NCBI GenBank assembly: GCA_019636795.1
Contig: JAHBWW010000001.1
Span: 558,001-622,000 of the forward strand
Origin: Phycisphaeraceae bacterium
Lineage (GTDB): Bacteria; Planctomycetota; Phycisphaerae; Phycisphaerales; UBA1924
DNA length: 64,000 nt
Direction of reading: 5' to 3'
Below the pieces are notes generated by a model that did not search any database, was not told where the DNA came from, and saw only the letters and a list, made by a program, of their open reading frames with translations. Both the position numbers and the translations under genes were made by a program. This document shows positions 1 through 64,000 of this stretch, one piece after another; within the stretch, counting starts at the first letter, position 1; each line of letters opens with the position of its first letter.

Positions 1-1
1 G

Positions 2-1237
2 GGGATGAATCACGAGCCTGAGGGGCGGACGGTTATTGAACTGATGCCCAACCATGAATGGTTCAGCGTGCGCATCACCGGCATGCCGAGCATTCATACG
101 ATGGCGGCCTCGACCGGACCTGTCATCGCAATGGAAGCGCCCAAGGGTGGCGTGGGTTCGATGGCCGGGCCGTATGACTGGCCTCGGGTGCTGCAGCACG
201 AGTACGCGCACACAGTTTCGCTCTCGCGCACCAAGAATCGCATTGCTCATTGGTTGACCGAAGCAGCGGCGGTGTATGTTGAGGATGCGCCGCGCGCAGC
301 TTCGACCTGGAAGTTGCTCGCATCGGCGTATGACGGTGGGATGCTCTTTGATATGCGCGAGATCAACTTCGCGTTTGTTCGACCGCGCAAACCGACAGAT
401 CGTGCGCAGGCCTATGCGCAGGGACACTGGATGTACGAGTTCATCATCGAAGGTTGGGGGCCCAAGGCGCCCTTGACGCTGATGGACGAAGCCGCCACGG
501 GCGTTCCCGAGGAAGAAGCGTTCCGACGCGTGCTTGGGCTTGATTATGAGCAGTTTCTCGCGCGGTTCAAGGATTGGGCAGGCGAGGAGCTGACGAGTGT
601 CGGGCTTAGGCAGCCCGTCGGCACGCCCAGTCTGGATGACCTGCTCGAAGAACTGATGACCGAGTGGTCGCAGCGAGAAGTGCCGCCTTCGGCTGCGGAG
701 CGACTCGAGGCGCTGCGGTCGCTGGCGCGCGAGCACTCGGATCATCCGGATGTTCTCGAATCGCTGATTCTGGCCGAGGTTGAGCTGGCGGGAGGGAATC
801 CGACCGAAGCGCTGGTGCCGCACCTTGAGCGTTACGCGAGTCTGCGTCCGATCGACGATCTGCCGCATCGGTTGCTGGCACGTTGGTACTTGGGCAGGTC
901 GGAGCCCGAGGAGTATTTCCGCGCGATCGAGCACCTGGAGTTTCTGGATGTGCGCACGACGGATTCGGCAGTATTCGCAGCCGAATTGGCGAGGCTGTAC
1001 TTTGAAGCCGACGACTTGGAACGTGCGACCGCCAAGGCTGAGCGGTCGACTCAGATTGCACCCTTCGATCCGAATCAGCGCGAACTGGCTGCCAGGATCG
1101 CTCTGCTGCTCAAAGACTATGAGACGGCGGAGCGGCATATCGAAGCGATGACGCGCATCGAGCCTGACCGCGAGCGCAACAGGAGGCTGCTCGAACAGGT
1201 GCGCACATTACGGGCGGCTTCGGGTTCAGGCGACTGA
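2..1237 (+). CDS. Peptidase MA-like metalloprotease with TPR repeats, 5' end missing
   Basis: The reading frame is open to the left edge of the window, so the N-terminus and probably a signal peptide are missing. The first ATG at base 5 may be internal. Counted from that ATG, a zinc-protease signature HEYAH lies at residues 65-69 and is followed about 17 residues later by a TEAAAVYVE segment. This is the HExxH...E arrangement of the gluzincin 'peptidase MA' group. From about residue 220 to the end the protein is helical with TPR-like repeats (for example around residues 330-400). It is probably an envelope metalloprotease that uses TPRs for partner binding; the substrate is unknown. Its last 12 bases overlap the 3' end of the convergent acyltransferase gene. 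Confidence 0.7.
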   Translation, partial: GMNHEPEGRTVIELMPNHEWFSVRITGMPSIHTMAASTGPVIAMEAPKGGVGSMAGPYDWPRVLQHEYAHTVSLSRTKNRIAHWLTEAAAVYVEDAPRAASTWKLLASAYDGGMLFDMREINFAFVRPRKPTDRAQAYAQGHWMYEFIIEGWGPKAPLTLMDEAATGVPEEEAFRRVLGLDYEQFLARFKDWAGEELTSVGLRQPVGTPSLDDLLEELMTEWSQREVPPSAAERLEALRSLAREHSDHPDVLESLILAEVELAGGNPTEALVPHLERYASLRPIDDLPHRLLARWYLGRSEPEEYFRAIEHLEFLDVRTTDSAVFAAELARLYFEADDLERATAKAERSTQIAPFDPNQRELAARIALLLKDYETAERHIEAMTRIEPDRERNRRLLEQVRTLRAASGSGD

Positions 1238-2011
1238 ACGGTGCTTGCTTGTTGATGCGGTCTTGCCCATGCACCCGGGAACCTTCTGGGTGTCGCCGTC
1301 CACTTGGGCCGGGGTGTCGTTCGCGGGCCAGCCCGAGAGATCGAGGAACTGCTGTCGCAGGGTTGTTGAGATTTCGGCTGCGGGCAGGTGGCAGAGCGTT
1401 GTTGGTGGGCTGAAGGTGACCGATGAATGGCTCGGGTGCCAGAGACTGGCCCAGGCGGGATCGACCTGTGGCGTGCCATCGATGAACACGGGCAAGACGC
1501 GCGCGCCCGATTTACGAACCAGAAGCCCGAGGCCTGGATAGAACGGGAGAATTTGTTGTGGCGGTCGTTCGAGCCCACCTTCGGGAAAGATCCCGAGCAC
1601 GCCACCGAGCTTGAGGTGATCGAGCGCGCGACGCAGCCCCATGCTTTGCTGCTCGCCGCGGCTGACGAAGATGATTTTTTTCCAGCGCCAGAACCACTCG
1701 AGGCGTGGCTCGCGCATGTCGTGAGCCATGATCCAACGGATCTCGAAGGGGCAGACGGACTGGATCAGAATCGGGTCGATGCCGGCGGTGTGGTTGGCAA
1801 TGACGATCAACGGGCCTGGCGCGCGTGTGTTTGGGATATGATCTTGTCCATTGACCTTGAGGCGGTGGACGAGGCGAACGTACAGGCGCCCCACGCGGTA
1901 GAGCACGCCGGACTCGAAGTCGCCGCTGGGGTTATCGTGAATCCAACGGGAGAGCAGACCCACCAAAAGCAGGGATATGAGCACCAGAATTGCCCAGACG
2001 ACGAGCTCCAT
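1226..2011 (-). CDS. 1-acyl-sn-glycerol-3-phosphate acyltransferase (PlsC family)
   Basis: The product is a 261-residue PlsC-family acyltransferase that would transfer an acyl chain to lysophosphatidic acid or a related lysophospholipid at the membrane. It has a single N-terminal hydrophobic helix (about residues 3-22), the catalytic NHTAGID box (NHx4D type) at about residues 72-78, and the substrate-binding FPEGG motif at about 141-145. Length and motif order are normal for the family. The C-terminal 60 residues are less conserved-looking. The gene points left and overlaps the 3' end of the preceding rightward gene by 12 bases, so the two are convergent. The exact acyl acceptor cannot be told from sequence. 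Confidence 0.82.
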   Translation of the reverse strand: MELVVWAILVLISLLLVGLLSRWIHDNPSGDFESGVLYRVGRLYVRLVHRLKVNGQDHIPNTRAPGPLIVIANHTAGIDPILIQSVCPFEIRWIMAHDMREPRLEWFWRWKKIIFVSRGEQQSMGLRRALDHLKLGGVLGIFPEGGLERPPQQILPFYPGLGLLVRKSGARVLPVFIDGTPQVDPAWASLWHPSHSSVTFSPPTTLCHLPAAEISTTLRQQFLDLSGWPANDTPAQVDGDTQKVPGCMGKTASTSKHRSVA

Positions 2012-2088
2012 GGGTCAGGCATGTTAGCGGGTGCCAATCGAGCGGGCATCTTTGTGAATGCAAGAGTTTGCAAACTCTGGGATGTTGA

Positions 2089-3477
2089 ATGAGCGATCTG
2101 TGGGCATCATCGCGTGAGAAGGTTCGGCGGGGGGTTGAACCCCTTGCGGTGCGGATGCGCCCTAGAACGATTGACGAGTTTGTGGGGCAGGGTCAGATTC
2201 TTGGAGAGGGGAAACTGCTGCGCCGGATGATTCAGGCCGATGCGATTACATCGCTGATTCTGCATGGCCCTGCGGGGACAGGGAAGACCACGCTGGCTGA
2301 GGTGATCGCGGGGGCGACGCGACGGCGCTTCGTGCGCGAGAACGCGGCTTCGGTGGGGGTCAAGCGTGTGCGCGAGGTGATCGACGAAGCGACCGGGGCG
2401 CTTGAGTCGACTGGTGTGCGCACGATTCTGTTCCTTGATGAAATTCACCGATTTTCGAAAGCGCAACAGGATGTGCTGCTCGGGGATGTGGAGCGGGGGC
2501 TGATTACCCTGATCGGCGCGACGACGGAAAATCCCCTGTTTGCGGTCAACAGCGCGCTCATCAGTCGGAGCACGCTGTTTCGGCTTGAGTCTCTGGGTAC
2601 TGAGGAAATTGCGCGGGTTGTGAGGCTGGCGATTGCGGACCGGGAGCGGGGATATGGGTCGTTGGACCTGACGGTGACGGATGAGGCGGTCGAGGTCTGG
2701 GCGATCAAAAGCGAAGGCGATGCACGGCGTGCGCTGACGGCTCTTGAGGTGGCGGTGCTCAGTTGCCAGAAGCAGGGTCGGGCTTCAGATGCGGCGATCG
2801 TGATTGACAAGCAGATCGCGGAAGAGTCGATCCAGGAAAAGGTGGCGGTCTATGGCGATGACGGGCACTATGACGCTGCGAGCGCGATGATCAAGAGTGT
2901 TCGCGGGTCGGATCCGGATGCGGCGTTGTACTGGATTGCGCGCATGCTCGAGGCGGGCGAGGATCCTCGATTTATTGCGAGGCGGCTGGCGATTCTGGCG
3001 AGCGAAGACATCGGCAATGCGGACCCCAGGGCGATTGTGATTGCCGAGGCGTGCTGGAGCCTGTGCGAGCGGATCGGCATGCCCGAGTGTCGCATCACTC
3101 TGGGGCAGACAGCGGTGTATCTGGCACTTGCGCCCAAGAGCAACGCGTCGTATGTAGCAATTGAGGCAGCCATCGCGGATGTGCGCGAGGGGCGGGTGCT
3201 GCCGGTGCCGATGCACTTGCGGGATCCGAACTCGTCGCCGATCGCGGATGAATCGGGCAAAGGCGTGAAGATGCGCAAGCGCGAGGGCGAGAAGTATGAG
3301 TACAGCCACAAAGTGGCTGGGAAGGTGACGGGGCAGGATTACCTGGGCGTGGCGAAGAGATATTTTGAGCCCACCGAAGAGGGGGCTGAGAGAATCCTGA
3401 AGCAGCGGCTGATCGAGATTCGTCAACTGAGGGAGAGGCGGCAGCAGGATGAGCCAGAACAGACCGACGAAGGCTGA
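2089..3477 (+). CDS. rarA: Replication-associated recombination protein RarA (MgsA)
   Basis: The product is a 462-residue AAA+ ATPase of the RarA/MgsA/WRNIP1 family, which acts at stalled replication forks with single-strand binding protein. The N-terminus carries the family opening RPRTIDEFVGQ. Walker A is GPAGTGKTT (about residues 60-68) and Walker B is LFLDEIHRF (about 112-120). Sensor 1 lies in the GATTENP segment. The C-terminal half has the family's tetramerisation region with MARMLEAGEDPRFIARR-like sequence (here IARMLEAGEDPRFIARR) and the PMHLRDPN segment. Length is typical. The next gene starts 29 bases before its stop, which suggests translational coupling. Confidence 0.93.
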   Translation: MSDLWASSREKVRRGVEPLAVRMRPRTIDEFVGQGQILGEGKLLRRMIQADAITSLILHGPAGTGKTTLAEVIAGATRRRFVRENAASVGVKRVREVIDEATGALESTGVRTILFLDEIHRFSKAQQDVLLGDVERGLITLIGATTENPLFAVNSALISRSTLFRLESLGTEEIARVVRLAIADRERGYGSLDLTVTDEAVEVWAIKSEGDARRALTALEVAVLSCQKQGRASDAAIVIDKQIAEESIQEKVAVYGDDGHYDAASAMIKSVRGSDPDAALYWIARMLEAGEDPRFIARRLAILASEDIGNADPRAIVIAEACWSLCERIGMPECRITLGQTAVYLALAPKSNASYVAIEAAIADVREGRVLPVPMHLRDPNSSPIADESGKGVKMRKREGEKYEYSHKVAGKVTGQDYLGVAKRYFEPTEEGAERILKQRLIEIRQLRERRQQDEPEQTDEG

Positions 3478-4033
3478 GGTTCGGGCGTCGTTGCGTGCCA
3501 TCGAGCCTCCGGCGGATCGGGCGCAGGCAGAGGCGGCGATCGTGGAGTCACTGCGCGAGGTGTGCTCGGAGGATGAAAAGGGGGTTCTGGCGTACTTGTG
3601 GCTGGGTGATGAGCCTCGGATTGATGATTTGATGCAGTGGTTGCTGTCGCGGGGGCGTTGTGTTTGTGTGCCGATGGTGGATTGGAGTGCTGGGGAGATG
3701 GCACCGGGGCGTGTGGGCAATCTGGATTCGCTGGTGACGGGGCGGTATGGTGTGCGAGAGCCTGAAGGCGGGAGCGAGGTTGTGCCGATTCTTGAGATTG
3801 GGACTGTGCTTGTGCCGGGGGTTGGGTTTGATCGTGATGGATATCGTCTTGGGCGTGGTGGGGGGTTTTATGACCGGTTTTTGTCACGTCTGGGGCCTGA
3901 GGTCCGGCGTGTCGGGGTGGTGTTCGAGAATCGGGTGGTGGCCTGTGTGCCTCGCGACCCGTGGGACGAGAAAGTCGAGCGGATCGTGACCGAACGTGGT
4001 GTTGCGGTTGTTCGCGGAGCATTGGAAAGGTGA
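3449..4033 (+). CDS. 5-formyltetrahydrofolate cyclo-ligase
   Basis: The product is a 194-residue enzyme of the 5-FTHF cyclo-ligase (MTHFS/YgfA) family. It converts 5-formyl-THF to 5,10-methenyl-THF using ATP in the cytoplasm. The diagnostic C-terminal phosphate-binding motif GYRLGRGGGFYDRFL is at about residues 131-145, and the upstream 'VPGVGFD' strand is also family-like. Size is normal. The ATG lies inside the 3' end of rarA (29-base overlap) and the stop is 8 bases before the next gene, so the three probably share a transcript. The later metF in the window serves the same one-carbon pool but is not linked. Confidence 0.9.
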   Translation: MSQNRPTKAEVRASLRAIEPPADRAQAEAAIVESLREVCSEDEKGVLAYLWLGDEPRIDDLMQWLLSRGRCVCVPMVDWSAGEMAPGRVGNLDSLVTGRYGVREPEGGSEVVPILEIGTVLVPGVGFDRDGYRLGRGGGFYDRFLSRLGPEVRRVGVVFENRVVACVPRDPWDEKVERIVTERGVAVVRGALER

Positions 4034-4041
4034 GTTGATTC

Positions 4042-5343
4042 ATGGCGCTTCCCTCGCAGTCAGCACGAACGTCGAGTTCAGCCGGGCGCAGTTTTTCATC
4101 GCGCAGGCGCCGTCGGCGCAGCCCTACCGGGTTGATGGTGATTGGGGGCGGCGTGGTGCTTTGTGGGCTCCTGGTGTATGGGCTGCTCTGGGCGTTTGGG
4201 GTTGTTGGCTCGAGCGACGAGCGAACGCCTTCGGAAACGAGGCTGGTGGAAGGGAATCATGAAGAGGTGCTGCCTCGAGCGATCCGCGATCCGATGGGGA
4301 CGCATCCGAAAATTATCGAGCAGGGTTCAGGCGCGCGGGCGAGTGATGATCAGACGAGCCCGCCTCCACCTCCGGTGGGGATCGAGCAAGCGGACGAGAG
4401 GCCCAGGCGGAACCTGCTGCGAGAGGGTCTGGAGCAGCAAGGGACGAACGGAACGAGGCCAGAGGGCGAAGTGCTGGCGACGAACACTGGCGGGCAGCCG
4501 AGGGAAGCAGAGAAGGGTACTCCGCCGCCAGCGCAGGTGCCGATTTCGAATCCACCTGCGCCAAACTACTCGACGCGGTTTGCCGATGCCGAGCGCATGG
4601 TGCAGCGGAATGAGCTGGTGCAGGCCAGGCAGGTGATGAGCGAGTTGCTGCGGGATCGCACGATTTCGGAGGCTGAGAAGACAGCGGTGCGTCGGCGACT
4701 TGGCGCGATCAACGCGGATCTGGTGTTCAGCCCGAAGGTGTATGCGGGCGATCCGCTGACTGAGTCGTATGAAGTGAAGTCGGGCGACAGTCTGGCGCGC
4801 ATTGCGCAGAGGCGAGAGTTGGCGGTTCACTGGAAACTGATTCAACGGGTCAATGGGCTGGCGAATCCGAATCAGATTCGACTTGGGCAGAAGTTGAAGC
4901 TGGTTCGCGGGCCGTTCCACGCGGTGGTGGACAAGAGTGATTTTCGGTTGGATTTGTATCACGGGCAGCCGAACGCGCCGGAGTCGTGGGTGTATATCCG
5001 GTCTTTTGCGGTTGGTCTGGGCAAAGACGACGGGACGCCGGTGGGGAACTTTGTAGTGATGCGGGGTTCGAAGGTGGAGGATCCATCGTGGGTGAACCCG
5101 ACCAACCCGTCGGAGCGTTATGCGTCGAAGGACCCGAAGAATCCGCTCGGGAAGTTCTGGGTTGGGATCGAAGGGCTGGGCGATTCGGCGGGCTATGTGG
5201 GCTTTGGGTTGCACGGGACGATTGAGCCTGAGACGATTGGGACGGAAGCGTCGCTGGGGTGTGTGAGGCTTGGGGCTGAGGACATTGCGATGGTGTATGA
5301 GATGCTCGAAGAGGGGATCAGCATCGTCCGAATTGTGCCTTGA
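4042..5343 (+). CDS. LysM-domain L,D-transpeptidase (YkuD family)
   Basis: The product is a 433-residue envelope protein. A basic N-terminus is followed by one membrane helix (about residues 31-52) and a long proline- and charge-rich linker to about residue 170. A helical segment follows, then a LysM domain (about 234-282, beginning YEVKSGDSLARIA). The catalytic L,D-transpeptidase domain is at about 290-433. The YkuD active-site signature is present near the C-terminus as a conserved HGT followed by SLGCVRL, with the nucleophilic Cys in GCVR. It would cross-link or modify peptidoglycan from the periplasmic side, anchored to the inner membrane. An AAGGTGAG ribosome site lies just upstream of the ATG. 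Confidence 0.9.
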   Translation: MALPSQSARTSSSAGRSFSSRRRRRRSPTGLMVIGGGVVLCGLLVYGLLWAFGVVGSSDERTPSETRLVEGNHEEVLPRAIRDPMGTHPKIIEQGSGARASDDQTSPPPPPVGIEQADERPRRNLLREGLEQQGTNGTRPEGEVLATNTGGQPREAEKGTPPPAQVPISNPPAPNYSTRFADAERMVQRNELVQARQVMSELLRDRTISEAEKTAVRRRLGAINADLVFSPKVYAGDPLTESYEVKSGDSLARIAQRRELAVHWKLIQRVNGLANPNQIRLGQKLKLVRGPFHAVVDKSDFRLDLYHGQPNAPESWVYIRSFAVGLGKDDGTPVGNFVVMRGSKVEDPSWVNPTNPSERYASKDPKNPLGKFWVGIEGLGDSAGYVGFGLHGTIEPETIGTEASLGCVRLGAEDIAMVYEMLEEGISIVRIVP

Positions 5344-5382
5344 AAATTGGGGGTTAGAGCGAATTTGGGCGGTCGCTGCGGG

Positions 5383-5411
5383 TCGTTTTCGCGCGGTGGT
5401 TGCGCTATAAT
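5383..5411 (+). promoter_or_regulatory. Candidate gyrB promoter with consensus -10 box
   Basis: A perfect TATAAT hexamer is at 5406-5411. The -35 region 17 bases upstream (TCGTTT at 5383-5388) is a poor match. Transcription from here would give a leader of about 140 bases before the gyrB ATG. The site is proposed on the -10 match and position only. Confidence 0.4.
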
Positions 5412-5451
5412 CCGGGGCAGCGTTTCCAGGCGACTTGAGAGGTTCGAGCGC

Positions 5452-5489
5452 GGGCTTTTTGCGGCAGGAGTTTGACTCTGCCGCAGCCC
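5452..5489 (+). promoter_or_regulatory. Hairpin in the gyrB 5' leader
   Basis: A seven-base stem GCGGCAG/CTGCCGC (5461-5467 with 5478-5484) sits inside an outer stem GGGCT/AGCCC (5452-5456 with 5485-5489), separated by a T-rich bulge. It lies about 70 bases before the ATG and downstream of the candidate promoter. It has no T-tract after it, so it is not an obvious terminator. A role in message stability or translation is possible but unproven. Confidence 0.35.
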
Positions 5490-5535
5490 AGGCAACGCGT
5501 CGGGGATGCTTGAATCGGGCATGCGTATGGCGTGA

Positions 5536-8211
<2,676 letters not shown>

Positions 8212-8239
8212 GACTCTCGAAGGAGCGATTCACAAACTG

Positions 8240-8278
8240 ACCCATCCGAACGTACCGTTCGGGTGGGTTGTGTTGTTT
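8240..8278 (+). terminator. Intrinsic terminator after gyrB
   Basis: A 13-base stem with one G-T pair (8240-8252 with 8256-8268) and a three-base loop is followed by a T-rich stretch (TTGTGTTGTTT). It starts 29 bases after the gyrB stop codon. Confidence 0.75.
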
Positions 8279-8407
8279 ATGCGATGGAGAGGGTTGAATC
8301 AGGCGGTGCAGTCAGTCTTTCCCGTCGGCAATCGGCTTTACATGGCGAAACTGCGACGGCTGGCAAGTCGATAGTTCTGGGGGACTTATCGACGAGGCGA
8401 CCACCGC

Positions 8408-9556
8408 ATGAACAAGAACGCAAAGCCTTCTCGCAGCAGCAGGCTTGACACGAGCCGGGTCAATACGCTTGGCAGCCAGGCGAAGAACCTCAATGACCTG
8501 CTCGATGATCTGGACCGCGCGCCCGGTACACGATCGTCGAAGCGAAACCACGCGCGGTCACCATTTCGTGCGCAGGCGATTGCGACGACGATTCGTCAGG
8601 CGGACGGCGGCGAAGTGCATTTGCGCCTTGCGTGCCGCAATCTTTCGATCGGAGGGATAAGCCTGTTGCACAGCGCGTATCTGCATCCAGGCACCAGCGT
8701 CGTGGTGAACCTGCCCCTGGCGGTGGGTGGAACGAGGATGATCAAGGGCAAGATTGTTCGATGCGCACATGTGCGGGGGATGATCCACGAGGTAGGCGTG
8801 AGGTTTGGTGAGCAGATCAACCTGAGAGACTTTCAGCGGTCAGATCCGTTCGGAATGGAGTTTTCGTACGAGAACGTGAAACCGAGCGACCTGAAGGGCC
8901 TGGTGGTGCATCTGGATCCGTCGGAGATTGATCGCAAGATCGTCAGGCACTTTCTGCGCGACACGTCGCTGTCGATTCGTGGGTGCGAGACTGCGGCCGA
9001 AGCGAGGGAGCTGATCGAGAAGGGGTGCGACCTGATCATCATGGAGTATGGGCTGACGGATACAGACGGAGCGGTGTTGACCTCGTCGCTGCGGTGTGAG
9101 GGACAGATGCACCCTGTGATCATGGTGAGCAGCAACACAACGCCCGAGGCTGCGGAGATGATTCGGCGCAGTGCGGTGGAAGTGTTTCTGCCCAAGCCGA
9201 TCGATCCGGATCGATTGATGAGCGCGATTGCGGAGTTTCTGCTTCCGACGGGCAGGGCGCGGGAGCAGAGTGGGAGCGATTCGGAGGCGATGAAGGAGTT
9301 GGCTGCGCTGTTCAGCAAAGATCTGGTGGCGTATGCCGATCGTCTTGAATCTGCACTGAGCGAGCAAAGTTCCGAGGGGGTACTGCAGATTGCGCAGCAG
9401 ATCCGTGGGACGGCGTTGTCGCTGGGGTTTGGGTCTTTAGGCGCGATGTCGGGCGAGGTTGCGGATCGGCTGGGACGGAAGCAACCTTTGTCGGCCGTGG
9501 TGCGGCAGGTGCGCAGCCTGATCACAAGTTGCCGATCATTTCGGCCCGTATCCTGA
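8408..9556 (+). CDS. PilZ - receiver - Hpt-like protein with replaced phospho-residues
   Basis: The product is 382 residues in three parts. Residues about 44-145 form a PilZ domain, with the c-di-GMP motifs RxxxR (Arg46, Arg50) and NxSxxG (Asn78-Gly83) both present. Residues about 162-280 form a response-regulator receiver fold. The conserved Lys (Lys263 in LPKPID) is present, but the phosphoacceptor Asp is Glu213 (IIMEYGL). Residues about 290-380 resemble an Hpt helical bundle, with the motif AQQIRGTALSLG in which the phosphorylatable His is Gln330. The protein can therefore plausibly bind c-di-GMP but is unlikely to take part in phosphotransfer. Glu at the Asp position may mimic the phosphorylated state. 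No histidine kinase gene is nearby. Confidence 0.75.
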   Translation: MNKNAKPSRSSRLDTSRVNTLGSQAKNLNDLLDDLDRAPGTRSSKRNHARSPFRAQAIATTIRQADGGEVHLRLACRNLSIGGISLLHSAYLHPGTSVVVNLPLAVGGTRMIKGKIVRCAHVRGMIHEVGVRFGEQINLRDFQRSDPFGMEFSYENVKPSDLKGLVVHLDPSEIDRKIVRHFLRDTSLSIRGCETAAEARELIEKGCDLIIMEYGLTDTDGAVLTSSLRCEGQMHPVIMVSSNTTPEAAEMIRRSAVEVFLPKPIDPDRLMSAIAEFLLPTGRAREQSGSDSEAMKELAALFSKDLVAYADRLESALSEQSSEGVLQIAQQIRGTALSLGFGSLGAMSGEVADRLGRKQPLSAVVRQVRSLITSCRSFRPVS

Positions 9557-9594
9557 GAGGCATCGGCAAGGCCGGTGGACTCGGGAGAAAAGGC

Positions 9595-10458
9595 GTGAGT
9601 GTCGAGCGGGCTGTGCTGAACCAGATTGAAGAGGTTGTCGGTGTGCGAGCGAGCGGCACGCGCGCGCTTGCTGGGGGGTGCATAGCCGAGGTTCATCGGC
9701 TTGATTTTGTCGATGGTCAGCGACTGGTTGCGAAGGTTGATCGCGGCCCAACGCCTCGGTTGGATGTCGAGGGGCTGATGCTGGCGGAGTTGGCGAGGCG
9801 AACGAGTCTGCGTGTGCCTCATGTGATCGTGTCGGAGCCTGGCCTTCTGCTCATGGAGTTCATCGAATCGGACGGCGTGGTCAGCGATGGGGGGCGGGAA
9901 GAGTTTGCCGATGCGATGGCTGCATTGCATCGAGTGCGAACTGAGAAGTATGGGTTTGGGCGCGACACGTTGATTGGGCCGATGACCCAGCCGAACGTGG
10001 ACTCGAACGAATGGGCGTCTTTTTTTGCGGAGTATCGATTAAGGAGGTTCTCGGACGAAGCGAGACGCAGTGCTCGGCTTCCGGACGAACTTCACAGGCG
10101 GTGTTTGGAATTGGCGGATCGGCTTGCGGACGAACTCGAAGCGACAGAGGGGCCAGTGCTGATCCACGGTGATTGCTGGTCGGGGAATGTCCTGTGGCAC
10201 AGCGGGCGATTTGCGGGTGTCATCGATCCGGCGATCTATCACGCCGAGCGGGAGGTGGAACTGGCGTTCATGGACTTGATGGGATCGTTCGGGAGCGCGT
10301 TCTGGGGGCGCTATGAAGAGCTGTTTCCAATTCAGCCCGGATTCTGGGAGCGACGGCGGCGAATCTACCAGTTATACCCGCTGCTGGTGCATGTGCATTT
10401 GTTTGGTGGGGGGTATGTCGGCGCGGTGGCCGAGGCGCTTGATGCGGCAGGCGCATAA
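9595..10458 (+). CDS. Fructosamine kinase family protein
   Basis: The product is about 287 residues of the fructosamine/ketosamine-3-kinase family, which has an aminoglycoside-phosphotransferase-like fold and phosphorylates Amadori adducts on proteins as a repair step. The nucleotide-binding Lys is in LVAKVDRG. The catalytic loop is LIHGDCWSGNVLW and the metal-binding segment is VIDPAIYHAEREVELAFMDL, both characteristic of this family. I chose GTG at 9595 because GGGAGA lies just upstream. The longer frame from an ATG at 9529 would overlap the preceding gene and adds 22 residues without similarity. Confidence 0.82.
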   Translation: MSVERAVLNQIEEVVGVRASGTRALAGGCIAEVHRLDFVDGQRLVAKVDRGPTPRLDVEGLMLAELARRTSLRVPHVIVSEPGLLLMEFIESDGVVSDGGREEFADAMAALHRVRTEKYGFGRDTLIGPMTQPNVDSNEWASFFAEYRLRRFSDEARRSARLPDELHRRCLELADRLADELEATEGPVLIHGDCWSGNVLWHSGRFAGVIDPAIYHAEREVELAFMDLMGSFGSAFWGRYEELFPIQPGFWERRRRIYQLYPLLVHVHLFGGGYVGAVAEALDAAGA

Positions 10459-10474
10459 AGGCCAAAAAAGGAAG

Positions 10475-10549
10475 GGTGATCGACGGGGCTCGAACCCGCG
10501 GCCTCCTGGACCACAACCAGGTGCTCTAACCTGCTGAGCTACGATCACC
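10475..10549 (-). tRNA. tRNA-His (GTG anticodon)
   Basis: Read on the minus strand, this is a complete 75-base cloverleaf. The acceptor stem has eight pairs (GGTGATCG/CGATCACC), which includes the extra G at -1 paired with C73 that is the hallmark of tRNA-His. The anticodon arm reads CCTGG-TTGTGGT-CCAGG with anticodon GTG, and the T-arm contains GGTTCGAGCCC. The 3' CCA is not encoded. Confidence 0.96.
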
Positions 10550-10583
10550 ATCTGGGCCAAATGAGGCCGAGTGGGGCACCTCT

Positions 10584-10613
10584 AGAGTACGAGCGTAACA
10601 GGGTCCGGGTCAA
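10584..10613 (-). promoter_or_regulatory. Candidate tRNA-His promoter
   Basis: On the minus strand a TTGACC -35 box (10608-10613) and a TACTCT -10 box (10584-10589) are separated by 18 bases. Transcription would start about 25 bases upstream of the mature tRNA 5' end. Confidence 0.5.
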
Positions 10614-10683
10614 TCTGAACGCGACACGTCGGGGGGCAATGCCTAGGATCCCGACCCAATAGGCTGTCTGGAGTTGTGACACG

Positions 10684-12279
10684 ATGCCTGTGAAATATGG
10701 ACCGAGCCTGGACCTGTCAGCGGGTCGGGCATTGACGAACCTGTCTTCTGCGGAGTTGGTGGAATATGCACTGCGGGCCGGCGAGGGTCGGCTTGCGTCT
10801 AATGGTGCCCTCGTCTGCTCGACCGGTGCCCGCACCGGGCGGAGCCCGAAGGACAAGTTTCTCGAAGATACAGCAGGCATCCACGACAAGATCTGGTGGG
10901 GCAATGTCAACGTTGCCATAAGCCCGGAGAAGTTCGATCGTGCGGTTGAGATCGCGACGCGGTATCTCAACAGCCTTGATCGCGTTTTTGTGTTTGATGG
11001 GTTCGCGGGCGCGGAGGCGAAGCATCGGCTGGGTGTTCGCGTGGTCAGCGGGTATGCGTGGCACTCTCTGTTTGCGCAAACGCTCTTTATCGAGCCGGGT
11101 TCTCCAGCCGACGCGGGCGACGGTTCGTGGAAGCAGGACTGGACGATTCTGGCTGCTGGAGCGCACGAACTGACTCGTGATGAGCAACAGGAACTTGGTC
11201 ATGCGTCACCGGTGCTGATTGCCCAGTCGCTCGAGCGCAAGACTGTTGTGATTCTGGGGACGCAGTACGCGGGCGAGATCAAGAAGAGTATTTTCTACGC
11301 GATGAACTTTGACATGCCCGAAGCCGGCGTGTTTCCGATGCACTGTTCGTGCAATGTCGATGCGAAGGATCCTTCGAATGTTGCGCTGTTCTTCGGACTT
11401 TCGGGCACGGGCAAGACGACGCTCTCGGCCGATCCGAACCGGGCTCTTGTCGGCGACGACGAGCATGGGTGGGGCCCGAGCGGGATTTTCAACTTCGAGG
11501 GCGGGTGCTACGCGAAGTGCATTCGTCTGAGCGAAGAGGGCGAGCCGCAGATCTGGAATGCGATTCGGTTCGGGAGCGTGCTCGAAAACGTGATGATCGA
11601 TGCGAAAACTCGTCGGCCGGATTATGACGATGGGTCGATGACGGAGAACTCACGTGTGACCTATCCGGTGGACTTCATCCCGGGCGCGAAAATACCTTCA
11701 GTGGCGGGACACGCAAAGAACGTGATTTTTCTGACTGCCGATGCGTTTGGGGTGGTGCCGCCTGTGAGTCGTTTGTCGCCTGAACAAGCGATGTACTACT
11801 TCATCAATGGGTACACATCGAAACTTGCGGGAACCGAAGCGGGCGTGACGGAGCCTGTGCCGAACTTCAGCCCGTGTTTTGGCGGCCCGTTCCTGCCGCG
11901 TCCTCCCGGGGAGTATGCGGCGATGCTGGCCGAGCGGATTCGCAAGCACAATGCGAACGTGTGGCTGCTGAACACAGGGTGGACTGGCGGCGGCTACGGC
12001 AAGGGGCATCGTTTCGAACTCAAGTACACGCGGCAGATGGTGTCGCAAATCTTGAGCGGGGAACTGGCTCGAGGCTCGTTCGAGGCCGACCCGGTGTTTG
12101 GTCTGTCGATTCCGACTCGAGTGGCGGGGGTGCCGGACAGCGTGCTTCGCCCTCGGAACACGTGGGCGGACGGGACGGCGTATGACGCCAAGGCACGGCA
12201 TCTGGCACAACTCTTCCGCGAGAACGCGAGCAAGTATGACTTGTCTGCGGAGATTATCGCGGCGGGGCCTAGAGGCTGA
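10684..12279 (+). CDS. pckA: Phosphoenolpyruvate carboxykinase (ATP)
   Basis: The product is a 531-residue ATP-type PEP carboxykinase, which interconverts oxaloacetate + ATP and PEP + CO2 + ADP at the start of gluconeogenesis. The kinase-1a P-loop is GLSGTGKTTLS (about residues 238-248). Other family segments are the early TGARTGRSPKDKF block, FPMHCSCNVD and DDEHGWGPSGIFNFEGGCYAK. The C-terminal NTGWTGGGYGKGHRF segment is also present. The length matches the ATP-dependent family, and the GTP-dependent type is different in sequence. It is flanked by a tRNA gene and a convergent gene, so it is probably monocistronic. Confidence 0.96.
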   Translation: MPVKYGPSLDLSAGRALTNLSSAELVEYALRAGEGRLASNGALVCSTGARTGRSPKDKFLEDTAGIHDKIWWGNVNVAISPEKFDRAVEIATRYLNSLDRVFVFDGFAGAEAKHRLGVRVVSGYAWHSLFAQTLFIEPGSPADAGDGSWKQDWTILAAGAHELTRDEQQELGHASPVLIAQSLERKTVVILGTQYAGEIKKSIFYAMNFDMPEAGVFPMHCSCNVDAKDPSNVALFFGLSGTGKTTLSADPNRALVGDDEHGWGPSGIFNFEGGCYAKCIRLSEEGEPQIWNAIRFGSVLENVMIDAKTRRPDYDDGSMTENSRVTYPVDFIPGAKIPSVAGHAKNVIFLTADAFGVVPPVSRLSPEQAMYYFINGYTSKLAGTEAGVTEPVPNFSPCFGGPFLPRPPGEYAAMLAERIRKHNANVWLLNTGWTGGGYGKGHRFELKYTRQMVSQILSGELARGSFEADPVFGLSIPTRVAGVPDSVLRPRNTWADGTAYDAKARHLAQLFRENASKYDLSAEIIAAGPRG

Positions 12280-12349
12280 GATTCCTCATTTGCAGTTCAA
12301 TCGAGATGTGCGAGCTCGAGTCGTCGATCCTGTCTGAATGACGCACTGA

Positions 12350-14062
12350 TCAAGGCGTGCGTACTGCCGGGGAATTGCTGCCCGAGGCGCTCTGAAGGCG
12401 TTTGGTCATGGCGAGGATGTCGATCAAGGTGACGCGGCAGTCGCCGTTGATATCAAAGATCTCGTGACCGGGTTGAAGTTCGCCGCCGCCGAGTGCTTGC
12501 ATGACATGAATGGCCTGCTCGATCTCGCTGGTGGAGATGACGCCGTCGTTGTTGACGTCTCCGAGGCGTGAGGGCGGGTAGATGTTCCAAGTGTGGTTCG
12601 CGGGATACCCGGTGAGTGTGCGGCGGACATTGCTGTTTGGCCAGCGTACTTCGATGGTTTGTGTGGCGAGTGTGAATGGGCCGAGTCCGAAGTGAAGGAC
12701 GGTCTGATTCTGGCTTAGATAGTTGCCCCCTGAGAAGACTTCTCGCATCTGAGAGATGTTGTTGGCGGTGAGTCGGACGACTGCGCCGATGGCCTTGGTG
12801 TTGGGGCCGTAGCCGACGACGTTGAGTTTGATCCAGTGATTGTCCTGTCCGACAGTATTGATGAAGACTCGTAGCGGTTGGTTGATATTCGAGACGATCA
12901 TGTCGAGATCGCCGTCACCGTCAATGTCGCCGTAGGCGAAGGTGTATGAGGTTGCGAGTTCGCCCAGGCCGCTCGTGGGGGTGACATCGGTAAATGGGAA
13001 TGAGCCGTTGTTGCGAAAGAGTCGATTGGGCGCCATCTCATTGCAGACGAACAGATCGAGGTCGGTGTCGTTGTCGTAGTCGAAGAATCCGGTGGCCCAG
13101 CCGAGGGCGAAGACTTCGAGTTCGGCTGCTGCGGTGGCATCGGAGAATGTGCCGTCGCCGTTGTTGAGCATGAGCAGATTGCCCGGCGGCAAGTTGGTCA
13201 TGTAGACATCCTGAAAGCCGTTGCCGGAGATATCGCCAACAGCAAAGCCCATGCAGTCAAGGTTTGCTTCCATGTTGGCCTGCTGGGTGATTTCGGTGAA
13301 TGTGCCATCACCGTTGTTACGGTAGAGACGGTTGGTGAAGGGGCTATCGAATCCTTTGTCAGTGCCGAGGTAGAGGTCGGGGTCGCCGTCGTTGTCGAAG
13401 TCGAACCACAAGGCGAGAAGAGTTGGGTCGCCGGTCGCTTGTACGCCGAGCTGAACAGAGACATCGGTGAAAGTGCCGTTGCCATTGTTGCGGAAGAGTT
13501 GATTCTCAATGAAGTTGCCTTCGGTGCCGGTGCGGTTGCAGAGGTATACGTCGAGCCATCCGTCGCCGTCGTAGTCGGCCCAATTGGCACCGATGCCATA
13601 GCCACCGCTGTTGAGGCCTGAGGCAACTGAGACATCGGTGAAGCTGAAGTTGCCATCGTTGCGGTACAGGCGATCTGGATGGCCAGCACGGACAAGATGG
13701 AGGTCAAGGTCTCCGTCCCCGTCGAAATCGATTGCAGTAACGCTTGTCACCCACGTCGTTGGCGGGATTCCGCTCTGTGCAGAGCGGTTGGTGAACTGCC
13801 CAGAGCCGTTGTTCTGGAAGATGCCGACGACGCCCGAGTTTGCTCCGAGAGCGATTATGTCAAGGTGTCCGTTGCCGTTGAGGTCTGCCAATGCGACGCC
13901 TTGACCGATAAACGAGTTGTTTGATCCAACGGTGTAATTGACGCCCCTGGCCAGGGCCTGGTTGACGAATGTGTTCTGCGCCTGAGACAGACTGGCAAAC
14001 GTCGCAGGAACAAGAAATGCTGCAACTGTTCTCAGTTGATTCGCGTAGCCTAAGAGTTCCAT
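12350..14062 (-). CDS. Exported FG-GAP/ASPIC (CRTAC1-like) protein with dockerin-like tail
   Basis: The product is about 570 residues. The ATG at 14062 is preceded by a strong GGAGGGAGAA site and gives a signal peptide (hydrophobic to about residue 25, cleavage near SQAQ). The longer frame from 14155 has no such support. At least seven FG-GAP/VCBS repeats follow, of the form 'RNNGDGTFTEIT' and 'DFDNDGDPDLYLG', which predicts a calcium-binding beta-propeller. At about residues 415-490 is an ASPIC/UnbV domain (VGYGPNTKAIGAVVRLT...VEVRWPNS-like). The C-terminus has two Ca-binding loops (GDVNNDGVIS and FDINGDCRVT) that resemble a dockerin. It is a surface or secreted protein with an unknown ligand, and it faces the divergent tpiA gene. 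Confidence 0.85.
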   Translation of the reverse strand: MELLGYANQLRTVAAFLVPATFASLSQAQNTFVNQALARGVNYTVGSNNSFIGQGVALADLNGNGHLDIIALGANSGVVGIFQNNGSGQFTNRSAQSGIPPTTWVTSVTAIDFDGDGDLDLHLVRAGHPDRLYRNDGNFSFTDVSVASGLNSGGYGIGANWADYDGDGWLDVYLCNRTGTEGNFIENQLFRNNGNGTFTDVSVQLGVQATGDPTLLALWFDFDNDGDPDLYLGTDKGFDSPFTNRLYRNNGDGTFTEITQQANMEANLDCMGFAVGDISGNGFQDVYMTNLPPGNLLMLNNGDGTFSDATAAAELEVFALGWATGFFDYDNDTDLDLFVCNEMAPNRLFRNNGSFPFTDVTPTSGLGELATSYTFAYGDIDGDGDLDMIVSNINQPLRVFINTVGQDNHWIKLNVVGYGPNTKAIGAVVRLTANNISQMREVFSGGNYLSQNQTVLHFGLGPFTLATQTIEVRWPNSNVRRTLTGYPANHTWNIYPPSRLGDVNNDGVISTSEIEQAIHVMQALGGGELQPGHEIFDINGDCRVTLIDILAMTKRLQSASGSNSPAVRTP

Positions 14063-14320
14063 TTCTCCCTCCATCATTGCGAGCGGGAAAAATCGCAACC
14101 ACACCCTTGCCGTCATGCGGCTTGCAATCGATGTGACCGGATTTCCGTTACACACACTACCACAATTGCTCCGTATTTGGAAGCAATTTTTGGATTTAGG
14201 GATACCCTCGAGTTATCAGGTATACCACCTCGATGTCCGAGATTCTCCAAGCCGTGAAGCGAGCGGTTCGCAGCGAGGGTGTCTACTGTCTGCTTTCAAT
14301 GGTCTCAGAGGCAGATTGGC

Positions 14321-15118
14321 ATGACGCGAAGGCCCTACGTTGGCGGAAACTGGAAAATGAACACTGGCGTGCTCTCGGCCGGGGCGCTGGCACGGGGCAT
14401 TGCGGGCGACCTTGTCGATCAGCCGCCGTGTGATGTCACGATTTTTCCACCGTTTCCGTACCTGTTGAGCGTCAACTCGATTCTCAGAGAACGCGGGGTT
14501 GGGTTGCGGCTTGGTTCGCAGGATGTCTACCACCAGCCTAACGGAGCCTTTACGGGCGAAGTTTCCGCCGAGATGCTCATCGACTGTGGTGTTCGGTCCG
14601 TGCTGGTTGGTCACAGCGAAAGGCGACATGTCATCGGAGAGTCCGATGGGCTGATCCGGCAGAAGTTGATCGCGGGGCTTGATGCGGGGTTGGAGGTCGT
14701 GCTTTGCATCGGTGAGACGCTCGAACAGCGCAATGCGGGTGAAACTGACCTGGTGAATGTGCGACAACTCGAGGCGGGATTATCTGATTTGGGTTTCGAG
14801 CGGATGAGCAAGGTGGTGATTGCGTACGAGCCGGTTTGGGCGATCGGGACCGGGCGGACCGCGACTCCGGCTGATGCTCAGGACGCGCACGAGAAGATCA
14901 GAGCGTGGCTGAGCGCGACTTTCAACGATCAGGTGGCACAAGAGACTCGGATTATTTATGGTGGGTCTGCCAAGCCAGCGAACGCGGCCGAGTTGTTTTC
15001 GCAACCTGATGTTGATGGGGGGCTGATCGGGGGTGCATCGCTGGTATCGGCCGATTTCGTCCGAATTGTGCGCGCAGCGGTCGCGTCGCGAAGGATGCAG
15101 CACGATTCCCGGGGTTGA
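14321..15118 (+). CDS. tpiA: Triosephosphate isomerase
   Basis: The product is about 265 residues and interconverts dihydroxyacetone phosphate and glyceraldehyde-3-phosphate. The N-terminal GGNWKMN motif holds the substrate Asn and catalytic Lys. The catalytic His is in VGHSERR and the catalytic Glu is in AYEPVWAIGTG. The phosphate-binding IYGGSAKP and DGGLIGGASL loops are intact. I chose the ATG at 14321, immediately before the conserved opening. The frame extends 14 codons upstream without conservation. The stop overlaps the longest possible frame of the downstream secG, so the two are likely co-transcribed. Confidence 0.95.
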   Translation: MTRRPYVGGNWKMNTGVLSAGALARGIAGDLVDQPPCDVTIFPPFPYLLSVNSILRERGVGLRLGSQDVYHQPNGAFTGEVSAEMLIDCGVRSVLVGHSERRHVIGESDGLIRQKLIAGLDAGLEVVLCIGETLEQRNAGETDLVNVRQLEAGLSDLGFERMSKVVIAYEPVWAIGTGRTATPADAQDAHEKIRAWLSATFNDQVAQETRIIYGGSAKPANAAELFSQPDVDGGLIGGASLVSADFVRIVRAAVASRRMQHDSRG

Positions 15119-15174
15119 TGGGTCGACCTACGATGGGTGCGGCGCGGAGCTCGCGTCGGTGGGAGTATTTTGAC

Positions 15175-15645
15175 ATGGTTTTGACACTGGGCTTGAGTCC
15201 ATGGATTGCGTCGATCCTGATTGCGCTGTTTCTGGTGATCTGCGTGCTGATGATTCTGATCGTGCTGATTCAGAGGCCTCAGGGAGGCGGACTGAGTGGG
15301 GCGTTCGGGTCTGGGAGCGGCGGGTCTGGTCAAACGGCGTTCGGGACCAAGACGGGTGATGCTCTGACATTCGCGACGATCGGTATTTTCGTGACGTACT
15401 TGCTTCTGGCGGTGGGGCTGCAGTTTGCAGCTCGTCCTGAGGCGCCTGCAAGGGGTCCTGCTGTGATTGAGTCGAGCGATCGGTTTCCGGAGGACTTTGC
15501 GCCTCCTGCCGGGCAAGTGCCTGCGCCGGTCGAGGACACGCCTGTGCCGCCTGCGGTGCCGAGTGCGGTTGATGATGAGTCGGGCGCACCATCGCCGGGC
15601 TCTGAGGGTTCTCAAGACTCGAGTCAGGCGGACGATGGGTTCTAG
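15175..15645 (+). CDS. secG: Protein translocase subunit SecG
   Basis: The product is about 156 residues. Two membrane helices (about residues 10-31 and 61-83) flank the conserved SecG loop, which includes LIQRPQGGGLSGAFG and an AFGTKTGDALT-like segment. It is the small accessory subunit of the SecYEG channel. The C-terminal 70 residues are a proline- and acid-rich tail that is much longer than in E. coli SecG. I chose the ATG at 15175, which has GGGAG upstream. A longer frame reaches 15115 and overlaps tpiA. Pairing of tpiA with secG is a common bacterial gene order. Confidence 0.88.
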   Translation: MVLTLGLSPWIASILIALFLVICVLMILIVLIQRPQGGGLSGAFGSGSGGSGQTAFGTKTGDALTFATIGIFVTYLLLAVGLQFAARPEAPARGPAVIESSDRFPEDFAPPAGQVPAPVEDTPVPPAVPSAVDDESGAPSPGSEGSQDSSQADDGF

Positions 15646-15663
15646 AAGGTCGGAAGGGCAACT

Positions 15664-16548
15664 TTGATTCGGAGCATGACCGGATTTGGAGACGCATCGG
15701 CCCAGCGCGACGGCGCGCACTTTTTTGTCGAGGTCCGGTCGCTGAACAACAAGTATCTCAAGGCTGTCATTCGGCTGCCCGAGTCGCTGCAATCGCTTGA
15801 GCCTGAGCTGGAGTCTGTTCTCCGGCATCGACTCGGGCGCGGCACGGTGACGCTGACAGCGAGCATCTCGGATCAATCGGCCAGCGCGGCGATGGAAATC
15901 AACCACGACGCGCTTCAGAAATATGTGGATCAACTTGAGAAGGCTCCGGCGTTTGCTCAGGGAAAGGTCAGGATGGACCTGGCGGCGCTGCTGACGCTGC
16001 CTGGTGTGCTTCAGCCTCCGAGCGACGAGGAGGAGAGGCTGCACCGGACGCGCGATGTGCTGGTCGCGCTGACGGAGGAAGCGTGCGGGGTGCTGATCGA
16101 ACGTCGAGCGCGCGAGGGGATGTCGCTGGCGCGCGAACTGGAATCACAACTCGACTTGATGAGTGATCGACTGGAGAAGATCCACGAACGTGCGCCCGAT
16201 GTGGTCGCCGATTATGAAAAGCGGCTCAAGGCGCGTGTCGAGGTGCTGCTTCAGGATGCGGAGATGACGACCGATCCGTCGGATCTGATCCGCGAGATTG
16301 CGGTGTATGCTGAGAAGACTGATATTCATGAGGAAGTGACGCGTTTGCGCGAGCACATCCGGCATTTCCGTGATCTGATTGCCAGCGAGGTGCCTGTGGG
16401 GCGGACGCTGGATTTTCTGAGTCAGGAGTTGCTGCGCGAGGCGAACACGATGGCGAGCAAAAGCCCGAACGCAGAATTGGCGCGCCTGATCGTGGAAATC
16501 AAGGGTGCGATCGACCGTGTGAAGGAGCAGGTGCAGAACGTGGAGTGA
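15664..16548 (+). CDS. YicC/YloC-family endoribonuclease
   Basis: The product is 294 residues and begins with the family signature MIRSMTGFG, read from a TTG start codon with GGAAGGG upstream. The YicC N-terminal domain (about residues 1-155) contains EVRSLNNKYLK, and the DUF1732 C-terminal domain (about 210-294) ends with the conserved NTMASKSPNAEL and LIVEIKGAIDRVKEQVQNVE regions. Members of this family are ribonucleases linked to RNA turnover and stationary phase. The gene lies 18 bases after secG and 19 before the next gene, so it probably belongs to the same transcript. Confidence 0.9.
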   Translation: MIRSMTGFGDASAQRDGAHFFVEVRSLNNKYLKAVIRLPESLQSLEPELESVLRHRLGRGTVTLTASISDQSASAAMEINHDALQKYVDQLEKAPAFAQGKVRMDLAALLTLPGVLQPPSDEEERLHRTRDVLVALTEEACGVLIERRAREGMSLARELESQLDLMSDRLEKIHERAPDVVADYEKRLKARVEVLLQDAEMTTDPSDLIREIAVYAEKTDIHEEVTRLREHIRHFRDLIASEVPVGRTLDFLSQELLREANTMASKSPNAELARLIVEIKGAIDRVKEQVQNVE

Positions 16549-16567
16549 TCGCGAAGGAGCGAGCCTC

Positions 16568-17635
16568 ATGGTCGAACCTGCCAGTGTACCTCCGGACCCC
16601 GAACCTGTTGACCTTGCGCGAACGCCTCGAGTCGAACTGGAGCGATTTTCGCCGCGTGAGTTACAGGACGTATGCGCGCGGTATGAACTGGGGAAAATCA
16701 CGGCGATTCGGGAGTTTCGCAGGGGTTCGCCACAGTCTCCCAAAGTCGTGATCGAGGCGGCGCGAGGGCGGTTCTTGCTCAAGCGGCGAAGTCCGCGCAC
16801 GGGAGATCCATTCCGCGTGGCGTTTGTGCACGGGGTGCAGTTGTTTCTGGCGGCACGGGGATTCGCGACGCCTCGCATTATCGGCACCCGCGACGACAAC
16901 AACTCGATGCTCCAGCGTGACGGGTTCGTGTATGAACTCTTTTCATATGTTGATGGGGAGATGTACACGGGGCGTGACAGTGAGGTTGCCGATGCGGGGC
17001 GGCAACTGGCACGGTTGCACGCGCTGATTGCGGATCATCGACCGGATCGCGTGATGCCCCAGGCATCGGGCCGCGTCGGGATGGACTTGATCGGAAGTTG
17101 CGCGGTGGTGGAGCGCATGGATAAGTCTTTTGCATCGGCGATGGCGCGGATCAAAGCGGCGGCTTTGGCGGCCGATGAAGAGCTGAATCGGAGCGATCTG
17201 TCGCGGCGTGATGTCCTGATCGTGCATGGTGACTGGCACCCCGGGAACATGATTTTTCGGGATGCCGAGGTTGCTGCGGTGCTCGATTTTGATTCTGCGC
17301 GGTACGCGCCGCCGATTGTCGAGGTGGCCAACGGGCTGCTTCAGTTTTCGATGACGAGGCAGGGGGCGGACCCGCTGCGCTGGCCACTAGAACCCGACGA
17401 GCGGAAAGTGAGGATGTTCTGGCGGGGGTATCGAGGTGGGTTGCCGGCCGATGCACCGCTGGTGCCGTATCTGATGATCGAGTTGCTGATTGCCGAGGGG
17501 CTCAGGCCGATCATCGAGACCGGCCGGTTCGGACATCTGGACGCATTGACGTGCCTTCGGCTGGTCGCGAGAAAGTGCCAATGGCTTTGTGAAAATGCTG
17601 GCGCACTGGCGGGGGTGCTTGCGGTAGAATCATGA
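16568..17635 (+). CDS. Aminoglycoside phosphotransferase-fold kinase
   Basis: The product is a 355-residue protein of the APH/choline kinase fold. The nucleotide-binding Lys is in RFLLKRRS (about residue 77). The catalytic loop is IVHGDWHPGNMIF (about residues 218-230) and the metal-binding segment is VLDFDSARYAPPIVEVANGL. The order and spacing suit a small-molecule kinase such as a homoserine-kinase-like or CotS-like enzyme, but the substrate cannot be named. It follows the yicC-like gene by 19 bases and its stop is one base before the next ATG, so it sits inside a likely operon. Confidence 0.72.
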   Translation: MVEPASVPPDPEPVDLARTPRVELERFSPRELQDVCARYELGKITAIREFRRGSPQSPKVVIEAARGRFLLKRRSPRTGDPFRVAFVHGVQLFLAARGFATPRIIGTRDDNNSMLQRDGFVYELFSYVDGEMYTGRDSEVADAGRQLARLHALIADHRPDRVMPQASGRVGMDLIGSCAVVERMDKSFASAMARIKAAALAADEELNRSDLSRRDVLIVHGDWHPGNMIFRDAEVAAVLDFDSARYAPPIVEVANGLLQFSMTRQGADPLRWPLEPDERKVRMFWRGYRGGLPADAPLVPYLMIELLIAEGLRPIIETGRFGHLDALTCLRLVARKCQWLCENAGALAGVLAVES

Positions 17636-17636
17636 C

Positions 17637-18695
17637 ATGGCGTATCGATCAATGGTCAACCAAGTTCGATTGGGGCTTGTGCTGGCGAGCGGCTTGTGTG
17701 CATGTGCGGGCGCGCAGGTTTCGGCAGAGTTGCTGGCTGCGCTCGACGCGCCGGTCTGGGCGCAGCGCGATGAGGCGATGCGTCGGATGCTGGAGGATCG
17801 GGCGGCCAAGTTGGAAGATCTGGAACAATTGGCGCGTTCGGGGGAACTATCGCCCGAGCAGGAGATCCGTGTGCGGCAGGTGGCCCGGCGGTTGTTCGAA
17901 ATGCGGCGCCTGGCGGGTCTGGGTGTGCAGTTCAGCGGGTTCGGGCCTCAGGGCGTGGTGATCGGGCAGACCATCGAGGGGTTTGATGCTGCCAATCACC
18001 TGGTGCCCGGGGACATGGTGCAAGCTGCCAATGGGCAGACGATGCATACACAGGACGAACTGCGGTGGACGATCCTGTCGCTCGATCCGGGGCAGGAAAT
18101 CGAAATGCGTGTGCTGCGCGGGGGTTCGGTGGTGACGCTGCGGGTCTTGCTGGGGGCGTTTGCGGATCTGCCCGATGCGCAGCGGCCTTCGCAGACGGAT
18201 CTCGCGTATGCGTTTTACAAGCGATGGCAGCGTCGGGCGTTGCCGCCGCCACGCATGCCGGTGGGGGCTGAGATCTCGATCGAAGACTGGGCGCGTGTGG
18301 AGGCTGCGGGTGTTGGGGAGGATCGGTGGCCGATGACGCGTGAGAATGCGTCGCGCATGGTTGGGCTGGGGGGGCAACCACGGTCAAGCACGATACTGCG
18401 CGTGGGCGGTCATGATATGGGGCAGGCCGGTTTTTTTGAACGCGACCCGGAGCGCACGCGCATTACCGAGGTTGCAGCGATCGTGGACCGGACGCGTGCG
18501 CTGATGCTCCAGCGCACGCTGCTCGAAGAGAGAGCAGTGAACTTCGAGCGTCATGCCGATCTTGCGGGCGATCCGGAACGCAAGCAGCAACTCATCGAGT
18601 TGCGCAACCAGACACTGGCCGAGATCATCCGGGTGGATACAGAACTCGCGCAATTGCGAGTGGTGCTCCAGCAGTTGCGAGAAGGGATGCCTTGA
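17637..18695 (+). CDS. Exported PDZ-domain protein
   Basis: The product is 352 residues with a signal peptide (hydrophobic residues about 11-25, ending ACAGAQ). A helical segment runs to about residue 90, followed by a PDZ-like domain at about 95-180 (GVQFSGFGPQGVVIGQTIEG...GDMVQAANGQTMHTQDELRW). No protease catalytic residues are visible, so it is more likely a binding or scaffold protein. The C-terminal 70 residues are strongly helical and probably coiled coil (ERAVNFERH to the end). It directly follows the kinase gene (1-base gap). Confidence 0.68.
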   Translation: MAYRSMVNQVRLGLVLASGLCACAGAQVSAELLAALDAPVWAQRDEAMRRMLEDRAAKLEDLEQLARSGELSPEQEIRVRQVARRLFEMRRLAGLGVQFSGFGPQGVVIGQTIEGFDAANHLVPGDMVQAANGQTMHTQDELRWTILSLDPGQEIEMRVLRGGSVVTLRVLLGAFADLPDAQRPSQTDLAYAFYKRWQRRALPPPRMPVGAEISIEDWARVEAAGVGEDRWPMTRENASRMVGLGGQPRSSTILRVGGHDMGQAGFFERDPERTRITEVAAIVDRTRALMLQRTLLEERAVNFERHADLAGDPERKQQLIELRNQTLAEIIRVDTELAQLRVVLQQLREGMP

Positions 18696-18721
18696 CGCAC
18701 TGGCACTGTGGGTTGCGAACG

Positions 18722-20167
18722 TCAGGCTCCGCGGGGCAGATCGGAGTCGGAGTTGCCCTCGTCGTCGAGCGTTGGTTCTTGCGGATCTGCTCCCGGTTCG
18801 TTCTGTCCTTCGCGTGCGAGAAGGTCGCTGAGGCTTGAGAGGAAATTTGCATCGGTGGCGTAGCCTCGCGCGACACGCCCGTCGAGAGCCAATATTCCCG
18901 GCGGATCGGTGAGGGGGACGATGGAGAATGTGGCGGCTGCAGGCCCGATGCCCATGTGCAGGGAGACGGTCATGGAGTCGGTTGCCAAGGCTGAAGTCAG
19001 ACGTACCTGATCGGCTGTGGTGACTGTGAGCGTTTCGAGCAGGGTGGTGACGATGGCAGCATCGCCGGGGAGGAGGGCGGCTTGTCGCGTTGTCCAGCCG
19101 AGGCCGCTGCGTTCGAGTGCGAGTGATCGAGTATTCTGTCGGATGATGATGCGTTCGACTGTGTTGTTGGCGAATGTCGCGCCGCGCCTTGACACATAGG
19201 GCTCGACTCTGGTGGAGAGGGCATTGAGCGATTCGGTTGCGAGTTCTGCGATGACAGGCCCTGCTAGAAATCTGGCTCGTTCGTTGCCTTCGACGAGTGA
19301 CCAGGCGAGTTCAGCAAAGACCGACTTTCCGCCGAGGTTCGTTGCGCCACCGACCACGATGCTCTGTCGCAAGAGTGAACCGTCGCCTCGGCGAACTTCG
19401 GTTTCGGTGATGATGGTAGCGAGCGGCGTATCGAGACCCGTTCGATCGTCGGCGCGGGTGAGATCGTCGCGGAAGGCGAGGACTTCAACTCCTGCCAAGG
19501 TGAGCGCCAGCGAGCGAGAGGCATCTGCGTCAGCGGGAACATTGATTGGCTCGGCCAGTGCCCAGCGTGCGTCCCGTCTTGTCAGTGTGAGGGAGCCAGT
19601 GCCCGAAGAGAGTTCGATGAGTGAAGGGCCCGTGGCAAATGGGGCGAGCGCAGCGGGTGATCGCCACGCACCGAGACCGGTTTCGACGAATGCACTGAAG
19701 ATCGCAGCATCGACATAGCCGCGCACGGGGCGACCTTCATCGGGCTCCTTTTCGATCACGATTCGTCCTGCCATCGGTTGCTGATCGAAGTGGATGAGTT
19801 CGGATGAGCCATCCATGAGGACGATGCGCAGGCTCGCACTGCGTTGAATCGGAAGATCGGTCGGCACGATGGGGGCCGAGATCAGCACACGCAGCCCGGC
19901 GCGGACGCGCGATTCATCGGCTGGCCATGTTGCCTTGTCGCCCGCCGGTGTGGTCCAGTGCACCATCCAGCGCGGCGAGCCGAGGACTTCCTCGCGCTGG
20001 ATCGCGGTGGAGCCGACGAGTTCGATGCGTTCGACCGCGGCGGAGTCAAAGGTCATCAGGGCGATCGGGTCGGCGGCGACCGGCTTGCGGAAGTGATCGA
20101 CGAGGAGGTATGCGCCCAGCAAGAGAAGGGCGATCAAAACGCTGATGATGACGCTGCGCTCGGACAT
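18722..20167 (-). CDS. DUF4340-like single-pass membrane protein
   Basis: The product is 481 residues. One N-terminal membrane helix (about residues 5-24, SVIISVLIALLLLGAYLLV) is followed by a large extracytoplasmic region rich in beta-like segments. The opening, a helix and then 'MTFDSAAVERIELVG' and a 'RWMVHWTTP'-like strand, resembles DUF4340 proteins. These often sit next to gliding-type ABC transporter genes, but none is present here. The C-terminal 25 residues are acidic and low in complexity. Function is unknown. It is divergent from the PuuD-like gene, with 47 bases between the two starts. Confidence 0.58.
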   Translation of the reverse strand: MSERSVIISVLIALLLLGAYLLVDHFRKPVAADPIALMTFDSAAVERIELVGSTAIQREEVLGSPRWMVHWTTPAGDKATWPADESRVRAGLRVLISAPIVPTDLPIQRSASLRIVLMDGSSELIHFDQQPMAGRIVIEKEPDEGRPVRGYVDAAIFSAFVETGLGAWRSPAALAPFATGPSLIELSSGTGSLTLTRRDARWALAEPINVPADADASRSLALTLAGVEVLAFRDDLTRADDRTGLDTPLATIITETEVRRGDGSLLRQSIVVGGATNLGGKSVFAELAWSLVEGNERARFLAGPVIAELATESLNALSTRVEPYVSRRGATFANNTVERIIIRQNTRSLALERSGLGWTTRQAALLPGDAAIVTTLLETLTVTTADQVRLTSALATDSMTVSLHMGIGPAAATFSIVPLTDPPGILALDGRVARGYATDANFLSSLSDLLAREGQNEPGADPQEPTLDDEGNSDSDLPRGA

Positions 20168-20214
20168 TGCGGAGATTCTAACCTGTATGGCTCGGTCGTC
20201 GCGGGCTGGAGGGC

Positions 20215-20895
20215 ATGGTTGTGCAGAGGCCGTTGATCGCCATTACGACAGACATCGTCGAGGTCGCGAGTCGGGAGCGTACAGCAATGTACCCCAGTTA
20301 TGCCCGTTCGGTTGCGCAGGCTGGGGGGTTGCCGGTGCTTCTTCCGCACGAGCAGGGCAATATCGGGGAGTTTGTCGAGCGATGCGACGGCTTTGTATTT
20401 ACGGGTGGCGACGACCCACGTATGGAAGAATTTGGCGTGGCGACCGACCCGCGCGCGACGCTGCTGCACCCTGATCGGCAGAGGTTCGAGGTCGAGTTGC
20501 TGCGGCAGGTTCTGGTGCGAGACAAGCCGGTTCTGGGTGTGTGTCTGGGCATGCAGTTGCTGGCTTTGGTATCGCGCGGGATGCTTGACCAACGACTCGG
20601 AGAGCCCGTGGCGGCCAACCACTGGGAGCAGGAGCACGCGGTACAACCTGAAGCCGGGGCTTCACTCTGTGCGGGGAAGGTGCTGAGCCGCCATCGGCAG
20701 GCGGTGAGCGATGCTGGTGTATTGCATGTGCTGGCGCGCGCTCCGGATGGCATCATCGAGGCAGTTGGCGACCCCGAGCGAAGGTTTTGCCTCGGGGTGC
20801 AATGGCATCCGGAGCGCACGAGCGAGCCGGCGCTGGGCAGTCGTCTCTTTGAGGCTCTTGTAGCAGCAGCGCAATCGTCTCGGGCGCTGGGATGA
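20215..20895 (+). CDS. Gamma-glutamyl-gamma-aminobutyrate hydrolase family (peptidase C26)
   Basis: The product is 226 residues of the class I glutamine amidotransferase-like fold. The nucleophile Cys is in GVCLGMQLL (about residue 105) and the catalytic His and Glu are in QWHPERTSE (about 202-205). The N-terminal pattern RPLIAITTDIVE...YPSYARSVAQAGGLPVLLP and FTGGDDPRMEEFG match PuuD-like hydrolases. It would cleave a gamma-glutamyl bond, for example in polyamine breakdown, but no other put/puu genes are nearby. GGAGGG ends one base before the ATG, so a start at a GTG two codons later (20221) is also possible. Confidence 0.82.
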   Translation: MVVQRPLIAITTDIVEVASRERTAMYPSYARSVAQAGGLPVLLPHEQGNIGEFVERCDGFVFTGGDDPRMEEFGVATDPRATLLHPDRQRFEVELLRQVLVRDKPVLGVCLGMQLLALVSRGMLDQRLGEPVAANHWEQEHAVQPEAGASLCAGKVLSRHRQAVSDAGVLHVLARAPDGIIEAVGDPERRFCLGVQWHPERTSEPALGSRLFEALVAAAQSSRALG

Positions 20896-20898
20896 GCC

Positions 20899-21957
20899 TC
20901 AGTTGAATTGGCCAAGCCCGATGGTCAGCACACGGCAATGTTCGACATCGCACAAGCGTGCATCGCCCGCGGCGGCAGCGGGGATCAGGACCGTCGTGCC
21001 CGCTGAAATTGCGACATCCGGCCAGTGTCCTCGCACGCTCGAAATCCGGCCTCGCCCTGCAATGCCCATGATCGCGACACAGACATCGCTCGGGAAAATC
21101 ATGCCCGCAGCTGTTGGCGCGACTTCATCGATGGTGTAGAACGCTGTGGCGGCAAGTCGCGAGGTGAGCGATCCTGGCGAGGCCTGTGTCGGCAGAGTGT
21201 CATGATCCTGGCTGAAGTCGATGCACTCGAGCGCGGCGTCGATGTGCAGCGCGCGCTGAGGGCGGCTGTACTCACTCGTCCAGTCATAAACGCGAAAGGT
21301 GGTGTCGCTGGCGGTCTGGACTTCGGCCACCAGCACGCCTGCGCCAAGCGCGTGGAGCGTGCCGCTCGGCAACGTGTGACACTGGCCAGGCACGGCGGGC
21401 TGAGTGGCGAGCGCCGATGCAACCTCTCCAGATTCGATGCTGCGAACAAAGTCCTCGCGCGTCGTTCCCGGCTTGAGATCGCGGAAGATCATTGGCGGCT
21501 TGCCATCGACGGGCTCGGCGTCGAGCACATACCACGATTCAGTCTTCAGATGAGCCTGCGGATGGGCAGCGGCGTAGTGCGGACTCGGGTGGACCTGTAC
21601 CGAAAGATGCTCGCGAGCATCGAGAAACTTGAGGAGGAGCGGAAACGCCGGGTGGGGCGTCTGCTGCGCACGGGTCTCGGCTTGAAAGGGGACGTCTCCG
21701 AGCAAGCGGGGGCCCCAGAGGCGCATGGCGTTAGTGATAGTCGAGCCAGTGAGAGGTCCGTTTGCAATGACAGAGTGGGCTGCGTCCCCGCCGCCGCCGC
21801 TCGCAGAGGTTGACGCCAGGTCCGCCAATTCCCAACTCTCGCCGATGAGCACCGCAGCGTCCTCGGGCATTGGTTTGCCATAGCGCATCAGGCGACGTCC
21901 GCCCCAGACCTTGGCTTTGAGGATCGGAATGAACGTCAGCGGGTAAGGATCGGTCAT
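20899..21957 (-). CDS. manA: Mannose-6-phosphate isomerase, class I
   Basis: The product is a 352-residue zinc-dependent type I phosphomannose isomerase, which interconverts fructose-6-phosphate and mannose-6-phosphate. It opens with the family-like PLTFIPILKAKVWGGRRL and has SWELADL. The metal-binding segments are LSVQVHPSPHYA and TESWYVLDAEP, followed by the GTLHALGAGVLVAEVQ region with its TFRVYDW follow-on. Length is typical of the short bacterial class. It is the last gene of a leftward run glmS, GNAT, UvrC-like, manA, with only 15 bases separating it from the UvrC-like gene. Both end genes use fructose-6-phosphate. Confidence 0.9.
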   Translation of the reverse strand: MTDPYPLTFIPILKAKVWGGRRLMRYGKPMPEDAAVLIGESWELADLASTSASGGGGDAAHSVIANGPLTGSTITNAMRLWGPRLLGDVPFQAETRAQQTPHPAFPLLLKFLDAREHLSVQVHPSPHYAAAHPQAHLKTESWYVLDAEPVDGKPPMIFRDLKPGTTREDFVRSIESGEVASALATQPAVPGQCHTLPSGTLHALGAGVLVAEVQTASDTTFRVYDWTSEYSRPQRALHIDAALECIDFSQDHDTLPTQASPGSLTSRLAATAFYTIDEVAPTAAGMIFPSDVCVAIMGIAGRGRISSVRGHWPDVAISAGTTVLIPAAAAGDARLCDVEHCRVLTIGLGQFN

Positions 21958-21972
21958 CGTTGTGGCCCTCGA

Positions 21973-23079
21973 TCAGAGCAGGGTGAACTCTTCGGTTTCA
22001 TCAGTGATCTTTGCGTGCTTTAACAAGGCAGACTTGAGACGTTTGGGGTCGATGGCTTCAGCAGGGAGCAGGATCTGCTCGGCCCGCCGTGCGAGAAACA
22101 AGCGCTGGCTCATCACCCAGAACAGTTCGATGTCCTGGCGGGTTAGTGCGCGGCAAGGGGGACAAGTGCGAGTTTCAATGTGATGAGCAAGGTCGATTCG
22201 TTCAGCAGCCGTGGCTTGCCGGGGAGTCTCGCAGAGTGCAGTCAGGCCGCTCGCACGCCATGACCAGATGCGGACCCTTGCACTCCCGATTGGTGAGACG
22301 ACGATTCGCTCCCAATTCTCGAGGCGTCCGAAATGGGCCAGCGCACGGCCTCGACGCGTGCCAAGTGCGTCCACGAGCCGTTGCATTTCGCCAGCGCGCT
22401 CGAACTCCTGGGCTCGGGCCGCGGCATTCATGTGGGTTTCAAGAGTCGCTGAGAGAGTGTCGGAACTCTGAAGGCTGAGAGACGCGTGATTGAATCGTGC
22501 AGCAAAATTGAGCCAGGGTTCAGATCCATCGCACGGTGCAGGGCAGCGACCCATTTCGTGGTAGACACATGCGCGGCCGTGGGGTGCTCGACGCACTTCG
22601 TTCGGGAATCGACACAGATCGAAGCCGGCGTCGAGCATCTGTCCGAGTCGCTCGGCGGCGTGCTTGTCGGGCATCGGTCCGACAACAGTGAACCTTTCAT
22701 CTGGTTCCCACCCTTGCTCCAGTTGTGTAATGTCCCATGTGCACGCGACGTGGTCGAGACGAAGAAACCAGCACCGCATGCGATCGACGACCGCTGCGGC
22801 AGCCTCGCCGAGCCTGTCGCGAGCGAGCGTGAGGTACGCCCACTGGGCTTCGAACATCGAATCGCAGCGGGCACATTCGATGTGGTGCACAACTTCGGCG
22901 AGCGAGCCGCCGCGTTCGGGATTCAGCCTCTTCTTACAGAACTCGCGCGCATCGCCCGTCACGGCGACGAGCAGGCAGCTGCCATCGGCTGCGAACATCG
23001 CGACTGCGCCCGGAGAGGGCGGCACACCTTCAAGCGATGTTGGGTCTGCGTGCCCGATCTCAAAGTGATTGAGTTCCAC
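21973..23079 (-). CDS. UvrC N-terminal-half-like protein with degenerate GIY-YIG domain
   Basis: The product is about 368 residues. It resembles the first half of excinuclease subunit UvrC. An N-terminal PSPGAVAMF...LLVAVTG segment aligns in position with the GIY-YIG nuclease. The cysteine-rich CVYHEMGRCPAPC motif (UvrC-type C-x8-C-x3-C) is clear at about residues 170-182. A UVR-type helix (ARAQEFERAGEMQRLVDAL) lies at about 220-238. The GIY and YIG motifs read GAV and VAV, so the catalytic Tyr residues are gone. The C-terminal RNase H-like nuclease and HhH domains of UvrC are absent. I chose GTG at 23079, four bases after the upstream stop, over an ATG at 23142 that would overlap the GNAT gene. 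Confidence 0.68.
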   Translation of the reverse strand: MELNHFEIGHADPTSLEGVPPSPGAVAMFAADGSCLLVAVTGDAREFCKKRLNPERGGSLAEVVHHIECARCDSMFEAQWAYLTLARDRLGEAAAAVVDRMRCWFLRLDHVACTWDITQLEQGWEPDERFTVVGPMPDKHAAERLGQMLDAGFDLCRFPNEVRRAPHGRACVYHEMGRCPAPCDGSEPWLNFAARFNHASLSLQSSDTLSATLETHMNAAARAQEFERAGEMQRLVDALGTRRGRALAHFGRLENWERIVVSPIGSARVRIWSWRASGLTALCETPRQATAAERIDLAHHIETRTCPPCRALTRQDIELFWVMSQRLFLARRAEQILLPAEAIDPKRLKSALLKHAKITDETEEFTLL

Positions 23080-23083
23080 GCGA

Positions 23084-23875
23084 TCAGAGTAACTCACTGG
23101 CGCGAGGTAAGCCGGGTTTGAGTTCGGGCAGTGTTGTCGCATGGACTTCGGCGAGGTAGCACTGATGTCGTTTCCATCCGTGGCTCATGTGGAGATGATG
23201 GTCCTCGGCGGGGAAGCGCACGAACCCAAGGCCGAGGGCGAGGCGAATGCTGGCAGTGTTTTCGGGCGCGATGGTTGCGTACAGGCGATGAAGTCCGAGG
23301 CCTTCAGCCAAAGGTGCGAAAGCCTGTCGCACCATGAGCCGAAGGGCGCTTTTCGCCAAACCTCGTCCGGTGAATGGCGTGCCGATCCACCATGAAGTGT
23401 CGGCTGAGAGGGTCAACCCGCGCGAGATGTTGATAAGGCTGGCCATACCCACAAGTCGCTGCTGATAGAGGATGACGCGTCGCCACGCCGAGCGGGTCTC
23501 GTCGCCGCGGATCGTGCGTTCGAGTTCATCTTCAAAGTGGCTGTCAGCGGATTGGCCAAGCGAGAAGGCGGGAAGGAACTGGCGCAGCTCATTCATGCTG
23601 GCGTTGACTAGGGCGACATAGGCGCTGCGATCCTCCTGGCACAGGGGCCGAAGCGTGATCGCGCGAGTTTCGGCTTCGGGGGTCTCCCATGCTGGCAATA
23701 CGCTGATCGGGCGCGTTGGTGACACAGCGTCTAGGCCGCGAACCAGCGACACCCCCAGGCCTATGGGGCCAGCACAACCTTCGGCCGATCTCGCGCGCTT
23801 CTTGGACAAAGACTCGGACTCCGGGTCACTCCACAGTGACACTCTTTGCCAAGTTTCTCGGCTTATCGACGTCAT
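23084..23875 (-). CDS. GNAT-family N-acetyltransferase (RimJ-like)
   Basis: The product is up to 263 residues. The GNAT domain begins at about residue 72 (ITLRPLCQEDRSAYVALVNAS). It shows the family features DTSWWIGTPFTGRGLAKSALRLM (acetyl-CoA-binding loop) and LHRLYATIAPENTASIRLALGLGF, typical of the RimJ/RimL subgroup that acetylates protein N-termini or small molecules. The substrate is unknown. The first 70 residues are not conserved-looking, and the ATG lies inside the glmS 3' end (50-base overlap). An internal GTG at 23752 is a reasonable alternative. It is co-directional with glmS and the UvrC-like gene. Confidence 0.8.
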   Translation of the reverse strand: MTSISRETWQRVSLWSDPESESLSKKRARSAEGCAGPIGLGVSLVRGLDAVSPTRPISVLPAWETPEAETRAITLRPLCQEDRSAYVALVNASMNELRQFLPAFSLGQSADSHFEDELERTIRGDETRSAWRRVILYQQRLVGMASLINISRGLTLSADTSWWIGTPFTGRGLAKSALRLMVRQAFAPLAEGLGLHRLYATIAPENTASIRLALGLGFVRFPAEDHHLHMSHGWKRHQCYLAEVHATTLPELKPGLPRASELL

Positions 23876-25664
23876 GTCCTCGAATCACAGCCGCGTGATA
23901 CGCCAATAACTGCAATGGGACCACAGTGAGCAAGGGGCTCAGCGGCTCGGGGCAGGGGGGAACGAAGACGACATCCTCGGCCAGGGACTGGATGTTGCGG
24001 TCGCCCTCGGTGGCCACAGCGATGACGTGGCCCCCACGCGAGCGGACCTCTTCGATGTTGATCATGACCTTTTCGTACTGGCTGCCTTGTGTGGCGATAA
24101 AGACGACGGGCATGCCATCGTCGATGAGGGCGATCGGGCCGTGCTTCATTTCGGCCGCGGGCATGCCTTCAGCGTGGATGTACGAAATTTCCTTGAGTTT
24201 GAGTGCGCCTTCGAGAGCGGTGGGATAGTTGTACCCACGCCCGAGGAAGAGCCAGTTTTCGCGGTGGGCATACTTCTGGGCGATGGTGCGGATGAGTTCG
24301 TCATGCTCGAGAACTCGTTCCATCTTGTCGGGGATCTGCTCGAGCTCGGCCAGGAGCGCCGAGCAGGCGGCTTCGGACATGTGCCGACGCCGCGCGAGAT
24401 AGATCGAGATCATGGTCAGTGCCGCGACCTGCCCAGTAAAGGCTTTGGTCGACGCGACGCCGATCTCAGGCCCCACACGCAGATACACGCCCGCATCGGT
24501 TTCTCGTGCGATCGTCGAGCCCACGACATTGATGACGCCCAGAGCCAGCGCACCACGCTCTTTGGCTTCGGTCAATGCCGCAAGCGTGTCGGCAGTTTCG
24601 CCCGACTGGCTTACCGCGATGATGACCGTGCCCTCTTCGATGATGGGATTGCGGTAGCGGAACTCGCTGGCGTATTCGCATTCGGTCGGCACGCGGGCGA
24701 AATCCTCGAACAGGTATTCACCGATCATCGCAGCATGGAGGGCGGTGCCCTGCGCGGTCATGATGAAGCGCCGGGCCCGCACGAGTTCCTTGCTCAGCAC
24801 CGAGAGTCCGCCCAGAACGATCTTGGATTCCTTGTGATCCACGCGCCCGCGCATGGCTGTTCGGATGCACGCAGGCTGTTCGTGGATCTCCTTTTTCATG
24901 TAGTGGTCGAATGTTCCGAGTTCGATCTGGTCGAGTTCGATCTCGAGTTGCTGCATCTTGGGCAGAACTTCGACGTTGTCGAGCGTCGATGTGCGGAACC
25001 CGTCGCGTGTGATGCGCACGACGTTATAGTCGTTGATATAGAACACCTGTGTTGTGTGTGCGACAATGGCCGAGGGGTCCGACGCGACGACGAACTCGCC
25101 GCTGCCGATACCGACGATCAGTGGCGAGCCTTTGCGGGCGCAGACGATGGTGTCGGGTTCGTGTGCACAAATTGCTGCAATGGCATAGGCCCCGGTGACT
25201 TCGCGCAAAGCCGCTTGCACAGCCGCTTCGAGGTCGATGCCTTCATCGGGGCTGTACAGCTCCCCGATGAGCATGGCCAGAACTTCGGTGTCGGTTTCGC
25301 TGACGAAGGTGTGCCCGCGTTCAGCCAGATATTGCCGCAGTGCTGCATAGTTCTCGATGATGCCGTTGTGAACGATGGCGATGCCGTGGCGATCGTCGCG
25401 GTGGGGGTGGGCGTTGGATTCGGTCACGCCGCCGTGGGTTGCCCATCGTGTGTGGGCAAGGCCGAGGGTACCCATGAGGACGCCGCTGCTTTCGACCTTG
25501 GCCTCAAGGTTGGCCACGCGCCCGACGGAGCGCAGCACGGTAAGGCGCTCGCCCATGATGGCAAGCCCTGCCGAGTCGTAGCCGCGGTATTCCATTCGCT
25601 TGAGGCCTTCGATCAGGATCGGAGCTGCCTGCTTCGAGCCCAGATACGCAACGATTCCACACAT
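23826..25664 (-). CDS. glmS: Glutamine-fructose-6-phosphate aminotransferase (isomerizing)
   Basis: The product is a 612-residue enzyme that makes glucosamine-6-phosphate from fructose-6-phosphate and glutamine, the first step to UDP-GlcNAc, peptidoglycan and LPS. It starts MCGIVAYLG, so the nucleophile Cys is exposed after Met removal, and has the glutaminase TRWATHGGV and HNGIIENY segments. Two SIS domains follow (about residues 290-430 and 460-600) with AVSQSGETADTLAAL and GRGYNYPTALEGALKLKEISY. The C-terminus ends in the conserved DKPRNLAKSVTVE. GAGGA lies 8 bases before the ATG. It heads the leftward run ending in manA. Confidence 0.97.
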   Translation of the reverse strand: MCGIVAYLGSKQAAPILIEGLKRMEYRGYDSAGLAIMGERLTVLRSVGRVANLEAKVESSGVLMGTLGLAHTRWATHGGVTESNAHPHRDDRHGIAIVHNGIIENYAALRQYLAERGHTFVSETDTEVLAMLIGELYSPDEGIDLEAAVQAALREVTGAYAIAAICAHEPDTIVCARKGSPLIVGIGSGEFVVASDPSAIVAHTTQVFYINDYNVVRITRDGFRTSTLDNVEVLPKMQQLEIELDQIELGTFDHYMKKEIHEQPACIRTAMRGRVDHKESKIVLGGLSVLSKELVRARRFIMTAQGTALHAAMIGEYLFEDFARVPTECEYASEFRYRNPIIEEGTVIIAVSQSGETADTLAALTEAKERGALALGVINVVGSTIARETDAGVYLRVGPEIGVASTKAFTGQVAALTMISIYLARRRHMSEAACSALLAELEQIPDKMERVLEHDELIRTIAQKYAHRENWLFLGRGYNYPTALEGALKLKEISYIHAEGMPAAEMKHGPIALIDDGMPVVFIATQGSQYEKVMINIEEVRSRGGHVIAVATEGDRNIQSLAEDVVFVPPCPEPLSPLLTVVPLQLLAYHAAVIRGHDVDKPRNLAKSVTVE

Positions 25665-25908
25665 GTTCGGCTTCCTCTAGGGCCTCCAGGGCCCGGGTGT
25701 ACTCTGGTTCATCGGTCCGGGTCACAGAAAAGGGTTGATCCCCGGGCCAAGATCATCGACGATACGCTCACTACGCCGATGTATCGTCCGAAGATCGGTC
25801 CGGTTGGCGCTCCGGCTCGCTTCGGGCGGTTGAGTTCGCGAAAGGACAAAGGCCGGACCGCCAAAGAGTCTGCGGAGCCGACATTCGCTTGAACGATGGA
25901 GGATCGCC

Positions 25909-26778
25909 ATGCCTGCCCGAATCACTGGTCTTGTCGTGGGTGCAGTCCTGATTGTTGCTGGGCAAGCCTGCGCATCGGTCCCACCTGCAGGTCCGCCAAC
26001 TGTCGAACCTCTGGCAGGGCCAACGGTCACGCTGTCTGATTCGGCTGCCCCGACACTGGTCCGCTGGGGGTATGACGGTCGGCTGGTCCGGCTCGATGGG
26101 TCGATCGAAGAAGCAGCCCTCGGACTGCTGAGCCTGTCCAGTGCGGAGCGATCGGCTGTCGAAAGTGTGCTCGCCAGGCGCACGGCAGAGTTTGACCGCA
26201 TCGTTCTGGCCAGCATCGGCCCGCTTCAGCGGCTCGACGGTGCGCGAGTCGAAGGCGACAGCCGCGCTGTTGGGAAACTTCTTGGCGAGATCGCGGGAAA
26301 AATCTATCCACTCGTCGCGCGGGGCTCGCTGCTCAATGAGTTGCGAGAGTTCCTGAGTGCGGAAAACGCCAATCGACTTGAAGGATTGGTCATCGAGTAC
26401 CGTCAGGCACTGATGCGGGATGAGCGGCAGGCGGCTCGCCGCGCGGGTCAAGCGTTTAATGCGATCGAGACACTGGCGCGGCTGCGTGGCGAAGAACTGG
26501 AACGAGCGATCGAACGCTCGATCGAGCGTTCGCTGGGCGCTGAGGGGGCAGAGTTCGAACGCCTGCTTCAGCTTGCCCGGCTCAAGCCCGAGACCGAGCA
26601 GATGATCCGCGTTCGGGCTGAGGAGTTCTTTCTGGCGGCTGAACTGAACCCGACGCAGGAGCAGAAGGAACGCTTCGTGACGGAACTCTTTCTCGATCTC
26701 GAACGCGAGGAGCGTGTGGCGGTGTTGCTGGCGTGGCTTGCGATTCAGCGAGAATCGGGGATGATGCGCAAGCCCTGA
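25909..26778 (+). CDS. Exported helical protein of unknown function
   Basis: I do not recognise this 289-residue protein. It has a likely signal peptide (MPARITGLVVGAVLIVAGQA, cleavage near ACAS), then a proline-rich stretch to about residue 45. The rest is almost entirely charged helix, for example a segment near residues 190-205 with repeated IERS (ELERAIERSIERSL). There is no membrane helix after the signal peptide and no catalytic motif. GGAGG lies 9 bases upstream of the ATG. It is convergent with the TssB-TssC-like gene (7-base gap). Confidence 0.6.
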   Translation: MPARITGLVVGAVLIVAGQACASVPPAGPPTVEPLAGPTVTLSDSAAPTLVRWGYDGRLVRLDGSIEEAALGLLSLSSAERSAVESVLARRTAEFDRIVLASIGPLQRLDGARVEGDSRAVGKLLGEIAGKIYPLVARGSLLNELREFLSAENANRLEGLVIEYRQALMRDERQAARRAGQAFNAIETLARLRGEELERAIERSIERSLGAEGAEFERLLQLARLKPETEQMIRVRAEEFFLAAELNPTQEQKERFVTELFLDLEREERVAVLLAWLAIQRESGMMRKP

Positions 26779-26785
26779 ATCGAAC

Positions 26786-28279
26786 CTATGCCCATCGAGC
26801 AGCGAGTCGGTCGCCCACGATCGAGCACAGCCGCGGCACCCGCACAGCATCACGGTGCTGCACGCTCAGGATCGGAATGACCCCTCGCTCCAGCAACCGC
26901 TGCGATGCAGTGTCCGTCAACCACGCTTCGGCGCAAGGGAGCGCGATAGCATCCGAACCCGAGCCACGCACGACTACAGGCAGGCTTTCGATGTCCCCAC
27001 CCGATTCGACGTCGAGCATCCACCCACGTTCGGCAAACCCTCGAGCGAGGATCAACGTTGGGCACATCGCCGCATTACCCCACAGGTATGACTCGTGCGG
27101 AGAGCTTGGCGGACACTCATCAAACTCGAATGCATCGATCGGGTTTGTGCGCGGGCTGTAAGGCTGCCTGAGTAGGACGCGTGGCAACGCCAGCCCCAGG
27201 GCGGCGGCTTCGGGCATCGACTGCACCAGATCCCACGCGCGCCCGGCATCGGCACTTGTCTGCTGTGTCCAGTTTTCGGGTCTGGGCTGTTCGGCGATCG
27301 AGGCCGACCCGATCATCCCCGCCGACGCACCAGCTAGCAGCGGGGCGCCAGCAGCGTGCGCCGCGAGCGCCAGTCCGCCTGCAAGGTGAGCATCCTCGAC
27401 CGTCGCGTCGAATGATTCGAGCAGGCAGATCACGCTCCATGGATTCGCGCCGGCGGTGCGTCTAGGTCGCTCGACAAGTAGGTCCATCAGACCCGCCCCG
27501 CGGTGCGCCACGAGATCGTCAGCGAGTTCAGCGCGCGAGGCATCGAGCACAGAGAGCGTCAGATCCTCGGAGAGTTCCAGACGTGTGATGAGTTCGTGGA
27601 CGCTTCGCCACGCGGCTTCGAGCGATTGGAACGCGGGGTCGTGCAGAATACCTCGCATAAGGTCGCTGATCGCACCGTCGATTGTTGCAGCCAGGTGGGC
27701 AAAGTCCGGTTCGGCTCCTGGCACGATAGAAGGTCCGACCAGATCGCGGATCAGTGCGTCGAGCTGACTGCGCTGCGGATTTGTCGCACCGCTACGGCTG
27801 CCGGTGCCGAGCAGGGCTTCAAACTCAGATTGAGGAGTGGCCGGGGCTTCGGCTGGCTTGGGCTCGATGATCGAACTCGCAGGCGAAGCCCACGCGCGGA
27901 TCTCCGCAGCCGCAGCCGCACTCGATGCGGGATTGAGCAACCTGGCGCGGAGCGACCGCAGCGCGCCGAAGACTTCAACACGGACCAGGAGGGTGTCGGG
28001 GTGGAAGTCGTCGATTTCTCTGAAACCCATGCCGAGCGCGCGAGGCGTGCTCGCTCCAATCGCAAGCCGCACATTTAGCGACGACATCACCGTGTCCATC
28101 GTGTCGATGTCCAGTGCGTGAACTTTGCGGCCGCTCAGTGGCTCGACCTGCCCGCGACTGGCACGCCCCGAGAGATCGCCGATGACCAGCACGCGGAAAG
28201 GTTGCTCGGGCTCGGGGCGGCCGGGCCGCTCGCCTCGCAGAGTTGAGCGCAGGTGATCGAACGAGAAGTTCATCGACAT
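26786..28279 (-). CDS. Fused TssB-TssC contractile-sheath-like protein
   Basis: The product is 497 residues. Residues about 27-125 resemble the small T6SS sheath subunit TssB/VipA: PFRVLVIGDLSGR, then LDIDTMDTVMSSLNVRL and FREIDDFHPDTLL. After an Ala/Pro-rich linker (about 126-165), residues about 166-470 resemble the large subunit TssC/VipB: ILHDPAFQSLEAAWRSVHEL, RLPYS-like RQPYSPRTNPIDAFEF and SYLWGNAAM. In classical T6SS these are two separate genes. No other T6SS gene (TssD-M) is in the window, so this may be a stand-alone sheath-like protein. I chose ATG 28279 because AGGAG is 7 bases upstream; the frame runs 52 codons further without support. Confidence 0.72.
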   Translation of the reverse strand: MSMNFSFDHLRSTLRGERPGRPEPEQPFRVLVIGDLSGRASRGQVEPLSGRKVHALDIDTMDTVMSSLNVRLAIGASTPRALGMGFREIDDFHPDTLLVRVEVFGALRSLRARLLNPASSAAAAAEIRAWASPASSIIEPKPAEAPATPQSEFEALLGTGSRSGATNPQRSQLDALIRDLVGPSIVPGAEPDFAHLAATIDGAISDLMRGILHDPAFQSLEAAWRSVHELITRLELSEDLTLSVLDASRAELADDLVAHRGAGLMDLLVERPRRTAGANPWSVICLLESFDATVEDAHLAGGLALAAHAAGAPLLAGASAGMIGSASIAEQPRPENWTQQTSADAGRAWDLVQSMPEAAALGLALPRVLLRQPYSPRTNPIDAFEFDECPPSSPHESYLWGNAAMCPTLILARGFAERGWMLDVESGGDIESLPVVVRGSGSDAIALPCAEAWLTDTASQRLLERGVIPILSVQHRDAVRVPRLCSIVGDRLAARWA

Positions 28280-28343
28280 GGCACGCTCCTGACTGGGGGT
28301 GAAATACAGGCACCCGAAGGCGCGGCGACCCCTGAGTCTACTC

Positions 28344-28356
28344 TTGGCAATGCCAA
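28344..28356. promoter_or_regulatory. Perfect 13-base palindrome upstream of the TssB-TssC gene
   Basis: TTGGCAATGCCAA is a perfect dyad. It lies 65 bases upstream of the leftward sheath-like gene and 91 bases upstream of tRNA-Ala, so it could be an operator for either. It is noted on symmetry only. Confidence 0.25.
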
Positions 28357-28446
28357 CGCGCCTTGAGCCCTCAGCGCGGCAATAATCGCTCCTGTTCTGC
28401 GGTGCGGCGGTCCGGTTCGCCTCACCGCCCCACACCCACAGGGGGA

Positions 28447-28519
28447 GGGGCGCTAACTCAATTGGTAGAGTGCCAGCTTTGCAAGCTGGAAGTTAGGGGT
28501 TCGAGTCCCCTGCGCTCCA
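28447..28519 (+). tRNA. tRNA-Ala (TGC anticodon)
   Basis: This is a complete 73-base cloverleaf. The acceptor stem GGGGCGC/GCGCTCC carries the G3-U70 wobble pair that identifies tRNA-Ala. The anticodon arm CCAGC-TTTGCAA-GCTGG gives anticodon TGC, and the T-arm contains GGTTCGAGTCC. The 3' CCA is not encoded. Confidence 0.97.
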
Positions 28520-28734
28520 TTGCCTCATGCGATCGACGCCAATGCCGCTCATGCTGCTCGGGTTGTGCCTGTGGACGACTGATAACCACTTCCTGGCCAA
28601 GATCGAGCAAAAATCTTGAGTTGTGGAGACAAATCCTTGGCGTCCCGAGGCTTGGGAGTTTAAACTCGCGTTGCCCGGCCTTGGGTAATTATCGCTCAAG
28701 GTCTGCAAAATTCCAGGCAGAGGGAGAAGAAGAG

Positions 28735-29769
28735 ATGAAGCACTTTCTGTTGATTGCGGCTGTTGGTGTGTGCTCTGGCGGTGCGTTCGGCCAAACGATC
28801 GATCCGTACTACAACTGCGCCTACACCTATTCGAGTCTGGGCTTGGTTCCTGGTGTCCCGGCAAATTTCGGCGGCTTGGTGTTCAAGCACGATGATCCGA
28901 ACACCCTGCTCATTGGCGGAGCGGCAAATCAGGCTGGGGCGAACATTTATGCAGTGCAAGTGGTGCGCGACGCTGAGAACCAGATCACCGGCTGGGGTGG
29001 GACGGCGACAGTCTTTGCATCCGCTCCGAACATCGACGGAGGCCTGTGCTATGGGCCCGATGATGTGCTGTTCTTCTCACGATACAGCATGAACGCCCTG
29101 GGGCAGATCAAGCCCGGGTCGGTCGCTCCCGACCGCAACATCGATTTGACGCCGCTGGGCTTTACGAGTTCAGTCGGAGCGTTGATGGTTGTGCCGCAGG
29201 GTTTCCCCGGTGCGGGGCGGTTGAAAGTGCTTCCATACAACTCGGGCAGGTGGCATGATGCAGTGTTGACGCCCGATGGCAATGGGACTTTTGACGTCTC
29301 AGCCCCGCTGACGGATTACTTTCTTGGCGGGGGACCTGAGGGAATTGTGTATGTCGAGGCCGGTGCTTCGCTGTTTCCGTTTGCCAGCGTGCTCATCAGC
29401 GAGTACAGCAGTGGCTTGGTCGTGTCCTATGAGGTCGACAGCAATGGCGACCCGATCGCGGCGACGCGGCGTGTGTTCATCAGTGGGTTGAGCGGAGCCG
29501 AGGGCGGAACGCGCGATCCCCTGACCGGCGACTTTCTGTTCTCGACCTTTGGCGGTGCCAGCGGCGTAATCGTGGTACGAGGGTTCACGCCCGACTGCGA
29601 TGTGCCTGCCAACATCAACCGCGATTGTGCGCTCGACTTCTTCGATGTGCAGTTGTTCCTGTCTTCGTTCGCGGCTGGCGATCTGCTGGCCGACTTTGTT
29701 CCAGACGGAGTGCTCAACTTTTTTGATGTCCAGGCATTCCTCACAAGTTTTTCAGGGGGTTGCAACTGA
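28735..29769 (+). CDS. Exported protein with GC-type dockerin-like C-terminus
   Basis: The product is about 344 residues. The ATG at 28735 follows AGGGAGAAGAAG and gives a short signal peptide (KHFLLIAAVGVCSGGAFG). The frame extends upstream through tRNA-Ala, which is not credible as coding. The body has beta-propeller-like strands with recurrent 'DGNGTF', 'GGLCYGPDDVLFF' and 'GGPEGIVYV' segments but no known catalytic motif. The C-terminal 60 residues carry two dockerin-like repeats, each with a DFFDVQ or NFFDVQ core, and the protein ends FSGGCN. This tail matches a surface-anchoring type that I associate with Phycisphaerae. Cargo function is unknown. Confidence 0.75.
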   Translation: MKHFLLIAAVGVCSGGAFGQTIDPYYNCAYTYSSLGLVPGVPANFGGLVFKHDDPNTLLIGGAANQAGANIYAVQVVRDAENQITGWGGTATVFASAPNIDGGLCYGPDDVLFFSRYSMNALGQIKPGSVAPDRNIDLTPLGFTSSVGALMVVPQGFPGAGRLKVLPYNSGRWHDAVLTPDGNGTFDVSAPLTDYFLGGGPEGIVYVEAGASLFPFASVLISEYSSGLVVSYEVDSNGDPIAATRRVFISGLSGAEGGTRDPLTGDFLFSTFGGASGVIVVRGFTPDCDVPANINRDCALDFFDVQLFLSSFAAGDLLADFVPDGVLNFFDVQAFLTSFSGGCN

Positions 29770-29839
29770 GGCTTTTGGGCCCGCCTCGCGGTTGCAGCGG
29801 GCCGAGCGGGTCATTCGTCAAATCGAGGGTCGCTGGGGC

Positions 29840-30032
29840 TTGACTTCTGCTGCTGGCGAAGATTTTGTACAGGCACCATGCTCGCAAAGTTCCATAAAAG
29901 CAAATCCGAAAAACCGGCAGGCGCTTTCGGGCGTCCGGGTCTTGGTGCGGGTTGCTGCGGAACGCGTTGAGCCAGATCAACGATTCAGGCAGACCAGTTC
30001 AAGCCCTCGGACGCGTGTCCGGGGGCTTTTTT
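29840..30032 (+). promoter_or_regulatory. Candidate attenuator leader of the lysW operon
   Basis: The 313 bases between the dockerin protein and lysW hold a leader-like arrangement. TTGACT (29840-29845) is a good -35 box with only a weak -10 about 17 bases later. A 30-codon ORF follows (29878-29970, starting MLAKFHKSKSEKP) with four Lys codons in its first twelve. An intrinsic terminator is at 30002-30032. The bases GTCCGGG at 29933-29939 nearly copy the terminator's 3' arm and can pair with its 5' arm (about 30006-30012), which would give an alternative antiterminator. The ORF has only a weak AGG upstream. This is an inference from layout; an independent small RNA is the main alternative. 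Confidence 0.45.
30002..30032 (+). terminator. Intrinsic terminator upstream of lysW
   Basis: An 11-base stem with one G-T pair (30002-30012 with 30017-30027), loop GCGT, is followed by six T. It ends 50 bases before the lysW ATG, so it either closes a small upstream transcript or works as the attenuator described for this leader. Confidence 0.85.
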
Positions 30033-30082
30033 CGTTTGATAGTCAGCACAGCAGAGTTGCAGTCAAAGCAAGGAGTCAAGTC

Positions 30083-30265
30083 ATGGGTCAAGCGGTTGTC
30101 TCCACAAGTTGTCCAGAGTGTGATGGAGAGGTCACGTTCAGTCGCGCCCCGCTTGCCGGGCAGGTCACGACGTGCAGCCAGTGTGGCGTCGAACTTGAGG
30201 TGACGAGCGTCGAGCCTCTGAAGCTGGAAGTCGCGCCCGAAGTCGAAGAAGACTGGGGCGAGTGA
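30083..30265 (+). CDS. lysW: Amino-group carrier protein LysW
   Basis: The product is a 60-residue acidic protein. The N-terminal half is a zinc ribbon with Cys pairs in CPEC and CSQC. The C-terminus is the diagnostic EEDWGE, whose terminal Glu gamma-carboxylate is the attachment site for the amino group of the substrate. LysW protects and carries 2-aminoadipate (lysine route) or glutamate (arginine/ornithine route) through later steps. AAGGAG lies upstream of the ATG. The gene heads lysW-lysX-lysY-lysZ-lysK, all on the same strand within 4.1 kb. Confidence 0.95.
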   Translation: MGQAVVSTSCPECDGEVTFSRAPLAGQVTTCSQCGVELEVTSVEPLKLEVAPEVEEDWGE

Positions 30266-30299
30266 TCGGGGCGGATCGACGAACCATGGAGTGTGTGCG

Positions 30300-31172
30300 A
30301 TGAAGATTGCTCTTGGATACACAAGGCTTCGGGTCGAGGAGCGTCTGCTGCTCGATGCATTCGAAGCCATTGGAGTCGAGGTGACTCCGATCGACCTTCG
30401 GACAGTGGTGTTCGCGCCGCCGGCGCTCGGCCGATTTGCCGAGTTCGACGCCTTTGTCGATCGGTCGGTGAGTCTGACGACATCGCTCACGACAGTGCGC
30501 GTGCTCGAATCGATGGGCGTGCGGTGCATCAACCGCGGCGACGCGATCGAGGTGTGTTCGGACAAGATGCGCACCACGCTTGCCTTGCATGTCGCGGGCG
30601 TGCCGACGCCGGAGATTCGCGTTGCGTCGTCGCCCGAAGCGGCGCTCGAAGCAATCGAATCACTCGGCTACCCGTGCGTGCTCAAGCCCACGGTGGGTTC
30701 GTGGGGAAGGCTGGTCGCGCGGGTCAACGATCGCGATTCAGCCGAGGCCATCGTCGAACATCGCGACACGCTCGGCTCGGTCAATCACAGCGTCTACTAC
30801 GTGCAGGAGTTCATCGACAAGCCCGGACGCGATCTGCGTGTGTTTGTCGTGGGCGGACAGACAATCGCTGCGATTGTGCGTTCGAGCGGGCATTGGGTGA
30901 CCAACACGGCGCGTGGAGCAGTCGCGTCGAAGTTCGAACTCACGCCCGAGATTCGCGCGATGTGCGAGGCTTCGGCGGCGGCGGTCGGAGCCGACGTCGC
31001 TGCGGTCGATGTGCTCGAGTGCCCGAAGCGCGGGCCACTGATCAATGAACTCAATCACTCGATGGAGTTTCGCAACAGCATCGACACGACGGGGATCGAC
31101 ATTCCACGCAAGGTTGCTGAGCATGTCGTGCGCATCATCGAGGCAGCCCGACCCGCGGGGGTGCCAGCGTGA
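30300..31172 (+). CDS. lysX: LysW ligase LysX (ATP-grasp)
   Basis: The product is a 290-residue ATP-grasp ligase that joins the alpha-amino group of 2-aminoadipate (or glutamate, if ArgX-like) to the C-terminal Glu of LysW. It opens MKIALGYTRLRVEE. ATP-grasp features include YPCVLKPTVGSWGR, VQEFIDKPGRDLRVFVVGG and the metal-binding INELNHSMEFRNS near the C-terminus. The NHSMEF...TTGIDIP stretch looks to me more like the Thermus LysX than ArgX, but that is from memory and is not decisive. GGAG lies 8 bases before the chosen ATG (30300). It overlaps the next gene by 4 bases. Confidence 0.92.
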   Translation: MKIALGYTRLRVEERLLLDAFEAIGVEVTPIDLRTVVFAPPALGRFAEFDAFVDRSVSLTTSLTTVRVLESMGVRCINRGDAIEVCSDKMRTTLALHVAGVPTPEIRVASSPEAALEAIESLGYPCVLKPTVGSWGRLVARVNDRDSAEAIVEHRDTLGSVNHSVYYVQEFIDKPGRDLRVFVVGGQTIAAIVRSSGHWVTNTARGAVASKFELTPEIRAMCEASAAAVGADVAAVDVLECPKRGPLINELNHSMEFRNSIDTTGIDIPRKVAEHVVRIIEAARPAGVPA

Positions 31173-32197
31173 GTCTGCGGGCCTCCATCGTCGGCGCGAG
31201 CGGGTATACAGGCGGCGAGATCATGCGTCTGTTGACGATGCACCCGGAGGTCGAAATCGGGCAGATCACGTCGCGCTCGCTCGCCGACAAGCCTGTGCAT
31301 GTGGTTCACCCGCACCTGCGGGGGCATATGCGCCAGAGTTTCTCGCTCGAAGCGGATCTGGAGCCATGCGATGTGTTGTTCCTGTGCCTGCCTCACGGCG
31401 TGGCGGCAGGCGCAATCGAACGCTATCGCGCAATGGCTCGCATTGTCGTCGATCTGTCGTCCGACTTTCGCCTGCGCGATGCCAAGGCGTATGAACACTG
31501 GTACGGCCAGGCGCACACAAAGCCAGAGATGCTTGCCGAGGCTGTCTATGGCCTGCCGGAGTTGTCGCGTGCCGCGCTCCCGGGCGCGACGCTCATCAGT
31601 GGGGTCGGCTGCAATGCCACCGCTATGAATCTCGCACTCCTGCCGTTGGCGCGTGCCGGGCTTATCGAGCGCGCGATCGCGGATGTCAAGGTTGGTTCGT
31701 CCGAAGCCGGCGCCGAACCGGGCCCAGGCTCTCACCATCCGACCCGCTCGCGCGCCGTACGCACATACAGCCCATCCGGCCATCGCCATCTGGCCGAAGT
31801 TCAGCAGGCACTCGGCCCGATCGACATCGACGCGACGATCACCGCCATCGAAATGGTGCGCGGCGTGCTTGCAACGATACACGTTCTGCCGACACGCAAG
31901 GTCGAGCAGAAGGAACTCTGGAGCCTCTATCGCGAGGCGTACGCGAAGGAGCCTTTCGTTCGCATCGTCAGCGATCGCACGGGGGCATTCCGTCTGCCGG
32001 ACCCGAAGATTCTCGCAGGGTGTAACGATGCGGATGTCGGGTTTGCCATTGACGAGGGGTCTGGACGCATCATCGCCTTGTGCGCCATTGACAATCTGAT
32101 GAAGGGCGCAGCGGGTTCGGCGGTGCAGGCTATGAACGTGGCGCTCGGGCTTGATGAATCGCTCGGGCTTGGCGCGCCAGGCGTGCATCCCGTCTGA
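31169..32197 (+). CDS. lysY: LysW-aminoadipyl-phosphate reductase (LysY/ArgC family)
   Basis: The product is a 342-residue NAD(P)-dependent reductase homologous to ArgC. It reduces the LysW-bound acyl phosphate to the semialdehyde. The Rossmann motif is VGASGYTGGE (about residues 8-17), the catalytic Cys is in GVGCNATAMNLAL (about residue 149) and the catalytic His is in the PSGHRHLAEV region. A distinctive SSEAGAEPGPGSHHPTRS segment resembles the LysY branch. It starts at GTG with the lysX stop codon inside the overlap GTGA, which indicates translational coupling. Confidence 0.9.
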   Translation: MSLRASIVGASGYTGGEIMRLLTMHPEVEIGQITSRSLADKPVHVVHPHLRGHMRQSFSLEADLEPCDVLFLCLPHGVAAGAIERYRAMARIVVDLSSDFRLRDAKAYEHWYGQAHTKPEMLAEAVYGLPELSRAALPGATLISGVGCNATAMNLALLPLARAGLIERAIADVKVGSSEAGAEPGPGSHHPTRSRAVRTYSPSGHRHLAEVQQALGPIDIDATITAIEMVRGVLATIHVLPTRKVEQKELWSLYREAYAKEPFVRIVSDRTGAFRLPDPKILAGCNDADVGFAIDEGSGRIIALCAIDNLMKGAAGSAVQAMNVALGLDESLGLGAPGVHPV

Positions 32198-32222
32198 TCG
32201 CGAGAGGTCTGGAGAAAGCGAA

Positions 32223-33059
32223 ATGACAGTTTCACAAACACGCACAGTGGTCATCAAGGTCGGCGGAGGAGAAGGCATCGATCTCGGCGCGTTCGCCGAT
32301 CAGTTCGCAGCACTCGTTCGTTCCGGCGTTCGGGCCGTACTGGTTCATGGCGGCTCGCACGAGACCAACGTACTGTCCGAAAAGCTGGGCCATCCACCAC
32401 GCACCATCACCAGTCCATCAGGGCATACCAGCCGGAGGACCGATCGAGCAACGCTCGAAATCTTCGAGATGGTCTACTGCGGCAAGGTCAACAAGGGCAT
32501 CGTGGAGCAACTTCGCGCCAAAGGCATCGATGCAATCGGGCTCTCGGGCATCGACGGCGGGCTGTGGACCGGTGAACGCAAGACGGCGATTCGCGCGGTC
32601 GAAGACGGCGCGACCGTTATCATTCGCGACGATCTTTCGGGGCGTGTGACGTCGGTCGATGCGGCATTGCTCGATCTGCTTCTTGGCGCTGGACGCACTC
32701 CGGTGCTGACTCCGCCAGCCGTAACTGCCGATGGCGTGGCGATCAACGTCGATGCCGATCGCGCAGCCGCACTGACCGCGGTCGCGCTGCGGGCCGACGA
32801 ACTGCTGCTGCTGTCCAACGTGCCCGGTGTGCTGCGTGATCCGGCCGATCGTTCGAGCCTGATCGTGTCGACTGCCGAGGCCGGTCTTGACGCTGTGCGC
32901 GAAGCCGCCAAGGGACGCATGAAGAACAAAGTGCTCGCAGCCGAGGAAGCAACCGAGGGCGGAGTGGCCCGTGTGGTCATCGGGTGCGCCAACGGCCCCA
33001 CCGCGCTGGCCGACGCACTGGCCGGTCGAGGCACTCTCTTTGAAGGAGTTCGCGCGTGA
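32223..33059 (+). CDS. lysZ: LysW-aminoadipate kinase (LysZ/ArgB family)
   Basis: The product is a 278-residue amino acid kinase homologous to acetylglutamate kinase. It phosphorylates the side-chain carboxylate of the LysW-bound substrate. The nucleotide-binding VIKVGGG opens the protein, with VHGGSHETN and the substrate-binding SPSGHTSRRTDRATLEIF segment, which matches the LysZ branch. Further family regions are INVDADRAAALTAVAL and LLLLSNVPGVL. I chose the ATG at 32223, with GGAG upstream; the frame extends further into lysY without support. It overlaps lysK by 4 bases. Confidence 0.92.
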   Translation: MTVSQTRTVVIKVGGGEGIDLGAFADQFAALVRSGVRAVLVHGGSHETNVLSEKLGHPPRTITSPSGHTSRRTDRATLEIFEMVYCGKVNKGIVEQLRAKGIDAIGLSGIDGGLWTGERKTAIRAVEDGATVIIRDDLSGRVTSVDAALLDLLLGAGRTPVLTPPAVTADGVAINVDADRAAALTAVALRADELLLLSNVPGVLRDPADRSSLIVSTAEAGLDAVREAAKGRMKNKVLAAEEATEGGVARVVIGCANGPTALADALAGRGTLFEGVRA

Positions 33060-34198
33060 TTCCCGACGACGCAACACTCGATCTGCTTGGTTTGCCACCC
33101 AACGACCGCCGCGCAGTCGAGATTCTGTATGACCTTGTCTCCACACCCAGCGTGTCTGACCATGAAGGGCCAGCGGTTTCGCGCTTCATTCAGGCTGCTC
33201 GGTCGCTCGATCTGGAGTTTGAGATCGACGAAGCGGGTAATGGCGTCGCGCGCCGGCGCGCTGTCACCAAGTCACGCGTGCAGATTGTTCTGCTTGGTCA
33301 CATCGATACAGTCCCAGGCCATATTCCCGTTCGCATCGAGAACCGCGAACTCTGGGGCCGCGGCTCGGTCGATGCCAAAGGTCCGCTCGCCGCGATGCTC
33401 CTGGCCGGTGCGCAGGCATCAATCCCCGATGACACAGAATTGCTCGTTGTCGCAGCCGTGGGGGAGGAAACGACCGCCTCGCTCGGCGCACGCCACCTGA
33501 CGCGAGAGTTGAGCCCGTCGGCGTGCATCATCGGTGAACCCAGCGGATGGGATGGCGTCACACTCGGGTATAAAGGCCGCGTGCTTGTCGAGGCGGCCTC
33601 GCGCCGACCGAGCGCACACAGCGGAGGGCCAACCGGCTCGCCACCCGACGTTCTCTTTGCGTGGTGGCAGCGCGTGCTCGATCATGCTGCGAGGCTCAGT
33701 GCGGGCGCGACTCGAGACTTTGACCGCCTGCAATGTACAATTCTCGATATGACCTCATCATCGGATGGCCTCGAAGATGTCGCGTCGATCCGCGCCGGGT
33801 TCAGGCTTCCCCCGAGTGTCGTGCCCGCGCAGTTGCAGGCCGATCTCTTCGATATCGCGGGCGATGAGGTCTCCCTGACTTGCGCTGGCCGCGAGTCGGC
33901 GTATGCCACCGATCGAAATGACCCGGTCGTGCGTGCCCTCTCGGGCGCGATCCGCGCCAGCGGCGCAACTCCCAGGCCCAAACTTAAGACGGGTACCGCC
34001 GACCTCAACATCGTCGCGCCAGTCTGGCAATGCCCGATCGCGGCCTACGGCCCGGGAGATTCCGGCCTCGATCACACACCGCACGAACGGCTCAACATCG
34101 ACGAGTTCCTCCGCTCCGTCCGCGTTCTCCAGACAGCACTCGCGACGCTCGCAGCCGAACTCAGTGCCTCAGGAGTCAAACCTGCAACAGTGTCCTGA
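33056..34198 (+). CDS. lysK: LysW-lysine/ornithine hydrolase LysK (M20 family)
   Basis: The product is a 380-residue zinc peptidase of the M20 family that releases the finished amino acid from LysW. Metal ligands lie in GHIDTVPG (about residues 80-87) and GRGSVDAKGPLA (about 101-112). VGEETTA holds the catalytic Glu, with IGEPSGWDGVTLGYKGR and KLKTGTADLNIV matching the family. It starts at GTG overlapping the lysZ stop by 4 bases (GTGA) and closes the run. The aminotransferase LysJ, needed between reduction and release, is not in the window and must be encoded elsewhere. Confidence 0.9.
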   Translation: MIPDDATLDLLGLPPNDRRAVEILYDLVSTPSVSDHEGPAVSRFIQAARSLDLEFEIDEAGNGVARRRAVTKSRVQIVLLGHIDTVPGHIPVRIENRELWGRGSVDAKGPLAAMLLAGAQASIPDDTELLVVAAVGEETTASLGARHLTRELSPSACIIGEPSGWDGVTLGYKGRVLVEAASRRPSAHSGGPTGSPPDVLFAWWQRVLDHAARLSAGATRDFDRLQCTILDMTSSSDGLEDVASIRAGFRLPPSVVPAQLQADLFDIAGDEVSLTCAGRESAYATDRNDPVVRALSGAIRASGATPRPKLKTGTADLNIVAPVWQCPIAAYGPGDSGLDHTPHERLNIDEFLRSVRVLQTALATLAAELSASGVKPATVS

Positions 34199-34225
34199 TC
34201 GCATGTTCGATTCCTACGCTTGACC

Positions 34226-35887
34226 ATGTTCATGGCGCTCGCAGGCGGCCTCGGCCTGTTTCTCTTGGGCATGATTCTGATGACCGACGGGCTCAAAGCC
34301 CTCGCCGGTCGGGCTCTGCGCCAGATTCTCACGCGATTTGTCTCCGGACCCGTTTCCGGCGTCGGGTGGGGTGCGCTTGTCACCGCTCTCGTGCAATCCT
34401 CGACCGCAACCACCGTCGCAACCGTCGGATTCGTCAGTGCAGGCCTCCTGACCTTCACGCAAGCAGTCGGTGTCATTTTCGGCGCCAACCTCGGCACCAC
34501 GAGCACCGGGTGGATCGTCTCGCAACTTGGTTTCAAAGTGTCACTCGGCAAATTCGCCCCGCCGATTCTTCTCGTGGGTGTTCTCATGTATCTGCTCGGC
34601 AGGACACGCACAAAACACATCGGTCAGGCGCTCGCCGGCTTCGGGTTGCTCTTCATCGGTATCGACATGCTTCAACTCGGCATGTCCGACATGGCCACTC
34701 GTTTTGATCCCGCGCAGTTTCCGGGGTTTTCGAGCGCAGGAATGCTGTCGAGGCTCATTCTCGTCGGGTTCGGTTTCGCCATGACGTTGATCATGCAGTC
34801 ATCCAGCGCGTCCATGGCGACAACCCTAGCGGCCGTCTTCTCCGGAGCGATCGGGTACGAACAGGCTGCAGCATTGATCATCGGCCACAACATCGGCACG
34901 ACACCGACCGCAATCGCGGCCTCAATCGGGGCCCCAGTTGCCGCGAAGCGCACTGCGATGGCGCATGTGTTGTTTAACCTGCTGATTGGAGGCGTTGCCT
35001 TTGTCTTTCTTCCTCTAATTCTCTCTGGCATCGATTGGGCAGCACACATGTTCGGGGGCGATGATGCCCCGACGCGCCTCGCGCTCTTTCACACGACGGT
35101 CAAGACCCTTGGGGTGCTCTTGCTCCTGCCTGTCGTGCGCCCGTTCTCGAGAGCGATCGAGCGGATTCTCCCCGATCGCGCTCCAAAGCCTACGCGTTTC
35201 CTGGCGCCTGCAGTTGCGCAGGTCGGTCCCATTGCACTCGAGGCAGCACGTCGTTCGCTTGCACTCATTCTTTCCGAGTCCGGCGTCATCCTTCATCGCG
35301 TTCTGGCGAGTGGAAATCTTGCACCACGCGCTGAAGAACTGCTCGACGAAGCCGATCGAGGAGTCGATGAAACACGTCGATTCATTCACACGCTCGCCGG
35401 ATCAGCCCAGAATGAAGAGGAAGCCGATCGCCATGCAGCCCTGATGCACGCCAGCGATCACCTCTCACGCCTCATCGAGAACATGCGCGAGGTTCCTCAA
35501 TCGCATACACAACTGTCTGTCTTCACCGATGCGGTGCTCCAGGAACTGACCCCAAGGCTTATCGCATGCAGCGACAACCTCTCTCAACGTGCAGCATCCA
35601 TCGCGACCGAAGGCAAGCCATGCCCTTCATTCTCGGCCGAAGTTCAGGCACTTGAACAACTTTCAGCAGCCATCGCCGGGCGCCGAAAGTCCGAGCGCCG
35701 TGCTGCACTCAAACTTGCTGCTTCAGGGCGGCTCGATCCTGATGTCGCTGTTGCACGCATTGAAGCCCTTTTATGGCTCGACGGCGTAGCCTATCACCTG
35801 TGGCGCGCAGGGCACTATCTTGACGAGCAGCTTCCCGCCGATGTTCACGATCAGGCACTCCACGCGAGCGGCGTTCCTCAGTCTTGA
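34226..35887 (+). CDS. Na/Pi cotransporter family protein with PhoU-like tail
   Basis: The product is about 553 residues. The first 300 residues hold roughly eight membrane helices and the two inverted Na/Pi-II repeats, each with a QSST/QSSS signature (ALVQSSTATTVAT at about 48-60 and MQSSSASMATT at about 190-200). GANLGTTSTGW and GHNIGTTPTAIAAS segments follow. The C-terminal 220 residues are cytosolic helices like PhoU. It would import phosphate with sodium. I chose the ATG at 34226; TTG 34220 and ATG 34232 are close alternatives. The gene is convergent with the PqiB-like gene (10-base overlap). Confidence 0.85.
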   Translation: MFMALAGGLGLFLLGMILMTDGLKALAGRALRQILTRFVSGPVSGVGWGALVTALVQSSTATTVATVGFVSAGLLTFTQAVGVIFGANLGTTSTGWIVSQLGFKVSLGKFAPPILLVGVLMYLLGRTRTKHIGQALAGFGLLFIGIDMLQLGMSDMATRFDPAQFPGFSSAGMLSRLILVGFGFAMTLIMQSSSASMATTLAAVFSGAIGYEQAAALIIGHNIGTTPTAIAASIGAPVAAKRTAMAHVLFNLLIGGVAFVFLPLILSGIDWAAHMFGGDDAPTRLALFHTTVKTLGVLLLLPVVRPFSRAIERILPDRAPKPTRFLAPAVAQVGPIALEAARRSLALILSESGVILHRVLASGNLAPRAEELLDEADRGVDETRRFIHTLAGSAQNEEEADRHAALMHASDHLSRLIENMREVPQSHTQLSVFTDAVLQELTPRLIACSDNLSQRAASIATEGKPCPSFSAEVQALEQLSAAIAGRRKSERRAALKLAASGRLDPDVAVARIEALLWLDGVAYHLWRAGHYLDEQLPADVHDQALHASGVPQS

Positions 35888-36804
35888 CGTGCACCAGTCC
35901 ACCGCGAAAAGAAGCGCATCCCTGTTCCGGGCTTTGGTTCCAGTGCCAAGTCCGGCTCCCACTTCAGCCATTCCGCGTCAGGTTCGCCAGCAACGTCGAA
36001 CACATGCCCCGGCTCAACCACCGCGCCTGCGCGCGAAGGTGTTGCAAACGCAATGGCCCCGCTCACGAGTGATTCGAGCGAATCGGCTCGCACCGTCAAA
36101 CCTCGGAACCAGCCAAAGTCAACTCCGATCCCGCTGGCCTTGTAAAAACGCGTGCGCTCGCGCACCAACGCAGCATGCTCAGCCACGATGATCGCTTCCA
36201 CCTCCACTTGCCGAGCATTGGGTGACAATCGAACATCCTGCACATGCCCCACCGGAATATCGCGGTACAGAATCGGCGAACCTACAGACACCGTCCCACG
36301 CCTGGGCATCATCAGCACGACCCGAAGCCCATCGCCCACCTCGGCAGCACCCTTCGGCGTGTCGCGCAGCCCGTCAAACTTCGCACGAAACACCGCATCA
36401 CCCGCTCGCGGCAGCACATTGAGATATGTCGGGCCCATCAGTGTCTCAAGCCCCGAGACACCCGCAAGGCTGACTTCCGGTTTTGCTACCCAGAACCGTG
36501 AATGTTCACGCGCAAGGGCCCCAGCCTCCGGGCGCAACTCGGCTTCGACAACCACTGCACGCAGATCCTCAGCCAGACGCACATCACGAATGTCACCGAC
36601 GCGAATCCCGCGATACATCACAGCATCGCCGGGGCGCAGCCCGCCCGCGTCCTCGAAGGTAATGCTCACACGCACCCCGCGTTGCTGCCACGCAGAATGA
36701 GCGAGCAAACCTGCACCGATGAGCGCAAAAATTGGAACAAGCCACGCAAGGCTCACGCGCCGCCGACGGACCTGAATGATCGGTGTCATTGCGTCTTGGC
36801 TCAT
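35878..36804 (-). CDS. PqiB-like MCE-domain protein
   Basis: The product is 308 residues. One N-terminal membrane helix (about residues 18-38) precedes two MCE/MlaD domains at about 43-125 and 155-240, each with the VxFxxAxGLxxGxxVxYRGIxVGxV-type strand pattern (VSITFEDAGGLRPGDAVMYRGI, and SVGSPILYRDIPVGHVQDV). Proteins of this type form periplasmic channels for lipids between membranes. E. coli PqiB has three MCE domains, so this is a short form. The ATG overlaps the stop of the upstream PqiA-like gene by 4 bases. Confidence 0.8.
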   Translation of the reverse strand: MSQDAMTPIIQVRRRRVSLAWLVPIFALIGAGLLAHSAWQQRGVRVSITFEDAGGLRPGDAVMYRGIRVGDIRDVRLAEDLRAVVVEAELRPEAGALAREHSRFWVAKPEVSLAGVSGLETLMGPTYLNVLPRAGDAVFRAKFDGLRDTPKGAAEVGDGLRVVLMMPRRGTVSVGSPILYRDIPVGHVQDVRLSPNARQVEVEAIIVAEHAALVRERTRFYKASGIGVDFGWFRGLTVRADSLESLVSGAIAFATPSRAGAVVEPGHVFDVAGEPDAEWLKWEPDLALEPKPGTGMRFFSRWTGARQD

Positions 36805-37400
36805 GTTTCTATCTCCCAGATGGCGTGCGGGTCAAACACAGCTGTCGATATCAGGCTCAGCACAACCACGCTTGCAAACGCGATCAACCCCGGACCCGGC
36901 GAAACCTCGACCCAACTGCCCAGTTTCACCGCAGCCACAAGCAGCGTTACCAGCAGCACGTCCACCATGCCCCAGCGCCCGATCCACTCCACGAGTCGAT
37001 ACACCTGTGCGCGATGCTCGGGTCGGGCGATGATGCGAGGCATCGACAGCGCCAGCATGGCCGATAGTTTCGCGATGGGGGCAATGATCGAACATACCAA
37101 CACCACGACCGCCACGATCCACTCGCCGTCGGCAAACAACTCGGCCACGCCATTCCAGATATTGGTGGTGTGCTCGTGCCCGAGCCTTTCGATCTTCATG
37201 ATCGGGAGCCCGACTCCAAGTGGATACAGAATCAGCGCGGCGCACGCAAATGCTGCCGCCCGCGACCTGTTCCGGGGATGCCCCGTCATATTCAGCCGCG
37301 ACCGGCAACGCACGCAGCGGGCTTCTTCCCGGGCAGAAAGCGTCGGCACCGCATGCACAAGCCCGCAACAATGACACGCCCTCAAGTTCGACGCGCTCAT
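36801..37400 (-). CDS. PqiA-like single-domain membrane protein
   Basis: The product is about 199 residues. A zinc-ribbon-like head (CHCCGL at about residues 9-14 and CVRCR at about 28-32) is followed by four membrane helices (about 45-65, 88-110, 128-150 and 160-185). The segment YPLGVGLPIMKIERLGHEHTTNIWNGV is family-like. E. coli PqiA contains two such modules and this protein has one. It pairs with the following MCE protein (4-base overlap), which supports a lipid-transfer role. I chose the ATG at 37400, preceded by GGTGGGT; a longer frame overlaps the divergent phosphorylase gene. Confidence 0.78.
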   Translation of the reverse strand: MSASNLRACHCCGLVHAVPTLSAREEARCVRCRSRLNMTGHPRNRSRAAAFACAALILYPLGVGLPIMKIERLGHEHTTNIWNGVAELFADGEWIVAVVVLVCSIIAPIAKLSAMLALSMPRIIARPEHRAQVYRLVEWIGRWGMVDVLLVTLLVAAVKLGSWVEVSPGPGLIAFASVVVLSLISTAVFDPHAIWEIET

Positions 37401-37474
37401 ACCCACCAGAATAACGATTGGTCTTTGATCGCGGGAAGTTTCAGCCGATGATGACAGGCCAAGGAGTTTCGGCC

Positions 37475-39184
37475 ATGATGCGCACACCGTTCGACATCGC
37501 GTACTTTTCCCTGGAAATCGGACTCGAAGGGGATATCCCTACTTATTCTGGGGGCCTCGGGATCCTTGCAGGGGACACCATCAAGGCTGCTGCCGACCTC
37601 GAACTCCCCATGGTCGGGGTCACTCTCCTGTATCGGGAGGGGTACTTTCGGCAGGAACTCGACGCGAACGGGACGCAAACAGAGCATCCCGCCGAGTGGA
37701 ATCCAGAGAGCATGTTCACGCTGATGTCGCCTCGTGTGAGCGTGCCGGTCGAAGGGCGTCAGGTGCAGATTCGTGCGTTCCGACAGAACGTTGTGGGCGT
37801 GACGGGGCATGTTGTACCGGTGTATTACCTTGACACGGACCTACCGGAGAACGATCCGGATGCACGAAAAATCGCGGCCCGTCTGTACGCCGGGGATACG
37901 GATCACCGATTGCGTCAGGAGGCCATTCTTGGCATCGGCGGGCGTCGGATGATTCGAGCGATCGGGCACGATGTCGGGTGTTTTCACATGAATGAGGGGC
38001 ACGCGTGTTTTCTTACGGTCGATCTCCTCAGTGAGTATCTGTGTCGGACACAAACACAGGAGATCCATTCTGATGCGCTGGCCGATGTCCGTCGCAAGTG
38101 TGTTTTTACCACGCACACGCCGATTCCTGCTGGGCACGATCGGTTCCGCATCGACCGTGTGCGTGCGATCATCGGCGACCATCCGGTGTTTCACCGTCCA
38201 GATCTCTACGGCGGCGGAGACGTTCTGAACACCACGGTGCTCGCGCTTAACCTGAGCAAGTTTGCCAATGGTGTTGCGCGCAAGCATGGCGAAGTTTCTC
38301 GGGAGATGTTTGCGGGCTACGACATCAGTGCAATCACCAATGGCGTGCATGCGGCGACGTGGGCGTGCCCGCAGATGCGACAACTCTTCGACGAGTTTAT
38401 TCCCCAGTGGCGGTGGAACAACACCGAGCTGCGACTGGCCCGGCGTATCCCCGCTGATCGACTCTGGCTCGGGCACATGAGCGCGAAGCGCGATCTGACG
38501 AACCATGTTGCGCACACGACGCATGGCGACGTGCAACTCGACCCGGAGGCGTTCATCATCACCTTTGCCCGGCGCGCGACGGAATACAAGCGCATGAAAC
38601 TGCTCCTGAACAATCCGGATCGCCTGCGCGAGATTGTCCGCAAGAATGGCCCAATCCAGATTCTGTACGCTGGCAAGGCGCACCCGCATGACGGGATCGG
38701 GCGCGAGATCATGCACCAGGTGCATCAGGCAATCGAATCGCTTCGCGGCGATGTCAAAGCGGTTTTTCTACCAAACTACAGCATTGATCTGGCTCGCAAA
38801 CTTGTTGCGGGCAGCGATGTCTGGCTCAATACGCCGAGGCCTCCGCTCGAAGCATCGGGAACCAGCGGCATGAAGGCTGCGATCAATGGCATTCCATCGC
38901 TGAGCACGCTTGATGGCTGGTGGCTCGAAGGATGGATCGAAGGAGTCACCGGGTGGCGCATCGGCACGCTTCAGGACGACATCCGCTCGCAACCGGCGGA
39001 GGAAATGGATCGGCGACACGCGGACGATCTGTATCATCAGCTCGAGCACTCGGTGCTGCCGACGTATTACAAGGACCGTGCGTCGTGGATCGACATGATG
39101 TACTCGTGCATTGAGATCAACGGCTCGCACTTCACGACCGAGCGCATGGTGCGCGAGTATGCTCAGCGCGGCTACGCGCTGTAG
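37475..39184 (+). CDS. glgP: Alpha-glucan phosphorylase (GT35, short type)
   Basis: The product is about 569 residues of the shorter alpha-glucan phosphorylase branch. It opens IAYFSLEIGLEGDIPTYSGGLG, and shows HMNEGHACF, FTTHTPIPAGHDRF, ITNGVHAATW and FARRATEYKRM. The pyridoxal-phosphate Lys is in EASGTSGMKAAING. The enzyme releases glucose-1-phosphate from glycogen-like glucans. Classical GlgP has about 800 residues, so the short length places it in the second family. I chose the ATG at 37475 because AAGGAG is 8 bases upstream; earlier ATGs at 37418 and 37448 lack this. Confidence 0.92.
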   Translation: MMRTPFDIAYFSLEIGLEGDIPTYSGGLGILAGDTIKAAADLELPMVGVTLLYREGYFRQELDANGTQTEHPAEWNPESMFTLMSPRVSVPVEGRQVQIRAFRQNVVGVTGHVVPVYYLDTDLPENDPDARKIAARLYAGDTDHRLRQEAILGIGGRRMIRAIGHDVGCFHMNEGHACFLTVDLLSEYLCRTQTQEIHSDALADVRRKCVFTTHTPIPAGHDRFRIDRVRAIIGDHPVFHRPDLYGGGDVLNTTVLALNLSKFANGVARKHGEVSREMFAGYDISAITNGVHAATWACPQMRQLFDEFIPQWRWNNTELRLARRIPADRLWLGHMSAKRDLTNHVAHTTHGDVQLDPEAFIITFARRATEYKRMKLLLNNPDRLREIVRKNGPIQILYAGKAHPHDGIGREIMHQVHQAIESLRGDVKAVFLPNYSIDLARKLVAGSDVWLNTPRPPLEASGTSGMKAAINGIPSLSTLDGWWLEGWIEGVTGWRIGTLQDDIRSQPAEEMDRRHADDLYHQLEHSVLPTYYKDRASWIDMMYSCIEINGSHFTTERMVREYAQRGYAL

Positions 39185-39238
39185 TTACTCAAGACCGAAC
39201 CGAGACTGCGAACACACCTTTTTGAACCGGGTCGTCCG

Positions 39239-40162
39239 TCATTCAAACAGTTTCGGCGGATCCTCGTCCGTTCCTCGGCCGCTGAAACGCCGGTTTGTGG
39301 CCTGATCGCTAAAGGCGAGAAATGATCCATCCGCGGCTTTGACATACCCCATATCTTCGGCGGTTGCGGTTTCAACGTGTCCATCGCAGAACGAGAAGTT
39401 GGCGCGCCCGCGGTGGCGTTCGTGCGGGGCTGAGCGGTGATCGGGTAACCTGGCGCGTGGATCGGCAAAGTCGCCGTTGGGGATCATGCGAGGCGGGTCG
39501 ATGACGTATCCGTGCCCGCCTTCGGCCAAGCCGTCGGGGTCGCGCGAGCCGTCGGGACGATTGGATGTGCGGAGGGCAGTTGGTTTTCCGGCAGCGGTGC
39601 CAAGGCTGTCGGCTGCGAGGACTGTGGTCGAAGCGTCGATGCTGCTGGCGCGAATCGGGAAGCGGATGAAGCCTTGCAAGGCGCTGTCGTTCTTGAAGCG
39701 CGCGTTGCCGAGGAACTGATAGTTGTAGCCGTAGCAATAGTTTCGTGAACTGATCCAATCGACAGCATTGGGGCACAGGAAGACATCGGACCCATCGACC
39801 TGAATCGGATGTTCATCGTCGCGTTCCGGCGAAGGCCTGGAGTAGGCGTCGAACCCTGCTGCTGCGCCGATGACAGCAAACCAGCGCGGGCGGTATTGAA
39901 AGCCGTTGCCGAGTGCGTAAACATTGCGCGATTCGTCGGCGTATCGCCCGGGCTGCGCGGGGGCTGAGATCTCCTGGTTCGAGTCGGCGTACATCTGCCA
40001 TCCGAGTGCGACCTGCCGCATGTTCGAGGCACAGATCGTGGTGCGGGCGGTATCGCGGGCCGAGGCCAGGGCGGGCAGCAGGATGGCAATCAGCATCGCG
40101 ATGATCGCAATGACCACAAGGAGTTCGATCAGAGTGAATGCTCGGGTTTGCGGTCGGGTCAT
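39239..40162 (-). CDS. Type II pseudopilin-like protein (prepilin N-terminal methylation)
   Basis: The product is about 307 residues. It starts [28 protein letters not shown]..., a type IV/II prepilin signature with Glu at mature position 5. The rest is an extracellular domain with a [11 protein letters not shown] segment, like the H-x-DG tail of planctomycete DUF1559-type proteins. It is probably exported by a type II/IV pilin system, with unknown role. The longest open frame extends upstream across metF on the opposite strand and is not coding. No clear ribosome site precedes the ATG. Confidence 0.85.
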
Positions 40163-40212
40163 GATTGGGCAACGATACGCACGTTCAGCGTGAGGGTTCG
40201 CCGTGACCCGAC

Positions 40213-40218
40213 TATACT
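40213..40218 (+). promoter_or_regulatory. Candidate metF -10 box
   Basis: TATACT lies 41 bases before the metF ATG. No convincing -35 box is seen 16-18 bases upstream. The 41-base leader is too short for a SAM riboswitch. Confidence 0.35.
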
Positions 40219-40258
40219 GCCCGCCAAGGGCGGCGATCGTCCGAGAAATCAGACTGTC

Positions 40259-41176
40259 ATGCACCTCAAGGACATTTTTACCAAGCATCGCACCACGTTC
40301 TCGTTTGAGTTCTTCCCCCCAAGGGATGAGCAGGCTGCGGATGATTTGTTTGTTTCGATCAGCGAGCTCGAGCAGTTGCGGCCGACGTTCGTCTCGGTGA
40401 CCTACGGGGCTGGCGGCTCGACCCGCGAACTGACGAACAACCTTGTTGTCCGAATTCGCAAGGAGACAGCCCTCGACCCGGTGCCTCACCTGACATGCGT
40501 CTGTCAGCAGGAAGGCGAGATCACGGAAGTTCTGGAGCGTTACGCCCAGCACGGGATCAGCAACATTCTGGCCCTGCGGGGCGATCCGCCGCGAGGCATG
40601 GCAGACTACGACCCGCAGCGGGACACATTCAAACAGGCTGCAGAGCTGGTGCGCTTCATTCGGGAATTTGGCGATCGTCATGGGCATGCCGACAAGCGTG
40701 GGTTTGGCATCGCGGTCGCGGGCTTTCCTGAGGGCCATCATTCCACGCCGAACCGGCTGCTCGAGATCGACTATCTCAAGGCCAAGGTCGATGCGGGCGC
40801 GGATTGCATCATCACGCAGTTGTTCTTCGACAATCGTGATTTCTACGATTTTCGCGATCGATGCACGCTTGCGGGGATTCATGTCCCGATCATCGCGGGG
40901 GTGATGCCGATCACCTCCAAGGCGGGCATGGGGCGCATGGCGGAGCTTGCGCTCGGGGCGCGCTATCCGGCACCGCTGCTTCGGTCCATTGCACGCACCG
41001 ATGGCTCGAACGAGAACGTTCGCCGCGTGGGGGTGCACTGGGCGACCGAGCAGTGCCGCGATCTACTGGACCACGACGTTGCGGGCATCCACTTGTACAC
41101 GCTCAACAAGTCGACCGCGACGCGGGAGATTTACCGCACTCTGGGTGTGCAGGACTCGCGCGCGCTTCAGGGCTGA
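40259..41176 (+). CDS. metF: 5,10-methylenetetrahydrofolate reductase
   Basis: The product is a 305-residue FAD enzyme that reduces 5,10-methylene-THF to 5-methyl-THF for methionine synthesis. It opens with [13 protein letters not shown] (catalytic Glu in EFFPP), and contains [36 protein letters not shown]-like [24 protein letters not shown] and [10 protein letters not shown]. Length is typical. I chose the ATG at 40259; the longer frame from 40148 overlaps the divergent pseudopilin gene. It converges with the TPR-YggX gene. Confidence 0.95.
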
Positions 41177-41186
41177 ATCACGAGTT

Positions 41187-41924
41187 TCAGTGGCCGTGCT
41201 CGACGATTTCCTTGAGCCCGCCTTTGAACTTTGCGATTTCGTCGGGGTCGCCGAACATTCGAAGCACCATTTCGCGTGTCTGCTGATCGACTTTTGGTGG
41301 CTCATGCCCGGTGAGCTTGGTGAAGAGGGCAGAATCGATGCCGAGATACGCTCGCATGGCGTGGTCATACACGGCCGAGTCGGCGTCGCGTGTCAGATCG
41401 AGCCGAAGCTCGTTGATGACTTTGGTTCCCATCGGCAGCCAACCTTCGTGGAAGGACTCGCGCGAGATGTGCTCGCGGATCCACTCGCCGATCGGTCCGC
41501 GATAGGGGGGCGTGGCCATTTGCGAGCCGGGCTTGCCGGACTTACGGCAGATGAACCCGGGCGTCGCTGCGGTTGGGGCAACTTTCTTGGCCGCCGCGGG
41601 CACAGGGCGACCAAGTTTTTCGAGCAGTTCTCCCATCGCTTTTTGAGGCATCAGATCGCCGCGTTCGGCTGCGACGATGTAGCCTTCGGTCAGCACCGTT
41701 GCTGCCTGTTCGATGTTTTGATCGGCCATGAGAGCGGTGCCAGCGAGTTGATAGGCCTTGCTCATCGATGGGTTGAGTTCGGTGCAACGGATGTAGGCCG
41801 CAGCGGCCTTGTCATAGAAACCGCCCTGGTTGTAGGCTCCGCCGAGCGAGAAGTAGGCCATGTCGTTGGTCGGGTCCTGGGCCACGAGTGCTTCAAAGCG
41901 TGCAATGCGTTCGTCGAGATCCAT
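41187..41924 (-). CDS. TPR - Fe(2+)-trafficking (YggX-like) fusion protein
   Basis: The product is 245 residues. The first 105 residues form TPR repeats (for example NDMAYFSLGGAYNQGGFYDKAAAAYIRCTELNP). An Ala/Pro linker leads to a domain at about 123-210 that resembles YggX: a Cys in ICRKSG, a PYRGPIGEWIREHISRESFHEGWL segment and MGTKVINELRLDL. E. coli YggX is a stand-alone protein of about 90 residues linked to iron-sulfur protection. The fusion is unusual and its function is unproven. GGAGG lies 7 bases before the ATG. Confidence 0.72.
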   Translation of the reverse strand: MDLDERIARFEALVAQDPTNDMAYFSLGGAYNQGGFYDKAAAAYIRCTELNPSMSKAYQLAGTALMADQNIEQAATVLTEGYIVAAERGDLMPQKAMGELLEKLGRPVPAAAKKVAPTAATPGFICRKSGKPGSQMATPPYRGPIGEWIREHISRESFHEGWLPMGTKVINELRLDLTRDADSAVYDHAMRAYLGIDSALFTKLTGHEPPKVDQQTREMVLRMFGDPDEIAKFKGGLKEIVEHGH

Positions 41925-41998
41925 GTGCGTCCTCCGGATTCACACAACGATAGGGCGGCGGGCGTGCCGACCCGCTGTCGCGACCTTAGACTCTGGCC

Positions 41999-42949
41999 AT
42001 GCGCAGCCAGGCAAGGGTCGATATGGGTGTTCGCCTCGCGGGGCTAAATCTGGCCAGCCCCGTTGTTCTTGCAGCCGGAACGGCAGGGGTGATCGACGAG
42101 GCGTCCGATGTGATGGATCTTTCGCGCATTGGTGCCGTGGTGACCAAGTCGATCACGCCGCTGCCGCGCGAGGGGAACGCGCTCTGGCGTGTCCTTCCCG
42201 AGCGCACGGGCATGCTTAACGCGATTGGGCTGGCGAACCCTGGCATCGAACGCTTCATAGTGGAGTTTGCACCACGAGCAGCGAGCGTGCGTTGTCCGGT
42301 CATCGCATCGGCTGCCGGCTTTTCGATCGCGGACTATGTCTGTGTGGTTGAAGGTTTGGCTGAGTGCGCGGGCATCGCGGCGATTGAACTCAATGTTTCG
42401 TGTCCGAATGTGCACGGGGCGACCGAGTTCGGAGCCGACGTCAAGGCCCTTGGCGAACTGGTACAGGCTGCGCGAAAAGTCGCCGCCGGTAAGCCGCTGA
42501 TCGTCAAACTGCCTCCGGTTGCTGTTGCGGCTCCGACGAGCGTGGTGGATCTTGCGCGAGCAGCAATCGAGAGCGGGGCGGGGGCCTTGACGCTGTGCAA
42601 CACGATGCCTGCGATGGCAATTGACGTTCGGACGCGCGAGCCTGGGCTTGGCAACGTGACGGGGGGGTTGTCGGGGCCGGCGGTTCACGCTGTGGTGGTG
42701 CGTCTGGTCCACCTTGTCTACAGGGGCGTTGCGCGCGATGCAGGAGTGCCGATCATCGGGCTCGGTGGCGTGATGACCTGGCGTGACGCAGCCGAGTTCA
42801 TTCTTGCAGGCGCCTCGGCTGTGGGGGTTGGAACAGCCATGTTTGTTGATACGAAGCGGCCGGTGCGCATCGCTCGCGATCTCGAACACTGGGCAGCTTC
42901 GCAGGGTGCGGCGAACATTGCAGAACTCACGGGCGCGGTGCGATGCTGA
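41999..42949 (+). CDS. pyrD: Dihydroorotate dehydrogenase (class 1B-like)
   Basis: The product is 316 residues and oxidises dihydroorotate to orotate in pyrimidine synthesis. FMN- and substrate-binding segments are ASPVVLAAGTAG, VVTKSITPLPREGN, GMLNAIGLANPG, ELNVSCPNVHG, PLIVKLPP and the C-terminal GLGGVMTWRDAAEFILAGASAVGVGTAMF. The catalytic Cys is in the NVSCPN loop, as in class 1 enzymes. A class 1B enzyme would need a PyrK partner, which is not in the window. An ATG at 42023 with a closer ribosome site is a possible alternative start. Confidence 0.9.
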   Translation: MRSQARVDMGVRLAGLNLASPVVLAAGTAGVIDEASDVMDLSRIGAVVTKSITPLPREGNALWRVLPERTGMLNAIGLANPGIERFIVEFAPRAASVRCPVIASAAGFSIADYVCVVEGLAECAGIAAIELNVSCPNVHGATEFGADVKALGELVQAARKVAAGKPLIVKLPPVAVAAPTSVVDLARAAIESGAGALTLCNTMPAMAIDVRTREPGLGNVTGGLSGPAVHAVVVRLVHLVYRGVARDAGVPIIGLGGVMTWRDAAEFILAGASAVGVGTAMFVDTKRPVRIARDLEHWAASQGAANIAELTGAVRC

Positions 42950-42956
42950 ATCGATC

Positions 42957-45900
42957 TCAGGTGGCGGCTTCGGCCTGCTCGCCACGCATCTCTGCCAGCG
43001 CCTTGCGCAGCGAACCGCTCGGCTTGGTTGCGGGGGTTTCATCTTCGGCCTTGATGCGGCCCTGCTCATCGACCTGATCGAACTTGACCGCGACGCGCTT
43101 CGACACGCCGCGTTCCTGCTGCGTGACGCCATAGAGGCGATCTGCGACCTGCATCGTTCGCTTGTTGTGCGTGATGACGATGAAGCGGCTCTTGTCGGTA
43201 AACTGACGCACCGCCTGGCAGAACCTGCCGACGTTGGCTTCGTCGAGTGCCGCGTCCACTTCGTCGAGCACGCAGAAACAGCTCGGCTTGGAGCGGAAGA
43301 TCGACATGAGCAGCGCGACCGCTGTCAGCGTCTTCTCGCCACCCGAGAGCTGGCTGATCGAGCGGGGTTCCTTGCCTGGGGGCTTGGCGATGACTTCGAT
43401 GCCGCTTTCGAGCAGATCGACGTCGTCGGTGCGGATCTTCTGACCATCGACCTCTTTGGTCAGGCCCATGAGTCGCACTTCTGCACGCCCGCCGCCGAAG
43501 AGCAGGCGGAACATCCCGTCGCGCCCGCCGAAGTTCTCGCGGATTTTCTCGAACACATCTCCGAACTGCTCGCGGCTGGCGATGTTGAGTTTCTCGATGA
43601 GCGTCGCCAGGCGAATACGGGCGTCGTCGATGTCGGCGACTTGCGCGATCAGCTCTTCGTTTTTCTCTTCCAGTTGGGTTTCTTCCTCGATCGAGTCGAG
43701 ATTGACATTGCCAAGTCGCTTGATTTCGTCGCGCAGGACATTGGCGCGGGCGGCCGACTCGCGGGTGTCGATCGGTTCGACATCCGGCTCGGCCATGAGT
43801 GACCGGTAGTCGTCATACTCGTTGGCGACGCTGACTGTCAGCTCTTCGCGTGTGCGATCCTCGATCGATTCCCGCTTGACTTCAAGTTCGCGGCGGCGGG
43901 CTTCGAGCTCATGCCACGCCTGATCGGCGGTCGAAGCTGTCTGTCGCACTCCCGCAAGACGCATCGCCAGCCCTACGACGTGCTGCGTTGCGGCTGTGGC
44001 CCGCTCGGCAAGTGTTGAGGCCGAAGCGCGCAGTCTCTCAACCTCCGCTCGGCTTTGAGCCAGTGTGTCCGAAGCCTCGGCGATCATCACCCGGTAGTGC
44101 TCGGCCCGCTCGGTGGCCTGTTCGAGGTGGCGTTCGAACTCGTCGCGGCGGCGCTCGAGCGCGTCGCACTCCGATTCGAGCCGACTGATCTCGCGGCGTG
44201 TCGACGCGAGTTGCTCGCCTCGCTTGCTCACCTCGGCCCGCTGTGCCGCCATGACTTCGCTGGCCTCATGGACGATCTTTTCGTGGGCATCGAGCGCGAC
44301 TTCGAGTTTCTCGACCGTTTCGGTGTGTTCGGCGAGCAGGCGTTCAAGTTTGGCGGCGCGTTCGCGCAGTTCGCTCTGGTGCTGCCTGGCTGCCGACGCA
44401 CGATCCGCGATCTGCGAGCGCTCGTCATCTAGGGCAGCGGTATCGCGCGTCGCGCGATCAAGGTCGGACAGCAGGCGTTCGGCGAGCGTCTGCTTCGAAA
44501 CAAGTGTTCGCCGGGTCTCGGCGAGTTGGGAATCGAGCGTTGATCGCTGCTGTTCGATGGCTGCAACTTCGCTGTCAAGGCGAGAGAGCACGACCCGCTC
44601 GGCGTCAAGCGAGGCCGAGAGTGTCTCAAGTTCGGTTTGCAACTGCCGCAGTTCGCTGTGCCGTTGCAGGATGCCTGCGCCTTCATCGACCGAGCCCGCC
44701 GGCCCGGCGGTGACGCGGCCATCGGGCTCGACAAGCGTGCCATCGCGCGTCACAAAACGCCGCCCCGGCATCGGGCCAGCCCCGAGCAGCAAGGCCGCAT
44801 CGACATCCTCAACCAACACGGCCGAATCCAGAAGCCGATCGAGCAGGGTGCTGACGAACCCGGCAAGCGTTGCGTCGACGCTCTCACGCACACGAACAAC
44901 GTGGCGCAGTTCAACCAGCCGTGCGCCCGCGACCATCATCAGATCGCCCAGCGGCGTGAGCGCATCGCCAACCTCAGCCTGCAAAGAAAGGAACGTGACG
45001 CGCCCCGGCAAGCGCCCGAGTTCTTCATCAGTCGGCAGCATCGTGAGCGTCGGCACCAGCACCGCCTGCACCAGGTCGCCCAGCGCGATCTCCACAAACG
45101 GAGCGTGATCCTGATCAGTCTCGATCAAGTCGGCCAAAGGCGCGATGGCCTGGGAAAATCCTGCCCCGCTCGCTCGCTCGTCAAACACCGCCTTGACCGC
45201 GGACCCGAGCCCCACGCGCCCTCTGGCCATGTCGTCGAGTGTTGCACGTCGGCTGTCGAGCCGAACAACCTGCTGATCCAGATGAGCCACCGAAGTCGCC
45301 CGCGCCTGCCGATCGCTCGACAGCGATTCCCCAGCTGCACGCACCTGCGCAAGATCCGCTTCGAGCGAACCGATGGCTCGATCGAGCATGTGAACATTGT
45401 CATTGGTGCCCTTGTGCTGCTCGCGCAAGGCGTCAACCTCGCGCGACCGCGCCTCGCGCTTGGCGCTCAGCGTTCGTTCCTGCTCGGCCAGAGACTCGAC
45501 ACGCCGCCCGTCGGCTTCGATCGAAGCGGCCAGACCCGCAAGATTCCGCTCCATTTCCGCCAGTTGCGAGCGCTGCTCGGCCAGTTCGTTGCGTTCTTCA
45601 GCCATAGCGGCCGAAGCCTCGGCCCGGCGCTTCGAGGCTGCATCGAGATGCCCTTCGGCATCCGAGAGTGCTTCGGCCAGCGCCGCCAGATCTTCGCGCC
45701 GCGTCTCGATCGCGCTGGCCATGCCGTGCAACTGCGAGGCCGCTTCGGCCAGTCTCTGCTGATCGATCTCGACTTGGCGCTGCGATTCTTCAATCGAACG
45801 CTCGGCCATGGCACGCCGCTGTTCGGCCGACGCGATCGCGTGCTCACTCGACCGCACAAGGTCATCGACGCGCCGTTGTTCACTCAGCACGTCGTGTCGC

Positions 45901-47093
45901 GCGAGTTCGGCCTCCTGCTTTTCTGCTTCGACGGTGCGCAGTTCTTCTGCTGCGACAGCGCGTGCCCGTTCGGCTTCATCGAGCCGATCCTCGACTTCGC
46001 CCAGCGAACCGCGCACCTCGTGGTACTGATGGAACGCCAGCGCGAGCCGCAAAGCCCGGTGTTCGCTGTCGAGTTCCATGAACCGCCGTGCCTTGGCCGC
46101 CTGCCCACGCACAAAACGCAGCCGGCGTTCGGTCGAGTCGAGCTGCTCGCGCGTGCGCACCAGATTGGCTTCGGTGCGCTCGAGTTTGCGCTGGGCCTCG
46201 ATGCGACGCTGCTTGTACTTGGCCACGCCCGCAGCTTCTTCAAAGATCGTCCGACGCTCCTGTGGGCTGGCCAGCAACATCGCGTCAACCTTGCCCTGTT
46301 CGATGATCGAGTACGCGTCGGCCCCGACGCCCGTGTCCAGGAACAGATCGCGGATGTCGCGCAGTCGCGCCAGGCGGCCGTTGATGAGATATTGACTCTT
46401 GCCGTCGCGATACAGCCGCCGTTCGACTTCCACCGTGTCAGAGTCAATCGGAAGCGAACGCCCGATACGCCCACGCTGGCTGATAATCGCGCGGGCTTCG
46501 CTCTCGCCCTCTTCAATGGCCTCGGCCTCATGCTCGCTCAGAGCGGGCCGGACGCCTTGCGGATTCGTTGACTCTGCGCTGAGCGAGGGTTGGGCCGGAA
46601 TGTCGAGCGCTTCGGTCGCTCCAATTTCGCTCTCATCAATGCTGCCCTCAACCTGGTCGCTCTCCCCCTCGCGCTCAGGTTCGGTGGGTTCGATCTCGCG
46701 CGCTCGCACCAGATCCAGAATCTCGGGAGGCAGCGGCGGGTTCTCGAACGACAGCGTCACACTCGCCAGGCCTCCGGGCTTGCGCCCGACAGAGCCGGCA
46801 AAAATGACGTCGATCATCTCCTTGCCGCGCAGGCTTTTGCTCGACCGCTCGCCGAGCACCCATTTGATGGCATCAACCAGATTGCTCTTGCCGCAGCCAT
46901 TGGGGCCCACGATTCCCGTGATCGGGTCGTCAAAGGTGAACTCGGTGCGGTCAGCGAACGACTTGAACCCCGCCAAAGTCAATCGCGTCAGTCGCAGGCC
47001 CGGGGCGAGCATGATGGGCTCGGCTGCTGCGATGCACGCATCGCCGAGTGTCTCGGTGCTCTCGGCCAAGGATTCGGTGTGCTCGCTGTCCAT
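42957..47093 (-). CDS. smc: Chromosome segregation protein SMC
   Basis: The product is about 1378 residues, the bacterial SMC ATPase that loops and compacts DNA with ScpA/ScpB. The head has Walker [10 protein letters not shown] (about residues 63-71). The C-terminal head has the signature [14 protein letters not shown] and Walker [16 protein letters not shown]. Between lie two long coiled coils and a hinge (about 560-720). About 100 residues of acidic, low-complexity sequence (about 119-214) interrupt the N-terminal head, between TLSFENP and [14 protein letters not shown], which partly explains why the protein is longer than the usual 1200 residues. I chose ATG 47093; a TTG lies 12 bases upstream. 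Confidence 0.94.
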
Positions 47094-47263
47094 AGCCCGT
47101 CTCAACGCCCCTTCACACTCCCACCCCTCGTGGCAGGAATGGACTCGGGCCCATCATATCGTATCGGCAGCACCCGCGCCGCCGCGCCAGCCAATCGGCC
47201 GTGCCGTGATTCATACCCGGAGGACCAGTGGCCCCGCCGCCGCCCCTCGACTTTTACACAGGA

Positions 47264-48442
47264 CTATTCCCCGATCCCCACCTGGGTCAGCAGGGGCCCG
47301 ACCTCAACGGGCCGTCCTTCGACCGACGACCGCCGCACCGCTTCCATCACGCAGAACGTCTCGACTCCTTCTTCAAGCCCCGGCGACGCGGGCTTGCCTT
47401 CGATCAGCGACCGGGCGAAGTGGTCGGCGTAGTTGGCGAACTCGCCGTAGTGCATCCCGTGCACCTCGCTGCCGAAGTAGTAGTGTCGCCCCGCGTACAG
47501 GCAGTCCTCGGTCACTTGTTCCATCTCTCCCGCCTCGAAGGCCCCCGGCACCCCCGAGCCTCCGAGCCCCGTGTGCACATATTTCATGTCGTGATATTGC
47601 GCAAGACTGGTGCCATCGGTGCCGTAGACCATCAGTTCAATGCAGTTGCGGGCCGTCGGCAGTTCGTGACAGCCGTAATGTCCCATCGCGCGCCCGATGC
47701 GTCCGTCCTGGGCCACGAAGTTGGCAATGACAACATCGTTGCTCGTGACCCCGAACTCCCGCCCCATCGCGCTCTTGAACCCGTACGCTGAAACCTGCTT
47801 GATCCGCCCGAGATACCACCGCACCAGATCGATCGGGTGGCTCATGCCCAGGAAGATCCAGTCCGCATCTCTCGCAACCCATGGGCTCTTGCGGTAGTAC
47901 CAGTCCATCCGGTGGATGTAGTGCGCGTCGATCAACTCGACCCCCTCCAGCCCGCCAAACTCGCCGCGCTCGAGCGCCGCTCGCTGCCGCCGGAATGGCT
48001 CAAAGAAGCGAGAACTCTGTCCGACGAGCAGTTTCCTCCCCGTCTTGCGCCCCGCTGCCAGGATTCGCCGCGCATCATCGAGGCTCGCGATCAGTGGCTT
48101 GGTGCAGATCACATCCTTGCCCGCTTCGAACGCCTGCTCGATGTGGTCAGCGTGAAGCGCGTCGGGTGTATAGATGGCGACGATGTCGACCTCCGGCCGC
48201 GCAAGCATCTTGTCGTAGTCCGCAGTCAGGAACAGATGCGGCAATTCGCTCGCGCTGGCGTGCCGCTTTTCTTCAGAAAGGTCACAGCCCGCAACCGCAC
48301 GGGCGTAGCGACATCGGCTTTCGAGCGCGAGCAGCAGCGTTCGCCCTTCGTGCAGCCCCAGCACGCCCACCCCCAGGGCACGCTCGTGCTTGATTGGTGT
48401 CTCGACCGGCTGCGTGCCGGGAATGTGTGTTATGAAGCCCAT
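47264..48442 (-). CDS. Gfo/Idh/MocA-family oxidoreductase
   Basis: The product is about 392 residues. An N-terminal Rossmann domain (GVGVLGLHEGRTLLLA; DIVAIYTPDALHADHIEQAFEAGKDVICTKPL, with the family's E/TKP motif) is followed by a C-terminal alpha/beta domain with AGRHYYFGSEVHGMHY. Such enzymes oxidise or reduce sugars or inositols with NAD(P). The substrate is unknown. I chose ATG 48442 with GGAG 7 bases upstream. It is the third gene of a leftward run GH38-like, ribokinase-like, oxidoreductase, which suggests one sugar pathway. Confidence 0.82.
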   Translation of the reverse strand: MGFITHIPGTQPVETPIKHERALGVGVLGLHEGRTLLLALESRCRYARAVAGCDLSEEKRHASASELPHLFLTADYDKMLARPEVDIVAIYTPDALHADHIEQAFEAGKDVICTKPLIASLDDARRILAAGRKTGRKLLVGQSSRFFEPFRRQRAALERGEFGGLEGVELIDAHYIHRMDWYYRKSPWVARDADWIFLGMSHPIDLVRWYLGRIKQVSAYGFKSAMGREFGVTSNDVVIANFVAQDGRIGRAMGHYGCHELPTARNCIELMVYGTDGTSLAQYHDMKYVHTGLGGSGVPGAFEAGEMEQVTEDCLYAGRHYYFGSEVHGMHYGEFANYADHFARSLIEGKPASPGLEEGVETFCVMEAVRRSSVEGRPVEVGPLLTQVGIGE

Positions 48443-48453
48443 GTGCGTCTCCG

Positions 48454-49410
48454 TCAGCGGTCTGCGGCGGTTGGCTGCGGGCTTTGTTCGCGCACCAGCG
48501 CGTCGATGGCAGCCCGCATCGGGAGTGAGGGTATCGCGCCCGCGACGGTCGTTGCCAGCGCCCCGGCCGCTGCAGCAAAGCGCAGGGCAATGGCCAGATC
48601 CGCGCCCGCCGCCGTCGCAGCCGCCCACGCACCACAGAAGGCGTCGCCCGCACCAACAGTGTCGATCGTGTCGACGCGGAATGACGGCTGCCTCAGCACC
48701 TGACCGTTCTCAATCGCGAGCACACCGATCGCACCAAGCGTAATGATGACAGTGCGCGGGCCAAGGTCTGTCAGTACGCGGGCGGTTTCTTCGATCGAGT
48801 TCTCGGCCGCTGCCCCCGCCAGCAGTGCGGCCTCGCCGGCGTTCACGATCAGCGTATCGACGTTCGCAAGCAAGCCTTCGGGCAGCGCCGAGGCTGGTGC
48901 CGCGTTGAGCACAACATGCACACCAGCCGTCCGTGCGATGCCCGCAGCCGCTGCGACCGTTTCGAGCGGGACTTCCAACTGCATAAGCAGAACACGCGAG
49001 CGCACCAGCACAGGCCTGGCTCGCTCGACCATCGCGGCGTCGACATGCGCGTTGGCACCAGGTGCAACAACAATCGTGTTCTCGCCCGCGTCATCGACCG
49101 TGATGATCGCCACACCCGAGTGCTCGTTCTCGATTGTCCACACCAGCGATGTGTCTACTCCGCTGGCATTCTGTGTCGCGCGCAGTTCCTCGCCATGCGC
49201 GTCGTTACCGATGCATCCGAGCATGTGCGCCTTCGCCCCTGCACGCGCTGCCGCCACCGCCTGATTATTTCCTTTGCCGCCCGCAAATCGCGACAAGGGC
49301 CCGCCGAGGATGGTTTCGCCCGGTCGAGGCATACGAGGTGTGCGTACAACCAGATCCATATTCAGCGAACCGACGACAAAGACATCCGTGCGGGCATCAG
49401 GCTCAGGCAT
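48454..49410 (-). CDS. Ribokinase-family (PfkB) sugar kinase
   Basis: The product is about 318 residues. It shows FVVGSLNMDLVVRTPRMPRPGETI, GGPLSRFAGGKGNNQAVAAARAGA and the C-terminal PfkB signature DTIDTVGAGDAFCGAW with the catalytic Asp in GAGDAF. The similarity is closest to ribokinase, which phosphorylates D-ribose, but other pentoses or hexoses cannot be excluded. I chose ATG 49410, which overlaps the GH38-like stop by 8 bases; ATG 49419 is an alternative. It lies 11 bases before the oxidoreductase gene. Confidence 0.85.
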   Translation of the reverse strand: MPEPDARTDVFVVGSLNMDLVVRTPRMPRPGETILGGPLSRFAGGKGNNQAVAAARAGAKAHMLGCIGNDAHGEELRATQNASGVDTSLVWTIENEHSGVAIITVDDAGENTIVVAPGANAHVDAAMVERARPVLVRSRVLLMQLEVPLETVAAAAGIARTAGVHVVLNAAPASALPEGLLANVDTLIVNAGEAALLAGAAAENSIEETARVLTDLGPRTVIITLGAIGVLAIENGQVLRQPSFRVDTIDTVGAGDAFCGAWAAATAAGADLAIALRFAAAAGALATTVAGAIPSLPMRAAIDALVREQSPQPTAADR

Positions 49411-52030
49411 GGTGGCCATCCTCGCCTTCAACACGGTGGATCGTCGCCCACTCCTTGCGCTTGGCGTCGAGATCGCGCCACTCTTTGCGACCGAGGACCA
49501 GATCGAGCATAACCGTTGCAATCTCGCGTGGCTTGAGTGGCACGTGGACTTCGTTCCACCCGCCAGGAATATCAAACCCATTGGCCCACTCGGGCGCAGG
49601 GCATGCTACAGGCTCGAGCCAGCACGTCTCTTCGCCGCCGCCGACATGCTTGCCAATTTCGCCCATGACGTTTGTCTTGGCCGCCGCCGCGATCGCGCCG
49701 GGGAAGCGCAGAATCGCCGTCCCGCTCGCACCTTCCCATTCGATCAGTCGTACGACAAACGGGTGCGTGCACGCACCGTCAGACCTTCTGGCCATTTCGT
49801 GTCCGACCCAATCTGGCAGGTGCTCTCCGCTCTTGGGTGACTCACGATACAGCGCGTGACACAGGATGGTGTCGTCGCCAGCCACCTCCATGGGCGCAAA
49901 GACCGTGGGGATCGGATGCTGCTCGGGTCTCATCCCGCCACCCACCGCAAGCCCTGACTGTGTCGCGCGGATCGGCTCGATCTTGATCGACGACTCGAGT
50001 TCAAACTCGCGCGCAATCTTGATGCGGTCAACATCGCGCATCGGACCATGCGGGAGCAACAACACTCTGGCGTCTATACCACCACGCTTCTCGAAGCGCC
50101 CTTCGTCCCAGGAGTCGTACGCCGAAATCACCACTTCTACGCCTCGTTGCGTGCGGAAGAACTGCTGGCTCCCGTCATGCACGATGAGCAGCCCTGAACC
50201 GTCCTTGTCCAGCAGATCCACAAACGAATGGGCTGTGATCGAGCCTTCCAGATCCTCGAACCATTGCGACGACGTCATCCAGTCGCCACTTGGATACTTG
50301 CGTTTGACCCGCCCTGACCCGCGCACCTCGCTGACGGACATCGGATTGTCAGCCCGAATCGACGACACCGCAAACGACACATCGATCGGGAACTTCCATG
50401 CCGCATTGAGCCCCGCGTCAGGCTTAGCGAGCATGCCGATATCGCTAATTGAGATTTCAAGCCCCTCGCCGCGCATCGCCAGTTCCAACGTCGTAGGCCT
50501 CATCCTGTGTCGCATTGCTGCTGTAATGTCGATATCCACAATTCCGCACCCGGCACTCGACAGCGACACCTCGCGCGGCGTCAGCGCAACTGATTCGTTC
50601 TCGACACGGCACTCGAGCCGCGGCGCCCATTCCGGCGTCAATACCCCTTCAACGAAAATGGGCGAAGTCAGTTGCACAGTCGGCGTCCGCCTGCCTGTAT
50701 TGATGATCGCCTTGCTGTCCCCGAACGACAGCACCATCCGCTCGCTCTCTTCTGTCAGTTGGGGTGCGCGAGCAGGCCGAGTCTGGCTCAGGTCCACAAA
50801 CCCGAACGGTGGCACTCGCCCGCAGTTGGTGAGTCCAGTCAGCGGATCCAGCCGAATCAACGATCGGCTCCAACCCAGTCCATTGTGCAGCAAGGGCGTC
50901 CCCGCGCGATCCGACAGCAGGCTCAGCGTCCGATCGAACACCTCCGACGCATGGCTCAGCGACTTGTGCATCTGGTGATACGCCACAAAACCGCAAAGCC
51001 CTTCGCATTCATGGTTGTCGTGATGCTGGGCCGCAAGCAGTTCCCGCCACGCTTCGTCCAGTTCCCACGTCGGATACACATCCCACGACTGGTACGGCCG
51101 ACCAAAGATGCTTGCCAGCGATGCCAGAGCTTCGGCTGCAAGAAGCCGATTCTCGACCCGCCGCATCGTGCGCGGGTGCCGATCGGCGTTCTTGCCCAGT
51201 GTCAGGCCGTGCCACATCTCATCCGGCTTGTACTCTCTGGCTACGACCATGTCCGCCGGCGTGTGCTCAATCAGTTCTGCAATCAGTTGAGAGCACGTCC
51301 GAGGACGAACGTCGAACCGCTCGTCGGTGAGCAGTTCCTTCAGCCTGGGCGACAGCAACTCGGAACGACACATCCAATCTCGACTCGGCATCAGCTCGAT
51401 CCACTGCGCAATCGCGGGCAGCGGCAACTCACGGACCAAGCCCTGCTCAAGCAGACCATCAAAATCTTCGGGCCACTGATGCACATTGAGCGCATTGCGA
51501 GGCATCGTGGCAATCCTCGATCCGTCAATCCCCTCCCAATGAATAAGACTCGCGCTTTCTCGGGGAAGTTCCGGAGTGTGCCACGTCCACTGAAAGAACA
51601 GACACGCACCCGTGTACCCGCATCGTCGCAGCACTTGCGGCAGTTGCGGAAACATATAGAACTCTTCTTCCCAGAACGTGCGTGGACGAACACCGAGCAG
51701 TCGTGTTGTCGCACGAATTCCGTAGGTCAGTTGCCTCAAATTGGACTCGCCGGGCAGGAACAAACCATACGGCTGACCATACGAACAGCCCACCGGTTCG
51801 ACCGATCCATCCTCGATCATCGCGCGAAGGTCTGCCAGTGCGCCCGGACACTCCGCTGCCATTTTCTCGTACCCGACAGCGTCAAAGTTCACATTTCCTC
51901 GAGCGCCAGTGCTCTTTACGAGCGATCGCATGTCTGCGACCGAACCAGGCAGCACGTCGTAGCCCCATAGCCACTGCATATCCACCCAGTGCATGTGGTT
52001 GCCAAACGTGTAGTACAAAGGTCTTTTCAT
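49403..52030 (-). CDS. GH38-like alpha-mannosidase family protein
   Basis: The product is about 875 residues. The N-terminal part is GH38-like: NHMHWVDMQW at 11-20 (metal region), EDGSVEPVGCSYGQPYGLFLPGES at about 74-95, TFWEEEFYMFPQLPQVLRRCGY at about 118-140 and LLAAQHHDNHE at about 345-355. A beta-sandwich-like C-terminal half follows. The metal motif has an extra residue between His-Trp and Asp compared with the usual HxHWD, and the region that should hold the nucleophile Asp reads WEEEF. It is therefore a divergent relative. There is no signal peptide, so it would act in the cytoplasm. It is first in the leftward sugar run. Confidence 0.72.
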   Translation of the reverse strand: MKRPLYYTFGNHMHWVDMQWLWGYDVLPGSVADMRSLVKSTGARGNVNFDAVGYEKMAAECPGALADLRAMIEDGSVEPVGCSYGQPYGLFLPGESNLRQLTYGIRATTRLLGVRPRTFWEEEFYMFPQLPQVLRRCGYTGACLFFQWTWHTPELPRESASLIHWEGIDGSRIATMPRNALNVHQWPEDFDGLLEQGLVRELPLPAIAQWIELMPSRDWMCRSELLSPRLKELLTDERFDVRPRTCSQLIAELIEHTPADMVVAREYKPDEMWHGLTLGKNADRHPRTMRRVENRLLAAEALASLASIFGRPYQSWDVYPTWELDEAWRELLAAQHHDNHECEGLCGFVAYHQMHKSLSHASEVFDRTLSLLSDRAGTPLLHNGLGWSRSLIRLDPLTGLTNCGRVPPFGFVDLSQTRPARAPQLTEESERMVLSFGDSKAIINTGRRTPTVQLTSPIFVEGVLTPEWAPRLECRVENESVALTPREVSLSSAGCGIVDIDITAAMRHRMRPTTLELAMRGEGLEISISDIGMLAKPDAGLNAAWKFPIDVSFAVSSIRADNPMSVSEVRGSGRVKRKYPSGDWMTSSQWFEDLEGSITAHSFVDLLDKDGSGLLIVHDGSQQFFRTQRGVEVVISAYDSWDEGRFEKRGGIDARVLLLPHGPMRDVDRIKIAREFELESSIKIEPIRATQSGLAVGGGMRPEQHPIPTVFAPMEVAGDDTILCHALYRESPKSGEHLPDWVGHEMARRSDGACTHPFVVRLIEWEGASGTAILRFPGAIAAAAKTNVMGEIGKHVGGGEETCWLEPVACPAPEWANGFDIPGGWNEVHVPLKPREIATVMLDLVLGRKEWRDLDAKRKEWATIHRVEGEDGHHA

Positions 52031-52044
52031 GAGTTTGTCCGTTC

Positions 52045-52072
52045 TTGCGTTCTCCCCCCGATTCACTATACT
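52045..52072 (+). promoter_or_regulatory. Promoter of a probably leaderless gene
   Basis: TTGCGT (52045-52050) and TATACT (52067-52072) are separated by 16 bases. The predicted start of transcription, about 7 bases downstream, falls on the A of the ATG at 52079, and no ribosome-binding sequence lies between. Confidence 0.55.
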
Positions 52073-52078
52073 GCATTC

Positions 52079-54460
52079 ATGCTCAACACACTCATTATTT
52101 CTGCAAGCGTCGGACTGCAATCCGGGTCACTTCCTCAGGTCACGGTTGATCGCGACAACGTCGTCATTACCGAGTCTTGCATCATCAGAATTCCTGATGG
52201 GCTCGCCATTGCTGACACCGACGGCAACGGCGTCATACATATCGCCGCCGACAACATCACCGTCGCCTTCGAGGGCTCTGTCCTCCGCGGCGCGGCACCG
52301 GGAACGCCATGGGATCAACTCGTCGGTGTCGGCGTCCGCCTCGACGGCCACAAGAACGTCACGCTCACCGGTCTCAACGTTCATGGTTTCAAAGTCGGCG
52401 TCTGGGTTTCCGATGCCGATGGGCTCAACTACGTTGGAGGCGACCTCTCCGACAACTATCGCAAACGCCTCGGCTCCACACCCGAACGCGAAGACTCGTC
52501 CGACTGGATGAGCCCGCACAACAACGACAACAACGAATGGATCACGCGTTACGGCGGAGCCCTCTACATCCAGAACTCCGACAATATCACTGTCCGCAAT
52601 GTCCACATCCGCCGCGGACAGAATGGCATCCTTCTGAGTAACGTCAACGACTCGAAGATCTATGACAACGACGCATCATTCCTCTCCGGATGGGGCGTGG
52701 GACTCTGGCGGTCAAGCCGCAACACAGTCACCCGCAACGCCCTCGATTTCTGCGTTCGAGGACACGTTGAAGGCGTCTACAACCGTGGGCAGGACTCGGC
52801 CGGCATCCTCATGTTCGAGCAGTGCAACGAGAACATCATCGCCCAGAACTCCGTCACCCACGGCGGCGACGGCATCTTCGGGTTCGGCGGGCTCGATGCC
52901 CTCGGACAAAACGCCCGCGACCGCGCACGCAATCGCCTCCGCCGCGAAACGGGTGAGCAGAACGTCGATGGCCGCATCACCTTCTCCGAAGCAATCCTCG
53001 AAGCCAGCACCCGCAAGGGATGCAACGACAACATTTTCGCCGAAAACGATCTCTCCTACGCCCCCGCACACGGGCTCGAGATGACCTTCAGTTTCGGCAA
53101 CATCGTCTTCCGCAATCGCTTCGTCGAGAATGCCATCTGCGGCATCTGGGGCGGATTCAGCCAGGACACATTCATCTACGAGAATCTCTTTGATGGCAAC
53201 GGCGGCATGACCTACGGCCTCGAGCGAGGTGGTATCAACATCGAGCACGGCGCAGGCAACGTTGTCGTCGCCAATAAGTTCATCAACAATCGTGCAGGCA
53301 TCCATTACTGGTGGGATGGCCTGGGCGACTTCGAATCTCTCCCCTGGGCAAAGACCAACTATCGCGGCGTTGTCGACAACATCATCGCCGACAACACCTT
53401 CGTCATCAACGATGAGCCCCGCTCCTTCCACCGCTTCGGCGAGAACGAGAAACGCCTTGCCTACCACCTCCGCAACGACGGCGGCGGCGAGTTCAAAAAC
53501 CTCCAGATCTTCAACAACTCATACGAGATCTCCGGCCCAGGCCAGAAAATCTCCATTCAGGGCGAGTGCGAAGTCGTCGAGACTGGCGCAGTCCCGGCTT
53601 ACTCGCACCCCGTCTACGAAGTCATCGGCCAGACCCGCCCGGTCGTCCTTAAGGATGGCATCGCCTACAGCGCCCGCGCACACCTACAGGGGCGCGACAA
53701 GATCATCATGGACGAGTGGGGCCCCTGGGATCACGAAAGCCCGCTCCTCCGCCGCGTTTCCGCCGCCGGTGGACAGGCCGTCTACGACGTGCTTGGTGTC
53801 AAGGGCGATCTCAAGGTCAAGTCCGAAGGTAACAACCTCAATGTCGATGTCACCGATGGCACGCTGCCCAACTCACGCCGCGTCGTGATTCGTGGCGGCG
53901 AAGGTGTCACCACCTACAACGTTCACATCACAGCCGACGGCTTTGATCACACCATCAACGGCACACTCATCTCCGCACGCTGGCTCGGTCGCGTCTTCAG
54001 TTGGAAGGACAAGGTCAACCCGATGGAGGACTACGAAGGTTGGCTGAAACTCGCCCGCGGCCCCGACTCACGCCCCTTCGGCGCTTCCACCATCGACTTC
54101 AAGTACGGATGGGGCGGACCAAAGGACATGGTTCGGGACAAGTTCATGGACGACACATCAGGCACCCTGATGGATCTCGATGTCTCCGGTGATTACTTCG
54201 GCATCGAAGCCATCGGACGCATCCGCATGCCCGCTGGCAAGTGGCGAGTGCGCACAGTAAGTGACGACGGAGTCAGGGTTTATACCACAGTCGGCAGCAG
54301 CGAAGAACAACGCATCATCGACAACTGGACACACCACGGCCCAACTCCGAACGAAGGAACATTCACCGTCGAGAATGACGGCGATCTCGTTGTCTTCCGT
54401 ATTCATCACTTCGAGATCAATGGATACGCAATGTTGACCTTCGAACTCGAACCGATGTGA
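52079..54460 (+). CDS. Right-handed beta-helix protein with PA14-like domain
   Basis: The product is about 793 residues. Residues about 15-500 are rich in parallel beta-helix repeats (for example NVTLTGLNVHGFKVGVWVSD, NITVRNVHIRRGQNGILLSN, NTVTRNALDF, NIIADNTFVI), as in NosD/pectate-lyase-type proteins. The last 130 residues resemble a PA14 domain (GKWRVRTVSDDGVRVYTT...DGDLVVFRIHHFEINGYA). The N-terminus is only mildly hydrophobic (MLNTLIISASVGLQSGS), so export is uncertain. It is probably a carbohydrate-binding or polysaccharide-acting protein, in line with the divergent GH38-like run next door. The start at 52079 is supported by the adjacent promoter. Confidence 0.75.
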   Translation: MLNTLIISASVGLQSGSLPQVTVDRDNVVITESCIIRIPDGLAIADTDGNGVIHIAADNITVAFEGSVLRGAAPGTPWDQLVGVGVRLDGHKNVTLTGLNVHGFKVGVWVSDADGLNYVGGDLSDNYRKRLGSTPEREDSSDWMSPHNNDNNEWITRYGGALYIQNSDNITVRNVHIRRGQNGILLSNVNDSKIYDNDASFLSGWGVGLWRSSRNTVTRNALDFCVRGHVEGVYNRGQDSAGILMFEQCNENIIAQNSVTHGGDGIFGFGGLDALGQNARDRARNRLRRETGEQNVDGRITFSEAILEASTRKGCNDNIFAENDLSYAPAHGLEMTFSFGNIVFRNRFVENAICGIWGGFSQDTFIYENLFDGNGGMTYGLERGGINIEHGAGNVVVANKFINNRAGIHYWWDGLGDFESLPWAKTNYRGVVDNIIADNTFVINDEPRSFHRFGENEKRLAYHLRNDGGGEFKNLQIFNNSYEISGPGQKISIQGECEVVETGAVPAYSHPVYEVIGQTRPVVLKDGIAYSARAHLQGRDKIIMDEWGPWDHESPLLRRVSAAGGQAVYDVLGVKGDLKVKSEGNNLNVDVTDGTLPNSRRVVIRGGEGVTTYNVHITADGFDHTINGTLISARWLGRVFSWKDKVNPMEDYEGWLKLARGPDSRPFGASTIDFKYGWGGPKDMVRDKFMDDTSGTLMDLDVSGDYFGIEAIGRIRMPAGKWRVRTVSDDGVRVYTTVGSSEEQRIIDNWTHHGPTPNEGTFTVENDGDLVVFRIHHFEINGYAMLTFELEPM

Positions 54461-54554
54461 ACGCATATTCATTCGTTATGTCATCATGAAAAATCTGAGG
54501 AACAATCCTACACAGAATACTGCCGAATTCCTGCGATTTTGGCAGTGTTCGCGC

Positions 54555-54583
54555 TTGGCAGCATCTCTCTTTTCTGTTACCCT
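54555..54583 (+). promoter_or_regulatory. Candidate promoter of the dockerin-tagged propeller gene
   Basis: TTGGCA (54555-54560) and TACCCT (54578-54583) are separated by 17 bases. This gives a leader of about 120 bases before the ATG at 54710. The -10 box is only a partial match. Confidence 0.4.
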
Positions 54584-54709
54584 GCTTGGTGGGTGAGACC
54601 TTTGCGCGTTGCGCTCGAAACGCTCGGTTGATCCCATCGTCGTGGTTGGCTCGTGCTTCGTCGGCGAGCCAGGAAGAGTGCAGTTCCTTTTTTCAGAGGG
54701 AGATCAGTT

Positions 54710-56395
54710 ATGTCCAATCGTGTTCTCGCTATTTCCGTCACCGCTGTTGCGGGGCTTGCTGCCTCTGCAATCGCCCAGCCCGACTCCAACGCACGTTGGG
54801 GTTCCTACAAGGCTGGTCAACTCATGCAAGGTTCTGTCGACGCGGCTGCTGGCCCCGCGACCAACCTCGAGTGGACGCTCAATGGCGTTCAGCCCGTCGC
54901 TGCCGGCGGCATCACCATCGGCTCCGACGGCATGCTCTACTTCCAGACCCGCTCAACCGTCGAGCAGCCCCGCGTCTACAAAGTCGACCCCGCCAACGGC
55001 AACGTTCTGGCTGTCTCCCCCTTCCTCCCCGGCAACACCGGCACCTACGCCTCACCGGCGCACGCTGTCAACGGCCTGTGGACCGCTGTCTCCCAGAACC
55101 CGAGCGGACCGTGGGAGAGTTCCATCATCCGCCTCAACTATTCCGACCTTTCCATCGCACAGACCATCACTGATCCCGCGCTCGACCCGAATCCCGACAC
55201 CGCAGGCCTCCGCGGCGCGCCGCTCATCGGCACCGTCAACAACCAGCGCGGCAACGTCAACCTCTATGTCCATATGCGCGGTGCAGGCAGCTTCCCCGGC
55301 GGCCTCATTCACGCTGTTGACTCCGTCACTGGCGACGTCGACTGGTCATACGACCCGTTGCTCGGCAACACCACCTTCTTCGGCTTCATCGGGCCAGGGT
55401 GGGTCTCCGGCGGTCGCTACCACATCGCTCACTTCGGCAATCAGGCTGTCTCCGGCGGCGTGTGCGTCCGCGACAACGCCGACGGCACATGGACCGAAGT
55501 CTGGTTCGGCGGGCCCGACAACTTCAACTGGATGGGCACCGGTGCTATGAACGACAGCAGCACCACCATGTACGTCACCACATTCAACGACGGCGACACC
55601 CCATCCATGTGGGCTGTCAACGCCGCCACCGGGGCGCAGAACTGGTCAGTCCCCGGCCGTCGTGGAACCATCCACGAACTCAACTTCTTCGCACGCGCAA
55701 GCGTCAAGGGCAACCGCGTCTACGCATGCGGCGGCGCAGGCGTCATCACCGCGTTCGATGACCACGGCGGCAGCTACACCCAGCCGTGGGTTCTCCGCCC
55801 GACCGCGATCCCGGACCCGAACAACCCGGATGCGTTCGCCGCGCCGACCAACACCCGCGCCGCATGGGCAACCGAGCAGGACTTCTTCAACGCCGGCGAA
55901 ATCACCGCCTACACGGTCGTCGACGTCGTCGGTCGTGGCGGCGCCAGCGAACGCCTCATCTACGCGGTCATGCAGCAGCAGAACCAGGACCCCGGTCTCG
56001 GCTCTGACCCCTTCACCGCCCAGTTCATCGTCGTCCGCGACGAGGGCTCCACCGCGACCGAACTCTTCCGCACCACGCTCAACAACACCATGATCCCGAC
56101 CCGCTTTGGCAACAGCACTGCTGCAGTCGACGAAGACGGCAACGTCTACGTCGCAGGCGGCAGTCCCAGCGCCACCGCCGGGGCCAATGGACAGGTCTAC
56201 AAGTTCAGCCCCGCAGGCGCGCCCCCGTGCCCCTGCGACCGCAATGGTGACGATATCTGCGACTTCTTCGACGTTCAGAACTTCCTGGCTGCCTTCTCGG
56301 CTCAGAATCCCTCAGCCGACATCAACAACGATGGCATCTTCGACTTCTTCGACGTTCAGGCATACCTGAACATCTTCAGCGCCGGCTGTCCGTAA
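54710..56395 (+). CDS. Exported beta-propeller protein with GC-type dockerin-like tail
   Basis: The product is about 561 residues. It has a signal peptide (ILAISVTAVAGLAASAIAQ-like, cleavage near AIAQ) and GAGGGAG upstream of the ATG. The body has PQQ/WD-type propeller strands such as GGITIGSDGMLYFQT, NVLAVSP, GGLIHAVDSVTGDVDWSYDP, MWAVNAATGAQNWSV and GNVYVAGG. The C-terminus has two dockerin-like repeats (CDFFDVQNFLAAFS and DFFDVQAYLNIFS) and ends SAGCP, the same tail type as the protein at 28735. It is a surface-associated protein of unknown cargo function. Confidence 0.78.
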   Translation: MSNRVLAISVTAVAGLAASAIAQPDSNARWGSYKAGQLMQGSVDAAAGPATNLEWTLNGVQPVAAGGITIGSDGMLYFQTRSTVEQPRVYKVDPANGNVLAVSPFLPGNTGTYASPAHAVNGLWTAVSQNPSGPWESSIIRLNYSDLSIAQTITDPALDPNPDTAGLRGAPLIGTVNNQRGNVNLYVHMRGAGSFPGGLIHAVDSVTGDVDWSYDPLLGNTTFFGFIGPGWVSGGRYHIAHFGNQAVSGGVCVRDNADGTWTEVWFGGPDNFNWMGTGAMNDSSTTMYVTTFNDGDTPSMWAVNAATGAQNWSVPGRRGTIHELNFFARASVKGNRVYACGGAGVITAFDDHGGSYTQPWVLRPTAIPDPNNPDAFAAPTNTRAAWATEQDFFNAGEITAYTVVDVVGRGGASERLIYAVMQQQNQDPGLGSDPFTAQFIVVRDEGSTATELFRTTLNNTMIPTRFGNSTAAVDEDGNVYVAGGSPSATAGANGQVYKFSPAGAPPCPCDRNGDDICDFFDVQNFLAAFSAQNPSADINNDGIFDFFDVQAYLNIFSAGCP

Positions 56396-56700
56396 TCCGT
56401 TTCCTTTCCTCGCGTGCGTGAGTGCTGCGAGGAATGTCTGAGGAACAACCCTTCGTGCGGGGCTCAATCGGCCCCGCACGAGGATTGACGCAGGACTTCG
56501 GCCGCATGCCACAACCGGCATCGAACCGATATTCCTGTAGCATTCGTCGGGATTCGAGCACCCCGCGCCCGGGTTGCTCGAACGCATTGTCCCGCTGTGG
56601 CAGGGGCGCAACATCAGGAGTTCTCAGCCGCACCATGTCTTGGTGTGTCCCTTTCACACGCTGAGTCTCCGTGACATTCAGAAGGTATGAGGCCGACACG
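56396..56700. other. Intergenic region with a strong hairpin
   Basis: No credible gene is seen here. A perfect 11-base stem (56453-56463 with 56471-56481, arm TCGTGCGGGGC) with a seven-base loop is present. It has no T-tract, so it is not a standard terminator. A weaker CCTCGC/GCGAGG stem lies just before it. The rest is ordinary sequence leading to the next gene's ribosome site. Confidence 0.5.
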
Positions 56701-57735
56701 ATGAATACCCGACTTGAACGCAGGAACTCGCGAACCGCACGGGCCTTCACCCTGATCGAACTGCTGGTCGTCATCGCGATCATCGCGCTGCTCATCGGCA
56801 TCCTCCTGCCGGCCCTCGGCTCGGCACGCGAGGCAGCACGAGGGGTGGCATGTCTGGCTGCGATTGATCAGACGAACAAATCAGTCGCCATCTATCGAGC
56901 AGACAATCAGGGCTACGCCCCTGTGGCTGGCCAGATGTATGGACTGACCGACGCTACGGGCGCGAAAGAAGGAACGATTCCTGCCGGGGCGCCGTTGGTC
57001 ACGCGCATGGCAAAAGCCGCTGTTGACCGAGCCCCGCAGTGGTACAATGAGCGGGTGCGCAGGCATTACGCAATGCCGTTCTATCTTGCACTGGCGAGTC
57101 ACTCGGGTGTGCAGTTCGATACGCAGACCCGCGCCGGGATGACCACAGCGGCAGGGACGAATCCACTGACTCCGTATTACTCCCCTCTCACCGAGTATTA
57201 CCGCTGTCCGTCTGACTCGACCTTCAGCCCCGGTGAACAGTCATCCGCAGGCTCGACTCTCATTTTCGGCGGCAATACCTCCGCATGGTGGGGTGGTGTC
57301 TCAACCGTTCCTGAAATGATCTCGTATGCGTTCAACGAATATCTGCTCGGTCACAGTGGCGGAAACCAGGGAACTGTCAATGACCCGTTGCTCGGAGCTC
57401 TTGACCGGGCCCTCTTCCCGAGCGAGACGATGCTCCTTGTTGATTCCGAACCACGCAACGCCTGGGGAGACCAGTTATACACGGTGTGGCACCACGCGCC
57501 AGATCGTGTCTGGAAACTCTCAGAGTATTACGGTTGGATGCGACAGGACACCACAACCGCCCAGTTTGAGTTCGATCGACACAACAACACTCTCAACGTC
57601 GGCTACGCTGACGGACACGCCTCGACTGTACGAAATACTCAAGAAGGTCGCGACGATGTGATCATCTTCCGCCGATCGAGTGGCGGCGGTGACGCTCGTC
57701 CCGAAGGCAACGACGACATTCCGCCGGGCGGCTGA
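56701..57735 (+). CDS. Type II pseudopilin-like protein (DUF1559-like)
   Basis: The product is about 344 residues. A short basic leader is followed by the prepilin signature [23 protein letters not shown] with the Glu at mature position 5. The extracellular part ends with a NVGYADGHAST segment, the H-x-DG-like tail of planctomycete pseudopilin families. I chose the ATG at 56701, with GAGG upstream. It shares the domain plan of the pseudopilin at 39239-40162 but is not a close copy. Exact role is unknown. Confidence 0.85.
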   Translation: MNTRLERRNSRTARAFTLIELLVVIAIIALLIGILLPALGSAREAARGVACLAAIDQTNKSVAIYRADNQGYAPVAGQMYGLTDATGAKEGTIPAGAPLVTRMAKAAVDRAPQWYNERVRRHYAMPFYLALASHSGVQFDTQTRAGMTTAAGTNPLTPYYSPLTEYYRCPSDSTFSPGEQSSAGSTLIFGGNTSAWWGGVSTVPEMISYAFNEYLLGHSGGNQGTVNDPLLGALDRALFPSETMLLVDSEPRNAWGDQLYTVWHHAPDRVWKLSEYYGWMRQDTTTAQFEFDRHNNTLNVGYADGHASTVRNTQEGRDDVIIFRRSSGGGDARPEGNDDIPPGG

Positions 57736-58044
57736 TCGGCCCGCTGTGGCATTGAGTCCTCTGAACTTCCCCTAAAACGACCCCTGAGTACCACCCCCCT
57801 CACTTCGTGGGGGATGCCTTGGACGCCGGAGGTCTGCACCGCAGGTGCACACCTCCGGGTGGTGGCCCCAAGGGCGAGCGCGCGAGCGGACTGGGACGGG
57901 GTTGCTATCGGATCTTTCGTGACCCTCGACCCGGACCTTTGGGCGACGGCGCTCAAGGGTGTTCGAGATGCAGGCGTCTGCCCAAAGATCCGGCGTCCTG
58001 TGGCACTGCACCCGCCGGCTTGACCCGCCAGCACATCAACCCGC
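57736..58044. other. Convergent intergenic region with three nested or alternative hairpins
   Basis: No credible gene is present between the two convergent neighbours. Three inverted repeats lie within 200 bases. The first is 57797-57803 with 57807-57813. The second is a 15-base arm pair 57826-57840 with 57844-57858, with one mismatch and a GCA loop. The third is an imperfect long pair 57931-57948 with 57975-57993. Bases 57909-57917 (CGGATCTTT) can also pair perfectly with part of the last arm, so alternative folds exist. No clear T-tract follows any of them. They may be bidirectional terminators, a repeated element or a structured RNA. Confidence 0.5.
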
Positions 58045-59226
58045 TCAACTCAACCAGTCCTGCGCCTTGAGTCGCTGGGGCACGTAGACCTCGGTCACAT
58101 AACTGATGTCCTTGGTGATCAGCGATTCGACTTCCATCTTGAAGCCGTTGTCGAGCATCTTCTGAATCTCGCGCTGCCACCCCTTGTGATCGGCGAACCA
58201 CGGATACTCCATGATCTGCCTGGCCCGCTGCGTGTCGCGGTCGTTGAGCGCGATCTGCACATCGTCTGAGAGCTCGCACGCTTCGTAGTCCTTGGCGCGA
58301 ATGCCCAGGAACTTGGCTTCGGGGATCGCCAGCCGCTCGCTCTCGAACGCCAGACTGATCGATCCCTGCTTGATGACGCTGTAGATGTAGTGCCCCCACG
58401 GGTCGCAATCGAGCAGGCAGATAATCGGCAGCCCGTGCTCCTTGTTGAGCCGGTGCAGCAGCCTCCGCACGCCGCGCGGCGGCTGGCCGCTGCCCTCGGT
58501 CAGAATGCAGTTGTGCGTCTCCCAGAAGCGGTCTTCGTTGAACCGCTGCCACACCGTGTCCTTCTCGACGTGCAGCACGAACTTGGCGTTGACATTCTTG
58601 AACTGGATCACATCCGGCTCGCAGATGCTCGGGATGGCGTAGCCGCCGGTGCCCATCTTGCGGCAGTTGATCTCGTCGCCGCTGTCGATGACGGTGATAT
58701 TGCCGACCATGGTGCCGCGCTTCTTGGCGAAGATGTGCAGCTCCTCGCGCAGTGCCCCGAGCGTGACCTCGAGGTCTTCGAGGATGCCGTCCGACTCGGT
58801 CTGGTCGTCAAACGTCTTTTCTTTCGTGCCCTGAATCGTGTGCAGGCTGCGATAGAACATGCCGCGGAGGCTGAGCGTCTTGTCGGCCTCGATGAGGCTC
58901 TGAATGCTCTGGCCGTGCAGCAGCGTCTGCATGAAACTGCGCGCCATGCCAAGGTTGAACAGCTGCCGCTCGCTTCGGGCGTCGCCCATGCGCAGGATGC
59001 CGCGCTTCTTGTCCCACTTCGTATTGCTCTTGGCCCGCGTCGGCACCGCCAGCGAAGGCTCGACACCAGTCAGCGACGCCTTGACCACGCCGTCAGCCAG
59101 CGTCTGGAGCGATTTGGCCGTGACCTGATCGCGCTTCTTGGCGCTTGCACTCGATTGCCGCGCGGGCGAGGCGATGCGGGCATCGGGCTTGGGTGAAACT
59201 TTCTTGCCGGGTGCTTTCTTGGCCAT
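58045..59226 (-). CDS. top6A: DNA topoisomerase VI subunit A
   Basis: The product is 393 residues, the Spo11-like cleaving subunit of type IIB topoisomerase. The winged-helix domain carries the catalytic Tyr125 in RGMFYRSLHT. The Toprim domain has Glu221 (LHVEKDT) and the Asp273-x-Asp275 pair (LLDCDPWGHYIY). The first 60 residues are a Lys/Ala-rich low-complexity tail. All residues needed for activity are visible. The subunit is common in archaea and plants and rare in bacteria. It is the last gene of a leftward set topoVI B, DUF3800, topoVI A. Confidence 0.92.
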   Translation of the reverse strand: MAKKAPGKKVSPKPDARIASPARQSSASAKKRDQVTAKSLQTLADGVVKASLTGVEPSLAVPTRAKSNTKWDKKRGILRMGDARSERQLFNLGMARSFMQTLLHGQSIQSLIEADKTLSLRGMFYRSLHTIQGTKEKTFDDQTESDGILEDLEVTLGALREELHIFAKKRGTMVGNITVIDSGDEINCRKMGTGGYAIPSICEPDVIQFKNVNAKFVLHVEKDTVWQRFNEDRFWETHNCILTEGSGQPPRGVRRLLHRLNKEHGLPIICLLDCDPWGHYIYSVIKQGSISLAFESERLAIPEAKFLGIRAKDYEACELSDDVQIALNDRDTQRARQIMEYPWFADHKGWQREIQKMLDNGFKMEVESLITKDISYVTEVYVPQRLKAQDWLS

Positions 59227-59298
59227 GTGTGGTCTCTGTGGAATAGGGTGTTATCGGTCGACGGGGAGTCAGTTGTATCGGCATTCGGCAGGATGATG

Positions 59299-59397
59299 TG
59301 GTCAAGCACCGGGATAGTCGATATACTTATTATGGATCTGAAACCCGGGAAGTCCGGGGAGTAGGATCCCCCAGGGCCTTCGGGCCCCATTTTTTTT
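59299..59397 (+). ncRNA. Candidate small opposite-strand transcript
   Basis: Between the DUF3800 gene and topoVI A, on the opposite strand, lie TGGTCA (59299-59304), a 17-base spacer and TATACT (59322-59327). About 60 bases later an intrinsic terminator follows. The unit holds a ten-codon ORF (59332-59364, MDLKPGKSGE) starting at or near the predicted transcript start. The transcript would not overlap either gene by much, so it is not a simple antisense of a coding region. It may be a small RNA or a leaderless mini-gene. Evidence is promoter and terminator patterns only. Confidence 0.4.
59374..59397 (+). terminator. Intrinsic terminator with UUCG loop
   Basis: GGGCC-TTCG-GGCCC (59374-59378 with 59383-59387) is a stem closed by the stable C(UUCG)G tetraloop and is followed by CA and eight T. 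It points right, although no conventional rightward gene lies upstream. Confidence 0.75.
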
Positions 59398-59398
59398 A

Positions 59399-60193
59399 TT
59401 ACAAGTGTACGATCCCGAGATCATTTGTTCTGGAAGCAGCAAGGCACAGGACCGGCTTGAGCCGCGTTCGGAAATAGGCATTTGCGCCGTGTTTTTTCAT
59501 GAACGAATTCGGTTCAATGTGTTGCTTGAACAAAAAAGCTGCACAATCTACCGCTTGGATGAAGTAAGAGTGTTTAGAGTCGCGGCTGACGGGATCCTCA
59601 ATCAGCAGCCGGATCGGTTCATCAACGGTGGTATATGAGCCGCTGTTCTTGCGGATGAAAAGAGGATTACGAACCCGCATGTGTTCAAGATGGCGTTTGA
59701 GCACTTGAGCATCAGTCTGATCAGTGAACACGATGCCGCGTTCCTGTTCATTGCTCGACCCCGGAAAATTGCGGCGCAGCATAGTGTTCTCAAAGCGCTG
59801 AAACAGGGCGTACCACGCTCTGCGGAAGACTTCGTCAGCCGTCAGTTCTCTGCTTTGCCGCTTGTCGAACACGACGTTGATGAGCCGTATGTCAGGTATG
59901 CGTGCCAGTTGATCGGCATGATGTCGGACGATGGCCAGCCGCTCATGCTTGCGCAGCGATTGGAGCGACGCTGGGCATCGGCGGGGCTTGTTAATCATAT
60001 CACCCGCGTGCAGTTCGTCATCGAGATAAACTCGATACTCTGTCTTGAGCCAATGTCGAAACTGAAGAAGGCTGCGCATGGTTTCTGTCCAACGCAGTTC
60101 ATGAACGACCAGACCCGTTAGGCAAAAGTACCGCGTCGGTGAGGCCTCCGAAGTTCCCGTATCACCGCTTTCGTCGACATACATCAAGTACAC
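59399..60193 (-). CDS. DUF3800 domain protein
   Basis: The product is 264 residues. It begins with MYLMYVDESGDTG, the acidic motif of DUF3800, a family with a predicted RNase H-like nuclease fold that is common near phage and mobile genes. Further conserved acids are in DDELHAGD (about residue 60), FTDQTD (about 160) and QAVDCAAFL (about 225), as expected for a metal site. By eye the gene is lower in G+C than its neighbours, which suggests insertion or recent acquisition. It lies on the same strand between topoVI B (17-base gap) and topoVI A (172-base gap). A role in DNA processing with topoVI is possible but unproven. Confidence 0.78.
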   Translation of the reverse strand: MYLMYVDESGDTGTSEASPTRYFCLTGLVVHELRWTETMRSLLQFRHWLKTEYRVYLDDELHAGDMINKPRRCPASLQSLRKHERLAIVRHHADQLARIPDIRLINVVFDKRQSRELTADEVFRRAWYALFQRFENTMLRRNFPGSSNEQERGIVFTDQTDAQVLKRHLEHMRVRNPLFIRKNSGSYTTVDEPIRLLIEDPVSRDSKHSYFIQAVDCAAFLFKQHIEPNSFMKKHGANAYFRTRLKPVLCLAASRTNDLGIVHL

Positions 60194-60210
60194 GCACTTC
60201 TCCGGGTGAA

Positions 60211-62430
60211 TTAGCCGAACAGCCCGCTCTCCTGCGACTGCCCGAGCCTCACGCGAGGCTTGGGCTTGCCCTTGTTCTTGATCGCGGGCGACGCGGGCTT
60301 GATCTCCGGCGTGCTGACAGAAGTGGGGGGTTGCTTGGCACCCTTGGATGCTCGACCCCGCGAAGCAGGCTTGCTCGGCCGCGATGTCTCTTGTCGCGAA
60401 GACTTCGGGCCGCGCGCTGCGGGTTTGTTTGAAGCAGAGTTCGCTGTGTCCTGCTCGGCGTCCGCGCCAGCCGCCGACGTGTGAGCCGAATTCATCCCGC
60501 CCGGCCCCGCCGGCCCCTGACCGCGCAGGATCACCACGCCCTCATCATCATCCAGCCGCCCGTTGTTCTGTTCCTTGATGACCTTGCCTTCTTCATCGAG
60601 TTCCACATCGGCAAACTCGGTCTTCCGCCGCGCCTGTTCGAGCAGCGCGTCGTACACGCGTTTGGCCTCGGTTCCTGTCAGCGCTTCACACGCCTTGGCG
60701 ATCTCGCCGATGTACCGCTCGAAGACGTCGCGTTTCTCAGCCTCGCGCTTCATCTGCTGCCGACGCCGCAGATAGATCCCGAGTTTGCGCCCGCATTCCT
60801 GCAGTGCGAGTTTCATCTCCTTGCGGATTTCGTCGTAGTCGGCAATGGCTTCCTTGCTCTCGCTCGTGAACGGCACCCACACGCTGGCCATATGAATCAG
60901 GATCACCAGCGGCCCCTGCGGCGCGCTGCCTCGCGGCTGCGAGAGGTTGTAGTTCCGCCAGCCCGTCTCCACGATCGCCTTGAACGCGCTGCACGCACTC
61001 TGCTGATATAACAGCGGCACGCGATTGGCGAACCGAATCACGCGGGCTGCGTCATCACCCGGAAGCTTCCCGCCGAACGCAATCGCCGCCTCAATCAGAA
61101 AAGGCCTGCCTCGATACACCGTCGCCACCCGGCTCGACGCCGTGTAGAACTCGGCCTCCACCCCCTTGAGCATCCCCGCCAGCAACTGCTTGACGCCGAT
61201 CGGCGCGAGGCAGTCGGTCGGCGGATTGGGCAGTTTCGCATCCTGCATCGCTGCAAACAACTTCTCAGCCTGCGCGTGGTCGATATCGCCCACACGAGTC
61301 CGCACCTTCACTTTCGCTTCATCGCACAACTTGCTTGCCATGCTCGGCGAGACGCGGCTGAACCGATCGCTCAGGAAACTCACGACCGTCGGGTTCTTCT
61401 GCTCGTGCTCAGCGTCCTTGAGCATCTGGATCAGCATGCCCAGTTCGACGCCCTTCGGGTGCGGCTGAATCTCCTTGGTCTCGGGCGGCAGTTCCGTTGT
61501 TCCGCGCGGATAAATAATCACGCCCTTGTGTTCGGTCGTGTTCACCGCCGCCAGTGCTTCGAGATGCGTTGGTGCCTGTGCCGTTTCCGGCCGCGACTCG
61601 CCGGATTCGGGCTTGAGTGTCGGGCTTTCGTTTTCCTCAGCGCTCGCAATTCTGCTCGGGGGGACGAACACAATGCGCGCGTGCGGGTTGGCAATGGCGG
61701 TCAGTTCAAGAAACTCATCGACCGACCCACGCCCGCGCTGATATCGGCCTTCGAGTTCGACGCTGACGCTTGTGCCCGTCGCGTAGATCGACTCGGGCAG
61801 AAACTCGCCGCTGGCGGTCAACTCGCGCGTGCCCGCACTGACCTCGCACAAACGCCGCGGCGGAAAGTCCTTGGTCTCGTCATCGCGCGTCACTTCGGCG
61901 CGATTGGTCTTCGTGTTCATCGCCAGTTCGATGTGGTGCGCGTCCTGACTCGCCTTGGGCCGGGTGTGAATGATCATCGGCTTGCCGGTGGTCATCAGGC
62001 CATACATCCCAGCCGCCGAGATCCCGATGCCTTGCTGCCCGCGACTCATCTTCAGGCGGTGAAACTTCGAGCCATAAAGCAACCGTCCGAAGATGTGTTC
62101 GACCTGCTTGCGCACAATACCCGGGCCGTTGTCAATGACCGTCACGCGATACTTTGAACTCTTGGCCGACGCAGGGCGATCGGGTTGCAGATCTTCGATG
62201 ACCACGGTGACATCAGCAAGAATCTCGGCCTCTTCACAGGCATCGAGCGCGTTGTCAACCGCTTCCTTGACCGTTGTCAGGAGCGCCTTGCGCGGATTGT
62301 CGAAGCCGAGCAGGTGCCGGTTTTTCGCGAAGAACTCTGACACCGAGATCTCGCGCTGCTTGGCAGCCATCGTCTCTGCGGTGTTTTTGGTCCGACCCGC
62401 GCCTGCGGCTCGCTTTTGCCCTGTCGCCAT
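60211..62430 (-). CDS. top6B: DNA topoisomerase VI subunit B
   Basis: The product is about 739 residues, the ATPase subunit of type IIB topoisomerase. The GHKL domain has KEAVDNALDACEEA, VIDNGPGI and GRLLYGSKFHRLKMSRGQQGIGISAAGMYG. An H2TH-like segment and transducer domain follow, with IYPRGTTELP, and RVPLLYQQSACSAFKAI with the conserved Lys region. The last 110 residues are a basic, low-complexity tail absent from most archaeal versions. I chose the ATG at 62430, with AAGGAGGG upstream. It heads the leftward run with DUF3800 and topoVI A. With gyrB also in the window, this organism has two type II systems. Confidence 0.92.
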   Translation of the reverse strand: MATGQKRAAGAGRTKNTAETMAAKQREISVSEFFAKNRHLLGFDNPRKALLTTVKEAVDNALDACEEAEILADVTVVIEDLQPDRPASAKSSKYRVTVIDNGPGIVRKQVEHIFGRLLYGSKFHRLKMSRGQQGIGISAAGMYGLMTTGKPMIIHTRPKASQDAHHIELAMNTKTNRAEVTRDDETKDFPPRRLCEVSAGTRELTASGEFLPESIYATGTSVSVELEGRYQRGRGSVDEFLELTAIANPHARIVFVPPSRIASAEENESPTLKPESGESRPETAQAPTHLEALAAVNTTEHKGVIIYPRGTTELPPETKEIQPHPKGVELGMLIQMLKDAEHEQKNPTVVSFLSDRFSRVSPSMASKLCDEAKVKVRTRVGDIDHAQAEKLFAAMQDAKLPNPPTDCLAPIGVKQLLAGMLKGVEAEFYTASSRVATVYRGRPFLIEAAIAFGGKLPGDDAARVIRFANRVPLLYQQSACSAFKAIVETGWRNYNLSQPRGSAPQGPLVILIHMASVWVPFTSESKEAIADYDEIRKEMKLALQECGRKLGIYLRRRQQMKREAEKRDVFERYIGEIAKACEALTGTEAKRVYDALLEQARRKTEFADVELDEEGKVIKEQNNGRLDDDEGVVILRGQGPAGPGGMNSAHTSAAGADAEQDTANSASNKPAARGPKSSRQETSRPSKPASRGRASKGAKQPPTSVSTPEIKPASPAIKNKGKPKPRVRLGQSQESGLFG

Positions 62431-62766
62431 GACTTCTCGCCCTCCTTGGCGCAAAAAGTAAGGACACTGATCGGGTTCGGCGCCAACGTCACCTCACAAT
62501 AGGACTTGCGCTCGACTCTCGCTTTCCCCGTCTCGATTCTCTAACACTTCCCATTTTGCCAATTCTGTAAAGGTACCGACAAGATACAGCCATTGTGCTC
62601 TCTCGGGCTGGCATGACGCTCCCGTCTTCGATACACTTTCCCCAGCCACGCAAGGCCCACGGTCGTGGAGAGACGGCCGCTTGCAACGGTGAAGCATTGT
62701 TTCCGCAGACACCAGCGCTGTGCAGGTGTATTGATCGTCCGTGCATCGAGGAATAGGAGAGACAGA
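62431..62766. other. Divergent intergenic region between topoVI B and a PEP-CTERM gene
   Basis: No credible gene is seen in these 336 bases. The region presumably holds promoters for both flanking genes, but I find no strong -35/-10 pair on either strand. The last 20 bases include AGGAG, the ribosome site of the rightward gene. Nothing else stands out. Confidence 0.5.
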
Positions 62767-63429
62767 ATGAAGATCACCGTAGTTCTTGCCGCGCTCGTCG
62801 CGGCCGCTGGCAGCGCTGCCGCCAGCAACGAAGTCATCACCAGTTGGGTCAACTTCGGGCAGCCCGGCAACCAGGCGTTCAGCGCCGTCGGCACCGAGGC
62901 CTCAAACGTCACTGGTGCAAACCTCACCCGTGGCAGTGGCCTCACCCCGTCCGCAGCGGCCAACTCCCTCTCGGCCTCAGGGTGGTCGTTCGCCGACGCC
63001 AACGACTACTTCGCTTTCGGCTTCACCGTCGACAGCGGGTACTCGGTCGACCTCTCCGAGCTCTGGATGGGCATTCGCTCCTCAGGCACCGGGCCCGGCT
63101 TGATGGGCCTCTACTACAGCGGTGACGGCTTCTCGACCGCACTGAGCACCTTCAACATGGCTCCCGGAGCCAACTTCGTCAACACCATCGTTAACCTCTC
63201 CGCTCTCTCCGGCCTGACCGGCACCGTCGAGTTCCGCCTCAAAATGGCGGCCGACATCGCCGCCAACGGCGGAGCAGTCGGCTCGGGCGGTACCTTCCGC
63301 GCTGGCGACCACCTTGACGGCAATGGCACCTTCACCGAAATGCGCTTCACCGGCAAGGTCGTCCCGGCTCCGGCCTCCCTCGCCCTCCTCGGGCTTGGTG
63401 GTCTGGTTGCCACCCGTCGTCGCCGCTGA
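62767..63429 (+). CDS. Exported PEP-CTERM-type protein
   Basis: The product is about 220 residues. It has a signal peptide (MKITVVLAALVAAAGSAAAS), then a Gly/Ser/Asn-rich body with beta-sandwich-like character. The C-terminal sorting signal is VPAPASLALLGLGGLVATRRRR: a VPxP-type motif, a hydrophobic helix and a basic end, as in PEP-CTERM/exosortase substrates. It is therefore probably moved to the cell surface by an exosortase, which is not in the window. AGGAG is 7 bases before the ATG. Function of the body is unknown. Confidence 0.85.
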   Translation: MKITVVLAALVAAAGSAAASNEVITSWVNFGQPGNQAFSAVGTEASNVTGANLTRGSGLTPSAAANSLSASGWSFADANDYFAFGFTVDSGYSVDLSELWMGIRSSGTGPGLMGLYYSGDGFSTALSTFNMAPGANFVNTIVNLSALSGLTGTVEFRLKMAADIAANGGAVGSGGTFRAGDHLDGNGTFTEMRFTGKVVPAPASLALLGLGGLVATRRRR

Positions 63430-63473
63430 TTCGCTCTTTGACAGTTCTCTGCACTCTGTCGTCTTGTCCCGAC

Positions 63474-63508
63474 GCGACGTTCTCCATCTGGGGAACGTCG
63501 CTTTTTTT
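63474..63508 (+). terminator. Intrinsic terminator after the PEP-CTERM gene
   Basis: A nine-base stem (63474-63482 with 63493-63501) with a ten-base loop is followed by seven T. Confidence 0.88.
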
Positions 63509-63601
63509 CCCTCATCAGTTCCCCTTCGAGGCACACAGACCAATCGAAGCACCACGCAGGTCTATGCTTCTCCCCACCAAATCATCACACGGAGTATGCA
63601 C

Positions 63602-64000
63602 ATGGAAACCACGCTCATCATCCTCAAACCCGACGCCGTTCAACGGGGACTCATGGGACGCATCGTCGGCCGCTTCGAAGACAAAGGCCTTCAGATCGTC
63701 GGTATGAAACTCATGCAGATCTCGCGTACCCTCGCCGAGACGCACTACGAAGCACACAAAGCCCGCCCCTTTTACCCAGGCCTCGTCGCCTTCATGACTT
63801 CCAGCCCCGTCCTCGTCATGGCCGTTCGAGGAAACAACGCCATCGCGATCTGTCGCAAAATGATGGGCGCCACGTTTGGATCCAACGCCGAAGCCGGGAC
63901 CATCCGAGGCGACTTCGGCGTCTCCAACAGTTTCAACCTCATTCACGGGTCCGATAGCACAGAAGCGGCAGTACGCGAGCTCGGCCTCTTCTTCGCTCCC
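63602..64000 (+). CDS. ndk: Nucleoside diphosphate kinase, 3' end missing
   Basis: The frame starts METTLIILKPDAVQRGLMGRI and runs off the window at residue 133. It shows the P-loop-free NDK pattern with Lys in KPDAVQR, and the catalytic-His signature NLIHGSDSTEAA. The enzyme balances nucleoside triphosphates by phosphate transfer through that His. Typical length is 140-150 residues, so only a few C-terminal residues are missing. The TTGTCC to ATG region upstream contains the terminator of the previous gene, so ndk probably has its own promoter. Confidence 0.93.
   Translation, partial: METTLIILKPDAVQRGLMGRIVGRFEDKGLQIVGMKLMQISRTLAETHYEAHKARPFYPGLVAFMTSSPVLVMAVRGNNAIAICRKMMGATFGSNAEAGTIRGDFGVSNSFNLIHGSDSTEAAVRELGLFFAP

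Follow-up and report, generated by a model that had tools for sequence, protein, structure and literature searches.

The window, that is, the whole stretch of 64,000 nucleotides from a Phycisphaeraceae bacterium analyzed in the present work, harbors on its + strand the genes lysWXYZK. lysW (30083..30265) codes for a carrier protein of 60 aa (TIGR01206, 62 bits with a cut-off of 53.2), lysX (30300..31172) for an aminoadipate ligase with lysine-type motifs (TIGR02144, 313.8 bits, cut-off 275.6), lysY (31169..32197) for an ArgC-family reductase (TIGR01850 argC, 360.1 bits, cut-off 233.6; named lysY by its position), lysZ (32214..33059) for a [LysW]-aminoadipate kinase (NF010659, 341 bits, cut-off 223), and lysK (33056..34198) for a [LysW]-lysine hydrolase (NF003367, 384.1 bits, cut-off 363). 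The start of lysZ at 32214 is our choice, the open frame extending from 32151. The locus thus possesses all five genes of a LysW-type lysine operon, together with a LysX of the lysine type. Upstream, the gene preceding the leader (28363-29769) ends in a C-terminal pair of repeats (FFDVQLFLSSF and FFDVQAFLTSF), which we take to be dockerin-like. Elsewhere in the same genome, contig C1 carries a LysA-like decarboxylase of 438 aa (L122), which scores far under the LysA cut-off (126.3 versus 297.9 bits).

The region between 29840 and 30032 embeds a short ORF on the + strand (29878..29970; ATG at 29878, TGA at 29968-29970, 30 codons, MLAKFHKSKSEKPAGAFGRPGLGAGCCGTR), whose Lys codons cluster between 29887 and 29913. 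They occupy positions 4 (AAG, 29887-29889), 7, 9, and 12 (AAA at 29896-29898, 29902-29904, and 29911-29913, respectively), and a scripted check of the sequence agreed with the preliminary description on this point. Four further segments follow on the same strand. Segment 1 (GGCGC, 29920..29924) can form five pairs with GCGTC of segment 2 (GGCGTCCGGG, 29930..29939), which nearly repeats the 3' arm of the terminator and is the candidate antiterminator partner. Segment 3 (30001..30014) comprises the terminator 5' arm and the first bases of its loop, and segment 4 (30017..30032) the 3' arm and the T run. The terminator (30001-30028; 12 pairs, a loop of four, and a T-rich tail) is the sole terminator-like site near the leader, 0.7 such sites being expected in shuffles of the region. 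Segment 2 can alternatively pair with CCCTCGGACGC (30004-30014), giving a duplex of -19.1 kcal/mol. The near copy had been placed at 29933-29939 in the preliminary description; the position was right and the extent slightly short, the pairing copy spanning 29930-29939. A scan of both strands of the window retrieved the combination of a four-Lys cluster and a terminator only once, in the 450-base piece starting at 29701 on the + strand.

Promoter-like site scoring pointed to a likely -35 element (TTGACT, 29840..29845, + strand) and a weak -10 element (TTTTGT, 29863..29868, + strand), separated by a 17-base spacer, the latter ending nine bases before the leader ATG; a stricter promoter scan of the leader region retrieved no promoter. 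Among 85 leaders, 68 have TTGAC in their top-scoring promoter-like site, the mean score of such best sites is 10.5 (8.0 in mononucleotide shuffles), and in 47 an in-frame start lies at most 12 bases from the end of the -10 element. From the position of the -10 element, the transcript probably starts a few bases before the ATG, and the leader mRNA would be nearly leaderless, which fits the fact that no Shine-Dalgarno sequence was seen before the leader ORF.

The presence of a similar leader was checked in the genomes of the same family. LysW matches were found in 93 out of 163 genomes; the weak one of G069 (1.2e-4) was dropped, leaving 92, and the addition of G057, a LysW genome from another family of the same order, gave 93 upstream loci in all. 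Four of these (L064, L073, L099, and L105) have less than 400 bases upstream and were left out of the counts, which refer to 89 loci with at least 400 bases (88 family genomes and one sister-family genome). A frame with at least three Lys codons within 14 codons was found at 87 of the 89 loci, versus 13.7% of dinucleotide shuffles and 11% for the reverse strand upstream of lysW; the cluster is missing from L060 and L114 (two Lys each), as well as from L073 and L099 (contig ends). These data reveal that the Lys codons, on the conservation of which the preliminary description had staked its interpretation, are conserved in relatives. Lys is also the residue that departs furthest from shuffles in the leader regions, and Arg codons are not enriched. 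Moreover, the Lys cluster is followed by a terminator located 3' of the stop codon at 77 of the 89 loci; the same combination occurs in 11 out of 912 background windows (drawn from the window and 14 loci), and six of these 11 are leaders described in this study. The leader Lys codons comprise 332 AAA and 19 AAG, the corresponding figures being 0 and 13 in the lysW genes and 12 and 33 in seven genes of the window.

The alternative pairing was then compared among relatives. The terminator 5' arm pairs with its own leader with a mean energy of -20.9 kcal/mol (87 loci) and with the leaders of other loci with a mean of -17.1 (sd 0.30), the lowest of 5000 permutations reaching -18.3 kcal/mol; hence, self-pairing was better than in all 5000 permutations. 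The set includes 87 out of 94 loci, since L017, L060, L073, L088, L099, L114, and L028 lacked either the Lys cluster or a terminator call; it also includes L090 and L100, for which the wrong frame was called and which are excluded from the sets of 85 leaders. Because the leader and the arm of one genome share their base composition, the leader part was also shuffled; the pairing of the arm gave a mean z of -2.0, with 43 of the 85 leaders below p 0.05. Furthermore, an alignment (A2) of the type-I leaders, with 34 loci retained from 41 candidates after removal of near duplicates and some others, showed eight double-sided pair changes, versus a mean of 1.75 in whole-arm shuffles, none of 1000 of which reached eight; the paired fraction exceeds that of the arm shuffles by little (0.784 versus 0.767, a value reached by 6 out of 1000). 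All five pairs between segments 1 and 2 are possible in 28 of the 34 type-I leaders; this pairing is without support from covariation because the bases of segment 1 hardly vary. On the basis of the permutation test and the compensatory changes, the alternative pairing proposed in the preliminary description is conserved in relatives, and an antiterminator excluding the terminator was found across them.

The preliminary description had also supposed that a ribosome stalled on the early Lys codons would leave the near copy free. Across relatives, masking the leader through the last Lys codon raised the arm-leader pairing from 0.44 to 0.60 (49 leaders up and five down, out of 85). In the window itself, the outcome flips with the footprint assumed for the ribosome. 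Equilibrium folds favor the antiterminator in three combinations only (stall at codon 9 with a footprint of 15, stall at codon 12 with one of 9 or 12), and the terminator persists when the ribosome is placed at codon 4 or 7; with bases 29900-29925 masked, as had been suggested, the terminator was still favored at equilibrium. The minimum free energy of the leader of the window has a z of -1.23, the fold being as stable or more so in 25 out of 200 shuffles.

We estimate at roughly 0.88 the probability that lysWXYZK is preceded here by a transcription attenuator of the ribosome-mediated type, responding to lysine. This reading draws on the observed anatomy and conservation of the attenuator, its co-variation, the lysine-type enzymes, and the gene context. 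The stall, the direction, and the signal are what we infer from them, and the attenuator probably switches the lysine genes on when lysine is short. According to this scheme, transcription would begin just 5' of the leader ATG. When charged tRNA-Lys is sufficient, the ribosome would pass the Lys codons, and segment 2 would be either covered or paired again with segment 1; with ample lysine, the terminator (30001-30028) would form and lysWXYZK would remain untranscribed. When lysine is scarce, the ribosome would stall on the Lys codons, covering segment 1 and freeing segment 2 (29930-29939), which could then pair with the terminator 5' arm, allowing RNA polymerase to continue into lysWXYZK. Since the leader stop codon lies 28 bases 3' of segment 2, the off state would need either the renewed pairing of segments 1 and 2 or a faster formation of the terminator. 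Within the family, the same device would also stand before further lysine genes, among them a citrate-synthase-family gene of the same genome, a possible source of homocitrate.

Lysine is the likely product of lysWXYZK, and the inference of the preliminary description that the operon makes lysine gains support from several sides. The LysX sequence of the window carries the motifs HWVTNTARG and NHSMEFRNS, which, or near forms of which, are common to 1uc8 and 3vpd and not to 3vpb; we take the former two to be Thermus LysX and the latter Sulfolobus ArgX. The signature NxxxEF[RK]N was read in all 87 LysX loci matching a loose pattern for the region (87 out of 108 loci, the remaining 21 being incomplete or unmatched). 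LysZ exceeds the cut-off for a [LysW]-aminoadipate kinase; it also matches 3wwm and 3u6u with 256-258 bits, the other matches, acetylglutamate kinases and their like, not going beyond 91. Moreover, aminoadipate-pathway genes lie behind the same leader in relatives, and the genome of the window possesses a homoaconitase and a candidate condensing enzyme with a lysine leader of its own. Archaeal LysW systems that serve both lysine and arginine are known, and one might suppose that this operon, too, is devoted to ornithine/arginine or to both amino acids, with lysine control being secondary; the genome of the window lacks an ArgJ match and a LeuA-type homocitrate synthase and harbors an argininosuccinate synthase. 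The LysX motifs, the homoaconitase over its cut-off, and the Arg codons of the leaders, which do not exceed shuffles, speak against this possibility and render it unlikely.

It could also be that the attenuator is decaying in this one genome and that its terminator now merely lowers expression. The leader-arm pairing of the window does not clearly stand out from shuffles (p = 0.17), 43 leader-model matches outscore its 70.7 bits, and the -10 element is weak; nevertheless, the four Lys codons, the strong terminator, and an antiterminator of 7+3 bp are all intact, and the same genome contains a second lysine leader, so that we consider the decay quite improbable.

A conserved lysine-rich microprotein, with the terminator marking the end of its small gene, would account for the core KAKDAxSVR, which is alike in many relatives. 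It would not account for the bases that follow the Lys codons, which remain constant even though they are read in different frames: L002, L003, and L006 each read segment 2 in a frame of their own, and the near copy appears as GGG CGT CCG in the window, as GCG TCC GGG in L006, and as AGC GTC CGG in L003 as well as in many others. The bases of the RNA, and not the residues of a peptide, are therefore conserved. This, together with the excess of Lys over shuffles, which no other residue equals, and the co-variation of terminator arm and leader, makes a microprotein very unlikely.

Lastly, a lysine riboswitch or a T-box, which control lysine genes elsewhere and would not need translation, is extremely improbable here, given that an Rfam search of the leader region and 20 loci retrieved neither a lysine riboswitch (L box) aptamer nor a T-box specifier loop/T-box sequence over the gathering score, the sole match above it in the 20 loci being one tRNA and the four weak matches in the leader region being unrelated and far below their gathering scores.

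As regards the distribution of the lysine attenuator beyond the family, 16 LysW loci from distant Planctomycetota (L028-L043) were considered, one of which was not parsed. No Lys cluster was found upstream of lysW in 13 of the 15 readable loci; in L032 the cluster lies in an apparently longer gene, and in L028/L137 (G359) a leader with six Lys codons spans -150 to -51 of lysW with no terminator call, perhaps controlling translation. In L033 and L036, lysW is located behind an HICDH-like gene, and therefore no leader is expected there. A leader with two Lys codons was seen in L030 (G316), at about -300 to -160 of lysW; by eye, its sequence CCCTCGGGTCC is fully complementary to GGACCCGAGGG of the hairpin that follows.

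A sample from other phyla embedded 25 loci not already sampled, taken from the best 80 of 467 LysW matches in named genomes (by label including 19 Chloroflexota, two Acetothermia, one Thermoanaerobaculia, one other Planctomycetota, and one Proteobacteria). Of the 25 loci drawn from these best 80 of 467, 20 (18 Chloroflexota, one Thermoanaerobaculia, and one Planctomycetota) have a four-Lys leader with a terminator behind it, a combination that none of 500 shuffles showed. Six Chloroflexota loci (L198, L204, L205, L217, L223, and L224) harbor tandem lysine leaders, each with its terminator, before one lysW. L220 has a three-Lys leader, and no lysine leader was found upstream of lysW in L208, L213, L214, and L219; in the last, a lysX-like end lies upstream of lysW, and a three-Lys frame within the preceding gene was not counted. 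The Cyanobacteria label of L157 (RHKP01000028.1) looks wrong, its place being the same as that of G033:C31 of the family of the window. Lys-rich leaders with a terminator-like hairpin were also seen in L268, L269, and L270 (G155, G164, and G173), before genes without an evident link to lysine; those of L268 and L269 include MTLKQFKSKQSKGI.

The first step of the pathway requires separate consideration. An HMGL-family protein (236-260 bits, open frames of 388-532 aa) is present in 19 family genomes, in addition to a fragment in G066 and a LeuA-like protein in G025. L124, the one among the 19 compared with the homocitrate synthase model, scores over its cut-off (473.2 versus 413.6 bits), and all 19 genomes possess LysW (hypergeometric 8e-6). 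The gene (hcs) comes after lysK in G081; in G112, lysK is followed by homoaconitase-like and HICDH-like genes and then by hcs. In G100, G099, and G102, a separate homoaconitase-HICDH-hcs cluster is preceded by a lysine leader of its own, MQ[FI][TL]ASKKGKSKRLKRPAIA, with a terminator (identified by the scan in G100 and G099 and by eye in G102). For the unlinked hcs genes of G096, G097, and G092, no leader was found and no homoaconitase was matched beside hcs, and in G101, G103, and G098, the upstream region ends at the contig end. The genome of the window (97% complete) has no LeuA-type homocitrate synthase (TIGR02146), its sole HMGL-like match being an HMG-CoA lyase with 50 bits to TIGR02146 (cut-off 413.6).

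Away from lysW, the leader covariance model gave strong matches in G104 and G105; among the weaker ones (E above 1e-6), those of G144, G063, G114, and G179 were looked at. The operon behind the leader in G104 and G105, whose family scans used the G105 proteins, embeds a citrate-synthase-family gene, an HD-domain gene (L267:1742-2356), a homoaconitase (662 bits in G105, cut-off 530), an HICDH-like gene, and an MmgE/PrpD gene (L267:5632-7071). The PrpD-like protein of L267 could dehydrate homocitrate. The citrate-synthase-like protein of G105 exceeds the PF00285 cut-off (82.1 versus 27) and falls below those for citryl-CoA lyase (NCBIfam PRK06224 models, best 135.9 versus 245); the best match of the citrate-synthase-like protein among solved structures is the citryl-CoA lyase 6hxp (126 bits). 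Proteins of this kind form a sharp group in 11 family genomes (359-633 bits; the next at most 91), plus G057. The group includes the gene of the window's own genome (G000:C2:530508-531323; L284:1462-2328, 288 aa). His, His, and Asp are invariant in the nine of the 12 proteins that were aligned (A3), at positions that we assume to be those expected for the citrate synthase triad. The candidate shares the sequence family and the His-His-Asp residues of the citryl-CoA lyase/citrate synthase family (PF00285; 6hxp), and differs from it in missing the citryl-CoA lyase cut-offs and in its lysine gene context.

In fact, the gene follows either lysK or a leader and terminator in all 12 genomes (one of these leaders having two Lys). 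It lies directly after lysK in G013, G136, G137, G064, and G057, where the lysK ends were identified by eye and lysW itself was not found in G064. In the remaining seven it is located behind a short leader and a terminator (by eye), with four clustered Lys in G104 and G105, three clustered ones in G179, G079, G033, and the genome of the window, and just two in G153. The second leader of the window's genome (C2, L284:1248-1410, MNMLNMSNFAVKHAKSKRFSTSRELARVLHRRS) precedes the citrate-synthase-like gene, and its antiterminator does not stand out from shuffles (p = 0.15). The same genome harbors on contig C5 a homoaconitase (697 bits, cut-off 530) and an HICDH-like gene that is partial, being at a contig end, and shares 66% identity with that of G105 over 168 aa; it had no NCBIfam match below 1e-30. 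No lysine leader was found before these C5 genes, either in the sequence or with the leader model R1. Between the two lies, by eye, a LuxR-like regulator gene (L274:12128-13003).

Within genus g73, six genomes (G098-G103) possess the LeuA-type enzyme and two (G104 and G105) the citrate-synthase-like one, and the leader precedes all five homoaconitase operons with a visible start (G099, G100, G102, G104, and G105). This swap, together with the leader before the homoaconitase operons, is the reason for reading the citrate-synthase-like protein as a likely second kind of homocitrate synthase; in some genomes its gene also occupies the place of the LeuA-type enzyme behind lysK. No genome is shared between the 19 with hcs and the 11 with the citrate-synthase-like gene, a mutual exclusion that is weak by itself because about 1.3 overlaps are expected. 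As 61 LysW genomes have neither condensing enzyme, the picture is incomplete. Judging from sequence and gene context, we lean slightly toward the view that the lysine attenuator marks a regulon and that the citrate-synthase-family protein is a homocitrate synthase unrelated to the LeuA type.

Ribosome-mediated attenuators of the trp/his type combine codons for the product amino acid in a short leader ORF, a terminator, and a competing upstream pairing. The lysine leader shares these three traits and differs from that type in its amino acid, in its near-leaderless start, and in a stop codon well beyond segment 2. Bacterial lysine genes are usually linked with a riboswitch. In Thermus thermophilus, the lysine cluster (hcs) is reportedly under leader-peptide attenuation, a system that resembles the present case in Lys codons, attenuation, and the LysW pathway. 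The Thermus attenuator precedes hcs, whereas the present one precedes lysW, occurs in Planctomycetota and Chloroflexota, and is found before two operons of one genome. A likeness also exists with SEP5 of Sinorhizobium meliloti, a suggested leader peptide with three Lys codons, which also has six Thr codons and precedes an aspartate dehydrogenase gene, the passages on it giving no RNA structure (PMC10117765). Among the papers listed in a literature search that covered few subscription journals, none, judging from title and opening of the abstract, dealt with the attenuation of LysW operons by a lysine leader.

In this Planctomycetota family and in the Chloroflexota examined (from the best 80 of 467 matches), the LysW pathway seems to be controlled as a rule by codon-reading attenuation, at times with leaders in tandem. 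The attenuator is of a textbook kind, and its breadth is unexpected. As a conserved tag, the leader helps to decide whether an operon is devoted to lysine or to arginine; through it, a candidate for the missing first enzyme has already come to light. If the latter assignment is true, lysine synthesis would have a second, unrelated entry enzyme.
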